IMG/VR virus record: IMGVR_UViG_3300033991_000321
Coordinates: 1-44,408 of that record
Length of the DNA stretch: 44,408 bases
Direction: 5' to 3' (one strand)
Source: a virus
Positions 1-44,408 of this stretch are shown here, piece after piece. The notes beneath the pieces were generated by a model that searched no databases, had not been told where the DNA came from, and was given only the letters and a program-made list of their open reading frames with translations. Position 1 is the stretch's first letter. Each line of letters opens with the position of its first letter. A program made the translations under genes and the position numbers.

Positions 1-1362
1 TTACTTCCTCTTCTTGAAGATTTTGCCGCCATCGTTGTACTCTCCTGTGACGTATTCGAAGCCTGCTCCTGTGAGAGCGCAAGCTCCTTTTACGTCAGTT
101 GCGACTCTAACGGTGAACTCGTCGTTGTCGGAGGCGCCGAATAGGGCATGTTCAATATTGATGTATATCATGGTGTTCCTGATGTCCTTGTGACCGAGGA
201 GCTGCTGCACGTAAACTATGTCTTTAGTGCGGTGATATTCCATGGTAGCTTTCCAATGCCGCAGTGTGTAGAGAGTGATTTTCTTGAGCCGTGGGTTTTG
301 AAGATTCTGTGCCAGCCGCTTGCGCGTTTTTATCCAGGTCACTTTCATGGATTTCAGTGAGCCTGGGAAGACCTGCTCCGATGTTTTCGGTAGCGTGTTA
401 AGCATGCCGATGAGTCTCGAGCTGACTTTCCACATTCTTGGGTTAGAGCCCTTTTCTGGTTCGTTAAGCGTTATGACGTTGCGCTCAGAGTCTATGTTTA
501 TCCATTTGAGAATCTTGGCCTCGCCAGGCCTCATTGCGGTTTCTTTCTGCAGCTGTGCGAAGCTTGCATTCTTCTTTCCAGAGCCAGCTATGAGTTCGTC
601 GATTTCCTGCTCCATTGGGATAAACGGAAACTTTTTTGTAATCGTACACTTTGGCCTTTCCCATTTATCCCATACGTGCATCTTGTTGATTCTCAGAAAG
701 AGTGTGTAGGCATTGATTATGTTTCGGCGTCTGTTTCCACCCCATCTTGGCGTTTTCTTATCTGCATCTTTAGCAAGGGTTTCTTTGACGGACTCTATGT
801 CTAGAATGTTTGCGTTCTCACTGAGTAAGGCTTTTAGGCAGCTCAACCAGCCACGCCTAGTCTCAGGATCGTAGCCCTGCTTTTCCATCCAGAACTCATA
901 TTCCAGTAGTTTGCCCTTGATGTCAATCTCGCTTTGTCCTCGCGAAGTTTCTACTTTCTGGAACTCCGCGACCAAATTTTTCGTTCCTTCTGCCTTGGTT
1001 ACGCATATTTGGCGATCACTAACTATGCCCGCGTCGGCTTTTAATGACTTCGTATCAACTCTCTCAAGCCTTTCAAACGCGCTCCAAGACTTCTCAACAT
1101 CGTCCGGATCAGAAAAACGGATCCCGCAGTCGCGACACAGCCATCGTTGAATCTTATCCCCGAACACAGAATACCGGAGGCCGTCACGCCAAACCTTTCT
1201 GGACCCGCATTGTGGACATACAGGGCTGACGCCAGCGGATGACACAACCACACCCGACTTTCCACCTTTAACACTGGCTTCGCCAAATACGCCACCCTCA
1301 GAGAAAGGGCTCTCGTCTTCACCGTGAAAGTCAGCCATTCTGTTCCCACAATCTTCAGGCAA
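1..1362 (-). CDS. int: Tyrosine recombinase (integrase) with N-terminal zinc ribbon
   Basis: This 453-residue protein should catalyse site-specific integration and excision of the virus. An N-terminal zinc ribbon uses C49/C52 and C76/C79. A helical core-binding region covers roughly 130-245, and the catalytic domain follows. Visible catalytic positions are R278 in AMRPGE, R368 in YTLRHW, H391 in LLGH and the nucleophile Y400 in NTMIY. Tyrosine 365 replaces the usual first histidine of the HxxR box, which I recall in other archaeal integrases. The chosen TTG start directly follows the TGA of the upstream gene and has GGAGG eight bases before it; an ATG eight codons later is weaker. The gene is intact, not split as in SSV-type elements. 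It is the last gene of the left operon, so the attachment site is probably just left of base 1. Confidence 0.95.
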   Translation of the reverse strand: MPEDCGNRMADFHGEDESPFSEGGVFGEASVKGGKSGVVVSSAGVSPVCPQCGSRKVWRDGLRYSVFGDKIQRWLCRDCGIRFSDPDDVEKSWSAFERLERVDTKSLKADAGIVSDRQICVTKAEGTKNLVAEFQKVETSRGQSEIDIKGKLLEYEFWMEKQGYDPETRRGWLSCLKALLSENANILDIESVKETLAKDADKKTPRWGGNRRRNIINAYTLFLRINKMHVWDKWERPKCTITKKFPFIPMEQEIDELIAGSGKKNASFAQLQKETAMRPGEAKILKWINIDSERNVITLNEPEKGSNPRMWKVSSRLIGMLNTLPKTSEQVFPGSLKSMKVTWIKTRKRLAQNLQNPRLKKITLYTLRHWKATMEYHRTKDIVYVQQLLGHKDIRNTMIYINIEHALFGASDNDEFTVRVATDVKGACALTGAGFEYVTGEYNDGGKIFKKRK

Positions 1363-1548
1363 TCATTCAGCCTCCAAGATCCTGCGTACGTCTTCTCTAG
1401 AAAGCGTCTGAATCGTCTTGTTTGTGAGAATCCAACGATAATCAGGAAAGTTTTTCTTCAGAAATTCGGAAAGAGGAGGTGCGAATATCTCAATTTCACT
1501 TGCCCTAGTGTTTTCAAGAATCATAATAACAAGTTTTTTTTCCTTCAA
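1363..1548 (-). CDS. Small hypothetical protein
   Basis: A 61-residue soluble protein that I do not recognise. Its N-terminus is a beta-strand-like hydrophobic stretch (KLVIMIL) and its C-terminus looks helical (SREDVRRILEAE). The TTG start is preceded by GGAGG with seven bases between. The stop TGA touches the TTG of the integrase gene, so the two are probably translationally coupled. It could be a recombination directionality factor because of its position, but no motif supports that. Confidence 0.65.
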   Translation of the reverse strand: MKEKKLVIMILENTRASEIEIFAPPLSEFLKKNFPDYRWILTNKTIQTLSREDVRRILEAE

Positions 1549-1551
1549 TCC

Positions 1552-1788
1552 TCAGCCTCCTCGCAAATCGAGCGGAACGGTTCTGTCTGGGTATTTGACT
1601 AGGATTCTATGTTTGTGCGCTCGCTGATGATTTACAGCGTAAAGATACCATGCAGGAGGCTTGTTGTCGGCATGAGTTGCGAGTTCTATGCCCCAATCGA
1701 TTAAGCTTCCATACCAAATCGCGTTTTTTCCTCCCTTGCAAATCGGACAGTAAACTCTAACCTCACTTTCCATGAAAGAATCGCTCAA
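1552..1788 (-). CDS. Small zinc-finger-like hypothetical protein
   Basis: A 78-residue protein with a CPIC pair near the N-terminus and a histidine cluster (NHQRAHKH) in the second half, which could form a Cys2-His2 type zinc site. The TTG start overlaps the stop of the HerA-like gene in a TTGA, and GGAGG lies seven bases upstream inside that gene. The function is unknown; a nucleic-acid-binding role is a guess from the zinc-like residues. Confidence 0.65.
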   Translation of the reverse strand: MSDSFMESEVRVYCPICKGGKNAIWYGSLIDWGIELATHADNKPPAWYLYAVNHQRAHKHRILVKYPDRTVPLDLRGG

Positions 1789-3413
1789 GATCCAGCCTCC
1801 TTTATGCGGTCCTTGGCTTCGGGATAGAGGCAGTATTCCCAGCCGCGGTTAGACGCTTCTTCCCGCTGCAAGATCTTCTTTTGCACCAAGCCGCCAAGTG
1901 CCTTATTTAAATCCCGCAAGTTGACTTGAACGGCGTAACTACGTGTGATCGCCTGCGTAATGTGTCTAGTGCGCTTCTTGTCATTGAAGAATCCGTAAAG
2001 GGCAAGAGTAACTAAGCGGCCTTCCAAAGTCGACTCGTTAGTTTCAACTATTGGACGCTCAATGCGATGGTGAATCTCAGGAATCGTCTCAGTAACGACA
2101 ATTGCGGTAAGGCCTTCCTGGGTACCCGAGGGCGACGTTTGGGGTACTTTCGGGATACTTTTTGCTAGTTCTCCAAGCTTATTCTCCAGATGCTGATACA
2201 TCTCACCAGTCCCGAGGATCCTGCCAAGAGTAGCCTTCAAGACTCCAAAATCCCGTAAACTCTGCTCTGCCTTCTCCAGATCTCTTCGAAGTCCTTTCTC
2301 AGCCTCCTCTTGGAGCTTGATCTTCCTGTCTTTTTCAAGAAGTTGTTCGCCAAGGTAGGAGAGCCTTTTCTGGATATCGTCAGGAATAATAGGGGTGCGC
2401 ACCCCTGAACCGTTATCATCTGACAGCATCTCTTTGACAGACAGTTTGATGTTTGCCTTCTCCGTGAGCTCCTTAACCTGCGTCTTTAAGTCGCAGATCT
2501 GTTTCTCTTGACGCTTGACAATGCTTTCTTCATCTTTCTTGGCAGCTATGGCTTTGGCAATTTCGTCACGTAAACCACCGAGAGCCCTCGAGAGATCTGC
2601 AGTGAAAGGCTTAGGCTCGATCAACGGTGTATCGGCGCCATGCGGGCATAATCGTTTGCGAACCGGGATTGTGTGCACGCCAGACTTATCGGAGACTACA
2701 AAGTGACCAGTCTCAAGGTTCATTATCATTTCTTCAGTAATATCCAGATGCAACTTTTTCACTACATACATGATTCCGGTTTTCGGATCCAGGTCTGCTG
2801 GGCTCGTGAATTTGCCGAAAAGGCTAACATTGCATTGACTCAGAGGGCTCTTATGCAAATCCGCTGGGCGCTGGCTAACTAGAATGAGGAAAATGCCGAT
2901 TTTACGTCCATGCTTCGCGATTAAGCTCACTCGAGAGAGACTTGGTTTCGTTGTTTGATCCCAGTTTTGAGGAGCCCATGTGTCCGCGTCTTCCAGAACG
3001 ACAAAGATCACTCTGCGGTACTTTTGCTCGAGGCGATAAAGATTCCATAAGAAGTTTGAGACAAACCGGACCTGGTCTGCCTCCTCTTCAATATCACTTA
3101 CATTCACGACTAGGGATATCCCTTTCTCGAGGGCCGCTTTGACGTATTCATGAGCAAAAGCCGGCTCAAGAGGCAGATCCTTGTAAGGGCCGCCAATAAC
3201 CACGACATTGTTGTATCTGGCTTTGAGAGTATGCCATTCCGGAATAGGCTCGATAATGATTACTTGCGCATGATTATCCAGGACATCTTCAACAAGATCC
3301 GCTGCAGCGTTGCTTTTGCCGTGGCCACTCATTGCTAATATACTAATGCGTAGACCTTCGCGTTTGTACTGGTCAGTGTCGATCGCAAAATCAGAGGAAA
3401 GACGCAGGTTCAA
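1785..3413 (-). CDS. HerA/FtsK-like DNA-translocating ATPase with C-terminal winged helix
   Basis: A 542-residue P-loop ATPase related to HerA (DUF87). The Walker A motif AMSGHGKS is at 27-34. Walker B VIFVVLED ends at E141-D142, and a VSQRP motif at 179-183 matches the sensor region of HerA-like pumps. After the ATPase core come about 130 residues rich in coiled coil (270-410), then a winged-helix-like C-terminus around 460-540. HerA normally acts with the NurA nuclease on DNA ends, but no nurA is visible. Here it sits next to a ParB-like gene, which suggests genome segregation or DNA pumping. The TTG start overlaps the upstream TGA, with GGAGGAG five bases before it. It may act as a hexameric ring. 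Confidence 0.88.
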   Translation of the reverse strand: MNLRLSSDFAIDTDQYKREGLRISILAMSGHGKSNAAADLVEDVLDNHAQVIIIEPIPEWHTLKARYNNVVVIGGPYKDLPLEPAFAHEYVKAALEKGISLVVNVSDIEEEADQVRFVSNFLWNLYRLEQKYRRVIFVVLEDADTWAPQNWDQTTKPSLSRVSLIAKHGRKIGIFLILVSQRPADLHKSPLSQCNVSLFGKFTSPADLDPKTGIMYVVKKLHLDITEEMIMNLETGHFVVSDKSGVHTIPVRKRLCPHGADTPLIEPKPFTADLSRALGGLRDEIAKAIAAKKDEESIVKRQEKQICDLKTQVKELTEKANIKLSVKEMLSDDNGSGVRTPIIPDDIQKRLSYLGEQLLEKDRKIKLQEEAEKGLRRDLEKAEQSLRDFGVLKATLGRILGTGEMYQHLENKLGELAKSIPKVPQTSPSGTQEGLTAIVVTETIPEIHHRIERPIVETNESTLEGRLVTLALYGFFNDKKRTRHITQAITRSYAVQVNLRDLNKALGGLVQKKILQREEASNRGWEYCLYPEAKDRIKEAGS

Positions 3414-3622
3414 GGAGTCTCCTCCAACTCGGCGCGTTGCTTGGACCTTTTGATTAACAGATAGATCGTACGTCCGGGCTGATTGCCGCCGTAGTCGCTT
3501 CTGCCAGCTGCATAGTCAAGCTCGCATGTCTTCTCGGTCACGAAATGATCCTGAACTACATCTGCAACTTTGCCAACGAGGTCAGGATCTCCGACAATCC
3601 GAACCTTAGTCTTCCTCAGCAG
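3410..3622 (-). CDS. Small hypothetical protein, probable CTG start
   Basis: An open frame of about 70 codons fills the gap between the ParB-like and HerA-like genes. It is open from an upstream TAA, but there is no ATG, GTG or TTG before the body of the protein. Two consecutive CTG codons (3622 and 3619) lie just after a GGAGGAAGG Shine-Dalgarno-like run, so one is the likely start. The protein contains a KVRIVGDPDLVGKVADVV stretch that looks like a beta-alpha fold, and it ends in a basic then acidic tail. Its stop overlaps the TTG of the HerA-like gene, and it carries that gene's Shine-Dalgarno. The function is unknown. Confidence 0.6.
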   Translation of the reverse strand: MLRKTKVRIVGDPDLVGKVADVVQDHFVTEKTCELDYAAGRSDYGGNQPGRTIYLLIKRSKQRAELEETP

Positions 3623-4952
3623 CCTTCCTCCTTGCTTCGTCTGCAGCCAATGTTTCTTCTGGGTTTTCAGTTACCCGAATCTTGTCAGCTTCCAGCGTTC
3701 CAGAATGAAGTTGATGAATGACTTCAGCTGATGTTTTCTTATCAATTTTCAGTCTCTTGGATTCGACGCCAAGCTTTCCATGAAAAGCATTGTCGATAAA
3801 TTCCCGGACCTTTTCAACAGCGTCTGGATTGCCGGTGTGGACGCAGGTCTTTTCTCCGGTCCGATACGGATGGTCTTCTGCACTGAACCATTGATGTGTC
3901 CCGCCGTGACTCCATGAAACATGCAGCGCCTTGCCGTAGCTGTCAAGATCAAAACTGAACCTGGAATTATCAAGTTCCCCTGAGACTTTCACATGCTCGA
4001 TATCTACTTTGGGCACAACTTCCTTAGCGTGTCTGATGAACAGATCCTTGAGATCCTTGACTGTGTGCACAGACCTGAGAACGCTCGATCGAACCTCGCC
4101 CTTCTCATTCTTGACTCTTTGACGTGATATGCTGTACTCTGTCTTGCCACTCTGCAGGTTCCAACCAGAATGAAAATTGTCACAGTTGACCCAAGGCAGC
4201 CCTTTGTAGCTGATCCTGACCGGCTTACCCTTGCATGCTGGACATTTCGGATACTTCGCGGTTTCAAGAGCCCTGGCGAGATCTGCCTCTTGTTTTCTGT
4301 CACGCTTGACTCGATCGACTTCTTCCTGAATTTGCCGAACTGTATATGGGGTTTCCGTCCTGGCCTCCCGAATCAGATGCATTCCGACTGCTTTCTGGTC
4401 TGCCGGCGCGAGAGTAGCGATCGGTTCTAGATGGCTTGTCTGGATTATTCCACGTGGAATACTCTGCACTTTTTCGATGATTTCTGTGGGCAATTTGAGA
4501 AGACTGAGACGCTGCGAAACCGTAGCCTGATTCAGTCCATATTTTCCAGCTATCTCAGCTTGAGTCATGTGAGCGTCGTCAACTTCGCTCTTGAAAAGAT
4601 GAGCTTCTTTAATCGGGTCGATTGTCCCGCGCTCCCGGTTGCGTCTATAACAGAGAGCCTTCGCATCAGCTTGAGTGATCTGTTGAACCTCGCAGCGGAT
4701 CTGTTTCCAGGTGAGTTCCTTCGCTGCTTTCCAACGATGCTCCCCATCAACTATCACATAATGCTTGAAAGACTCCTTGTTTCCATAGAAGAACCATTGC
4801 GGAGACACCAATAAAGGGTCAATGCCGCCTACTCCGTGAATATGCATGTCCTTTTTCAGTGCTTCATATTCAACCGGATCCATCACGTTCGGATTCCATT
4901 TATTAGGCTGAAGTCCGTCTAACGATACTTCGATTATCTCTAGAACCTTCAA
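3606..4952 (-). CDS. ParB/Spo0J-like DNA-binding protein with zinc finger
   Basis: A 448-residue ParB-family protein. The N-terminal ParB/sulfiredoxin-like domain carries DGEHR at 69-73, the equivalent of the GERR box that binds CTP in true ParB clamps. A helix-turn-helix lies around 130-152 (MTQAEIAGKYGLNQATVSQRL). After a basic linker there is a CPAC pair and a later cysteine (about 239-260) that may bind zinc, and then an uncharacterised C-terminal half. No ParA is visible, but a HerA-like ATPase lies just downstream and may replace it. The TTG start overlaps the upstream TGA. Partition is the usual role; transcription control is the alternative. Confidence 0.85.
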   Translation of the reverse strand: MKVLEIIEVSLDGLQPNKWNPNVMDPVEYEALKKDMHIHGVGGIDPLLVSPQWFFYGNKESFKHYVIVDGEHRWKAAKELTWKQIRCEVQQITQADAKALCYRRNRERGTIDPIKEAHLFKSEVDDAHMTQAEIAGKYGLNQATVSQRLSLLKLPTEIIEKVQSIPRGIIQTSHLEPIATLAPADQKAVGMHLIREARTETPYTVRQIQEEVDRVKRDRKQEADLARALETAKYPKCPACKGKPVRISYKGLPWVNCDNFHSGWNLQSGKTEYSISRQRVKNEKGEVRSSVLRSVHTVKDLKDLFIRHAKEVVPKVDIEHVKVSGELDNSRFSFDLDSYGKALHVSWSHGGTHQWFSAEDHPYRTGEKTCVHTGNPDAVEKVREFIDNAFHGKLGVESKRLKIDKKTSAEVIHQLHSGTLEADKIRVTENPEETLAADEARRKAAEED

Positions 4953-5395
4953 GGCAATGCCCCCGTTTTTTGCATGGCCATACGATGAACCTGCAGATCG
5001 CGAAGAATCACTTTCACAGCGTTTAGGACGTCAGGCTGAGCCATCTGCCAATGCGCAACAATGACCTTCCTGATCTGATCATCCGAGGGCTCTAGGAGAT
5101 CCTGTTCTGCATAAACAAGAGTAACTGCGACAGCCAAGGCCGTGTTCGCAAGCTTAATCAGCTGCTCAGTCGAGCTCATCCGAAAATAGGCCACGGGCTT
5201 GCTTTGGCTCTTGTTAAGCTTATGCCTCCGATCCAAAAGGAGCTGAGCCCGCAAGACTTGTCCGGGAACGTCGACCAGATCGAAACGCAGGATCTGCTTA
5301 AACTCTCGAAGCGTATCGTCACATTCGATCTCCCTGTACGGCAACATCACAAGACTCGCAGGGGTCGTTTTCTCGACAACATCATGCAGCGCCAA
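4949..5395 (-). CDS. Hypothetical protein
   Basis: A 148-residue protein, largely helical and without membrane segments or recognisable motifs. The middle (TEQLIKLANTALAVAVTLVYA) is a long amphipathic helix. The TTG start has AGGAGG nine bases upstream, inside the end of the preceding coiled-coil gene. The stop overlaps the ParB-like gene start. Its place in the operon suggests a role in maintenance or replication, but nothing in the protein says which. Confidence 0.7.
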   Translation of the reverse strand: MALHDVVEKTTPASLVMLPYREIECDDTLREFKQILRFDLVDVPGQVLRAQLLLDRRHKLNKSQSKPVAYFRMSSTEQLIKLANTALAVAVTLVYAEQDLLEPSDDQIRKVIVAHWQMAQPDVLNAVKVILRDLQVHRMAMQKTGALP

Positions 5396-5399
5396 CGCT

Positions 5400-5951
5400 C
5401 TAGTCCTCCTGAGAAAGTTCCGGTGGAATCTCTGAAGGAATCAATCCCTTCTTTTTGCGTCTAAACTCGGTCCGCTCAAGGAGAAACAGCCGGCTCTGAA
5501 CTTGTTCTCGGACTTCTTTCTGCAGATCCTGGGTTTCCCGGATAACCCGCAATACATTCTGCAGAATCTCCTTCTCTTCAGATGTAGCACACTTTCGAAG
5601 ATAGTCTTCAACCGTAGAAGTCAGTTTGAGGATCTGCTTTTCAAGTTCCAGATCCCTTTCGCCCAGACGATGCAGGTCAATCTTCTCCCTAACAAGATAC
5701 AATGCATCAGTTTCGATTTTCCGTTGCTTCTTCAACGCCTTGATGTCTTCGCGCAATTCCAACTCCTTGATAATCTGGTTTACCCTTTCCTTGGAAGACC
5801 AACCTCGCTTCACTCCACATTCCGGACAGACCGCCTCCTCCGAATCAGCATAATAATAAGCCCATGACCCGAAGGACAAAGACTTCTTGCAATTAGGGTC
5901 GACGCAGTGAGTGTTTATGGGAACACGTACCAGCCTAATCTCATCCTTCAT
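5400..5951 (-). CDS. Zinc-finger and coiled-coil protein
   Basis: A 183-residue protein with four cysteines at about 16, 21, 42 and 45 (HCVDPNCKK and CPECG), forming a probable zinc ribbon. A long charged coiled coil follows over most of the remainder. The ATG directly follows the TAA of the previous gene. Zinc ribbon plus coiled coil suggests a dimeric nucleic-acid-binding or scaffold protein; I do not recognise the family. Confidence 0.75.
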   Translation of the reverse strand: MKDEIRLVRVPINTHCVDPNCKKSLSFGSWAYYYADSEEAVCPECGVKRGWSSKERVNQIIKELELREDIKALKKQRKIETDALYLVREKIDLHRLGERDLELEKQILKLTSTVEDYLRKCATSEEKEILQNVLRVIRETQDLQKEVREQVQSRLFLLERTEFRRKKKGLIPSEIPPELSQED

Positions 5952-6383
5952 TTAAGGCGCCTTCCTTCTCAGATCTTTTCGGCCTACAGTTGTTCCGTTA
6001 GCGAAAACCCAGTAGAATTTCCCATCCATAGCAAGCTTACCCTTATGAGAAGCCAAGTCCTTCAACATCGCTTTGAACTCAAGGTTGTTGACGTCCTCGC
6101 TCATCTGATAGGGCCCTTTGTCGCCTTGCTTGTCAGTCCAACCTATCTTCTTAGGATCCCAAGAATACCTGCCTTGACCAGGAGAGACGCCTAGGTCATG
6201 CTTAAGTTTGACACATGCAGCTTCAAGGGCGCTGCAGAAATCTATGATTGCTTCCCGATCCTTTTCACTCATTCCCGCAGGCCTCCTGGCGGTCCCTAGG
6301 GCACCCCGCACATTCCGGGGTCTTGGGTTCCAGGCAAACTTCGGTATGAATGTCCACTTCGACATCCTTGTCTTTGATTCCAC
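5952..6383 (-). CDS. Hypothetical basic protein
   Basis: Up to 143 residues if the GTG at 6383 is used, or 137 from the ATG at 6365; neither start has a clear ribosome-binding site. The N-terminal region is rich in arginine and proline. The centre has a helix (KDREAIIDFCSALEAACVKL), and the C-terminal part looks like a small beta domain (GKFYWVFANGTTVGR). The family is unknown. It lies between the RHH gene and the zinc/coiled-coil gene in one operon. Confidence 0.65.
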   Translation of the reverse strand: MESKTRMSKWTFIPKFAWNPRPRNVRGALGTARRPAGMSEKDREAIIDFCSALEAACVKLKHDLGVSPGQGRYSWDPKKIGWTDKQGDKGPYQMSEDVNNLEFKAMLKDLASHKGKLAMDGKFYWVFANGTTVGRKDLRRKAP

Positions 6384-6400
6384 AGTAAAACTTCAACCCG

Positions 6401-6559
6401 CTAGGCCCCCTTGTTTGCGCGCACGAATTTTTGCATTAGGTCTCGGATAGCTTCGTGTCGGCCTCCAGGATATCGGTGTTTTATGGTTTTGTCGAAGTCG
6501 TTGAGCAGTTTCTTGGGCACATTCCGTATTTCGATGTCGAAACAGGCTTCGCTGGGCAC
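6401..6559 (-). CDS. Ribbon-helix-helix DNA-binding protein
   Basis: A 52-residue protein matching the RHH (CopG/Arc/MetJ) pattern: a short N-terminal strand (CFDIEIRNVP), a first helix (KKLLNDFDKTIKHR), a turn containing GGRHEA, and a second helix (IRDLMQKFVRA). The GTG start has GGGGAG six bases upstream, overlapping the end of the AbrB gene three bases away. RHH proteins bind DNA as dimers through the paired N-terminal strands. Together with AbrB it is a candidate for controlling the left operon. Confidence 0.8.
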   Translation of the reverse strand: MPSEACFDIEIRNVPKKLLNDFDKTIKHRYPGGRHEAIRDLMQKFVRANKGA

Positions 6560-6561
6560 GG

Positions 6562-6735
6562 TTAACTCCCCTTTGTGCGTTTCAAAATGATGTTACCGCT
6601 AGCGTCAAGGTACAAGCCGAACCTGGTACCGTCAATGATGTTCTGTTTTTTGCAGAGTTCTATCGGAATCAGTACGAAGATGCTGCCGCCCTTCTTTTTG
6701 GCCTCAACGACGTCAATTATCTCCAACTCCTCCAT
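6562..6735 (-). CDS. AbrB/SpoVT-type swapped-hairpin transcription regulator
   Basis: A 57-residue protein with the size and strand pattern of an AbrB-fold DNA-binding domain. An opening strand (EIIDVVEAKKKGGSIFVLIP) leads to a short helix (IELCKKQNI), the typical turn (IDGTRFGLYLDASG) and a closing strand (NIILKRT). Such proteins dimerise through swapped hairpins. It is the first gene of the left operon and faces a winged-helix gene across a short promoter region, so it is probably a switch regulator. Confidence 0.8.
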   Translation of the reverse strand: MEELEIIDVVEAKKKGGSIFVLIPIELCKKQNIIDGTRFGLYLDASGNIILKRTKGS

Positions 6736-6850
6736 TTTTCACATTCCACCTTACATATTACGGAATAGAACTCAATTCTATAAATAAACCCCACATACTA
6801 TTTATAACACTTTCGGTAATACGTAATCTGGACGAAAACCGCAAATAACC
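6736..6850. promoter_or_regulatory. Divergent promoter region with operator-like inverted repeat
   Basis: This AT-rich gap separates two divergent regulator genes. A perfect inverted repeat, ATAGAA-N5-TTCTAT, spans 6765-6781 and overlaps a leftward TATA-like sequence (TTTATTTATAG, about 6777-6787). A rightward TATA-like TTTATAAC lies at 6801-6808, about 48 bp from the plus-strand ATG. CGTAAT elements in opposite orientation (6757-6762 and 6822-6827) flank the centre. This arrangement fits a lysis-lysogeny type switch, but binding is not shown. Confidence 0.6.
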
Positions 6851-7174
6851 ATGAGATTCTACATAACGGAACGTGGAAACTTGTCAGAAGTAAGAAAATT
6901 CGAGACAAAAGGCACCCTGCAGCTCCTCCTATTCCTAGCAAAGAAAGGAAAAGTGAAAATCACACAAATAGACTTCCACGGAAGCAAATCAACCATGTAC
7001 CACGCACTAGGAGTACTCGCAGAACTAGAATTGATAGACGAAGAAAGGAAGCCGCCTTTCACGCGATATATTCAACTTACAGGCGACGGAGAAGCTGTCG
7101 CCAAGAAACTACAGGAAATCAACCAGATCCTGGAGGCTAAAAAAGATCGGTTAAAACGCCAAGCTCGGACCTGA
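6851..7174 (+). CDS. Winged-helix transcription regulator
   Basis: A 107-residue protein. The region from about 20 to 80 fits a winged helix: GTLQLLLFLAKKGKVKITQI, then SKSTMYHALGVLAELELIDE as the recognition helix, then a wing (PPFTRYIQLTGDG). A charged C-terminal helix may dimerise. It is transcribed away from the AbrB/RHH operon and probably represses or activates that divergent promoter. Its 3' end overlaps the convergent gene at 7137-7373 by 38 bases. Confidence 0.82.
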   Translation: MRFYITERGNLSEVRKFETKGTLQLLLFLAKKGKVKITQIDFHGSKSTMYHALGVLAELELIDEERKPPFTRYIQLTGDGEAVAKKLQEINQILEAKKDRLKRQART

Positions 7175-7373
7175 TCTGCTCAAACTTCTTAGCCTTAACC
7201 AAAACCTGGACACTCTCAACCTTCTTCTTAGCTTCCTGCACATCCTTCGCCCTATCAAGAATACTCAACACAGCATCCAAACAATCATCCCAACCCTGCT
7301 GATACGTGCCGCCCATACCAGTGTGCCCCTGCAGACCACCTGCAATAACAAAATATAAGAACCCACCGGACAT
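7137..7373 (-). CDS. Small hypothetical protein
   Basis: A 78-residue protein with a glycine-rich N-terminal half (GGLQGHTGMGGTYQQGWDD) and a helical, lysine-rich C-terminal half. The function is unknown. Support for the gene is a 31-base element just upstream (7383-7413) that is repeated at the same place before the COG2401 gene, giving a TATA-like sequence about 30 bp from this ATG. Confidence 0.55.
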   Translation of the reverse strand: MSGGFLYFVIAGGLQGHTGMGGTYQQGWDDCLDAVLSILDRAKDVQEAKKKVESVQVLVKAKKFEQIRSELGVLTDLF

Positions 7374-7382
7374 ACAACATTT

Positions 7383-7413
7383 CTAGCCCTTACAGAGAGA
7401 TAAGTTAAAATGA
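7383..7413 (-). promoter_or_regulatory. Repeated promoter element, copy 1
   Basis: This 31-base stretch matches 10161-10191 at 25 of 31 positions. In minus orientation both read TCA-Y-TTTAACTT-R-TCTCTCT followed by AAGG and TAG. Each lies directly before a minus-strand gene. TTTAACTT may be the TATA-like box; AAGG may aid ribosome binding. Confidence 0.5.
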
Positions 7414-7429
7414 AACGAGCCCGAAAACC

Positions 7430-7618
7430 ATGAAAAACCCCATAACGAAACTCCGAAAATGCTGGAACCAGCGCAGAAACTATTACAAATGCAGCGACTG
7501 CGGCTTCACAGTTCCGAAAAAGGAAGCCCATCCCAGCGGATGGCCAGACCACCCTTACGGCTTGCATGTACACTGTCCACAATGCAAAAAAGTAATCGCC
7601 CAATATCTCGATCGCTAG
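7430..7618 (+). CDS. Small zinc-ribbon protein
   Basis: A 62-residue protein with CSDC around residue 21-24 and CPQC around 49-52, the two halves of a zinc ribbon, after a basic N-terminus (KLRKCWNQRRNYYK). It probably binds nucleic acid or another protein. The ATG follows a purine-rich region but has no strong Shine-Dalgarno. It is followed at short distance by the nuclease-like gene and may share its transcript. Confidence 0.7.
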   Translation: MKNPITKLRKCWNQRRNYYKCSDCGFTVPKKEAHPSGWPDHPYGLHVHCPQCKKVIAQYLDR

Positions 7619-7680
7619 GACGAAAGACGATCGACAACTAGGGTAGACGTTACGAAGAATGCTTGACTGGAGAAATATAC

Positions 7681-8112
7681 ATGATAGGGGTTAAATGGAG
7701 GTTTTTGCAGAAATATGATCCTGGGTGGAGCTATCGTGGATGTGTTTATGCATACCTAACCCCGAGCGGCAAGGAGATCTTGTATATTGGTAAAACGTGG
7801 GGAACAACAGTTGAGGACCGTTGGAAGAGAAAAACACCATTCTGGAAGGATCTAGAGAGGCAGAGGGGAATAAGACAGGTCATACCACTTGTCGGTGAAA
7901 TCTATCTGCCTGACGAACTAAGGCTAACCCGCGAGCTATTGGCTGACATCGAGAGTTTATTGATTTATATAGAGAAGCCGTGGGGCAACATCCAATGCCA
8001 GCAAAAAAGAATCAAGCGACCCGGTATGCAAGTGAAATGTACTGGCAATTGGCCAGGGACGCGAAAAACCTACATGGACAACAAGAAGAAGGAAAATGCC
8101 TTTTCGCGTTGA
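7681..8112 (+). CDS. GIY-YIG-like nuclease domain protein
   Basis: With the ATG at 7681 the protein has 143 residues. The region CVYAY (21-25) followed by LYIGKT (34-39) and an arginine in TVEDRW matches the GIY-YIG core. E91 in LLADIESLLIY is in the right place for the metal-binding glutamate. I chose this ATG because GGAG lies eight bases upstream; an in-frame TTG at 7663 is less likely. It has no extra homing domain, so it may be a virus-encoded nicking nuclease or repair enzyme. The first tyrosine motif is a variant, so activity is likely but not certain. Confidence 0.7.
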   Translation: MIGVKWRFLQKYDPGWSYRGCVYAYLTPSGKEILYIGKTWGTTVEDRWKRKTPFWKDLERQRGIRQVIPLVGEIYLPDELRLTRELLADIESLLIYIEKPWGNIQCQQKRIKRPGMQVKCTGNWPGTRKTYMDNKKKENAFSR

Positions 8113-8155
8113 AGAGAACAATATTTAATAACATTTTACCATAACAATCACAATG

Positions 8156-8232
8156 ACGTAGGCACGCGGGGAATTTCCTCCTCCCATCCGCCTCAAAAGA
8201 TAGGAGAAGGCAAGAGCCTCAGCGTGCCGCGT
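8156..8232 (+). ncRNA. Candidate structured RNA with four-way junction
   Basis: The outer stem pairs GGCACGC (8161-8167) with GCGTGCC (8222-8228) and continues with ACG/CGT across a small internal loop. Inside, three arms follow almost without linkers: GGGG/CCTC (8168-8180), CTCC/GGAG (8181-8206, 18-base loop) and AGGC/GCCT (8208-8219). A TATA-like ATATTTAATA at 8121-8130 would place a transcription start near 8153. It resembles a tRNA-like cloverleaf but lacks a T-loop. It could be an independent small RNA or a leader element of the ASCH gene. Confidence 0.5.
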
Positions 8233-8350
8233 CAACTTCTAGGCAGGGCATTCCCTCTACTTTCAGATCCTGTTTGAAGAGGCAATGTTAGTTTTAAATA
8301 ATCTTTCGTCACAAAGGAAGGGGTTGCCGACTGTTGAGGAAGAGGATTAC

Positions 8351-8683
8351 ATGCCAGTTTTCAAGCGTCACCTACTGCGCAAAGTCCTGGAGGGCCACAA
8401 AACCCAGACTCGCAGAACTCATAAGCGGACTTTGACAGTTGGCAGAACATACGGGATTCGCAGTACCAGATTCGAAAAATCTCAAGGCCACATAACGATA
8501 ACCCGGCGCTTTCAACAGAAACTAGGCGATGTAACTGAAGAAGACGCTAAGAAAGAAGGCTTCAAGGATTTGAAAGAGTTTAAGCAGGAATGGATCAAGA
8601 TCTACGGATCCTGGATCCCCGACCAGATTGTCACGGCCTACGAGTTTCATCTTGTGAGCGCTGCCAAAAGAGGTAAGCCTTGA
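8351..8683 (+). CDS. ASCH-domain protein
   Basis: With the ATG at 8351 the protein has 110 residues and matches the small archaeal ASCH family, a PUA-like fold thought to bind RNA. Typical features are the opening MPVFKRHLLRKVLEGHKTQT, the GRTYGIR strand and the pattern LGDVTEEDAKKEGF followed by FKQEWIKIYGSW. I prefer this start because GAGG sits five bases upstream and family members begin here; an ATG at 8285 would add 22 residues. Its end overlaps the convergent COG2401 gene by 53 bases. The structured element at 8156-8232 lies in its presumed leader. Confidence 0.82.
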   Translation: MPVFKRHLLRKVLEGHKTQTRRTHKRTLTVGRTYGIRSTRFEKSQGHITITRRFQQKLGDVTEEDAKKEGFKDLKEFKQEWIKIYGSWIPDQIVTAYEFHLVSAAKRGKP

Positions 8684-10160
8684 CCTGCAAAAGCATCCCG
8701 ACAACCCTGATCAGCTTGGCAAGTTTAGGCATACCTGCCTCTTCAATTCCCTTAACATATGTTTCTCTTGTGCCGAAAGGCATCTTATTCCTGGAAGGCA
8801 CAACTTCTTTACTGAGCCGCGGATGATTGTGCTTTATGAAAGCCTCTCTGACTGTGGCCACCTGCTTTGCACTCAATTTCTCGAGGCGCCCTAGAACATA
8901 GCTCTGGCTTCCAAAAAGCTTTGAGTTAAAACCCAGCTGCTCAAGCTGATCGGTGATCTTCAAGGCTTCCTTCCCCGGAGTCTGAAAGACAACTTTTGTC
9001 ATTCCTGCCTTCTCTGCGAAAGGATTGTATTTGGCCATGACCGCGACCATTTCGACGTAAGGCGTGCCCGCTCGAGGCAAAGTTTCTCGGATTAACTTGG
9101 CTCCTAAACTTATGCTTCGATATTTAGGATGGACCACTACTCGACTGATGATACTCAGGTTCTTGTTCAATTCTTGCATAGTCATCTTCGGCAAAACCAA
9201 CCTTCGGCCATAGCAGCTCGAAGGCGGGTAATTGTACAAAACCACGCCGCACAGCTCACCGCGTCTCCTTAGACAGAATATTTCTCTCGTAGGCCCGGCC
9301 CTGTGACTGCGGTAGTGAAAACCGCTCAGTTTCCGCCAATCGTCGAGGATCCCTGGTTCGATCTTCATTTCCTTGACCAGACTACACTCGGCAGCGGGCT
9401 CATTTCTGTAGTATGCTACACTAATCTCCTTGCCGAACCGTTTGTGAATATGGACAGATGGTTTGAGATCCCCGAAGAGATCCTGATGTGTTGTCGCCAC
9501 AACAACAGCCTTTCTCAGAGCTCGAGCTGCCTTCTGCACATTGAACGCAACGATCTTCGCCGTATCTCGATCCAAGGTCGCACAGAACTCATCCATAACC
9601 CACCAATTCTTGCCAGACTCAACGAGCTTCGCAATACGATAACGGTATTTCTGGCCATCACTAAGCTGGTCATAACTACGCAAAAAGAGAAAAGCATCAT
9701 TAAGCCCGACCCTCGAAAGCAGATCCAAGCCCTCTTCAACCGTTTTCCCAACTGTCTCGATCAACGGCTTCTTACTTGCCACGTGGCATCTTGACATGTC
9801 GACAGCATCAGAACCCAGATCCTGGAGGAGAGCCCGCAACAACACGCTTTTGCCGCTGCCTGAATCCCCAGTTATCAAGACGATGTCCGTAGGGCTTATT
9901 TTCAACTCGACATTATCGAAAATCACGAATTTGCGTTGATCATCAAGACCTAAACCGAAAGCCTCAGCCACTGCAACGCTGCGAGGCGTAAGTTTTGTAG
10001 CAGTCTCGTAGGCAATGTTGACGAGAAACTTATTCTGAGCCCTATCGTACGTCCGGCGAAACTGGAGGATTTGGAAGAACTCTCGGCGCCTTCTCAACGC
10101 TAGAATCTCCAAAAATACTCTCAATCGGAAGCATAAAACTGCATTGCAGAACCGACGCAA
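8631..10160 (-). CDS. ABC-type ATPase fused to GNAT acetyltransferase-like domain (COG2401 type)
   Basis: A 509-residue fusion. The ABC ATPase part has Walker A GDSGSGKS at 98-105, a signature-like LSDGQ, Walker B WWVMDEF and a switch histidine in ATTHQD. From about 260 a GNAT-like acetyltransferase follows, with core RVVVHPKYRSISLGAKLI and AEKAGM. There are no membrane segments, so it is not a transporter. This architecture is known as COG2401 in archaea, with unclear function. The TTG start at 10160 follows AAGG closely. A promoter-like element shared with another gene precedes it. Why a virus carries it is unknown; a role in nucleic-acid or ribosome transactions is possible. Confidence 0.87.
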   Translation of the reverse strand: MRRFCNAVLCFRLRVFLEILALRRRREFFQILQFRRTYDRAQNKFLVNIAYETATKLTPRSVAVAEAFGLGLDDQRKFVIFDNVELKISPTDIVLITGDSGSGKSVLLRALLQDLGSDAVDMSRCHVASKKPLIETVGKTVEEGLDLLSRVGLNDAFLFLRSYDQLSDGQKYRYRIAKLVESGKNWWVMDEFCATLDRDTAKIVAFNVQKAARALRKAVVVATTHQDLFGDLKPSVHIHKRFGKEISVAYYRNEPAAECSLVKEMKIEPGILDDWRKLSGFHYRSHRAGPTREIFCLRRRGELCGVVLYNYPPSSCYGRRLVLPKMTMQELNKNLSIISRVVVHPKYRSISLGAKLIRETLPRAGTPYVEMVAVMAKYNPFAEKAGMTKVVFQTPGKEALKITDQLEQLGFNSKLFGSQSYVLGRLEKLSAKQVATVREAFIKHNHPRLSKEVVPSRNKMPFGTRETYVKGIEEAGMPKLAKLIRVVGMLLQVKAYLFWQRSQDETRRP

Positions 10161-10191
10161 CTAAGCCTTGGAGAGAGACAAGTTAAAGTGA
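10161..10191 (-). promoter_or_regulatory. Repeated promoter element, copy 2
   Basis: The second copy of the 31-base element (25 of 31 identical to 7383-7413). It abuts the TTG start of the COG2401 gene. The TATA-like TTTAACTT lies about 20-25 bp upstream of that start, so the transcript may be nearly leaderless. Confidence 0.5.
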
Positions 10192-10345
10192 TAAAGGGAG
10201 TTGGTATTGATAAAGGCAATAACGCTATCACGTACTTCTCAATCTGAGCATAAATTGCATTGAATGAACTCATATTCATTTGTTCCCAAAAGGTTTTTAT
10301 GTGTAAGCAATCTGAGTAAATCCAGTTTGAGTACCCAAAGAGGCA

Positions 10346-11887
10346 ATGATTGTGTCAACCTCTGGACTTTTTATCGACAAGATCTCGAACATCTTCGCAC
10401 AGCAAGGTTATCCCAATTGGGTGCTTAGAGACTTTGGTATAGTTAGAGATCACAGAATGATTCAGACTTTGCTTAGCAGAGCTTATTCCGAAACCGCTGA
10501 AAGAGACTATAAAAACAGACATGGCCTTGCACATGGTCTTGCTACCGCATACAATGCAGTACGCTTATTTGAACTATTGGATAATGAAATAGTCAAGTCC
10601 GATTACGTGGACATGCTTGAACTGTCAAAGGATGAAGTGCTATTTGTTCTCATGACCGCTGGTCTCATACATGATACAGGAAGATTTTATGATGACGCAG
10701 TCAAAGATCACGAGGAATACATCGACGATGCCATATCTATTTTGGAAAAGGCACTTGCTGCTGGAATTATCCTTTGCGAACCCGATCGCGGCAGAATTAG
10801 ATCGGAAGAGATGCTGAAGAGGATAAGAGAGTTATGCCTGTGTCACGACAAGAAGCTTGAACCTTCCGGGAAAGTTGAAATTGCTCTGATGAAGCTTGCT
10901 GACGCCCTCGATGTTGGACCGCACAGAGTCTACACAAATGAAGACAAACCCGAATTGAGTACTGACCAGCAGACATTCTTAATAAAAATATTTGAAAATG
11001 ATAAGCATCCTGGGAGATACTTTGGCCCTAAAAGCATCGAGAATGTTGATTTTGAATACGATGATAACGAACAATTCTTAAAAGTACTGTTCAAGATTAA
11101 GGATTACGCGTGTGCGGAAGAGATTAAAAAAACCATAAATATCCTAACTCTAGCTGCACATAATAGTCATGACAATGTTAGGGACTTCGGAGGGACGATT
11201 CACGTTTACGTTGAAACCCCCCCAGCGAGTGACCGTATGATTTGTCGAATCTATCCTACTTCTTCTATTCTTTCACAAATGCAGGCAAGAAAGGCTCATA
11301 TACCTCAAGCGATTATACCTAGGATTGAATATCGATTTGACATTCTTAATGGGGACGGAGACACTGATGTCGATTTACCTCTCCAGATAAAGAATGTCAA
11401 TAACAAGAAAGGCATACCTGGTCACACAGCTTTTGTGGGTGGAGATTTTCCTTCAAAATGGGACGACATTGGGATTAAATGGTTAGAAGAGACTGAATCA
11501 GGCATACGAGACCTTCCGCCACCGGAGTATTTGCGCTCAGACGGCTTACGGCACCAGTACCGCATTAATTTTGGAAGAAGAGTGGGCGTAAATGAACTTA
11601 TAAAGTTGCGGGGGAAAGCCCGTTGGAACCGCTTCATAAATGTCATGGATAGCTGCATGGAACATATCGTTGCCACCTCAACTTGCCTGTTGAAGTTTCA
11701 CATTCAGTTCCCTAAAGAAGTTACTGAACGAAGAGTCACCGCATTTTTTAAGATCAAAAACCCTGAGGGACGAGTATTGTGTTGCAGCCCGATAGAGCCC
11801 AGAGAAATAGGGGGGAGATGGACGATTACTTGGGAAACAAGCGAGCTAGAACTGCATTACGCCTACGGAGCTTACTGGAAATTTTAG
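10346..11887 (+). CDS. HD-domain phosphohydrolase-like protein
   Basis: A 513-residue protein with an N-terminal HD domain: RHGLAH at 58-63, the defining H109-D110 in LIHDTGRF, a later CHDKK and KLADALD. The C-terminal 250 residues look like a separate beta-rich domain that I do not recognise. HD domains hydrolyse phosphate esters, often of nucleotides, using metal. It stands alone on the plus strand, with a TATA-like TTTTTAT near 10294 about 50 bp upstream. Base composition is more AT-rich than in its neighbours, which suggests recent acquisition. A defence or superinfection role is possible but not shown. Confidence 0.78.
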   Translation: MIVSTSGLFIDKISNIFAQQGYPNWVLRDFGIVRDHRMIQTLLSRAYSETAERDYKNRHGLAHGLATAYNAVRLFELLDNEIVKSDYVDMLELSKDEVLFVLMTAGLIHDTGRFYDDAVKDHEEYIDDAISILEKALAAGIILCEPDRGRIRSEEMLKRIRELCLCHDKKLEPSGKVEIALMKLADALDVGPHRVYTNEDKPELSTDQQTFLIKIFENDKHPGRYFGPKSIENVDFEYDDNEQFLKVLFKIKDYACAEEIKKTINILTLAAHNSHDNVRDFGGTIHVYVETPPASDRMICRIYPTSSILSQMQARKAHIPQAIIPRIEYRFDILNGDGDTDVDLPLQIKNVNNKKGIPGHTAFVGGDFPSKWDDIGIKWLEETESGIRDLPPPEYLRSDGLRHQYRINFGRRVGVNELIKLRGKARWNRFINVMDSCMEHIVATSTCLLKFHIQFPKEVTERRVTAFFKIKNPEGRVLCCSPIEPREIGGRWTITWETSELELHYAYGAYWKF

Positions 11888-12251
11888 TTTTGGCTGCGAA
11901 TATTCCTGATGGCATTTAGACAATCACCTCAATCTACCTTTCTTGTTCTATTCAAGTATTTACTTTATAAGTTTAACTATAAAAGCAATATGGACAAATG
12001 TTACAGATTACGGTTCTAGGGCATTGACTACAACCTTGATATCTATTGATCTTGTGTGGATCAATTGTAGGTTATTGGACCGTCGAAGAACAACAGCCAG
12101 AAACGGTCCAACCTAGGCAGTTATCGAACCAAAGACAACGTGCGTCCAATGTTCCCGAATATGTTTGTTTTATCCAAACTTGAAGGCCTCCAAATCAGCT
12201 GGATCGATCGATCGAACTCTTTCTGGGAACCTAAGAAACGCGTGGCGTGGG
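11888..12251. other. Intergenic region with long imperfect inverted repeat
   Basis: This 364-base gap lies between two convergent genes. At 12069-12114 the arms TTGGACCGT and ACGGTCCAA pair perfectly over nine bases with a 19-base spacer, and the stem extends through AGG/CCT after a small bulge. TATA-like sequences (TTTATAAG, CTATAAAAG) occur near 11960-11985. The repeat may end transcription from both sides or form a small RNA. A GATCGATCGATC run lies near 12202. I see no convincing gene. Confidence 0.45.
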
Positions 12252-13166
12252 CTATCTATTGTACATCCACTCTGTGTATTCGCCTGTTGATGCAAACTCC
12301 ATCATCCCCCAATCTGAAAAGATTCTCCAAGGATAGAGTTCACCTTTGAATTTGGGTTGCCATCTGCTAAGGTAGTTGTTAATCTCCACTGTAACATCTT
12401 TATAGACCAAGTTACCCGCATAGTCACTAGTATAGTAGGGGGGAGAGAGTAAAGGGTCAAAGATCATAAGGCCATTTTGTCCTGGGTCCCAGCCTAGGAC
12501 AGGCATTTGTACTGCTAAGTGCGAAGACAGATTGTCAGTTATCCATATACAGTCAACCCAAGATCGCATTTGTGTGCAGCATCTGATCATTGAACATAAT
12601 AGAACTGCTTGATCTTCACAATCTCCTCTCTTCAAGCGTAATGTTTCATTGGGAAACTGCCACATATCTGGAAGGTATTTTATAGTGCCTGAAGGTTCAG
12701 AAGGTAGTATTGGATACAAAGGGTCCTCTCGATACTCTATATTGTCACGAACCCATTCATAAATGTCCATGATGTCATCCCGTGAACCGGGCTCATCGCC
12801 CGGAAGTATTCCAGTTATGTTGTAGACTGCTTCCCGGACAGATGGATCTTCTGGCATCACAAATATTACACTAAAGAATGTTGTACTCATGCAGTTTCTA
12901 CTATTGACTTCTTTCATCAGTAACGAGTAGTCATAGACGTATTTGGCATATTTTTGTTCGATTTCTGTGAGAAGAGTCTTGTTTATCGGTGTTCCTTCGG
13001 TATTGAATCGAACAGCCAGACTAGTAATATCCAGAATATCGATTCTTCCATCATCGTTTATATCCACTAGTGGATCATAATTAGTTGGGCCTGTTGATAA
13101 CGCTATCTGTAGTATCATTGCAGAAAGCAGAAATGCGCATATCAAAATGTTCTTCCTCAATTTCAT
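12252..13166 (-). CDS. Secreted dockerin-like/transglutaminase-like protein
   Basis: From the ATG at 13164-13166, which has a near-perfect AGGAGGTGA four bases upstream, the protein has 304 residues. It begins with a signal peptide (basic KLRK, then about 18 hydrophobic residues). A single dockerin/EF-hand-like repeat follows (DINDDGRIDILDI, about 35-47). The rest contains a transglutaminase-like fold with C183 in GDCED, H216 in SSHLAV and D237 in IFDP as the likely triad. Such enzymes cut or cross-link peptides outside the cell. It lies just after the terminase gene on the same strand, so it may help exit or surface modification, or be host-derived cargo. Confidence 0.75.
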   Translation of the reverse strand: MKLRKNILICAFLLSAMILQIALSTGPTNYDPLVDINDDGRIDILDITSLAVRFNTEGTPINKTLLTEIEQKYAKYVYDYSLLMKEVNSRNCMSTTFFSVIFVMPEDPSVREAVYNITGILPGDEPGSRDDIMDIYEWVRDNIEYREDPLYPILPSEPSGTIKYLPDMWQFPNETLRLKRGDCEDQAVLLCSMIRCCTQMRSWVDCIWITDNLSSHLAVQMPVLGWDPGQNGLMIFDPLLSPPYYTSDYAGNLVYKDVTVEINNYLSRWQPKFKGELYPWRIFSDWGMMEFASTGEYTEWMYNR

Positions 13167-13456
13167 CTCACCTCCTGTTTTGCCGATTTCGCAGCTCCTA
13201 GTATTTGTTCCCAAAGGATTATTCTGGCATCATCTGCGAAGAGATACCTATGACTGCATACTTTCTGTTTCCTTCTCCCTCCCCCCGCAGGCACAACACA
13301 TGAATCTGAATATTGGTTGCAGCAAAAGGTGCAATCCAGTTCTAGTTAAATTTTGTGGAAGAATGTTTCATGCAATAAAACATTCGATCGATCCGCACCT
13401 ACCTTCCAACACCAGTAACCTTGCGTTTAGCCAATTTCTTTCGGATTCGAGCAAGT

Positions 13457-14905
13457 TTACCCAAACCTCAAACTCTCCAAATCAACAGCCTTCATTTCCA
13501 CTGTTCCATAAACCGCGAGGGCAATGCTCCAAAACACATCATCATGAGTGCCGGTGGGGTGGCTTAGCGCTATGGCGCCGTCCCGTCTAAGCTCATAACG
13601 CTCGACGTTGAGTTCGCTACAGACATCGCCCCTGTAAGACTTGTCCCAGGTTAACAGAGGAAAGAAAAGTCTTTCGTCAGTCATTCTTTGCTTGAGCAAG
13701 TTTGCCATCTCGCTCTTGCGGGGAATGCTGAAGTTGACGCCCTCGGCGTTCCTGATGCCCGCGTTCTCCATGTCGCTGATTATGCTGGGGCCCTCTTTTG
13801 TGAAGTCGACGCGAATCTTTGCAAAGCCTCCCCAACGATCCTGGAGCGTCTTCACATACCCTAAAACATGAGCATACTTCACAGGCTGCTGAAAAATCTT
13901 CAAATGACGTAGAAACAGCCTATCATTCACTCTTTCTGCAACGCTGAAAACGCAGTAGTCCCGAACCTGGGCCAAGTCTAAGCCGCCGAAAAACTCTCCG
14001 TCATACGCCCTTTCTGGATCAAACGGCTGCAGATCCTCACCGCAATTTTTGATCGTGCCAATACATGAAACAATAAGGCTTTGTGGTAGCCAGACGTTCT
14101 CATCTTCAGCCCATTCTGCTTCCATTTCCCTTCTCCATCGAGCGGGATCCTCGCCAAACTGCTTACGAATCTTGTCGAGAATGCTTTTTTTCAGTGGGCC
14201 ATTCGGCTCAACAGCTTGTTCCCAAGTAACATGAAGCCTCGCAAAATCCGAAAAATCCTTATGGTTGCACATCTTCCAAAACAAACTATCAGTATTCCAG
14301 GGTGTGCTCGTGCACGCCAGTTTCCCATCCGTTGTCCCCAGCGTGAAGAGGATACTATCATAGAGATCTAAATCGTTCGGCGTAAAATTAGTTTCATCCC
14401 ACCACACGACATGTAAGGTTGGCCCTCGGATAGTGTCAGGATTGTTGGGGAAAGCTTCAATAACCGAGCCGTTGGGAAACCCAAGGCGTGTTCTTTGAGG
14501 TTTAAGGTACATGGTCGGCGGCAGTCGACGCAGAAAATAGCTTATCCTTCGAATATTGAGTTTCGTCTGTCGCCAGCTTGGGCCTACGAGTGCAATGTAA
14601 CTATCCACATGCGTAAGAGCATACCACAAAAGCAGGGCAGCCATTATCCAGCTTTTCCCGCTTTGACGACACCAACGGCCAGCAGTAAACTGGTTCTCCA
14701 CAAACAATGTGATGAAGTCTCTCTGATAGGATGTAGGTTCAAATCCCACGATTTGCCGGAAAAACTCGACAGGATCTTCACTTAGTCCCACCGCATTTTC
14801 TTCACGGATTTTGTCCACAAGACGCTCTTCAGCCTTGATTCTAGACCTTTCACGGAAGATCTCAGCGGCCCGAAGGGTTCTGGACTTTTTTGACAAGGTC
14901 GTCAT
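13457..14905 (-). CDS. terL: Terminase large subunit
   Basis: A 482-residue DNA-packaging motor. The Walker A-like motif RQSGKS is at 80-85, Walker B VVWWDE ends at D170-E171, and the coupling motif TSTPW is at 199-203. The nuclease half shows GGLDLAQ, then RVDFTKEG, and a final HDDVFW with acidic metal ligands. The domain order ATPase then RNase H-like nuclease is complete. It overlaps the small terminase candidate upstream by 44 bases. It is unusual that the terminase genes come at the distal end of the late operon rather than before the portal. Confidence 0.96.
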   Translation of the reverse strand: MTTLSKKSRTLRAAEIFRERSRIKAEERLVDKIREENAVGLSEDPVEFFRQIVGFEPTSYQRDFITLFVENQFTAGRWCRQSGKSWIMAALLLWYALTHVDSYIALVGPSWRQTKLNIRRISYFLRRLPPTMYLKPQRTRLGFPNGSVIEAFPNNPDTIRGPTLHVVWWDETNFTPNDLDLYDSILFTLGTTDGKLACTSTPWNTDSLFWKMCNHKDFSDFARLHVTWEQAVEPNGPLKKSILDKIRKQFGEDPARWRREMEAEWAEDENVWLPQSLIVSCIGTIKNCGEDLQPFDPERAYDGEFFGGLDLAQVRDYCVFSVAERVNDRLFLRHLKIFQQPVKYAHVLGYVKTLQDRWGGFAKIRVDFTKEGPSIISDMENAGIRNAEGVNFSIPRKSEMANLLKQRMTDERLFFPLLTWDKSYRGDVCSELNVERYELRRDGAIALSHPTGTHDDVFWSIALAVYGTVEMKAVDLESLRFG

Positions 14906-15302
14906 ATTTAGTTCTCAACTCAACGAGTTCCTTTTCGATCCCCCGATAGTCCACGTAATCCGCGAAGAGTTCCTTGTAGATTTTGACGCCTTGAATAAGA
15001 CATCTGAGCCTGATGATTTCTTTCTTCTCGATTCCAGGCGTCTCAAGTGCAGATAACGCCGCGCTTAGTCTCTTCATTACGTCCTCAATGCTGGGTAACT
15101 CAGTTACTGTTTTGAGACTAGTAGTAGTGACTTGATTTTTTTCATTCACTACTACTCCTAACCCCAAACGCTTCATCTTCATGTAAACGGCTCCCTCAGG
15201 CTTTCCGAGGGCTCGGGAAATCACGTCGACGCTCTTCCCTTTCTTCAACAGTTGAACGAGGATCTGCTCTTGGTCCTTTGTCCAAGGCTTACCTTTCACC
15301 AC
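14862..15302 (-). CDS. terS: Probable terminase small subunit with Myb-like helix-turn-helix
   Basis: A 146-residue protein with an N-terminal Myb/SANT-like DNA-binding motif (WTKDQEQILVQLLKKGKS, then VISRALGKPEGAVYMKMKRL). A linker and a long C-terminal helical region suited to oligomer formation follow. Its position directly upstream of and overlapping terL, together with this architecture, makes it the best small-terminase candidate. The start is one of two adjacent GTG codons, with GGAGG six bases upstream inside the preceding gene. Confidence 0.75.
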   Translation of the reverse strand: MVKGKPWTKDQEQILVQLLKKGKSVDVISRALGKPEGAVYMKMKRLGLGVVVNEKNQVTTTSLKTVTELPSIEDVMKRLSAALSALETPGIEKKEIIRLRCLIQGVKIYKELFADYVDYRGIEKELVELRTKYDDLVKKVQNPSGR

Positions 15303-15669
15303 GATATTCCTCCTTCAAAGTGAAGAAAACTCTCCGGCCCTTTCTCTCCCTCAAGAGAACGCCGCGTCGGGAAAGCACATTCAGATGCATGCTTTCAACA
15401 GCTCGAGCACGTTTCGTGAGGAGAGCAACATCCTTGGCAGTTACATCTTGACGAGGGAGACCCTTCAAAACTTGTAAAGTCTTGTCTTCCGCAATGCTCA
15501 ACGTTACGGTAGATAATGCAGGATTTGTCACCCTGAAACTGAGAGTTTTCAAGTTCTCCATTAACTGAGCGCTCAAGACAAGCGGCAACATTTCTACCTC
15601 CTCCTCGAGCGCCTGCACACTTTTGATTAACTTTTCAAGCGCCAAGGAAAGCTCATACTTCGAAACCAT
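15289..15669 (-). CDS. Winged-helix protein with N-terminal coiled coil
   Basis: A 126-residue protein. A helical N-terminal half (LALEKLIKSVQALEEEVEML) leads to a winged-helix-like domain (LQVLKGLPRQDVTAKDVALL, then SMHLNVLSRRGVLLRERKGR and a closing strand). It may control late genes or help the terminase recognise DNA. It overlaps the small terminase gene and carries that gene's Shine-Dalgarno. Confidence 0.7.
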   Translation of the reverse strand: MVSKYELSLALEKLIKSVQALEEEVEMLPLVLSAQLMENLKTLSFRVTNPALSTVTLSIAEDKTLQVLKGLPRQDVTAKDVALLTKRARAVESMHLNVLSRRGVLLRERKGRRVFFTLKEEYRGER

Positions 15670-15670
15670 A

Positions 15671-15928
15671 TTAACTGACCTTCTGCCCTACAAAGATCCC
15701 CATGACTGTGCCGCTGAGGCCTGTGATAGTTGCGAAGATCTCACTGCTCCAAGAATGCATAAACGCCATATGCGCGATTTCAAGAGCTGAGAGACATCCA
15801 GTCATGCCGATCGCAAATTTCACAAGATAAACAATCTTCTGATCAGGCTCTATAATGATTATCTGCTCTTTCCCGCGACTTCCACGATGAACCTTCCTTG
15901 TAAGTGCACGTTTAATGAAGTCAGGCAT
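15671..15928 (-). CDS. Small membrane protein, holin-like
   Basis: An 85-residue protein with a basic N-terminus and two hydrophobic segments (about 33-55 and 62-82) separated by a short polar loop. Size, topology and position at the end of the late operon fit a holin, which would open the host membrane before release. No lysin is recognised nearby except possibly the transglutaminase-like protein. Confidence 0.55.
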   Translation of the reverse strand: MPDFIKRALTRKVHRGSRGKEQIIIIEPDQKIVYLVKFAIGMTGCLSALEIAHMAFMHSWSSEIFATITGLSGTVMGIFVGQKVS

Positions 15929-16316
15929 GATTCTTCACCGACTTCTGGAATGTACGTTTAACAAACGCTCGGCGGCCTCCCAAAAGAAAACTGTTAACAA
16001 GCTTGCCTGCCGTTTTCCCATCAACAGAACTCTTAGAGATTATTAGTATGTTGAAAGTCCAAGAAACGGGGATAGCAGTGTAATCAATATCGAACAATCC
16101 GTCTGAATACTTGAAGCTGTTCTGCGCCAAGACAATATGCTTGCTCTTTTGACCTAGAACACCTATGAAGACCCCCCAACTTCGGACCGGCACATCAATA
16201 GCCATACCGCTTCCAGAGCTCTTACCGATACTTGCATCACACCAATCAACAGAAACCAAGTCTCCTGGAGCGAGCCCTTCAAGCTGCTTTCTCAAATTCC
16301 TACCCTGCAAAACCAA
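15921..16316 (-). CDS. Hypothetical late protein
   Basis: A 131-residue protein, apparently a small beta-barrel in its first two thirds (APGDLVSVDWCDASIG, RSWGVFIGVLGQKSKHIVLA) and ending in a basic tail (GGRRAFVKRTFQKSVKNHA). It overlaps the ends of both neighbours in the late operon. I do not recognise the family. A structural or host-recognition accessory role is inferred only from position. Confidence 0.65.
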   Translation of the reverse strand: MVLQGRNLRKQLEGLAPGDLVSVDWCDASIGKSSGSGMAIDVPVRSWGVFIGVLGQKSKHIVLAQNSFKYSDGLFDIDYTAIPVSWTFNILIISKSSVDGKTAGKLVNSFLLGGRRAFVKRTFQKSVKNHA

Positions 16317-19299
16317 CTCTCCTCTTCAATTTTTCCCAGAACATTTTCAACCGGGAAGAACGCTGTTTTACCTTCCCCAGGATCTCGATATTTCCGGTAC
16401 TATCGAGAAACATCAAAATCTTACCCCTCGGATTCAAGAACGCTAAGCCCTTGGGAAAACCGAGTTTTTCAGATTCCGTTATTCTGAACTTATTCTCGAA
16501 AATAATGTCGGTTGCGCTCCAATTTGCGCAGTTAACGCTATTCGTGACTATGCCACCGTTGAAAGTTATCTGGCCAGAATAAACGTTTGGACACCTTGCC
16601 TCATCCAGGACACCACTTGTTATGTTGCCTGCTGCGTGATTATGGCCTGCAGGAGTATATCGCCCGTTAGGGTTGACGTACATGGGGTCAAACCCTGCGC
16701 CTTGAGCTTCCAGTACATATCCAGAGGAGCCCTCCGGAAGCCGAGCCAAACCAAATCTTCCACTGGTAATCTTTGAAGCGGGTAGGCCTGGAATATCGTC
16801 AGCTGGAATGGTTGCGTACATTGGATCGAAGCCGACGCCGTAACCTCGAATATATTTCCCAGCATCACCTCGAGGCATGCGGGCCAACGGAAACTGTCCG
16901 CTTGTGATTATGGCCGCGTCGGCAAGGACGTTCTGTAGCACTCTTCCAGCCGTTACGATCAGCAAGTAGTCAGCGCCAGCATAGATTAACTGACTATAGA
17001 GATTATCGCAATGTACCTCACTCCACACATCTAGGTCAGTGCCGAGCTTGCATGTCACGCCAGCCTTAGGCACAAGATATCGCCAGCACTCTATGAATCC
17101 CGGGCCCAGCCGTTTGAACCACGCGTCAGCGCCAAACTGTACAATGCCATCATCAGAAAGCGTTACGAGTTTCGTGAACAAATTCTTAATCAGTTTGTCA
17201 GCTCCACCGATCTCAAGAATATTCGTCGCATTCGGCAGAAGCTTCTCTGCCTTAATCTCAAACGTATTTGCGCTCAATCTTTTAAGGTAAATATCAGGTG
17301 CAGAAGCGCCCCCGGCTCCGAATTGTAGAGACTCAAGATCCAGAAGGGCTTTAACATTCTCTTCAGCTGCAACTTTGAGTCTGAGACTATTGTACAAATA
17401 GCCATACATTGAATGCGTCTCTTTCCAGCGGAAAGTTTCAGACCCGAAGACGCCATGCTGATCATCGCTCGGATTGAACTGATGATCAACAGGAGTGGTT
17501 CCTGCCTTATCTTGCGTACGAAACTTTATTATCGCTGCCGAATCATCAAACGGTCCCAGAAACTTGGGAGAGATCCAACCGGTGATTTTGTCCCAGCCGC
17601 CCTCATCCTCGCTCGGCCATTGGGCTCCTGTATCGTCTCCGGTCTCGTGGCCACTGTGATGCGCACCCATGCCTCCGCCGTAATTAACGCTTGGAATGCC
17701 TTTCTTGCCGAGTTTCGTCCTTGCAAGCTTCTCAACCGTGACCGTCGTGGCCCTGAGCCCATATAGATAATCTGCAAGCTGCGGCGGAACCTTCCCAAGC
17801 TCATAAACTACTTCAAGAGTTTGGACCTTTAGGTCCACATGGTAGTCCATACTTTCGATGCGAAAATCCGAATCAACATTCTCATTTGGCAACTCAATGG
17901 GAATTTTGTCTCCTGCCAAGGATGGCGTAAGACCATAATCAATCACCGTACTACGGACCGTCAAGTATTCAGCAGGATCTTTGAAATAATCCAAGAGAGC
18001 CTTAGCCCGCAGATCGCACTCATTATCACTTACTAACTCTTCATCAGTCTCAGTAAGCTCGCGGAGGCCATATGCATTCTGACTCGCAACATCTTCACGG
18101 ACCGCTGCGTATCTTCGACCGCCAAAGTACAAGGCATCAATCCAGAAATAGCCCGAACCAACACCGCTAAACCAACAGTCGATCCGGACCTTCTTGATTT
18201 GGGTCCAGTCGAAGCCCGGATCAACAATCCAGTCGCCCTCGTTGGCAAGGCCGACTTTAAGATCTGTCTTGCGCCATTCGCCCGGTGCAATGTTAATGTG
18301 CTTCCAAGCCGCCTTATTTGCCGTGTCCCAGAGACTTACGTCGACGTCGCCCCTGAAAGCTTGCTGGAGAGCAGCAAAGAAGCTTAAAATCGGATAGAGA
18401 TTTGCATTGACTTCTTTGCCAGCATTCAGCGTGAAAACTCCGCCTTCATAGTAAGCCTGAACGCCATGAACCTTGATGCTTCCAGTGCCCTTCACTTTAT
18501 TCGTAGTATCAAAGGTTGGCGGTTCGCCGCCGATTGAACTCCAAGCGCCGTCTTCAGGTGTTACGCTTTCTGTCCAGGCATCCTTATCCAAAGGCATACT
18601 TTTGTCGGCGAGCCCGTAGATCATGATTTTGTTTCGGACCCTGTGAATGTCCTTGCGGTATTCACTGACTTCAATTTTATCGGTCAAATCGACAAGTGAG
18701 TTACGGCTATTCTTCTTGAAAAACTCGAATTTGCCATCTGGTGCCACGATGAAATCAAACCCGATGACACCGTCCTTGTCGCTGCTTTCAGCGATGTACT
18801 TCAAGATATCCCAAACAGGCGTGTCCTCGTACTCCAAACTTGTGTAAGTTGTATCAGTGTCCTGGATGAGCTCCGCGCTGTCTCGGGTATGGCTTAGGCC
18901 CACATAGTTATCGATCAAATCCTTGACGATCGCTTCGCCTTTCTGATTAGTGTACTTTTTGGTCACGACTCTACGGAAGAGCTTTTCTCCCCAACATCTT
19001 CCGGAAACAAGAATGTAATGCTCTAGAGGATCAGGAGATTGACAATTGATCTTTTCGACTCTGCATGTAATAATCTGCGGAACATTAGAGCCCCTGCCAA
19101 TGTCAATGTGTCCATCCATCCCAACGTTAATCGGAGTTGTGCCGCCAGGACTATACTTCTTGTCCCAGTTCTGCAGGACCAGCTCAAAGCTGCTAACTTC
19201 TTTAGTGCAACCCAAGTGAACCCTAAGATCGACAACGTCGCCTTGAGGCGGCGTCACCGCCCCGAAGACAATCGCACATTTGGGGATTTCGACACTCAA
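16300..19299 (-). CDS. Baseplate hub / tail fibre protein (Tal-like)
   Basis: A 999-residue protein. The N-terminal about 230 residues resemble the baseplate hub/tail-associated (gp27/Tal) fold. A jelly-roll-like insert that may bind sugar follows (roughly 240-400), and the hub resumes to about 500. The C-terminal half is fibre-like. It carries a degenerate repeat of the form ITSG-F-LAR-P-G with a G-GFDPMY ending, seen twice around 800-900, then a PAGHNHAAGNITSG motif typical of fibres. It probably forms the tail tip and contacts the host surface. It starts immediately after the short membrane-protein gene. Confidence 0.85.
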   Translation of the reverse strand: MSVEIPKCAIVFGAVTPPQGDVVDLRVHLGCTKEVSSFELVLQNWDKKYSPGGTTPINVGMDGHIDIGRGSNVPQIITCRVEKINCQSPDPLEHYILVSGRCWGEKLFRRVVTKKYTNQKGEAIVKDLIDNYVGLSHTRDSAELIQDTDTTYTSLEYEDTPVWDILKYIAESSDKDGVIGFDFIVAPDGKFEFFKKNSRNSLVDLTDKIEVSEYRKDIHRVRNKIMIYGLADKSMPLDKDAWTESVTPEDGAWSSIGGEPPTFDTTNKVKGTGSIKVHGVQAYYEGGVFTLNAGKEVNANLYPILSFFAALQQAFRGDVDVSLWDTANKAAWKHINIAPGEWRKTDLKVGLANEGDWIVDPGFDWTQIKKVRIDCWFSGVGSGYFWIDALYFGGRRYAAVREDVASQNAYGLRELTETDEELVSDNECDLRAKALLDYFKDPAEYLTVRSTVIDYGLTPSLAGDKIPIELPNENVDSDFRIESMDYHVDLKVQTLEVVYELGKVPPQLADYLYGLRATTVTVEKLARTKLGKKGIPSVNYGGGMGAHHSGHETGDDTGAQWPSEDEGGWDKITGWISPKFLGPFDDSAAIIKFRTQDKAGTTPVDHQFNPSDDQHGVFGSETFRWKETHSMYGYLYNSLRLKVAAEENVKALLDLESLQFGAGGASAPDIYLKRLSANTFEIKAEKLLPNATNILEIGGADKLIKNLFTKLVTLSDDGIVQFGADAWFKRLGPGFIECWRYLVPKAGVTCKLGTDLDVWSEVHCDNLYSQLIYAGADYLLIVTAGRVLQNVLADAAIITSGQFPLARMPRGDAGKYIRGYGVGFDPMYATIPADDIPGLPASKITSGRFGLARLPEGSSGYVLEAQGAGFDPMYVNPNGRYTPAGHNHAAGNITSGVLDEARCPNVYSGQITFNGGIVTNSVNCANWSATDIIFENKFRITESEKLGFPKGLAFLNPRGKILMFLDSTGNIEILGKVKQRSSRLKMFWEKLKRRVGFAG

Positions 19300-19655
19300 G
19301 CGAAAAGCACCGCCAAAACAGCCAAAATGGAGCCCATGATCCAGTACAGAAGCGGTAAGCCTAGAATCAACGGAAAGCCTCCCCAGTTAACCCAATCATC
19401 CTGCCGTGGCCATCTGCCCTCAAAAATAAACCAGCTCGCATCCTGGACCAGAGGCATCATAATTAAACCGAAGATCCAAGTTTCAAAGGTTACACTGAAA
19501 CTGACGACTGCGAAAAGCCCGAACATGCATAAATGATAGAGTTTGAAGTGCTTCAAAATCGCGTAGTCCATGTCAGCTTCGAAGAATACTCGATTCTCCA
19601 TGAAGCCATAGAGGACCGCGAAGATGAAAGCTCTCAAAATGTCAAGCATAATCAT
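19296..19655 (-). CDS. Membrane protein with three to four transmembrane segments
   Basis: From the ATG at 19655 the protein has 119 residues, nearly all hydrophobic segments with acidic loops. I prefer this start because GAGGAG (19664-19669) is eight bases upstream; an ATG at 19685 would place the operator repeats inside the gene. It lies between tape measure and hub genes. A role in DNA entry or lysis is possible; the family is not recognised. Confidence 0.65.
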   Translation of the reverse strand: MIMLDILRAFIFAVLYGFMENRVFFEADMDYAILKHFKLYHLCMFGLFAVVSFSVTFETWIFGLIMMPLVQDASWFIFEGRWPRQDDWVNWGGFPLILGLPLLYWIMGSILAVLAVLFA

Positions 19656-19669
19656 ATGTGAAACTCCTC

Positions 19670-19707
19670 TGTCAGGACATGACATGGAAAGATGTCATCA
19701 GATGACA
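19670..19707. promoter_or_regulatory. Two tandem palindromic operators
   Basis: The sequence TGTCA-N5-TGACA occurs twice, at 19670-19684 and 19693-19707, with eight bases between and 23 bp centre to centre. The first copy abuts the Shine-Dalgarno of the membrane-protein gene. An RHH gene ends 16 bases away. Both facts fit an operator bound by two cooperating dimers. Confidence 0.65.
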
Positions 19708-19722
19708 CGATACCAAGAGATA

Positions 19723-19869
19723 TCATGTGTGTAACTCTTCCTTCTCTCGCTCCCTGAGTCTCTGAAGGGCGTAGTTAGCGCCGTGCGATCGGTTGGCAAA
19801 TCGCTTTTTCTTGATCATTTCGTCAACCCAAGCCAGAAGATCAGGGTCAAGGCTCATGCTAGTCTTCAT
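19723..19869 (-). CDS. Ribbon-helix-helix DNA-binding protein in the tail module
   Basis: A 48-residue protein that fits the RHH pattern: strand (KTSMSLDPD), helix (LLAWVDEMIKKKRF), the turn ANRSHGAN, and helix (YALQRLREREKE). The ATG directly follows the TAA of the tape-measure gene. Two palindromic operators lie just downstream of its stop. It could repress the segment that follows it. Confidence 0.75.
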   Translation of the reverse strand: MKTSMSLDPDLLAWVDEMIKKKRFANRSHGANYALQRLREREKEELHT

Positions 19870-20790
19870 TTATTCGACCCCGCGCCGATACATGGCCTCT
19901 TCCCCGGCTCGCTGGATTCCGCGGGCTCTAGTGGGCGCTTCTTCAGCTGCAGCGTTGAACTCTTTTATGCCAGATGTAGCAGCGTTCATTTGTGAAGCGA
20001 AGTAAGCCATTGCAGCAGCCGCTCCAATGATTACTCCGATGCCTACCCCGGTTAGGGCGAGGAACGTCGCGTGCGAAATATTAAGGGCATTTTGAGCCGC
20101 CACACAAAGCCAGGTCGCAGCGGCTTTGATCTTATGTGCTATAGATGTCACGATACTTGCGCTCGCATTTGCCGTCTCAGCTGTTGTATTGATCGCGATC
20201 GACGCAGTCTGGCCAGTCGTGACTACAGTCATGTATGATTTCAAGCGAATCAGAGCAGAGATTACGGTGATAACACCTAGAACCGTTCTGGCCCATTTTG
20301 CGCTTTCCTTGTCAACCATGCCAAAATCTCCTGCCAACATGATGACTGCGGATCCGAGACTAGTTACAGCTGTGAAGGATCTTGCAACAGTAGTAAGGCT
20401 AATAGTTGTCGCAGCAGCCTCTTTCCCCAAAGTCGCAAACCCTCCTGCTGAAGCTTGAACATCCTCGCCCATGTTGATCGCGGCAACTCCCACTCCGCCG
20501 AACGTAACCTTGGCATCTTCAAAACTTGAAAGATCAAGCGGTGGAATGACAGGAACATCAACGGGACTGAAACTGAGACTTATCGGTGAACCTTCAACTT
20601 CAGCCTTAACTCGTGCAGCACCTTCTGCAATACGGTTGATCTCTGGAGTTACACAGTTTTCTGCCTGAATACTCATGCGTTGACTTGAGATTTGCGCAGC
20701 CATGGCTCCAGCATCAGCAGCAACCTTTTGAAACTCAGCGCTAGCCAAATTCTGAGCGATAATTGAAATGCCAAAACCACTGAAACTCAT
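19870..20790 (-). CDS. Short tail tape-measure-like protein
   Basis: A 306-residue alanine-rich protein with long hydrophobic helices in the second half (SAVIMLAGDF, VLGVITVISALI, LTGVGIGVIIGAAAAMAYFA), placed between the gp10-like and hub genes where a tape measure is expected. At about 0.15 nm per residue it would set a tail of roughly 45 nm, which is short. The hydrophobic segments fit a membrane-inserting role during DNA delivery. Confidence 0.75.
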   Translation of the reverse strand: MSFSGFGISIIAQNLASAEFQKVAADAGAMAAQISSQRMSIQAENCVTPEINRIAEGAARVKAEVEGSPISLSFSPVDVPVIPPLDLSSFEDAKVTFGGVGVAAINMGEDVQASAGGFATLGKEAAATTISLTTVARSFTAVTSLGSAVIMLAGDFGMVDKESAKWARTVLGVITVISALIRLKSYMTVVTTGQTASIAINTTAETANASASIVTSIAHKIKAAATWLCVAAQNALNISHATFLALTGVGIGVIIGAAAAMAYFASQMNAATSGIKEFNAAAEEAPTRARGIQRAGEEAMYRRGVE

Positions 20791-21158
20791 CGGAATCCTG
20801 CCTCCAATTTTGCTGCATCAATTGCTTCAGAAACGAGTTGCTCGAGCTCCGGGAGATGAGCCTGAATTGATGGCCATAAATAAGGTCTCGCACTAATGTA
20901 TCGTGTACCGACCTCAACAAACAGGGCGTACGTCGCCTCAGCTCCAATGTTGACAACCCAATCTCTGACAACGGCATAGATCGATCTCCTTAAGTGACCG
21001 GTTTTCACCGGGGCTCTCTGCATGGCTTCAGCTTTGACGTCAGCAGCCCAGCTGACAAGTTGCCTGTGCACATAAGCTTGCATTGAGTTCTGAAACGTCT
21101 GCATAGCTGCCTGAAATTCTCGAATACCTTTGACGTTACAGGAAACTTCAACGGCCAC
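20787..21158 (-). CDS. HK97 gp10-like tail completion protein
   Basis: With a GTG start at 21158 the protein has 123 residues. A TTG at 21188 would give 133 and overlap the frameshift extension more. It has the signature of the HK97-gp10-like family: an N-terminal VEVSCNVKGIREFQAAM, the central APVKTGHLRRSI, and a C-terminal ATYALFVEVGT followed by ARPYLWP. These proteins act at the head-tail connection or tail end. Its 3' end overlaps the tape-measure start by four bases. Confidence 0.85.
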   Translation of the reverse strand: MAVEVSCNVKGIREFQAAMQTFQNSMQAYVHRQLVSWAADVKAEAMQRAPVKTGHLRRSIYAVVRDWVVNIGAEATYALFVEVGTRYISARPYLWPSIQAHLPELEQLVSEAIDAAKLEAGFR

Positions 21159-21683
21159 GGACTTTTGCCTCACGCTTCGCCTTTTCAACTTCCTCTTCTG
21201 TCATTTTGTCTATCTGATTTAGGATCACTAGGAATTGCTCGACTGTTTTGGCTGGCTGCTTTCTGAGTTGGAGGACTGTCCATCCGAACTCTTTACAAAG
21301 CCGAAACTCTGAAAGAGTTGGGCACGGTTTTCCTCGCTTAATTGCTCTAACAAAAAACGTAGCTCCTCATGAGAAACAGCATTGAGCTTATTGACAATCT
21401 TTGAGAATGTCTCGCCAACCTCTATGGGAACTCCTTCTTCTTCACCGGTCAATTTCTCAAGGGTTATGGGTTTGTTCTCGGGCTGCTCCTTGAGACTGGC
21501 TAAAATCGTCTCAGCCTGAATTGCAACGAAATCACTGCTCTCAACTTGACCCGAAACCTTGCTATACTTAGTATGTTTCTGGATTATCCGGTTTCTTTTT
21601 GCCCAAGTGATCTCGCCGAACACGTAATGCCCAGCGTATTCTTTCCCGAATCTTTCGTCAACGTCTAAACTTTCACTTCTCAA
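21148..21683 (-). CDS. Tail assembly chaperone, long form by -1 frameshift (gpGT-like)
   Basis: The zero-frame protein ends at 21228. The -1 frame stays open across its last 80 or more bases and continues to a TGA at 21148. The extension reads EFGWTVLQLRKQPAK and then VEQFLVILNQIDKM, which is the style of T-type chaperone domains in long-tailed phages. A shift near 21291-21300, for example on GTA-AAG-AGT, would give about 178 residues. The site is not a canonical slippery heptamer. The long form should escort the tape measure. Confidence 0.65.
21228..21683 (-). CDS. Tail assembly chaperone, short form (gpG-like)
   Basis: A 151-residue acidic protein located between the tail tube and tape-measure genes. 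The N-terminal part (GHYVFGEITWAKRNRIIQ) and the helical middle fit tail chaperones; the end is a serine/glutamine-rich low-complexity tail. Such a tail commonly precedes a programmed shift into the T domain. It starts with TTG at 21683; tandem palindromes lie just upstream. Confidence 0.75.
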   Translation of the reverse strand: MRSESLDVDERFGKEYAGHYVFGEITWAKRNRIIQKHTKYSKVSGQVESSDFVAIQAETILASLKEQPENKPITLEKLTGEEEGVPIEVGETFSKIVNKLNAVSHEELRFLLEQLSEENRAQLFQSFGFVKSSDGQSSNSESSQPKQSSNS

Positions 21684-21705
21684 CCTTCACTCTCTCCATC
21701 ACTCC

Positions 21706-21740
21706 GTGCACTGAGTGCACCCACGATGCACTAAATGCAC
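21706..21740. promoter_or_regulatory. Tandem palindromes before the tail chaperone gene
   Basis: Two 15-base units, GTGCACTGAGTGCAC (21706-21720) and ATGCACTAAATGCAC (21726-21740), match at 12 of 15 positions and start exactly 20 bp apart. Each is a near palindrome around TGCACT. They sit between two late genes and one overlaps a stop codon. They may be a protein operator or form an RNA hairpin. Confidence 0.5.
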
Positions 21741-21889
21741 GACCGATCTCGCTTCTCAAGATTCGCTCTCTCCATGACAGCAAGTCGATTGACAGCAGCA
21801 GTCTCCAGGTCCTGCAGGACGATTTTCTTAAGAGAATCGGGGAGCTTTGAGAGCCGTCTTCCCAGATCTCCAAGAAGTTTGACCTGCAT
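21731..21889 (-). CDS. Small hypothetical late protein
   Basis: A 52-residue helical protein from the ATG at 21889 (MQVKLLGDLGRRLSKLPDSL, then KKIVLQDLETAAVNRLAVME). The start is one base past the TAA of the secreted beta-protein gene. The function is unknown; it may be a small tail-assembly helper given its place just before the chaperone. Confidence 0.65.
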   Translation of the reverse strand: MQVKLLGDLGRRLSKLPDSLKKIVLQDLETAAVNRLAVMERANLEKRDRSCI

Positions 21890-21890
21890 G

Positions 21891-22346
21891 TTATCCGCTT
21901 CCAACAACCCAGATCTCAAAGCTAAAGTTCGTGATTCCAGAGATTGACGCGCTTATGGTCAACGTGAAGTCCACGGGTAAGGTACTGTCTACCGGGATCT
22001 GACTGCCGTCATAACTCCAACCGAGCGTCATGAAATCTTTCGCATTTACCGGATTCCAATTATCTGCATACATGCTCATTATCACGGGAACGTTGCTCTC
22101 ATTCTTAATGTAAGCCGGAAAACTCTTGCTTTGCCCAGGCTCCATCATACCCCAATCTATACCCAGAAGCGGTACCGTGCACGCGGGATCTGAGTATACA
22201 TTCACGCCAACTGATTTGATAGTGACTACAGCCGTGATTTTGTAGGTCCACTGCAAAGCCGCATAAGTTGCTATGGATCCGACTAGAAGACCTCCGAGTA
22301 TACATAACGCGACAATGGCGCCAAGTTTTCTCCGTTCCAACTCCAT
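21891..22346 (-). CDS. Membrane-anchored or secreted beta-sandwich protein
   Basis: From the ATG at 22346, with GGTGG five bases upstream, the protein has 151 residues. One N-terminal hydrophobic segment (AIVALCILGGLLVGSIATYA) is followed by a beta-rich outer domain containing VGVNVYSDPACTVP, IDWGMMEPGQSKSF and ESNVPVIMSMYADNWNP. I have seen this pattern in exported archaeal proteins of unknown role, often with a short proline-asparagine-rich strand motif. In a virus it may sit in the host envelope or decorate the tail. Confidence 0.7.
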   Translation of the reverse strand: MELERRKLGAIVALCILGGLLVGSIATYAALQWTYKITAVVTIKSVGVNVYSDPACTVPLLGIDWGMMEPGQSKSFPAYIKNESNVPVIMSMYADNWNPVNAKDFMTLGWSYDGSQIPVDSTLPVDFTLTISASISGITNFSFEIWVVGSG

Positions 22347-22357
22347 CCTTACCACCT

Positions 22358-23218
22358 CTACGCGATCGCCAACGGGCCCTTAGACGTGAATGCAGCTTTG
22401 AGGTACAGCAGATCTTCCATTCGACTCGGAATGCCTACGTTATCCCACTTGCAAGCTGAGAGTGTAGCCTTCTTGGTGTCGCCCAAGCCAATTTCGAGAG
22501 CGAACTCGGTGTCTGCCAGAACTTCATCAGCTTCTTCTTTGTCTTCGAACTCGAAGGTTATCTCGCCACTTAGAACTCGGTGTCTAAAAGTCACATATTT
22601 CGCTAGATGACCATTTGTCGTACGTATCACGGGCACACGTTTGACGTTGTTTTCCACAATGAATTTCCATGCACTTACACGATCCAACGTCGCAGCTCCC
22701 TTTTTCACGTAGGTCTCGTTGAACGCAACCCCGCCAGTATGATCTGTATATGTTGCTCCTGCAATCTTCGCATTGGTAACGCTGACGTCTTGGCCTTCCA
22801 ACTCGAGAGCAGCTCTGACAACGTCTTCGATGCTGCATTCGACAGTGGCTTTGTTGATCCTCATGCCTTTCAAAAGTATGCTGATGATGTCTGTCGCTGA
22901 AGCGAAAACGCCTTTGTAGTAGATACATTGGACGCTGAGACTCTTGTCTTCATCGATCTTGCACCATTGCAGCAGATCGATTGGCGACGTCGACGGCAAC
23001 GGAAAGGCAACTTTACAAGCTACCTGTCTAAGACCCTTTTTGATAGCCTGGAGATCGTAACTTCCCGCCCCACGGAGTTTAATGTTCCCGGGATCTATGC
23101 CCGGGTCAATGGTATCCGCCGGAACACTTGTCATGCCAGGAGTGTCAGGCGTCGTGCCAAACACTGCTTCAGTCACGTAATAGAATCGCTGTTCCTCACT
23201 TCCATATGTCTCAACCAT
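22358..23218 (-). CDS. Major tail tube protein
   Basis: A 286-residue protein. Its N-terminus (YYVTEAVFGTTPDTPG) and the RGAGSYDLQAIKKGLRQ region fit tail tube proteins, and the length and position between terminator-like and chaperone genes agree. It has no contractile-sheath partner in the window, which argues for a siphovirus-like tail. AGGAGG lies 11 bases before the ATG, inside the small gene upstream. Confidence 0.82.
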   Translation of the reverse strand: MVETYGSEEQRFYYVTEAVFGTTPDTPGMTSVPADTIDPGIDPGNIKLRGAGSYDLQAIKKGLRQVACKVAFPLPSTSPIDLLQWCKIDEDKSLSVQCIYYKGVFASATDIISILLKGMRINKATVECSIEDVVRAALELEGQDVSVTNAKIAGATYTDHTGGVAFNETYVKKGAATLDRVSAWKFIVENNVKRVPVIRTTNGHLAKYVTFRHRVLSGEITFEFEDKEEADEVLADTEFALEIGLGDTKKATLSACKWDNVGIPSRMEDLLYLKAAFTSKGPLAIA

Positions 23219-23420
23219 CTTGGTTCTTTCCTCCTGTTTTTCTTATTTTTTGGATCACCATGAATGTGCGCGCGATTCTTCGGATTCTTTTCTGGGCAGT
23301 CCTAGAAACGTACAATTGAGGAGAAAGGAGAAGGCTTCGAAAAGTAACATTTCCAAAACCACCTTCCAGAGTTTTCTCGCGCGCGTCGACAGCGTCGACA
23401 ACGTCGACAAAAAGCGTCAA
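23211..23420 (-). CDS. Small basic hypothetical protein
   Basis: A 69-residue protein with a TTG start and AGGAG nine bases upstream. The N-terminus contains VDVVDAVDA, encoded by three 9-base repeats (23384-23410). The C-terminal half is basic (RTAQKRIRRIARTFMVIQKI). Its stop overlaps the tail tube ATG region and it carries that gene's Shine-Dalgarno, which supports it as a real gene. The function is unknown. Confidence 0.55.
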   Translation of the reverse strand: MTLFVDVVDAVDAREKTLEGGFGNVTFRSLLLSPQLYVSRTAQKRIRRIARTFMVIQKIRKTGGKNQDG

Positions 23421-23421
23421 G

Positions 23422-24420
23422 TTAGAACGCTCCTGAGATTGACTCGAAAAGCCACCCTTTCAACGTGAAGTCGGTTTGGAAAAGGTACGGCTTCACATCT
23501 GGGTTAACTGGAGCATGCCGGTATCCAACCACATCACAGAAAGCGAGCCCATTCACCTGAATTATGAGGTCAGCAAAATCGCAGTACAAGACTGCAGGAG
23601 TCACGCCGTTGCTTGGGTTCGTTGTCCTTGCAAGAAGCCAAATGTAGTCGTTCGCGTCGACAAAGTTGTCACAATCTTCGGAGATCGTGATAGTTATGGT
23701 TTCGTCTCCGCTGCCGGATCCTGTCTGGGCTTCTTCCCAAGCTACAGAAAAAGGATTCCAAATCTTGATCGTAACTCCATTGCCCCCCGGGGCAGTGCCG
23801 TAACCCTCGTAACTGAAAACAATCTTTTTTAAGACGTCTTCCCGAGCATCGATCTTGAAACGGAAAAGTATCAAGGCATACTCATTGTTCACATTATGAC
23901 TTTTCGAGTATCGATCATCGTCGCTGCGCCAGATCTTCGCGTACTCTAGCGCAGAAAGCTCGGCCCAACCAGCGGCTCCTGGGGAGAGTTCAGATCCTGC
24001 GCCGGCTTGAAATGCCTTGTGTGGATCTCCCTCGGGATGTCCGAGTCCCAGAAAGTTATAAGGCGCCTGATTTGGCAGATTCCGCCTTTCCCGAATGATC
24101 GTGTTAATCTTCACGATAAGTTTGTCCCGCATGACTTGCCCGGGATCAGCGTCCGGCGCGGACTTATCCGTCGTCCAAATCGTACTCTTGACAATTACGC
24201 TTCTGCGCCTAAGCCGACCGGCAAGCTCAAGCTTCTGATCCATGCTTTGTTCCAATGCAACTGTTATTTGCGCGTCATTCTCTTGCAGAAACTTTCGATC
24301 AAAAATTTGCGTAGTTACGGGAATCTTCGCGAAGCTTCCATTATCTTTCAGGACCGCTTGATTAGTGTACTGCCTCAGCAACCTCGCAACTGTCAGCACC
24401 GGATCCTCCACGACGCTCAT
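23422..24420 (-). CDS. Tail terminator-like protein with C-terminal beta-sandwich
   Basis: A 332-residue protein directly downstream of the head-closure gene, overlapping it in ATGA. The first 110 residues (VARLLRQYTNQAVL, then IPVTTQIFDRKF and RRRSVIVKSTIW) look like a tail terminator/completion domain. The remaining 200 residues look like a beta-sandwich that may bind carbohydrate or decorate the neck (SYEGYGTAPGGNGVTIKIWN). AGGAGG lies 11 bases before the ATG. The assignment is from position and fold impression. Confidence 0.65.
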   Translation of the reverse strand: MSVVEDPVLTVARLLRQYTNQAVLKDNGSFAKIPVTTQIFDRKFLQENDAQITVALEQSMDQKLELAGRLRRRSVIVKSTIWTTDKSAPDADPGQVMRDKLIVKINTIIRERRNLPNQAPYNFLGLGHPEGDPHKAFQAGAGSELSPGAAGWAELSALEYAKIWRSDDDRYSKSHNVNNEYALILFRFKIDAREDVLKKIVFSYEGYGTAPGGNGVTIKIWNPFSVAWEEAQTGSGSGDETITITISEDCDNFVDANDYIWLLARTTNPSNGVTPAVLYCDFADLIIQVNGLAFCDVVGYRHAPVNPDVKPYLFQTDFTLKGWLFESISGAF

Positions 24421-26039
24421 GAAGAGATCAGCCTCCTGCCAATCGATTTGAAGTAGATGGGCTCGTTTTGAAACATGAAACTCTGCACACTTTCTAACTC
24501 GTAGTCCTCGCCCCGACGTCGGATCTTGTCATGCTGCCGGACTGGCAGAAACGTGTAAAATGCAAGGTAATCCGTGAGGAAATAGCCCGGTTCAAGCACG
24601 ACCTCTTCAGCTCTCAGCGGAGAAACAGTTGCGGAAACCTCTAAGGGCTCGCCATAAGAAACAGTTTCAAGCGCTTCAGAGACCGGGTAAAGCGAAACGG
24701 TTTCGCCGTGACTGTTCAAAATCCTTGTGAAAGACGTTAGGGGTTCCTCAAAATTGAGGAAGAATCGACCGAGCCAGGTGACGTTTGCCATAGCCTTCTG
24801 CGCTATGATCGGGGTGTAATCGGTGAATTTGGGCCCCCAAAACATGAACTCCTCCTCATACTTCTGGGCGACAAGCATGCTGAACTTGAAAGATGGCTTA
24901 TCCCAGGCCTTTCGGATCCTCCACAAAATCCCGCAGGTCAAATCGTCATAGTAGGCGCATGCGGCATAACGGCTTACTACGTCCATGTAGCCAGGCCAAC
25001 AAATAGCCGGATTATATCCTGGATATTGACCTGAGGGCCTGATGCTCTGCAGAAAATTGTAGACCTTCTGGCAAGTTATGCTCCAGGCTTCGTAATCGAA
25101 GAGACCGAGAAGTGCGAAGCTGAATGGATCATCATAAATCTCCGTGTTGTTGATACCAACGCGATGCCAGGCTCCGTCACCAGTTGGCTTAGGGTCAAAC
25201 CACAAATAGAAATCTTCAAAACCATCTCGCAAGAAGCCGATCGCATCAGTCATCATATCTTCATACTTGCCTTGGTTGGCCACATCGTATGTGTCTGCAA
25301 GCATTTTCAACGCGATAAAGTCGTAGAGATCCTCGATCAACATCAAACGATCCCAAGTGTTGTCAAGCTTCACATACCGCGCAAAACCGCCATAGTACTT
25401 GTCATGAACGCCCAGCGTTACAGGATCATGCTGCATCGTGTATAGGAAAGTTCCTCCAGCAAGTTTGGCAGCATTAAGATAATCAGCGTCTTCCGTGAGC
25501 TCGTACGCCTTAAGAAGTGCTGGGATCCCGCGGCCAGCATCGATACTCCAGTGTTCCGTACCGTTTTCGTTATTTTTGAAGCCCCCATACGCCTTTTTGG
25601 CGGGATCCACACATTGCTGTGTGAGAAGCCAATCTGCAAGGCTCACGATTTTGGCGAGGATCTCGGCTTGCCTAGCGCTAAACTGGCTGGCAGAATAGGC
25701 TTCGTACAAAAACTCAATTCCGAAGGCAGCTGGAAAGGCGCCGCGCATAAACGCAGGATCTGGCCCTTCAACCTTGCCATTTTTCGAAACATAGTAAGTG
25801 TTGACCAAGTTAGTTTTCATAGTCACAACATTGCCAGCCACACTATCGACTTCATTCCATTCAGCATAAGCATCATCCTTGATCTCAACGGGAAAGCCTG
25901 CCTGAAACTTCGTGCCATCCGCAACGGTCACGTTCTTCTGGCCCTCTGCAGCATCTAGAGTGATCGATGTTGGAATAACGTAAAAATACGGAGCGTAATG
26001 CATCACAAACTCGTAGTAAGCCTCAGGAACAGTTCCCAT
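24417..26039 (-). CDS. Fusion of alpha/alpha toroid (glycosidase-like) domain and head-closure protein
   Basis: A 540-residue protein. Residues 20-95 form a small beta domain. Residues 100-430 look like an (alpha/alpha) toroid as in glycosidases and polysaccharide lyases (ADWLLTQQ, YGGF, IDAGRGIPALLKAYELT, then further helix pairs with aromatic and acidic residues). Residues 431-540 match a head-tail joining/closure protein (VRQHDKIRRRGEDYELESVQ, IYFKSIGRRL). Head-closure proteins are usually about 110 residues, so the first 430 look like an insertion or fusion. It may give the neck a sugar-binding or sugar-cutting collar. Confidence 0.7.
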   Translation of the reverse strand: MGTVPEAYYEFVMHYAPYFYVIPTSITLDAAEGQKNVTVADGTKFQAGFPVEIKDDAYAEWNEVDSVAGNVVTMKTNLVNTYYVSKNGKVEGPDPAFMRGAFPAAFGIEFLYEAYSASQFSARQAEILAKIVSLADWLLTQQCVDPAKKAYGGFKNNENGTEHWSIDAGRGIPALLKAYELTEDADYLNAAKLAGGTFLYTMQHDPVTLGVHDKYYGGFARYVKLDNTWDRLMLIEDLYDFIALKMLADTYDVANQGKYEDMMTDAIGFLRDGFEDFYLWFDPKPTGDGAWHRVGINNTEIYDDPFSFALLGLFDYEAWSITCQKVYNFLQSIRPSGQYPGYNPAICWPGYMDVVSRYAACAYYDDLTCGILWRIRKAWDKPSFKFSMLVAQKYEEEFMFWGPKFTDYTPIIAQKAMANVTWLGRFFLNFEEPLTSFTRILNSHGETVSLYPVSEALETVSYGEPLEVSATVSPLRAEEVVLEPGYFLTDYLAFYTFLPVRQHDKIRRRGEDYELESVQSFMFQNEPIYFKSIGRRLISS

Positions 26040-26461
26040 TACGCATTCACAGCCCTAAAACCACTCTCAGCCTCCTTCAGCTTCGCAATGACCCGTCTTG
26101 CTTCATCTAGCAAAAACTGCAGGTTAGTACTCATTGTGGAGGCTTGAGATTCATTTACCGCCAGATCTCCGACTCGAAAGTTCATGCCGCTAGAAGTTCC
26201 GCCCGTGATATAGGCTCCACAGTAGACAGCTGCCAAGTTCCGAATCGCAACGGCTTCGGCATCCGTGCAGTCATCAGGATCTATTGTGAGACCCGTCTCA
26301 AGTTCTACGGTCTCTCCAGCATCAACGATAAATCGATTGACAACATCGTCAGAAACAGCGGATTCTGTTAGATTTATTCGTTCTCGGACGCTTTGAGGCG
26401 TAACTTGGACCAAAAATTCGGCTCCGAACCAGATATTTAACGAAAACTGGGAAAGCAGCAT
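26039..26461 (-). CDS. Head-tail adaptor protein (gp6-like)
   Basis: Up to 140 residues. The core from VTPQSVRERINLTESAVSDD through ETGLTIDPDDCTDAEAVAIR matches head-tail connector adaptors that bind under the portal. The listed ATG adds about 16 hydrophobic residues. A TTG at 26413 with GGAG eight bases upstream gives a more typical start. It overlaps the next gene by one base. The iteron array lies just upstream, so its expression may be controlled by the neighbouring RHH protein. Confidence 0.78.
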   Translation of the reverse strand: MLLSQFSLNIWFGAEFLVQVTPQSVRERINLTESAVSDDVVNRFIVDAGETVELETGLTIDPDDCTDAEAVAIRNLAAVYCGAYITGGTSSGMNFRVGDLAVNESQASTMSTNLQFLLDEARRVIAKLKEAESGFRAVNA

Positions 26462-26481
26462 TATTAAGGCTAATTCAACAA

Positions 26482-26531
26482 AATACGACAGTATCGTACG
26501 TTATCGTATATTATCTTACGTTATCTAACAG
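26482..26531. repeat. 10-bp iteron array next to an RHH gene
   Basis: Four units start with TATC exactly every 10 bases (26492, 26502, 26512, 26522): TATCGTACGT, TATCGTATAT, TATCTTACGT and TATCTAACAG. A weaker fifth unit precedes them. The array begins inside the stop codon region of the RHH gene and ends shortly before the adaptor gene. A period of one helical turn places all units on one DNA face, as expected for cooperative RHH binding. Confidence 0.7.
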
Positions 26532-26757
26532 AAGCGGGTTTACTTCTGTACGCTTTCACACCCTTGCGCAAAAGCATTTCAACCGTATTACTCCAATCTG
26601 GAGGAACACGATCAGCCTCCTGAGCTACTCTTACTTCATCAACATGAATCCTCTTCATCTCATCCAACAGTTTATTGTCAAGCGTAACCGTAGTTTTGAT
26701 CTTACTATTCGGTGGCCTCTCAAACTCACTTTCAGACTCGTTCTTTTTCCTCCCCAT
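26521..26757 (-). CDS. Ribbon-helix-helix DNA-binding protein with iterons
   Basis: A 78-residue protein with a charged N-terminal tail, then the RHH pattern: strand (KIKTTVTLD), helix (NKLLDEMKRIHVDEV), an extended turn, WSNTVEMLLRKGVKAY as the second helix, and a basic end. The ATG at 26757 overlaps the previous stop. It lies within the head-tail module, and a 10-bp iteron array sits at its 3' end. It probably regulates late genes; a partition role like that of ParG or omega proteins is the alternative. Confidence 0.78.
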   Translation of the reverse strand: MGRKKNESESEFERPPNSKIKTTVTLDNKLLDEMKRIHVDEVRVAQEADRVPPDWSNTVEMLLRKGVKAYRSKPASVR

Positions 26758-28289
26758 CACAGAACAACCACACTCTTATTCTCTGGATCCGAAGGCTTCA
26801 AATTCAAAATCGGCTTTCCAGAGCTGAATAATAAGCTATTCATCAGGGCAAGCTTGATCTCCCAAATAGTCTTCGCTGACAAAACGAATTTCTTCAGGTA
26901 GCTTTGGTATCCAGGTTTTTCAATTGTCAATGTGTGAGGCCCATAATCCTGTAGTGTATTGCCGTGTGCTTGATCGTAATAGCCTTTAGAGACTGTTTGT
27001 GTTGCAATGTTGCCGTTCACATCTGTGTTCACGCTGAAAACTTGGTTGCCATCCTTATCCTTGAGCGTCACTGTGGCGCCGCTGATTGGGTTATTGTCTT
27101 TGTCTGTGACTTTCAAGTTGACAGTATATTGCCGATAGATACGGGTCCCAGTGTCTGTTCCGTACCAAGCGATGGTCCAGTTTTCGCTGTCATAATCCAT
27201 GTTTACAACATAGCAATTGGTGTTCGTGACGCTTTGAATTTCAATGGTGTACTGCACGTTTCTAACGTAGGGGTTGGTGATGGTTGCAGAAGTTGAGGAC
27301 ATATATCTGAAGGAAAGTCCATACATTGTGCCGTTGCTGAAAACATTAAGCCTGTCAACTGTGATGTTTGAAGTGCGGGTCTGTATCCCGGCTTGACAGA
27401 AAACGTTGGTCTGTTGGAAAACGTCTCCCGTGGCAGTAGCAGTAAACATTGGCGTAGTGCTCCAGTTCCACAAACACTGCCACGCTCTGGCTATTCCCCG
27501 AAATTCAATGTAAGTATTCTTTCCCAGACTTGCAAATGCGCAGCCATATAAGTGGATCGTTCCTGATATGCCGCTAATTATGAAGCCCCAGCCTGTGGCT
27601 CCCAGATCCAGTATGAAACAGCCGGAACGCCCGATTTTTTTAGCAACATCAACGAGCACGCCTAATCGTAACGTAGCGTTGTTTTTTACGAGAATCCCAA
27701 TGTTCGGGTCAACCATAGGATAAAATTCAACGAGTTTATTCGTGTCAGCAAACCATGTTGGCGTTCCATTATCGCCTATTATGAGTTTAGCGTCAAAATG
27801 GTAATAGGCCTCCCAAGTAGGCACGGAGGATGGCCTCCAAACCACGCCCCATTGCCCCTGCAGAACTTCATAAGAAAAATTCCCACTATCAGATTTCATG
27901 AAGGCGACGACTTGACTCTGTGTCAAGGTTTTGAAAAGTTTGGTTGCGTTGTATGTCCCATTTCCAGTTATTGCCAGGTCTTCCGTTTGGGCTCCGCCAT
28001 TCGCATCAGTCCCTATGAGCCGAATGGTCGCAGAAGTCATGTTGACCCAGTTCGTCACGACAATGTAAAGATCGTTTTTTGGACCACCCATCAAAACCTC
28101 ATCAGCTGGTCGCAAATTCCGAGTCAGATTCACCGGATTCGCGTCAACCGCACTTATCCCCGTCCGCGCATGAAGGCTTAATGTACCGGACTTGTCTGCA
28201 CTCCACAAATCATTGAAAGTGCAAGGGCTCCCTTCCGTATAGCCTATGACTGTGATAGCATTGTTGGCAACGTCGTAGGTGATGGGCAA
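26757..28289 (-). CDS. Beta-helix surface protein with C-terminal Ig-like domain
   Basis: A 510-residue protein. The centre (about 160-370) has repeated short strands with Asn/Thr/Gly turns that suggest a right-handed beta-helix (for example GTIHLYGCAFASLGKNTYIE, RLNVFSNGTMYGLSFRY). A carboxypeptidase-regulatory-like Ig fold follows (VNLKVTDKDNNPISGATVTL, about 390-475). It is likely a head decoration or spike that contacts the host. It has no signal peptide, in line with a virion protein. Confidence 0.72.
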   Translation of the reverse strand: MPITYDVANNAITVIGYTEGSPCTFNDLWSADKSGTLSLHARTGISAVDANPVNLTRNLRPADEVLMGGPKNDLYIVVTNWVNMTSATIRLIGTDANGGAQTEDLAITGNGTYNATKLFKTLTQSQVVAFMKSDSGNFSYEVLQGQWGVVWRPSSVPTWEAYYHFDAKLIIGDNGTPTWFADTNKLVEFYPMVDPNIGILVKNNATLRLGVLVDVAKKIGRSGCFILDLGATGWGFIISGISGTIHLYGCAFASLGKNTYIEFRGIARAWQCLWNWSTTPMFTATATGDVFQQTNVFCQAGIQTRTSNITVDRLNVFSNGTMYGLSFRYMSSTSATITNPYVRNVQYTIEIQSVTNTNCYVVNMDYDSENWTIAWYGTDTGTRIYRQYTVNLKVTDKDNNPISGATVTLKDKDGNQVFSVNTDVNGNIATQTVSKGYYDQAHGNTLQDYGPHTLTIEKPGYQSYLKKFVLSAKTIWEIKLALMNSLLFSSGKPILNLKPSDPENKSVVVL

Positions 28290-28577
28290 CTAGACCGGCA
28301 CCCACTCTTCAACTGTTTGCTCAGGCTTCGTAACCTGTTTTTTCTCCCAGCGCTCTGTAACCTCTCCTGAAAGCGTCACATCTTGATCCAAGAAGGCAAT
28401 CAGATCCTTCTTTTTCTGCCTTAACAGAGCTTCACTTGCAGAGTCCAACTTTATCTTTAGAAGAGTCTTGCCGTCTGGCAGGTAGTAGTACACAAAGTAT
28501 TCAGAATCTTCTTTCGCAATTTCAAAATTCAAGCTCCAGCCGATCAACTTATTCAACTTCAATGTTCCACTTACCAT
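28290..28577 (-). CDS. Hypothetical late protein
   Basis: A 95-residue protein with alternating beta-like stretches (SLNFEIAKEDSEYFVYYYLP) and an acidic end. The ATG has GGAG eight bases upstream. The family is not recognised. It lies between two fibre-associated genes and the beta-helix gene, so a virion accessory role is plausible. Confidence 0.65.
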   Translation of the reverse strand: MVSGTLKLNKLIGWSLNFEIAKEDSEYFVYYYLPDGKTLLKIKLDSASEALLRQKKKDLIAFLDQDVTLSGEVTERWEKKQVTKPEQTVEEWVPV

Positions 28578-28581
28578 ACCA

Positions 28582-28728
28582 TCAACTCCTTGTTTGTGAC
28601 TCCAATTTTCCGGCTGACCAAGTGAAAGTCAACGTGAATTTTAGAGCCTCACCTTCATACGCCTCGAGCTTTTGCGAGGTGACATCCGTATTCCAACTTA
28701 GCGAGATTTTCGAGATATGATTAGGCAT
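28582..28728 (-). CDS. Small late protein, paralogue of the fibre C-terminal domain
   Basis: A 48-residue protein whose centre (WNTDVTSQKLEAYEGEALKF) is clearly related to the end of the upstream fibre protein (WNGDETLDTLKAYEGDTLLF). Its ATG overlaps the TAA of that gene by three bases, with GAGG four bases upstream. It is probably a duplicated small beta domain that binds or caps the fibre. Confidence 0.7.
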   Translation of the reverse strand: MPNHISKISLSWNTDVTSQKLEAYEGEALKFTLTFTWSAGKLESQTRS

Positions 28729-29248
28729 CTGTCCTCACAATCTCCTTCAACGTTTTATCTTCATTATAACTATACGTGAGCGTGAAGAGCAAGGTGTCGC
28801 CTTCATAAGCCTTCAAAGTATCTAAAGTCTCATCACCATTCCAGGTATACTCTTGCTTCGTGATCGTTTTTCCCTCTGGCGGCAACATAATGCCAAAGAA
28901 GTCTTGACTCAAAGTATCAAGATCTGCCTGAGTGGCAAAATCCGGCGTGTGAAATTCGTTCCCATGCTCAGCCATTCCGCCCCCGCTACCGCCTCCTCCA
29001 GCACTTTGACCCTTCGCGATCAATTCATTAGCATGAAAACCATCGACCATGTCAGCATCTAACCCGGATCCGTGGCCTTGAGGCAAAGCCTCCAACAATT
29101 CCTGACTTTTCTTCGCCTTCTCAGCCATATTGACTAAACGTCGATTCCGTTCTAGCAGCTGCTCAGTTGTTTCCTCGACTGCCTGGCCCTGCCGCATCAG
29201 AATCAACCTGCGGTTCTTTTCAACTAATGCCTTAAGATCTTCACTCAT
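28721..29248 (-). CDS. Coiled-coil fibre protein
   Basis: From the ATG at 29248, with GGAGGAGAGG five bases upstream, the protein has 175 residues. The N-terminal half is coiled coil (KALVEKNRRLILMRQ, EQLLERNRRLVNMAEKAKK). Then comes GLDADMVDGFHANEL, a motif typical of phage fibres, a glycine-rich linker and a C-terminal beta domain shared with the next small gene. It likely forms a trimeric whisker or tail fibre. Confidence 0.75.
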   Translation of the reverse strand: MSEDLKALVEKNRRLILMRQGQAVEETTEQLLERNRRLVNMAEKAKKSQELLEALPQGHGSGLDADMVDGFHANELIAKGQSAGGGGSGGGMAEHGNEFHTPDFATQADLDTLSQDFFGIMLPPEGKTITKQEYTWNGDETLDTLKAYEGDTLLFTLTYSYNEDKTLKEIVRTDA

Positions 29249-30254
29249 CAAAACCTCTCCTCCAACCCGCGACAACTATTTCCCAAGGCTCACTCTGGGA
29301 ATAATCCCACCGCACAGCAAAATCCCAATCCTGATAAGCCTTAAGCTTCTCGGTAAACCAACCAACAGAAAAATTATGCAAATGCAAAGGCTTAGTCTCA
29401 CGCATACATGACAAATATTCTCCATTCGGGCACCTAACCTCAATCTGCTCTGCAGAAACTCGCGTCAGTTCACGCAAAAACAGTTCAGGATCAACTAAAT
29501 GCTCAATCAAATGCCAACTGTAAGCCTTTTTCACTGACCCGTCTCGAAAAGGCAAATGACACGCATCAGCCTTAACAAAATTCTTGATTTCATGCACATG
29601 CAAAGCGACATCATCATTAACCCGCTGATCCACACACCTATGCGCTGTAGCCTCAACAAACAAATCAACATTCACATCTCCCTTAGGCCTATGACCACAG
29701 CCAACATCCAAGATCCCAAATTTACCAATCATTGGTAAAGGCCACTCTGGCAAGTGCCCACACAAGACACAACCATGAACCTTCGCCACAAACCCGTGAC
29801 TTTGCACATCGAAGAGAAAAAGGATATCCTCACCGAGCCCACGCTCATATTTGAAGCAGATTCCAGCCTCGAGAACCCTTCGCTTGATTAATGTGCAACT
29901 GAGACCCGCGAAAACCCAGCCACTTAAGATCTGGCGTTCAACCACGCTTCTCGGCAAATACCAAACCTTCTTGTTTCCATCCATGAAGCCACAGATCAAA
30001 GCGTTCGAATCATCATGCCGAGGCACAACGCCCTGAGCAACATCAACATTCAAACCGAAAAGTTTCTCAAAAGAGCCCAAGGGCACTTCAACGTCACCCT
30101 GAACAATCCACAAATAATCAAAACCGCCCTTTAGAGCTCGTTCGACAAGCAAATTCTGCGCATCCACAATACCAAGCAAACCCTTGTCACGTTGAGGTGG
30201 CGTAACAAAAACCTCATGCTCCACGCCTATCATAGCCCGCTCAACGTGGCGCAT
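29241..30254 (-). CDS. GT-A glycosyltransferase fused to SAM methyltransferase; N-terminus probably encoded upstream
   Basis: From the first standard start (ATG 30254) the protein has 337 residues. The GT-A part has VQGDVEVP as the metal-binding motif and GEDILFLFDVQSHGF as the acceptor-side motif. A class I methyltransferase follows (ILDVGCG, then HLIEHLVDP). However, the frame is open for about 28 more codons upstream and encodes the expected first strand, KVKILVGIPS, without any ATG, GTG or TTG. Translation of a complete fold therefore needs either a non-standard start or a -1 shift from the preceding gene at AAAAAAG (30344-30338). It may modify the capsid or a host glycan. Confidence 0.85.
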   Translation of the reverse strand: MRHVERAMIGVEHEVFVTPPQRDKGLLGIVDAQNLLVERALKGGFDYLWIVQGDVEVPLGSFEKLFGLNVDVAQGVVPRHDDSNALICGFMDGNKKVWYLPRSVVERQILSGWVFAGLSCTLIKRRVLEAGICFKYERGLGEDILFLFDVQSHGFVAKVHGCVLCGHLPEWPLPMIGKFGILDVGCGHRPKGDVNVDLFVEATAHRCVDQRVNDDVALHVHEIKNFVKADACHLPFRDGSVKKAYSWHLIEHLVDPELFLRELTRVSAEQIEVRCPNGEYLSCMRETKPLHLHNFSVGWFTEKLKAYQDWDFAVRWDYSQSEPWEIVVAGWRRGFDE

Positions 30255-30319
30255 AACATCCTCTCGATAACCGCGAAAACGATCATTATCCCTCAGACTT
30301 GGAATCCCAACCAGGATCT

Positions 30320-30550
30320 TTACTTTGTCTTTTTCGACTTTTTTGGTTGCTCTAAAGGGCTCTCAGTATTCACTTCCGCAGCGGGCTCTAACTTGGCAGC
30401 CGGAACCTCAACCTTTAGAGGCTTATCAATACGCTCAAGCCAAGACTCACCCTCATAAGTCGCAGGTAGATCTACGATCTCGCCCGGCAGGTGCGTTACG
30501 CCCTTTGCATCAGTGAAACCATGAACCTTCGGCAATATCCTAAACTTCAC
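30320..30550 (-). CDS. Capsid-adjacent small protein with slippery site near its end
   Basis: A 76-residue protein with a GTG start and AAGGAGG six bases upstream. The first 45 residues (MKFRILPKVHGFTDAKGVTH, then LPGEIVDLPATY) resemble small proteins often encoded after a capsid gene. The rest is a proline/alanine/lysine linker. The codons CCA-AAA-AAG contain A-AAA-AAG in the correct phase for a -1 shift. A shift would join the first 71 residues to 365 residues of the glycosyltransferase-methyltransferase (436 in total). Without a shift, translation stops six codons later. Confidence 0.75.
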   Translation of the reverse strand: MKFRILPKVHGFTDAKGVTHLPGEIVDLPATYEGESWLERIDKPLKVEVPAAKLEPAAEVNTESPLEQPKKSKKTK

Positions 30551-30588
30551 CGTATACCTCCTTTCAGATTTGTTGGAACGAACTCTAC

Positions 30589-30598
30589 AAAAAAGGGG
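30589..30598 (-). terminator. T-rich terminator candidate after the capsid gene
   Basis: On the minus strand CCCC is followed by six T residues shortly after the major capsid gene. Archaeal transcription often ends at T-runs. A partial terminator here could raise capsid transcripts above downstream genes. Confidence 0.35.
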
Positions 30599-30626
30599 AA
30601 CTGAGCCAAAGCTAACCTGGCGCCGC

Positions 30627-31505
30627 TTAAGTCAGCCCTGTTATTTCGCAAATCGATGTGGGTCTGTTGATGCGCGGCGCCACGACTTCGTATACTTTGC
30701 CGTTGATGTTCATGTCTTCATCCTGCTGCATGAAAGTCGTCAAGTCTTGGCCGACTACCATCTCGAAATTCTGTTGCCCGGGCTCAACAACCAATGCGCC
30801 CGTGGTCAATCCACCGCTAGTGTAAAGCTGATCCGTAGCGAAGATACCAGCTTTCACGAGTTCAGCAACCTTTTCGAGATAGAATATCCCAGTGTTCGCT
30901 ATCAACGCCCGCAACTTTGCAATCCAACTTGTACGCGCCACCAGCGCGTATGGTCCATAGTGCTTATCCGTTTCAAGTTCTCCGATCGCAGCGGCAACAT
31001 CAGTAATCGCATTTGCAGGCCACGCTCCAGCACTTGCCTTCGTATTTCTGCCAGTCGCCGTCATAAGGCCCTCAATGCCGAGAGCCCTGAAACCAGTGTA
31101 CTCTCCAGATAACATGCACTTGTCCTCTTCCTCAGCACATTGCACACCAGCACATTCCACAGATCTCGTCTCTATCGGTAATCCGCCATAGCGACTTGCA
31201 ATCACATCTCTCCAGTACAGTAAAAATTCTTTGTGGATAACGGGGACCTTCACGGGGATGGCTTCAAGTTGAATCCGGTCCTTCACTTGTGTTATGCCAT
31301 GCATATCGATGGTTGCTTGACCCATATCCGTCTCTTTCCAGGCTTTAACACTGGTAAAACCCGCATGCGGCAACCTGAAAATCGGAAACAGTCGACGAGC
31401 AACCAGCGCGGGACGCACCGCTTCGATTAGCCGAGTGTCAATGTACGTGAGTTCCTCATCAGTCAATTGACCCGTTTCTACGCCAACACGTCTCAAAGTC
31501 TTCAT
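30627..31505 (-). CDS. Major capsid protein, encapsulin-like HK97 fold
   Basis: A 292-residue protein. The opening (LTDEELTYIDTRLIEAVRP, then LVARRLFPIF) and above all the C-terminal part (HYGPYALVARTSWIAKL, VVEPGQQNFEMVVGQDLTT, RINRPTSICEI) match the family-1 encapsulin pattern that I know, such as GPYALV and LVVGQDL. Its position after protease, scaffold and cement genes fits the major capsid protein. An internal cysteine-rich loop (VECAGVQCAEEEDKC) is unusual and may form disulfides or bind metal. No cargo enzyme lies beside it, so a viral capsid is more likely than a cellular encapsulin. Confidence 0.88.
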   Translation of the reverse strand: MKTLRRVGVETGQLTDEELTYIDTRLIEAVRPALVARRLFPIFRLPHAGFTSVKAWKETDMGQATIDMHGITQVKDRIQLEAIPVKVPVIHKEFLLYWRDVIASRYGGLPIETRSVECAGVQCAEEEDKCMLSGEYTGFRALGIEGLMTATGRNTKASAGAWPANAITDVAAAIGELETDKHYGPYALVARTSWIAKLRALIANTGIFYLEKVAELVKAGIFATDQLYTSGGLTTGALVVEPGQQNFEMVVGQDLTTFMQQDEDMNINGKVYEVVAPRINRPTSICEITGLT

Positions 31506-31517
31506 ACAAAATCACCC

Positions 31518-31994
31518 TTAGCTTGCAGCAGCCGGCTCAGCGCCCTTGTGGAAATGCACAAGAATGGTAGCGTCCACAGTAACGTTACTTGACTCCAAAG
31601 CCCATCCGATTACGCTTCCTTGAGCACCCATAGCGCCAACAGCTTGCTTTGCTACTTTACCATCTGCAGCAGAGACAAGCGCATCTCCACGTGTAACGTT
31701 TTCAGCCGCCAGCAAAGTCAACATAGCAACACAGTCAGTCATAACGACCTTCACTTGGTCAGCCACAGCGAAGGCGTCAGTTATCTTTTTGTCAGGCGCA
31801 ACTTCCAAGAACCCGACAACATTGTCAGCCTTAGCTCCTGCCTCTTTCACAGTCATATCCACAGTATCGAAGATTACGAGAATACCAGGAAGCATCTTCG
31901 CTGGAGTTGCGGTCGCTCCGACTTCCATCTCCACGATCAACGGCTTCCCAGACGCAATAATCTGGCTTACCGGCTTGACAATACCTTGGGGCAT
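31518..31994 (-). CDS. Capsid cement/decoration protein (DUF2190-like)
   Basis: A 158-residue protein made of beta-rich segments (GKPLIVEMEVGATATPAKML, VKVVMTDCVAMLTLLA, GDALVSAADGKV) with the pattern of DUF2190-type capsid-stabilising proteins. GGAGGAG lies six bases before the ATG. It directly precedes the capsid gene, which is the usual place. Confidence 0.8.
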   Translation of the reverse strand: MPQGIVKPVSQIIASGKPLIVEMEVGATATPAKMLPGILVIFDTVDMTVKEAGAKADNVVGFLEVAPDKKITDAFAVADQVKVVMTDCVAMLTLLAAENVTRGDALVSAADGKVAKQAVGAMGAQGSVIGWALESSNVTVDATILVHFHKGAEPAAAS

Positions 31995-31996
31995 GC

Positions 31997-32443
31997 TTAA
32001 CTCCTCCCAGCTTTGCGCTTCGCTTCAGTCACGACGCTTAAGTCGCCAACAGTCAAACCGTCCTCTCTCTGGCCCTCATCCCTCGCGTAGGGAGTGCCAA
32101 AGCGAACATTCTTGTATGTTGGCAACTTAGCCTGGTCCAAAGTCAATCTGATGTGCTGCAACTCCTCAACCGACTTGGCGGACAGATCCTCGATCGTGAA
32201 ACTGGACCGCGGCAGGATCTCGCCGATTAGCTTTGCTTTAGTCTGTCCCTCGAGCACATCGTTCGCAGCCTTCAACTGCTTCGTGAGTTCCGCAATAGTG
32301 TTATCCTTTGTCTCAAGTTCCTTCTTGAGAGCGATATTCTCTGCTAACGCTTGGTCTATGCTAATCTTCGCAGTCTTGTTATCAACAGGTGGCGGAGTAC
32401 CTCCTCCGCCCTCTGCACCAGACCCACCCTCTTTACTAGACAT
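31997..32443 (-). CDS. Probable scaffold protein
   Basis: A 148-residue protein with a glycine/proline-rich start, a central coiled coil (ALAENIALKKELETKDNTIA, ELTKQLKAANDVLEG) and a C-terminal segment rich in charge. Length, coiled coil and position between protease and cement genes fit a capsid scaffold that is removed by the protease. Confidence 0.7.
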   Translation of the reverse strand: MSSKEGGSGAEGGGGTPPPVDNKTAKISIDQALAENIALKKELETKDNTIAELTKQLKAANDVLEGQTKAKLIGEILPRSSFTIEDLSAKSVEELQHIRLTLDQAKLPTYKNVRFGTPYARDEGQREDGLTVGDLSVVTEAKRKAGRS

Positions 32444-32543
32444 TTTCCTATTTTCCTCTCACGAGTTCGCTACTTATAGCGCGCCGTCGTGGTCGCGAGC
32501 ACCATCATCTCGGCACCATTCTGCTAAAGCGCATGTGCGCGCG

Positions 32544-33905
32544 TCACTGTGATTCAAGAAATCGCCTAGCCCGTTCAATCTCGCAAAAAGCATCAGCCGA
32601 AGCCTCTGTCCCACAAACTTCAGACTCAATCTTACTATCAGGATGCGCCTTATTCCAAGATCGGACCGCACTGCAGAGTTTCTGGATTGCACTTGTTTTG
32701 CCGCCTTCCGGCATAGTGGCAGACTGTTTCACTCGAGCCAAAGCGTTCACAAGATGGTCATGGTCAATCTCGCCCTCAGCATTCTTATAGGGCAAGTGCC
32801 TAAGACTTCGAGGAACCGTCTTACCCTGATCGTCTTTCTCGCCACCGTCTTCGATGTACGCAAAAGCCGAATCAGGCAAGTTATTGATGTACGCAGTATC
32901 CCAGACAGCATCCCCAGCCGCACCGCCCACAAATTTTTGAGCTACAAACTCTTCAATGCCTTTCATCTGAGCGTCGATAATGGTCAGGTCAGTCCGAGCC
33001 TTTTCTTGCTCTTTCTGCGTTAACGTTGTTTTGGGATATAGTTTGTCCATTATCCGGTCTCGCTGAGCGACCAGCTCCTGGATTTTCTCCTTAATCTCTT
33101 CAGCGGTCAAACCATTAGCGGCATCACCGCTCTTCTTGTGTTCATTGACCCATGCTTGGGCCTTTTCCATCGTCCAATCTTTGCCTTTATCGAAAAGATA
33201 CTTCTGAATATGCGTAGAACCATCCGGATCAGTTTTCAGCTTTCCAACAACAGCTTTGATGCCCTTGTCCACGTCAATGTCAATAGTTCGAAAACTATTC
33301 TCAACAAAGTCTCCAGCGTCATCAACTGGAAGATGGATGAAATTCTCAGTCTCTTCAGGGTCCAAAGCTGCTTTCCGGATCAACGAGTCAACAGCGATGC
33401 CACAGTACGGCGAACTGCAACGTCCAAGAGGCACGCCTGCAGCAACATGATCAGCAAGAATATTGCGTTGCACAAAATCATAATGCATCCCCTTCCAGAT
33501 TCCGGGAGTCGCATCGAAATCATACGTAAATCCTAGACTCACATCCTTACGTTTGCCAGTCTTAATTTCATCTAAGAATTTCGAATCGCATTTTTCCTTG
33601 AAAAACCGCAGATTAGCTCGGATTCCGTTGATTTCACTGCAGAATTGGGCATTCTCAACTTCTCCTTTGATAAGATCTCGGTTCAAAACGAGCATGGTAT
33701 CAGGATGCTTCTCAGTGACAAGCCAACGGCCTTTAACTGTCCAAGTGGCAGCTTTAAGTTCTTCAGCAGGTTTGAACGCTTTTCCTTCTGGATATGGGAA
33801 GACGCCTTCACGAGCGATGATTGCGGGAACTACGAGAAACTCGTTTGAGTCTTCAACGATCTTTGTTGCGTCTACTTCAGCCAGGTCTATTCCTATTTTC
33901 CTCAT
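32544..33905 (-). CDS. Prohead protease-like protein (DUF2213) with C-terminal extension
   Basis: From the ATG at 33905, with GGAGG ten bases upstream, the protein has 453 residues. The first 200 residues fit DUF2213-type prohead proteases (VVPAIIAREGVFPYPEGKAF, TEKHPDTM, DVSLGFTYDF). The C-terminal part contains a helical segment (STHIQKYLFDKGKDWTMEKA) and a domain with LPDSAFAYIEDGGEKDDQGK and SLRHLPYKNAEG that I have seen attached to phage head proteins. It overlaps the portal gene by 29 bases. It likely matures scaffold and capsid. Confidence 0.8.
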   Translation of the reverse strand: MRKIGIDLAEVDATKIVEDSNEFLVVPAIIAREGVFPYPEGKAFKPAEELKAATWTVKGRWLVTEKHPDTMLVLNRDLIKGEVENAQFCSEINGIRANLRFFKEKCDSKFLDEIKTGKRKDVSLGFTYDFDATPGIWKGMHYDFVQRNILADHVAAGVPLGRCSSPYCGIAVDSLIRKAALDPEETENFIHLPVDDAGDFVENSFRTIDIDVDKGIKAVVGKLKTDPDGSTHIQKYLFDKGKDWTMEKAQAWVNEHKKSGDAANGLTAEEIKEKIQELVAQRDRIMDKLYPKTTLTQKEQEKARTDLTIIDAQMKGIEEFVAQKFVGGAAGDAVWDTAYINNLPDSAFAYIEDGGEKDDQGKTVPRSLRHLPYKNAEGEIDHDHLVNALARVKQSATMPEGGKTSAIQKLCSAVRSWNKAHPDSKIESEVCGTEASADAFCEIERARRFLESQ

Positions 33906-35511
33906 TTTTGTTTTTCCTCCATAACTGAGAAAAGAGCCCTTCGCCATTCTGGAAAGGCTCATCAAAAAGAGTTCTGAAACTGCAGTTCTCATCTGTAGCG
34001 CACTGCAAAACATAGGCTTCAGCTATGTACTTGCGCAGAATATGCGGGTCAACGCCAAAATGGGACGCTAACTGTTGAATGGAACAGTTGCTCTTGTTAT
34101 AAACTCTGTAGACAGCGAAGATCTTGCGCAAGTACGATAATGAATCATGTGCTGATCTGCAGTTGTTAAAAATCTCAAGATTCTTCTTCTCAAGGAGCTC
34201 CTGATCCACCGTGAACTCCAAAGATTTTTGGGACTGTGAAAGCGGCTGTTGTTCAGCCCGTTTGATGCCTAGAACAACGTTTCCTGCCCCGTCTTCAAGC
34301 GGTTTCAAACCCTCTTCAGCACGGATCTCATCAACACGCATCCATCCAACCTTCTTCTCGCGAGCCTGAGCCAGATTCAACTCGACAAGAGCCTTATCCT
34401 TCTCAGAAACCTCAAAACCGCCAAGCCAAACAATCCTGTAATCCTTCACGTTCGTCTTGATCTGACCACAAGCAATCAAAGCGTCAATTAGAGCCCTTAT
34501 GCCAGGTTCATAGCGACTTTGGGCATCACTGATAAGTTTGAAATATTCGCGCTCGTTGACTTCTGAACCTGTGAGTTCACCGGCTTGGGCTCCTCGTAGA
34601 ATGGCCAACGGTATGCCTGAACCGGTGCTGATATTCTCCATGATCGGGAGGTAATACGGCTCAGGATCCAACGCCCTTCCGGCAAGACCCTTGAAATCAA
34701 GTTTCGTCTTGTCACTGTGCAAAAAGTAGGTCCGAGACTGGAGACTCTTGAATTGCTGACTCTGCTCAAGATCATCCAGCATCTTTTTGGTTGCGCCTTG
34801 AATCTCAACATCTGGAAAACCTGATCCATACCGAAATATAGTTTGACCGAGGCCCCAGCGAACATTGCGCAGCACCGTCAAATCATCATACACGGGCTCT
34901 AGGACAGAGATCCCTTTGTATGGATGCGTCAGCAGTCGCGTTGCGAAATGAATCACGCGTGAGAAATGCACTTTAGCCTGATTGATCCCAGTCCTGGCTA
35001 GGGTATAAAGAACCGGCAGGCCAAACCTTTCGCTTTCCTCTTTCTTGTCCTCATCACTGCTTTGGACGCTGAATTGCAGAGGTCCATAGGCTACGATGTC
35101 ACGGATCTCCTGCTGATTCTGAACCGGAGCCTCCAATGATTTCCCATGATCCGCATAACCCAAAACGATAATACTCCAGCCCAATAACCGTTCAAAAACC
35201 GCCATCTGAGTAAAAACGCTCTTAGCATTCAACTGTGCGAGAGCCGTTTGCACCTGCTTGTCAAAATTGGGATCTGGCTTCTGAGAGACTTCTTCAACCT
35301 TGAACCAGTTATCAAAAATATCGTGGGCAACCTGAAAGACGATCCGGTAGGCAACCGGTTCCCGTTGCACAGCAAAAAGCAGGTCCTGTTCGTTAATGGG
35401 CTCGCCGAAATCCGCTTGACTCGAAGCGCCAGCTCCTCGAATCCCGACCGTGTCGGTCGACGTATCACTTGCAAATCTGCGCTTAAGCCAACCGATTGGG
35501 TCAGGACTCAT
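33877..35511 (-). CDS. Portal protein with C-terminal helix-turn-helix extension
   Basis: A 544-residue protein. Residues 1-430 fit DUF1073-type portal proteins (INEQDLLFAVQREPVAYRIV, HFSRVIHFATRLL, GSGIPLAILRGAQAGELTGS, DAQSRYEPGIRALIDALI). The last about 100 residues are unusual: after a linker there is a predicted helix-turn-helix (CSIQQLASHFGVDPHILRKY, around 490). Portals normally end in a helical crown, so a DNA-binding end is notable. It is the first gene of the late operon and has no Shine-Dalgarno. Confidence 0.88.
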   Translation of the reverse strand: MSPDPIGWLKRRFASDTSTDTVGIRGAGASSQADFGEPINEQDLLFAVQREPVAYRIVFQVAHDIFDNWFKVEEVSQKPDPNFDKQVQTALAQLNAKSVFTQMAVFERLLGWSIIVLGYADHGKSLEAPVQNQQEIRDIVAYGPLQFSVQSSDEDKKEESERFGLPVLYTLARTGINQAKVHFSRVIHFATRLLTHPYKGISVLEPVYDDLTVLRNVRWGLGQTIFRYGSGFPDVEIQGATKKMLDDLEQSQQFKSLQSRTYFLHSDKTKLDFKGLAGRALDPEPYYLPIMENISTGSGIPLAILRGAQAGELTGSEVNEREYFKLISDAQSRYEPGIRALIDALIACGQIKTNVKDYRIVWLGGFEVSEKDKALVELNLAQAREKKVGWMRVDEIRAEEGLKPLEDGAGNVVLGIKRAEQQPLSQSQKSLEFTVDQELLEKKNLEIFNNCRSAHDSLSYLRKIFAVYRVYNKSNCSIQQLASHFGVDPHILRKYIAEAYVLQCATDENCSFRTLFDEPFQNGEGLFSQLWRKNKNEENRNRPG

Positions 35512-35632
35512 AACTATCTAAACAAAAATAATGATGCAACTCGAAAAAGAGCCTTATTGACAGCTTGAAACCATGGTTAGTAGGTGTTAATAACGTTTAA
35601 AAACAAATAGCGCCAAGAAATGACTGGTTACT
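35512..35632. promoter_or_regulatory. Divergent promoter between late operon and regulator
   Basis: The sequence CGTTTAAAAAC (35594-35604) reads as a TATA-like box in both directions. For the rightward gene it lies about 33 bp before the TTG, so that transcript would be nearly leaderless. For the portal gene it would leave a leader of roughly 60 bases. The whole late operon probably starts here. Confidence 0.5.
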
Positions 35633-35932
35633 TTGCGCATAACTCCGAGAATGCTGCAGATTTTGAAAATGAGGCTCCAGGGTGACACAGGTTATAAAAT
35701 CGCCCGAAAACTCAAGATAGACCCGCCAGAAGCCTATCGAACCTTGAAAACTGCCCACACACACTTTCTTGAGGTCAACCGGATGCTGCAAGAACTCAAA
35801 GAGCTGGGATGGCCTGAAAAGCTGAGAGAGGTGCGGAACATAAATCAGCTTCACAAAGGACGGAGAATTGCGCGCACACAAGTACCAGAAACTTCTAGTC
35901 GATCCGAAGAAATCCCAATCAAACTCGGCTAA
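35633..35932 (+). CDS. Helix-turn-helix regulator
   Basis: A 99-residue protein with a TTG start (an ATG at 35651 is the alternative). The N-terminal region (RMLQILKMRLQGDTGYKIAR, then KLKIDPPEAYRTLKTAH) fits a LuxR/sigma-type helix-turn-helix, and a charged helical tail follows. It is divergent from the portal gene and is a good candidate to control the late operon. Confidence 0.72.
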   Translation: MRITPRMLQILKMRLQGDTGYKIARKLKIDPPEAYRTLKTAHTHFLEVNRMLQELKELGWPEKLREVRNINQLHKGRRIARTQVPETSSRSEEIPIKLG

Positions 35933-35950
35933 CGGAGGTGAATCGGCAAA

Positions 35951-36400
35951 ATGAAGAAAGTATTCTTTGCAGTTATCTTAGCATGCCTCGTGACTGCGGC
36001 GCTTTCTGTCACGGCCATCGCGTTTGCGGTGGATCCGGGAGCAGAGCCAGAAATCCCCGACATCCCGTACGATTGGATATATGGCGTCTGGGCTGCAGCC
36101 AAGGCAGCGCCCATAGCGTGCATAATGGCGCTAGCCACGTGTCTAGTAGGCTACTTGTCAAAGACTTCGCCAGAAAACTTTAAACTTGAGAATTTCGCTT
36201 TCACGGCGATAATCAGCTTCGTCGTAGGGTTCCTCACAGTCTATGCAGGCTGGACCTATACACAAATTGAGCTCTGGTTGGCGAATGGATTTCTAACATG
36301 GTACATCTGGAAAATCGCCAAGATAATTGCAAAAAAGTTCGGCTGGCAAAAAGAACCAATTCCAGCAACCGGACCGGGACCTCCAACAAGCCAAGCCTAG
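35951..36400 (+). CDS. Small multi-pass membrane protein
   Basis: A 149-residue protein with an N-terminal signal-like segment (FFAVILACLVTAALSVTAIA), a short acidic/proline-rich outer loop, and about three further membrane helices (APIACIMALATCLVGYL, FTAIISFVVGFLTVYAG, WLANGFLTWYIWKIA). GGAGGTGA lies nine bases before the ATG. A holin-like or envelope role is possible. It is in one transcript with the regulator. Confidence 0.7.
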   Translation: MKKVFFAVILACLVTAALSVTAIAFAVDPGAEPEIPDIPYDWIYGVWAAAKAAPIACIMALATCLVGYLSKTSPENFKLENFAFTAIISFVVGFLTVYAGWTYTQIELWLANGFLTWYIWKIAKIIAKKFGWQKEPIPATGPGPPTSQA

Positions 36401-36426
36401 ACTGGTATTTTCCGAGATCAGATTCC

Positions 36427-36440
36427 TTTTTTGTTTCTTT
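36427..36440 (+). terminator. T-rich terminator candidate
   Basis: Six T residues followed by GTTTCTTTC lie 27 bases after the membrane-protein stop and before the convergent gene end. This fits archaeal T-run termination of the rightward transcript. Confidence 0.4.
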
Positions 36441-36461
36441 CATGTTTGGATTTAGATGATA

Positions 36462-37043
36462 CTAATGGATGTTTTCTTCAACCTCAAACCGTACTGTCGC
36501 ATTGAAAAGACACTCATACGTGGTGTTCTTCGGGACATCAAAATATGTAATCTTGAACTCTAGCGCGCCAGCTTGAAAAGCCACGACAGTCAGATTCTCC
36601 ATTGGATAAATATAGGCGACCAAGCCCACTAGACCTCTGTACCTATAGGATTGAGGGTATGTGGTATCTCTTACTGCATCTTTCAAAACCATGTTATTTG
36701 ATTTGAGACTGTCATGGTCGAGATAATCTGGAAATGCGTAGAAACGATTTGTTTCAAGGATAAATTTTCCAGATCGAGGTGCATTTATGAGGATCTCTAT
36801 GTTTGCTTCTGTTGTAAACTTGTTCTTATATACGAAAATGACACCATTGCAGAACCCGCTTACCTGAGGCTCAAAATCGTATAGTGCTCTTTGTAGGTCA
36901 TAGTTCTGACTCTGAATTACATAGGCAAAATACGCTATCAATAACGTAACCAAAATTTGAACTGCAAGAGCGATTATGTGAAGCTCATCATGTCTCCTTC
37001 TAATAGACTCCAAACCATTCTTAATACGTTTCAAAGCATACAT
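36462..37043 (-). CDS. Membrane-anchored protein with extracellular domain
   Basis: From the ATG at 37043 the protein has 193 residues. A basic cytoplasmic start (LKRIKNGLESIRRRHDELHI) leads to one membrane segment (ALAVQILVTLLIAYFAYVI). A beta-rich outer domain of about 140 residues with possible N-glycosylation sites (NLT, NTT, NAT) follows. I prefer this ATG because a clear TATA box lies about 35 bp upstream. The family is unknown; it could alter the host surface and block superinfection. Confidence 0.62.
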   Translation of the reverse strand: MYALKRIKNGLESIRRRHDELHIIALAVQILVTLLIAYFAYVIQSQNYDLQRALYDFEPQVSGFCNGVIFVYKNKFTTEANIEILINAPRSGKFILETNRFYAFPDYLDHDSLKSNNMVLKDAVRDTTYPQSYRYRGLVGLVAYIYPMENLTVVAFQAGALEFKITYFDVPKNTTYECLFNATVRFEVEENIH

Positions 37044-37072
37044 TTTGCTCAAAGAAAACTCATTGCAACTCT

Positions 37073-37084
37073 AAATATATATTT
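37073..37084 (-). promoter_or_regulatory. TATA box
   Basis: AAATATATATTT lies about 35 bp upstream of the ATG at 37043. A start site near 37050 would give a leader of only about seven bases. Confidence 0.55.
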
Positions 37085-37265
37085 TTGCCACGTCTCAGAA
37101 TTTCCGTTTCGGTGACTGCCAGAAACCTCCTCCCTATTTATCCGGGCAATAAAGGGAAGAGAAGGACTTAGGGCCAGAACTATCCTAGTCATGCACGTAG
37201 AAGCAACAACAGGCGTAATCTATTACTAAATGTCGGGCGACCTCAGACGGCAGAAGATCTTTGAA

Positions 37266-38216
37266 TTACCGCAATTTGAGTTGGCAACAATATTCGCATT
37301 CGCCTTCAAGTATTCCGCCAAGTTGAATAAGATTGATCGACTTCTTTAAGAACGCTTGGAAGAAATTCAAAGAATCCGAGATTCGACGCGCTTCTCCGGC
37401 TAATTGACTAGCTTCCCTGATCATTGTTGGATCATTCATTAGGTCAGTTACTGCCTGCTGTACAACGGTGTATTGAGTTTCATGGTTGGACTTCGCTACT
37501 GTTGTTCCAGCTGGCCATTGCAGCTCGTGAGGCTTTGACTTCGAAATCTTTGGGGGATTATCCTTCAAGTAGTAATCGGCTTGCACTTCTCCGACCAGAA
37601 CAGAATAGGCAATTTCCGCACATCTTAGAGAGTTGAACCATTCGTCTGGTTCTTTCCCTCTATAGAAATAAGTTGGCAGACGAACTCTTCGCTTGATTTT
37701 GTCATGGACCATCTTGAAAAAGTTCTCCGACTTCCTGCGATGATGCATGGATGCCGCTAAAAGCCATTGCCACTGTGCGGCCTCATCTTTATATCCTGTT
37801 TCGATGTGTGCCCAAAGAGCGTCCAAATTCACGTGAGATGGCTTGACAAGTATGGAGAATGAAGGTTTTCCATGCTCTATCGAGAGCTTGCCAGGTGTGA
37901 CAGTTGCTAGTTTTTCGATCCATTCGGACAAGACTGGCCCCAGCTTCTTGGAGTGCTCTCTAAGTCTGTCCCAAGTTTGGGCCTCTCGGAAAGCCTTAAG
38001 TTGACCTCGAGTCGCGATCCCTTGAAGCACAGTAAAAACTGCAAGCACAATTGTGAAAAGTGCCATAATCCATGTAGCCACAATCAAATGATCTCTCTCG
38101 CCTAGGGCAAGCAAAAGAGGCCAGATTTGCCACAAGAGATAGCTTGTCAATATTGCCAGAGCAATGATGCTGACCGCGGCGACAGACTTCACATACCTCA
38201 ATGCGTTATTCCTCAA
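37266..38216 (-). CDS. Membrane protein with large cytoplasmic domain
   Basis: A 316-residue protein with two N-terminal membrane segments (SIIALAILTSYLLWQIWPLL and ATWIMALFTIVLAVFTVL), then about 240 soluble, mostly helical residues including HHRRKSENFFKMVHDKIKR and, at the end, CEYCCQ. It starts with TTG. This topology is common in small membrane effector proteins, but I do not recognise the family. It lies beside the SIR2 gene on the opposite strand, in a region that looks like cargo. Confidence 0.6.
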   Translation of the reverse strand: MRNNALRYVKSVAAVSIIALAILTSYLLWQIWPLLLALGERDHLIVATWIMALFTIVLAVFTVLQGIATRGQLKAFREAQTWDRLREHSKKLGPVLSEWIEKLATVTPGKLSIEHGKPSFSILVKPSHVNLDALWAHIETGYKDEAAQWQWLLAASMHHRRKSENFFKMVHDKIKRRVRLPTYFYRGKEPDEWFNSLRCAEIAYSVLVGEVQADYYLKDNPPKISKSKPHELQWPAGTTVAKSNHETQYTVVQQAVTDLMNDPTMIREASQLAGEARRISDSLNFFQAFLKKSINLIQLGGILEGECEYCCQLKLR

Positions 38217-38300
38217 ATTCGCTTAGATTCTAATCATTGGTACAACAAATTTAACCATTTCTACATCGGTGGCTTGTATACGCTAACATCAAAGAATCTC

Positions 38301-38444
38301 CTAATGTTGAGAGGCTTGTCTCCAGACTTCATAGGCTAGACTTGTCAGAGCACAATGCCAACCATGCTTCTCTGCGATTCGCTCACCGATCTCCTTTTCA
38401 ACGCGCTTATCCATTCGTAGGATCCTGCGACTAGCTGGTATCTC
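38301..38444 (-). pseudogene. Remnant of a DNA-binding gene related to 39947-40453
   Basis: A 47-codon frame, open between a TAG at 38445 and a TAG at 38301, encodes ASRRILRMDKRVEKEIGERI followed by AEKHGWHCALT. This matches the C-terminal part of the gene at 39947-40453 (ITRRIIRMNKRLQNRIGQRA, ADKVGRNWALS) in the same orientation. The helix-turn-helix part is missing. The copies are diverged, so the event is not recent. The SIR2 gene lies between the two. Confidence 0.6.
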
Positions 38445-38585
38445 CTAATTTTGTACTGACTTGTTCGCGTAGCGGCATCTTTCGAGAGATCCGAGCTGGC
38501 AGCCTCTAGAACAGTTCCAGTGTCCCTAAATCGATCCTATAGAGCACGCCAAATGTTAAATCCAGATTCAACCCTAGTTATCGTT

Positions 38586-39887
38586 ATGATACTATTTGGT
38601 GCAGGCTCGTCTGTGCCCTTTGACATACCTGGAATGGAAGGATTTACGAAACAATTCTTGGATAGGTACAAAGACAAATACAGCTTTATCATAAACATTG
38701 GAGAGGCAATTGAAGAGAGTGAAGGAATAATAGGCTTCCCGCTATCTTTCGACCTAGAAACTTTACTTGCAGTCCTGAATGACCTTTCTGGAGAGAAGAA
38801 GAAGCCGATTTCCGTTCCTACCACATCACTTTTGTTGAAAGAGAAACTGAAACTCCATGAAGCGCGAGAGAAGTATGGAAAAGATGGTTCATCGGCACTG
38901 ATTGACCTTGAAGAGTTCATTTTTAATTCTTGTATGCAACCCATCAAAAACGGAAAGAAAGAAGGAAATTTCAAGCTCTTTGATCTCTTCTACGGTCCCC
39001 TATTGACGTTGCTGAACGGCGTAGGTCTCGAAAACATTCAAGCTCATATTCGCAACATTTACTCCACGAACTGGGACATCTGCTTCAAGACATGGCTCGA
39101 CTATCGCAACATTCCAATCGATGATGGCACAGGCATAGACAAGCAAAGTTATCCAATTCTTGATCTCTCGAAATTCGACCCCACAGGACTTGACCAAAGC
39201 CCAAGTGGAATCAGATACGTGCCTCTTCACGGTTCTCTCGATCTAGTCCAAGTGTCTCGACCCAAGGGATTAGGTGCCTACAAGGACATCCAGAAAGTGC
39301 CGGACCCTATCGGATATTTTGAAAATAAACCTTCCAATCTCAAGAACGTTTTTACGATATATCCGCTAGAGGCAATAGGATATGAAGAATCTGTTAAGAG
39401 TCCTTACTTGGACTTGTTAAACCATTTCAAAGCTGTGCTAAGGCGAGAAGATCGTGTTTTCATTATCGGATATTCCTTAAGAGATCCTACAATCGGTTCT
39501 ATTTTTGAAGAAGTAATTGCAGAGCGAATGAGAAACGGCCACATTAACTTAATGTCTAAAGACCTAGACTCAAGGAAATCGGAGGCTGTAAGTGGTAAGC
39601 ATAGTTTCAGGATAATCGTAGTAAATCCAAGTCCGGACAAACTTGTGGACAATCTGCAAAAGCAATCTCAATTGAATCTACTTCAGACTTTCATCCCTAT
39701 CAAAATAAGATTTCCCAGAGCAACAGATCCAGATTTCCGGGCAGGATACGCAAACGCATTGGGCAGACTGTTCAAAGACCTACAGAAGATCGGGTACCTC
39801 ACTTCAGGTAGTGGAGGTATTGTACTAGACGAGTTGCAATCCAAATATGGCATTACAAGAGATCAAATTGCAGCTGATTACGCTTAG
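38586..39887 (+). CDS. SIR2-like NAD-binding protein, probable defence effector
   Basis: From the ATG at 38586 the protein has 433 residues and begins directly with the Rossmann strand and loop MILFGAGSSVP. The SIR2 motifs are complete: GAGSS at 5-9, TNWD at 161-164, LHGS with H215, and IIGYSLRDP near 293-301. SIR2 domains cut or transfer ADP-ribose from NAD, and stand-alone versions of this size often act in anti-virus systems by depleting NAD. A TATA-like TTAAAT lies about 25 bp upstream, which fits a leaderless start; a GTG at 38520 would add 22 residues. No Argonaute, HerA or other usual partner is adjacent. It may protect the lysogen against other viruses. Confidence 0.83.
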   Translation: MILFGAGSSVPFDIPGMEGFTKQFLDRYKDKYSFIINIGEAIEESEGIIGFPLSFDLETLLAVLNDLSGEKKKPISVPTTSLLLKEKLKLHEAREKYGKDGSSALIDLEEFIFNSCMQPIKNGKKEGNFKLFDLFYGPLLTLLNGVGLENIQAHIRNIYSTNWDICFKTWLDYRNIPIDDGTGIDKQSYPILDLSKFDPTGLDQSPSGIRYVPLHGSLDLVQVSRPKGLGAYKDIQKVPDPIGYFENKPSNLKNVFTIYPLEAIGYEESVKSPYLDLLNHFKAVLRREDRVFIIGYSLRDPTIGSIFEEVIAERMRNGHINLMSKDLDSRKSEAVSGKHSFRIIVVNPSPDKLVDNLQKQSQLNLLQTFIPIKIRFPRATDPDFRAGYANALGRLFKDLQKIGYLTSGSGGIVLDELQSKYGITRDQIAADYA

Positions 39888-39946
39888 TTTTCCATGCCCA
39901 TCCCACCCCGTGCCACGCGATTCTCTCTTGATCTTCACTCCGAGAG

Positions 39947-40453
39947 TTACCATTCAACCTCATTTTCTGAGTCAACCTCAGCTTTCTTCACATTCCAGTT
40001 TCGAACCAGAAAATCACTGAGGGCCCAGTTTCTGCCAACCTTGTCTGCTGCCCGCTGGCCGATCCGATTTTGCAAACGCTTATTCATCCTAATAATCCGA
40101 CGTGTAATGTGATGATACTTCAGACCGTGCCGACTGAGGCGAGAATGGATTTCATTGGGCGATAATCCATATGGTCCTACCTCATGTAGAAGATCCAAAA
40201 TCGCCTGATCTCGAGTGTCAACGCAGGCCGTGTCAAGCAAATATTGAGAATTAAACTCCATAAGATGGCGAAGGCCAAAAGTCAACCCGGTGAGCATGCG
40301 CTTAATATCCCGGATGTCTTCAGCGTTTCGTCGGACAAGGATCCTGAGCCACTTGTACTTGCCATATTTCTGCTCAGGACTACGATGCTTCTTAACATGA
40401 GCCTTGACGTTTGCTGTCAAAACTTCAAGAACACCTCCAGCTGCAACATGCAT
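39947..40453 (-). CDS. Helix-turn-helix DNA-binding protein
   Basis: A 168-residue basic protein. The first half is charged and helical. The second half contains a helix-turn-helix-like segment (DQAILDLLHEVGPYGLSPNE, IHSRLSRHGLKYHHITRRI), then a basic helix and an acidic end. An internal TTG at 40420 lies 11 bases after GGAGGTG and may be the true start. A broken relative lies on the other side of the SIR2 gene. Confidence 0.68.
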   Translation of the reverse strand: MHVAAGGVLEVLTANVKAHVKKHRSPEQKYGKYKWLRILVRRNAEDIRDIKRMLTGLTFGLRHLMEFNSQYLLDTACVDTRDQAILDLLHEVGPYGLSPNEIHSRLSRHGLKYHHITRRIIRMNKRLQNRIGQRAADKVGRNWALSDFLVRNWNVKKAEVDSENEVEW

Positions 40454-40700
40454 GAACCCGGGAAACTACCACCAAGAACGTAGACCAAAAGTGCATAGAA
40501 ACATGCAGTCTTGCGAAAACCCCAAAAGAAGCTCCACTAAACAAAAGCGGCGAAACCCAGGCTCTTCCACGCAACATAGAAGAACCCTCTCTACAATACT
40601 TCACAACCAAAATTCCAGGTGTCCTGGAGAGCTCTTCTGATCGTCTCCCGGCGTAAACAAATGTTTTACTGTGTTGTTCTCGGTTCAAATCCATAGTCAT
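40425..40700 (-). CDS. Doubtful small protein
   Basis: A 91-residue frame between two DNA-binding genes, with a charged start (MTMDLNREQHSKTF) and a hydrophobic second half. It overlaps the preceding stop by 35 bases and the next gene by 29 bases. It fits the coupled pattern of the operon but has no family signature and no clear ribosome-binding site. The stretch may instead be a leader. Confidence 0.3.
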   Translation of the reverse strand: MTMDLNREQHSKTFVYAGRRSEELSRTPGILVVKYCREGSSMLRGRAWVSPLLFSGASFGVFARLHVSMHFWSTFLVVVSRVHACCSWRCS

Positions 40701-41208
40701 TCAACCTCTCGGAGAGAATGTAGAAGCGGGGAATAGTTCGCCGAGGATTACCGATTACTTTGCCTTTGCGCCTCAATCTGCAAACTATTCTTCTAAAAGC
40801 GTCATGTTTCAACTCTAAAAAGTCTCGATAACAAAATTCACGGCTGATTTCACGTGCCCTCTCAAGAACGTAAGCCTCAAAAAGAAGACTACTAAATGTT
40901 CTACGATACTCTGACTTGACACAATCCAGACTATACGGCTCGCGTCTCGGCCTTTGGACCTGATACTGAAAAACATTATTCTGTTGAATGTTAATGACTT
41001 GCTGGCCAGTCCGAACCTGAGCTCCGCCTTCAATGCCTCTCAAGAACGCGTCTGTCAAACTTAACGTCAAATGGCAAACGTCTAACCCGTTATCCTTTGC
41101 CCACTGAACAAACTGTTTCCATCTTTCAAATTCGGACAAGTTTGGAGCTCGAAAATTGCAGATCAGGTTTTTCGGTTGAGTACGTAAAACAGTCTGAGCC
41201 CCAACCAA
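40666..41208 (-). CDS. Winged-helix DNA-binding protein
   Basis: A 180-residue protein. The first 60 residues are an alpha/beta region (NLICNFRAPNLSEFERWKQF). The last 70 contain a winged-helix-like domain (CYRDFLELKHDAFRRIVCRL, then RRKGKVIGNPRRTIPRFYIL). It probably binds DNA in replication or regulation. It starts with TTG, and its end overlaps the doubtful gene downstream. Confidence 0.68.
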   Translation of the reverse strand: MVGAQTVLRTQPKNLICNFRAPNLSEFERWKQFVQWAKDNGLDVCHLTLSLTDAFLRGIEGGAQVRTGQQVINIQQNNVFQYQVQRPRREPYSLDCVKSEYRRTFSSLLFEAYVLERAREISREFCYRDFLELKHDAFRRIVCRLRRKGKVIGNPRRTIPRFYILSERLNDYGFEPRTTQ

Positions 41209-41222
41209 GAGAAATCACTCTT

Positions 41223-41504
41223 TCAGGTTGAGATAATCCGTATGCCCGAGAGGTCGCCAAACTCTTCGAAAGTCGCTAAGACAACAATGTGAATATGCCC
41301 TGTACCGCGATGAATCGGCAAAGGCGCCCAAACTTTAGATTTGAATCCTCTGCGACTGAGGTTCTCAATTTCCTTTGAAGCTTTTAACTCTCGTTCAGAA
41401 CCTTGGAAGCATGCCCAGAACCGCCAACGCTTGAAATCTCTCCCTTCGTCAAGATATTTTCGTATGCGGCCAACCTTCTTACTGAGAGCCAAAAACAAAG
41501 TCAC
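41223..41504 (-). CDS. Hypothetical protein
   Basis: A 93-residue basic protein. The GTG start overlaps the previous TGA in GTGA. A central stretch (FKRWRFWACFQGSERELKAS) and a beta-like end (GHIHIVVLATFEEF) are all that can be seen. The family is unknown. It lies directly after the OB-like gene and may work with it on DNA. Confidence 0.65.
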   Translation of the reverse strand: MTLFLALSKKVGRIRKYLDEGRDFKRWRFWACFQGSERELKASKEIENLSRRGFKSKVWAPLPIHRGTGHIHIVVLATFEEFGDLSGIRIIST

Positions 41505-41920
41505 CTGGTCGCAGCGAAACTGGTAAGTTGAATCTCATTCGGAGACGGAGACTGTAACTTGACTACTTTAGTCGGAAAACTTAGGCGATAGTCATACTCC
41601 AGCGGGGTATACTCGCCTTCAAAATCATCATCTTCATATCTGCGGCGGCCTCTGTATCCTTTTGAATACCGGGTGACCCTAGCCTCGAACCTTACAACAT
41701 CACCTTCCTTCAAATCAAGTTGAGCCATACGCTTACCCAACGTGAACCACAAGTGATCAGTGACAACTTTTCTTACAGCCACATCTTGAATATCCTTCAG
41801 CAACACGGTCGTTAGCGGATACTTGTAACCGGACCTCGTGCCGAACCTCACGAAAATACCTTGGAACGCACGTCTAGAACCATAGATCTTGGCAAGATCT
41901 TCGCGCATATCATTCATCAT
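41501..41920 (-). CDS. OB-fold-like protein, possible single-strand DNA binding
   Basis: Starting at the ATG codons near 41920-41908, the protein has about 136-140 residues. Strands such as RRAFQGIFVRFGTRSGYKYP, TTVLLKDIQDV and GDVVRFEARVTRY, with a basic loop (KGYRGRRR), suggest an OB fold that could bind single-stranded DNA. A longer frame to 42028 exists, but its upstream part is explained by the micro zinc-finger gene in another frame. The exact start is uncertain because GGAGG lies very close to the first ATG. Confidence 0.62.
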   Translation of the reverse strand: MMNDMREDLAKIYGSRRAFQGIFVRFGTRSGYKYPLTTVLLKDIQDVAVRKVVTDHLWFTLGKRMAQLDLKEGDVVRFEARVTRYSKGYRGRRRYEDDDFEGEYTPLEYDYRLSFPTKVVKLQSPSPNEIQLTSFAATR

Positions 41921-42032
41921 CCTCCAATTCGTCAGACATTGGAAAATCCCGTGCGGGACATTCGCGGCAAGCTTCGCTACCAAATTTCTCCTTGCAGAAG
42001 CAACACTGAGAAAACTCATCCTCGTCACTCAA
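41910..42032 (-). CDS. Micro zinc-finger protein
   Basis: A 40-residue acidic protein with QCCFCKE and, ten residues later, ACRECP, forming a likely four-cysteine zinc knuckle between acidic tails. The TTG start overlaps the stop of the radical SAM gene in TTGA. Its own end carries GGAGG for the next gene. Size and acidity suggest it binds a protein rather than DNA. Confidence 0.62.
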   Translation of the reverse strand: MSDEDEFSQCCFCKEKFGSEACRECPARDFPMSDELEDDE

Positions 42033-42829
42033 GATTCAGCCCCCAGAAACTCACAGGGATCTTGTTCATGCCTCGATTCGTACGCCCATTTCCACGTGTC
42101 GGATTTGATGTGTAACCGGATCTTGTTCTTCCTGCAGAACGAAACTAGGGTGTCAATGTTTTGTGCGTATTCAATACGCGCCTCTTCAGTCCGAGCCCTA
42201 CTGTCATAGTTCCATTTTCCGAAAACCATCAGATCCACAAACTTCAGCTCCTGGAGCAACGCTTCAAAATCCTGCTTCAAGATGCTGGAGGGCGGATAAG
42301 GCTCCATAGAAACCCAGACAAAATCTTGAAACTCCCGCTTGCAAGTCTTCAAGGCAATTAAACGATGTATCGGATGCGTAGTGTTAGGCTCATATTCCTT
42401 CCAAAACGCATCATCTAAAGAAACAATCGTCATCCCTTGGCGAACACCGTGGATTCCTGACCAACTCAACTTCGAAAGAGTCGCAACCCTAATTCCACAT
42501 CCAACTAGCATTTCAATGAGCTTTTCAGTATCCCTCGCGACTTCAGGCAAGAAAGGGTCCGTTAAGAATGAGAGAAAGACCCCGTCAGGAACCTTGAAAG
42601 ATGGTTTTCTATACAGTTGATCATTAACTAACTCAACCGTCGACTTCCGCGGCAGTCTAACATTAAGACAAGCCTTGCTAGATCTACGCATAAACTTCGG
42701 AACATAACAGTACTTGCAGCCATTAGAGCAACCGAGGGCAACGTTCACAGCGTAAGGATCTTCCACTTCAAGGACTGCCTTAGCAGTCTCAAAAGCGAGC
42801 CCACTAGGTCTATACAACTCGCCTAACAA
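42029..42829 (-). CDS. Radical SAM protein of the spore photoproduct lyase type
   Basis: A 266-residue enzyme with the radical SAM cluster motif CSNGCKYC (C34, C38, C41), a following basic stretch, and the helix-strand pattern of the SPL-like family (FLSFLTDPFLPEV, VATLSKLSWSGIHG). Members repair thymine lesions or act on unknown substrates. GGAGG lies seven bases before the TTG start. Being in the early-type operon, it may repair or modify viral DNA. Confidence 0.85.
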   Translation of the reverse strand: MLGELYRPSGLAFETAKAVLEVEDPYAVNVALGCSNGCKYCYVPKFMRRSSKACLNVRLPRKSTVELVNDQLYRKPSFKVPDGVFLSFLTDPFLPEVARDTEKLIEMLVGCGIRVATLSKLSWSGIHGVRQGMTIVSLDDAFWKEYEPNTTHPIHRLIALKTCKREFQDFVWVSMEPYPPSSILKQDFEALLQELKFVDLMVFGKWNYDSRARTEEARIEYAQNIDTLVSFCRKNKIRLHIKSDTWKWAYESRHEQDPCEFLGAES

Positions 42830-42987
42830 GATTCAGCCTCCTTCTGCAACTGCTTCATCAACTCGAGCGCCTTTTCCGGCGACTGAGTTTCAACGTAAAA
42901 AATGTGCCCCGAGGTGAGGTTCTGGCGCGTTATTGACAAAACAGTCCTTTGGGGCGGAGGTTCTTTCCTCCAGAACCTCAGCTTCAA
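42823..42987 (-). CDS. Small hypothetical protein
   Basis: A 54-residue protein with a basic, proline-rich start (KLRFWRKEPPPQR), a strand-like middle (SGHIFYVETQSPEKALEL) and an acidic helical end. The TTG start overlaps the previous TGA in TTGA with GGAGG seven bases upstream. Its end provides GGAGG for the radical SAM gene. The function is unknown. Confidence 0.65.
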   Translation of the reverse strand: MKLRFWRKEPPPQRTVLSITRQNLTSGHIFYVETQSPEKALELMKQLQKEAESC

Positions 42988-43382
42988 GACTTAGCCTCCT
43001 TCGTTATGACCACTTCATGCGCATGTTGAATCGCCCACTTTCCCATCAGCTGATAGACTCTCTGAGGATCCTCTGAATGTTTTATGCCGTACTTGTGGAT
43101 CATCCGGAAAAGGTGATCCTGGCTTGTTTTCAGAGTCTCAATCAGACGCGTGCATTCCTCGATTCCGGCTGAATTGTGGGCAATCTTTTTCTCGGTCGGC
43201 GCCAGTATCTTTTCGTAGGGTTGACCGAAGCGATTCCTGAATCGAGGATTATCCTTGAGCTTCTCGAGACACTTCTTATTTCTCTCGAGCCTCTTCTCCA
43301 GTTTTACCCGAGCCCTTTGAATGTGGCCGACAGCATGCTCCAAGTTGTTTATAGCCATGGCCCACTCTTGTTTCCAGCACAT
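42984..43382 (-). CDS. Coiled-coil hypothetical protein
   Basis: A 132-residue protein dominated by charged helices (GHIQRARVKLEKRLERNKKC, IEECTRLIETLKTSQDHLFR). It has no recognised family. It is the first gene of the right-end operon, with GGAGG ten bases before the ATG and an inverted repeat further upstream. It may form a dimer that binds DNA or another early protein. Confidence 0.68.
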   Translation of the reverse strand: MCWKQEWAMAINNLEHAVGHIQRARVKLEKRLERNKKCLEKLKDNPRFRNRFGQPYEKILAPTEKKIAHNSAGIEECTRLIETLKTSQDHLFRMIHKYGIKHSEDPQRVYQLMGKWAIQHAHEVVITKEAKS

Positions 43383-43407
43383 CAGACTGAAACCTCCTTT
43401 TTCTCCC

Positions 43408-43423
43408 GATCGATGGATCGATC
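43408..43423. repeat. Inverted repeat upstream of the right-end operon
   Basis: GATCGAT-GG-ATCGATC forms a perfect 7-bp inverted repeat 26 bases before the first ATG of the operon. It may be an operator. GATCGATC runs also occur at about 12202, 13385, 43700 and 43902, so part of the match could be a genome-wide word preference. Confidence 0.4.
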
Positions 43424-43519
43424 TTTCCGGTAGATTTTTGAGAAGCGAAAAGAAAAAAAGGGAAGAACGCGAGGATTAAGCGAGGAACATCTCCAGGCTA
43501 ACGAGTCACTCAAAAAGTG

Positions 43520-43592
43520 GCCGGGGTGAGGTAGCCTGGTAGCCCATAGGCCTGTGGAGCCTAGCGCCCGGGTTCAAATCCCGGCCCCGGCC
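43520..43592 (+). tRNA. tRNA-His (anticodon GTG)
   Basis: The acceptor stem GCCGGGG/CCCCGGC has seven pairs. The anticodon stem TAGGC/GCCTA surrounds the loop CTGTGGA with anticodon GTG. The T arm is CCGGG-TTCAAAT-CCCGG. A genomic G at 43519 can serve as G-1 opposite the C discriminator, as expected for histidine tRNA. CCA is not encoded. The D stem has one weak pair. It lies 137 bases upstream of the first viral gene and is a likely integration target. Confidence 0.95.
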
Positions 43593-43696
43593 CTCACCAT
43601 TTTCTTGGAAAGAACATTGATTAAGAACCGTTGAGCTTGTTTGAACTTTTTGAGTTGCCATGTAATCTAGGATGGAGTCTAGAGCTTGTTCTGTAA

Positions 43697-43861
43697 TCCG
43701 ATCGATCGATCAACATCCTAGACATAACAATTGTAGCGGCAGCCTTCAACACCAGACCGGACGACGAAAAATGAAATGAACTTGTAGACTTGGACAAGAA
43801 CGGAATGGTCAACATCTTGGATGTGACAATGGTAGCTAAAGATTATGGTAAAACAGTCTGA
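43697..43861 (+). pseudogene. Decayed dockerin-domain gene, C-terminal remnant
   Basis: Two dockerin-type calcium-binding repeats can be read in different frames: INILDITIVAAAFNT (43709 on) and, after a shift, DLDKNGMVNILDVTMVAKDY ending at a TGA at 43859-43861. The frame change and a stop before the first repeat show that the gene is broken. It lies between tRNA-His and the hydrolase gene, so it is probably host sequence damaged by repeated insertions at the tRNA. Confidence 0.75.
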
Positions 43862-43913
43862 TCGTCCGTTTATCTATCTTATCTTCGCTAAAAATGATAG
43901 GATCGATCGAAGG

Positions 43914-44408
43914 CTACAGCAGAGTCTTCAAAGCACCAAGAGATATTGTCTCCGTGATCTCTTCAACGAATCTAATGTGCTCCGCATTGCCGGAAGCAAG
44001 CGAACCCCTGAGAATTATGGGCACAAAATCACAGTCTTGCGCACCTCTATACGTAGACAAGACACAATATTCTGCGCAATAACCAGTAACCATGACAGTG
44101 TCAACGCCGAACTTCCTCAGTTTTTCTGCAAGTCCTGTCTTAATGAAAGAGTTGCCATAGGTTTTTACTATGCGCATGTCCTGGGGCTCGAGCTTGACAC
44201 TCTCAGGAACGTCAAAGCCTGATTTGCCTGGTACAAGTCCTAGTTCCTCGCTCATATGTTGGACAACCACTATTGGCAGATTCTTCTTTCTGAAAACATC
44301 GATTGCAGCATTTATGTTTTCGATGGCCGTTTTCAGCGAATCAGAGCGGGCCTGATCTGAATTGAAGAATTCATTTTGTACATCAACCACGAGTAGGGCT
44401 GGTTTCAT
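43914..44408 (-). CDS. Isochorismatase-family cysteine hydrolase
   Basis: A complete 164-residue protein. The family triad is visible as D9 (VVDVQN), K82 (IVKTYGNSF) and C115 (GYCAEYCVLSTYRGA). Such enzymes hydrolyse amides or related bonds, for example nicotinamide. No viral gene neighbours it on its right in this window. It is most likely the first host gene beyond the integration site. The exact substrate cannot be told from these motifs. Confidence 0.88.
   Translation of the reverse strand: MKPALLVVDVQNEFFNSDQARSDSLKTAIENINAAIDVFRKKNLPIVVVQHMSEELGLVPGKSGFDVPESVKLEPQDMRIVKTYGNSFIKTGLAEKLRKFGVDTVMVTGYCAEYCVLSTYRGAQDCDFVPIILRGSLASGNAEHIRFVEEITETISLGALKTLL

Follow-up and report, generated by a model that had tools for sequence, protein, structure and literature searches.

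A candidate family-wide −1 frameshift linking a glycosyltransferase to a capsid-adjacent protein in tailed viruses of Bathyarchaeia

One family of the tailed viruses of Bathyarchaeia, which are uncultured sediment archaea, very probably uses a conserved programmed −1 ribosomal frameshift to fuse a glycosyltransferase to the small protein encoded next to the major capsid protein; judged from the sequences of related loci, we put the probability of this reading at roughly 85%. Most ribosomes on the small gene would terminate at its own stop, giving a protein of 71–88 aa, and a fraction would move back by one base at A_AAA_AAG, or at a close variant of it, in the lysine-rich tail and enter the −1 frame. 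The product would consist of the small protein, a Lys-rich linker and a GT-A glycosyltransferase, with a class I methyltransferase at the end in most cases.

The window analysed here is a single metagenomic IMG/VR virus record (IMGVR_UViG_3300033991_000321), taken as one stretch of 44,408 nt. On its minus strand lie, in order, genes for a portal, a protease, a decoration-like protein and the major capsid protein, then the 76-aa small gene and the glycosyltransferase–methyltransferase. The capsid protein (30627–31505, −) is HK97/encapsulin-like, with a Pfam match to Linocin_M18 (PF04454) at E 4.4e-31 and a PHROG assignment as major head protein; the Linocin_M18 match is far better (E 4e-31 against 1e-9) than that to the phage capsid profile PHROG 264. 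The small gene (30320–30550, −) starts with GTG behind the Shine–Dalgarno sequence GGAGGT (30556–30561, −), whose duplex with the anti-Shine–Dalgarno is calculated at −11.4 kcal/mol, and its Lys-rich tail ends at TAA 30322–30320. By way of contrast, the gene that follows the enzyme (28721–29248, −) is conventional, with an ATG at 29248, the Shine–Dalgarno sequence GGAGGAG and a duplex of about −10 kcal/mol. A tRNA-His gene (anticodon GTG) is found at 43520–43593 (+), at the edge of the virus record.

Read in the zero frame, the 3′ end of the small gene is CCA AAA AAG TCG AAA AAG ACA AAG TAA. The initial annotation of this DNA had correctly located there an in-phase A_AAA_AAG (30338–30344, −), the proposed shift site, with the stop six codons on. 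A second, weaker in-phase site, G_AAA_AAG, lies at 30329–30335 (−), and A_AAG_TAA at 30320–30326 (−) is a possible backup, at which the lysine codon could re-pair in the −1 position while the A site holds the stop. Across the same region, the −1 frame is ACC AAA AAA GTC GAA AAA GAC AAA GTA AAG ATC CTG GTT GGG ATT CCA, which translates as T K K V E K D K V K I L V G I P. As had been claimed, this frame is open and in register with the glycosyltransferase; it extends (29241–30362, −) from just after TGA 30365–30363 to TGA 29243–29241 and reads KKVEKDKVKILVGIPS... The further claim that it lacks any ATG, GTG or TTG upstream of position 30254 holds as well, and the ATG found there is codon 23 of the core of the enzyme, a core conserved among the loci as [KRSH][VI]L[VIA][GA][VI]P. 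In the predicted structure, strand 1 occupies residues 8–12 of the −1 product, so that a start at this first ATG would remove the strand, as the annotation had reasoned. The predicted fusion has the 436 aa given for it (71 + 365), and a peptide spanning its junction would be SPLEQPKKVEKDK.

Related loci, all of them metagenomic, were gathered by scanning viral contigs and also archaeal genomes; enzyme, small protein and capsid protein each served as a query. Small gene and enzyme occur together in 21 distinct loci, namely the window (WIN), L007–L018, L020, L022, L025, L027, L067, L069, L070 and L074, with L019 being a sister of L018 and L022 a Bathyarchaeota metagenome-assembled genome. The identity between the glycosyltransferase domains averages 55%, with a minimum of 30% and no pair above 90%, in a comparison that includes L030, where the genes are fused. 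The enzyme is in the −1 frame relative to the small gene in every one of the 21. The comparison of related loci that the annotation had proposed thus bears it out, since divergent relatives keep the A-run in its phase, the −1 register and the lack of a start. A more distant virus, whose capsid protein is 43% identical, again has a glycosyltransferase in the −1 frame of the upstream gene (L117:5154–6505); it has no start before KVFVGIP, the only candidate being a GTG inside the core, its upstream gene encodes a different, longer protein, and there is no standard heptamer. Neither the enzyme nor the L030 fusion has a relative among the isolated phages of INPHARED.

On the predicted models and by profile, the −1 product of the window is a GT-A fold joined to a class I SAM methyltransferase. 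The AlphaFold model of this product (pLDDT 77.6) shows a GT-A domain (29736–30320, −) and then the methyltransferase (29244–29726, −), and that of the L030 fusion (pLDDT 74.5) likewise contains a GT-A domain. Foldseek places STIV A197, human ColGalT1 and GalNAc-T2 among the best PDB matches of the glycosyltransferase half (probability 1.00), and many SAM methyltransferases among those of the second half. D82, within D-V-x-V, and H195 are invariant in the glycosyltransferase alignments, which have no exact DxD; in the methyltransferase, motif I is LDVGCGH and the match to Methyltransf_11 (PF08241; E 1.2e-7) is above the cut-off. The methyltransferase half is missing in L020, L022, L025, L027, L069 and the fused L030, which makes the glycosyltransferase the constant part. 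As to the small protein, that of the window has no match in Pfam or PHROG, DUF7210 (PF23843) included. A homologue, L111, that occupies the corresponding position behind a related capsid gene passes the DUF7210 cut-off, with a score of 32.6 against 27, and shows no frameshift; through it, the window protein may be a remote relative of DUF7210.

The setting of these genes suggests what the fusion may be for. Binding to the capsid or procapsid is the probable task of the small domain, in which case the fusion would carry the enzyme there, and the capsid is a putative substrate that the fusion probably glycosylates and methylates. Because the locus follows the capsid gene and STIV provides a precedent, capsid glycosylation is the most probable function of the fusion, the small domain then serving for targeting. 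A sugar-transferring and often methyl-transferring enzyme would in this way be brought to the capsid in sub-stoichiometric amounts, and the capsid surface modified. We regard such a capsid role as evenly poised. A real frameshift serving another target is rather unlikely and is the strongest of the alternatives; here, the small domain would be a stabilising leader and the enzyme would modify host glycans, the S-layer or something else. It draws on two loci in which the gene right after the capsid gene encodes a glycosyltransferase that begins at its own ATG, carries a Lys-rich leader at the N-terminus and lacks the small domain (L021:3755–4483 and L035:3899–4639), from which it follows that the small domain is not required for catalysis. 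Against it, almost every locus has the enzyme beside the capsid gene, the family as a whole retains the fusion, and in L030 the small domain and the enzyme form one uninterrupted ORF of 280 aa. The existence of this single-frame version also indicates that the viruses tolerate the fusion and that it presumably works. In a bacterial-type phage glycosyltransferase (L034:3818–4717), a C-terminal segment resembles the small capsid-adjacent proteins, reading GPGEVVMLTEDAARVLMGRQAV... and ending in a Lys/Arg tail; this is the same domain pairing in reversed order.

How the enzyme is translated was judged from what precedes it. Between the upstream −1 stop and the core, 19 of the 21 loci have no ATG, GTG or TTG. 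A standard start at that place in relatives, which the annotation had set against its own proposal, is accordingly absent from these 19 and is present, as GTG only, in L013 and L016, where it overlaps the TGA stop exactly at the core; both of these loci retain the heptamer and neither has a strong Shine–Dalgarno sequence. Every small gene has a strong one (median duplex −11.4 kcal/mol), and the enzyme has none before it (median −3.75 against −11.4 kcal/mol, Mann–Whitney U p 6e-8; −0.1 in the window). Having neither a start nor a ribosome-binding site, the enzyme would exist mainly or only as the fusion. A downstream ATG, GTG or TTG as the true start was considered and rejected, its location being unconserved, anywhere from codon 2 to codon 119 of the core. 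There is little to recommend translational coupling, in which ribosomes would re-initiate at an overlapping GTG, or at a near-cognate GTA, ATA or TTA, and make a separate enzyme. The two overlapping GTG codons would suit it, as would the ATA or GTA found at that position in several other loci. GTA and TTA are very poor initiation codons, however, and the lack of both a canonical start in 19 of 21 loci and a Shine–Dalgarno sequence argues against it. Moreover, in eight loci (L012, L014, L017, L018, L020, L025, L027 and L069) the stop of the small gene lies inside or beyond the start of the core, and stop/start re-initiation is ruled out there by that position. Coupling also leaves unexplained why the heptamer is enriched so far above background.

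That enrichment is the second line of evidence for the frameshift. An in-phase A_AAA_AAR stands in the tail of the small gene in 16 of the 21 loci, and three more (L008, L012, where the site was read by hand, and L069) have G_AAA_AAG as their only type of site. The remaining two, L011 (CCA AAA TCA) and L070 (TCG AAA AGG), have no good heptamer, yet the frame is kept and the start is missing. The spacing from heptamer to core is six codons in 13 of 20 rows, and in 9 of 21 loci A_AAR directly precedes the stop and may offer a second chance to slip. Of the 165 Lys-Lys codon pairs in other parts of these loci, just 7 (4%) have the A_AAA_AAR context. Homologous small genes with no enzyme downstream have an in-phase site in one of ten cases, that one being L114, with A_AAA_AAA just before the stop and a −1 frame that soon closes. 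Both tests, Fisher's for 16/21 against 1/10 (p = 0.0012) and the binomial for 16/20 (about 2e-14, assuming independence), are indicative only, as the loci are related. On these counts, A_AAA_AAG in the tail of the small gene exceeds chance. The small gene of L078, which like L006 has no enzyme, retains the VPLE motif and the Lys tail and not the heptamer. The glycosyltransferase tree is poorly resolved, and no one clear origin of the heptamer is visible in it.

The same A-runs bear on the question of which machine slips, and we infer that it is the ribosome and not RNA polymerase. If the polymerase added one A, mRNAs with seven A would encode the same fusion, with an identical peptide product, and the runs of six to nine A (nine in L017 and L018) would lend themselves to this. 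Most of the runs have only six or seven A, however, the G_AAA_AAG sites hold just five, and the phased A_AAA_AAG with its closing G is a ribosomal hallmark, which leaves transcriptional slippage very improbable. An assembly or sequencing artefact, in which indels in the homopolymer of a single virus contig would have split one gene or misaligned two normal ones, can be dismissed: the 21 divergent loci that share this register come from a Bathyarchaeota genome and numerous metagenomes; the viral contig L025 and L125, a locus in another genome of the class of L022, are identical over 3651 bases, though possibly from the same sample; and a −1-frame stop immediately before the run, as in L017, permits no other reading.

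Programmed −1 frameshifting commonly, and not as an absolute requirement, involves a 3′ stem-loop or pseudoknot, and some prokaryotic cases have a Shine–Dalgarno-like stimulator on the 5′ side. The downstream stem that the annotation had hoped for did not materialise as a conserved element: folding locus by locus, under a model of simple stems, gave z-scores scattered around 0. Notable hairpins occur only in L011 and in the pair L020/L025. In L011, a very stable hairpin comes just after the stop of the small gene (L011:4000–4080; z −4.8 for 60 nt and −5.5 for 80 nt), and the locus also has A_AAG_TAA, where the P-site lysyl-tRNA could slip; the hairpin behind this site may be a frameshift signal that makes up for the missing heptamer. 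The hairpin common to L020 and L025 lies about 11 nt 3′ of the heptamer and includes a compensatory pair. No consistent upstream Shine–Dalgarno-like stimulator was found, the values 5′ of the heptamer being variable (median −4.65 kcal/mol, −2.7 in the window). The upstream CCCTTT was rejected as a conserved RNA signal because it is kept as a Pro-Leu peptide motif that persists in L078, which has no enzyme; its counterpart in L017 and L018 is CCC TTA.

According to a 2021 review, the only archaeal −1 frameshift so far demonstrated is that of fucA1 in Saccharolobus solfataricus, at A-AAA-AAT, and the predicted cases include haloarchaeal viruses (PMC8211752). A 2016 review (PMC5009743) adds a magnesium chelatase with A_AAA_AAR and counts A_AAA_AAG as one of the heptamers most prone to shifting in E. 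coli. The viral loci have in common with fucA1 archaeal translation, an A-rich heptamer and a −1 shift joining two ORFs. In contrast, fucA1 is a cellular gene, known in interrupted form from two strains only and with a stem-loop and rare codons, whereas the viral arrangement is kept throughout a family, lacks a conserved stem and brings together two different domains. The heptamer A_AAA_AAG and its phase are also those of bacterial dnaX, but the shift there leads to early termination and is accompanied by a Shine–Dalgarno-like element and a stem-loop, while in the viruses it would lengthen the protein considerably, and neither element was found in conserved form.

Among viruses, the gpG/gpGT tail chaperones of tailed phages and haloarchaeal viruses likewise pair a gene of the structural module with a −1 shift and a minor extended product, and shifts of this kind have been proposed for HVTV-1, HCTV-1/2/5 and Hardycor1 (PMC5009743, PMC7911831). 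Those genes lie upstream of the tape measure and gain a non-enzyme extension, whereas ours follow the capsid gene and would gain a glycosyltransferase. T7 gene 10A/10B (−1) and Listeria phage PSA (+1) make head proteins with a frameshift-made C-terminal extension; there, the capsid protein itself is extended and no enzyme is involved, unlike in the present loci, where a small neighbour protein would acquire an enzyme of 200–365 aa. STIV A197 is an essential viral glycosyltransferase, and the STIV capsid protein is glycosylated (PMC10551542). It resembles the viral enzymes as a GT-A protein of an archaeal virus and is the best structural match, and differs from them in being free, with a single domain, neither fused nor recoded, and in coming from a virus of an unrelated kind. 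The main texts of a survey of Bathyarchaeia viruses (PMC10848311) and of one of archaeal proviruses (PMC11705971) mention no frameshift, and no description of a frameshift-made glycosyltransferase fusion was found in the literature searched, which largely excludes subscription journals.

If the frameshift is real, it would be an archaeal −1 frameshift conserved across a whole viral family, with some twenty natural variants of the shift site; given that there are also variants without a good heptamer, without the enzyme or fused in one frame, archaeal recoding becomes directly testable. Start-codon annotation truncates or misses the enzyme in these viruses. More tentatively, the recoding could be a family-wide switch that determines on how many copies of an accessory protein bound to the capsid the enzyme is present; virions would then hold a fixed few tethered enzymes, and these would cover the capsid with (methylated) glycans. 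If true, attaching a modifying enzyme in this manner to a protein encoded beside the capsid would be a new use of frameshifting.
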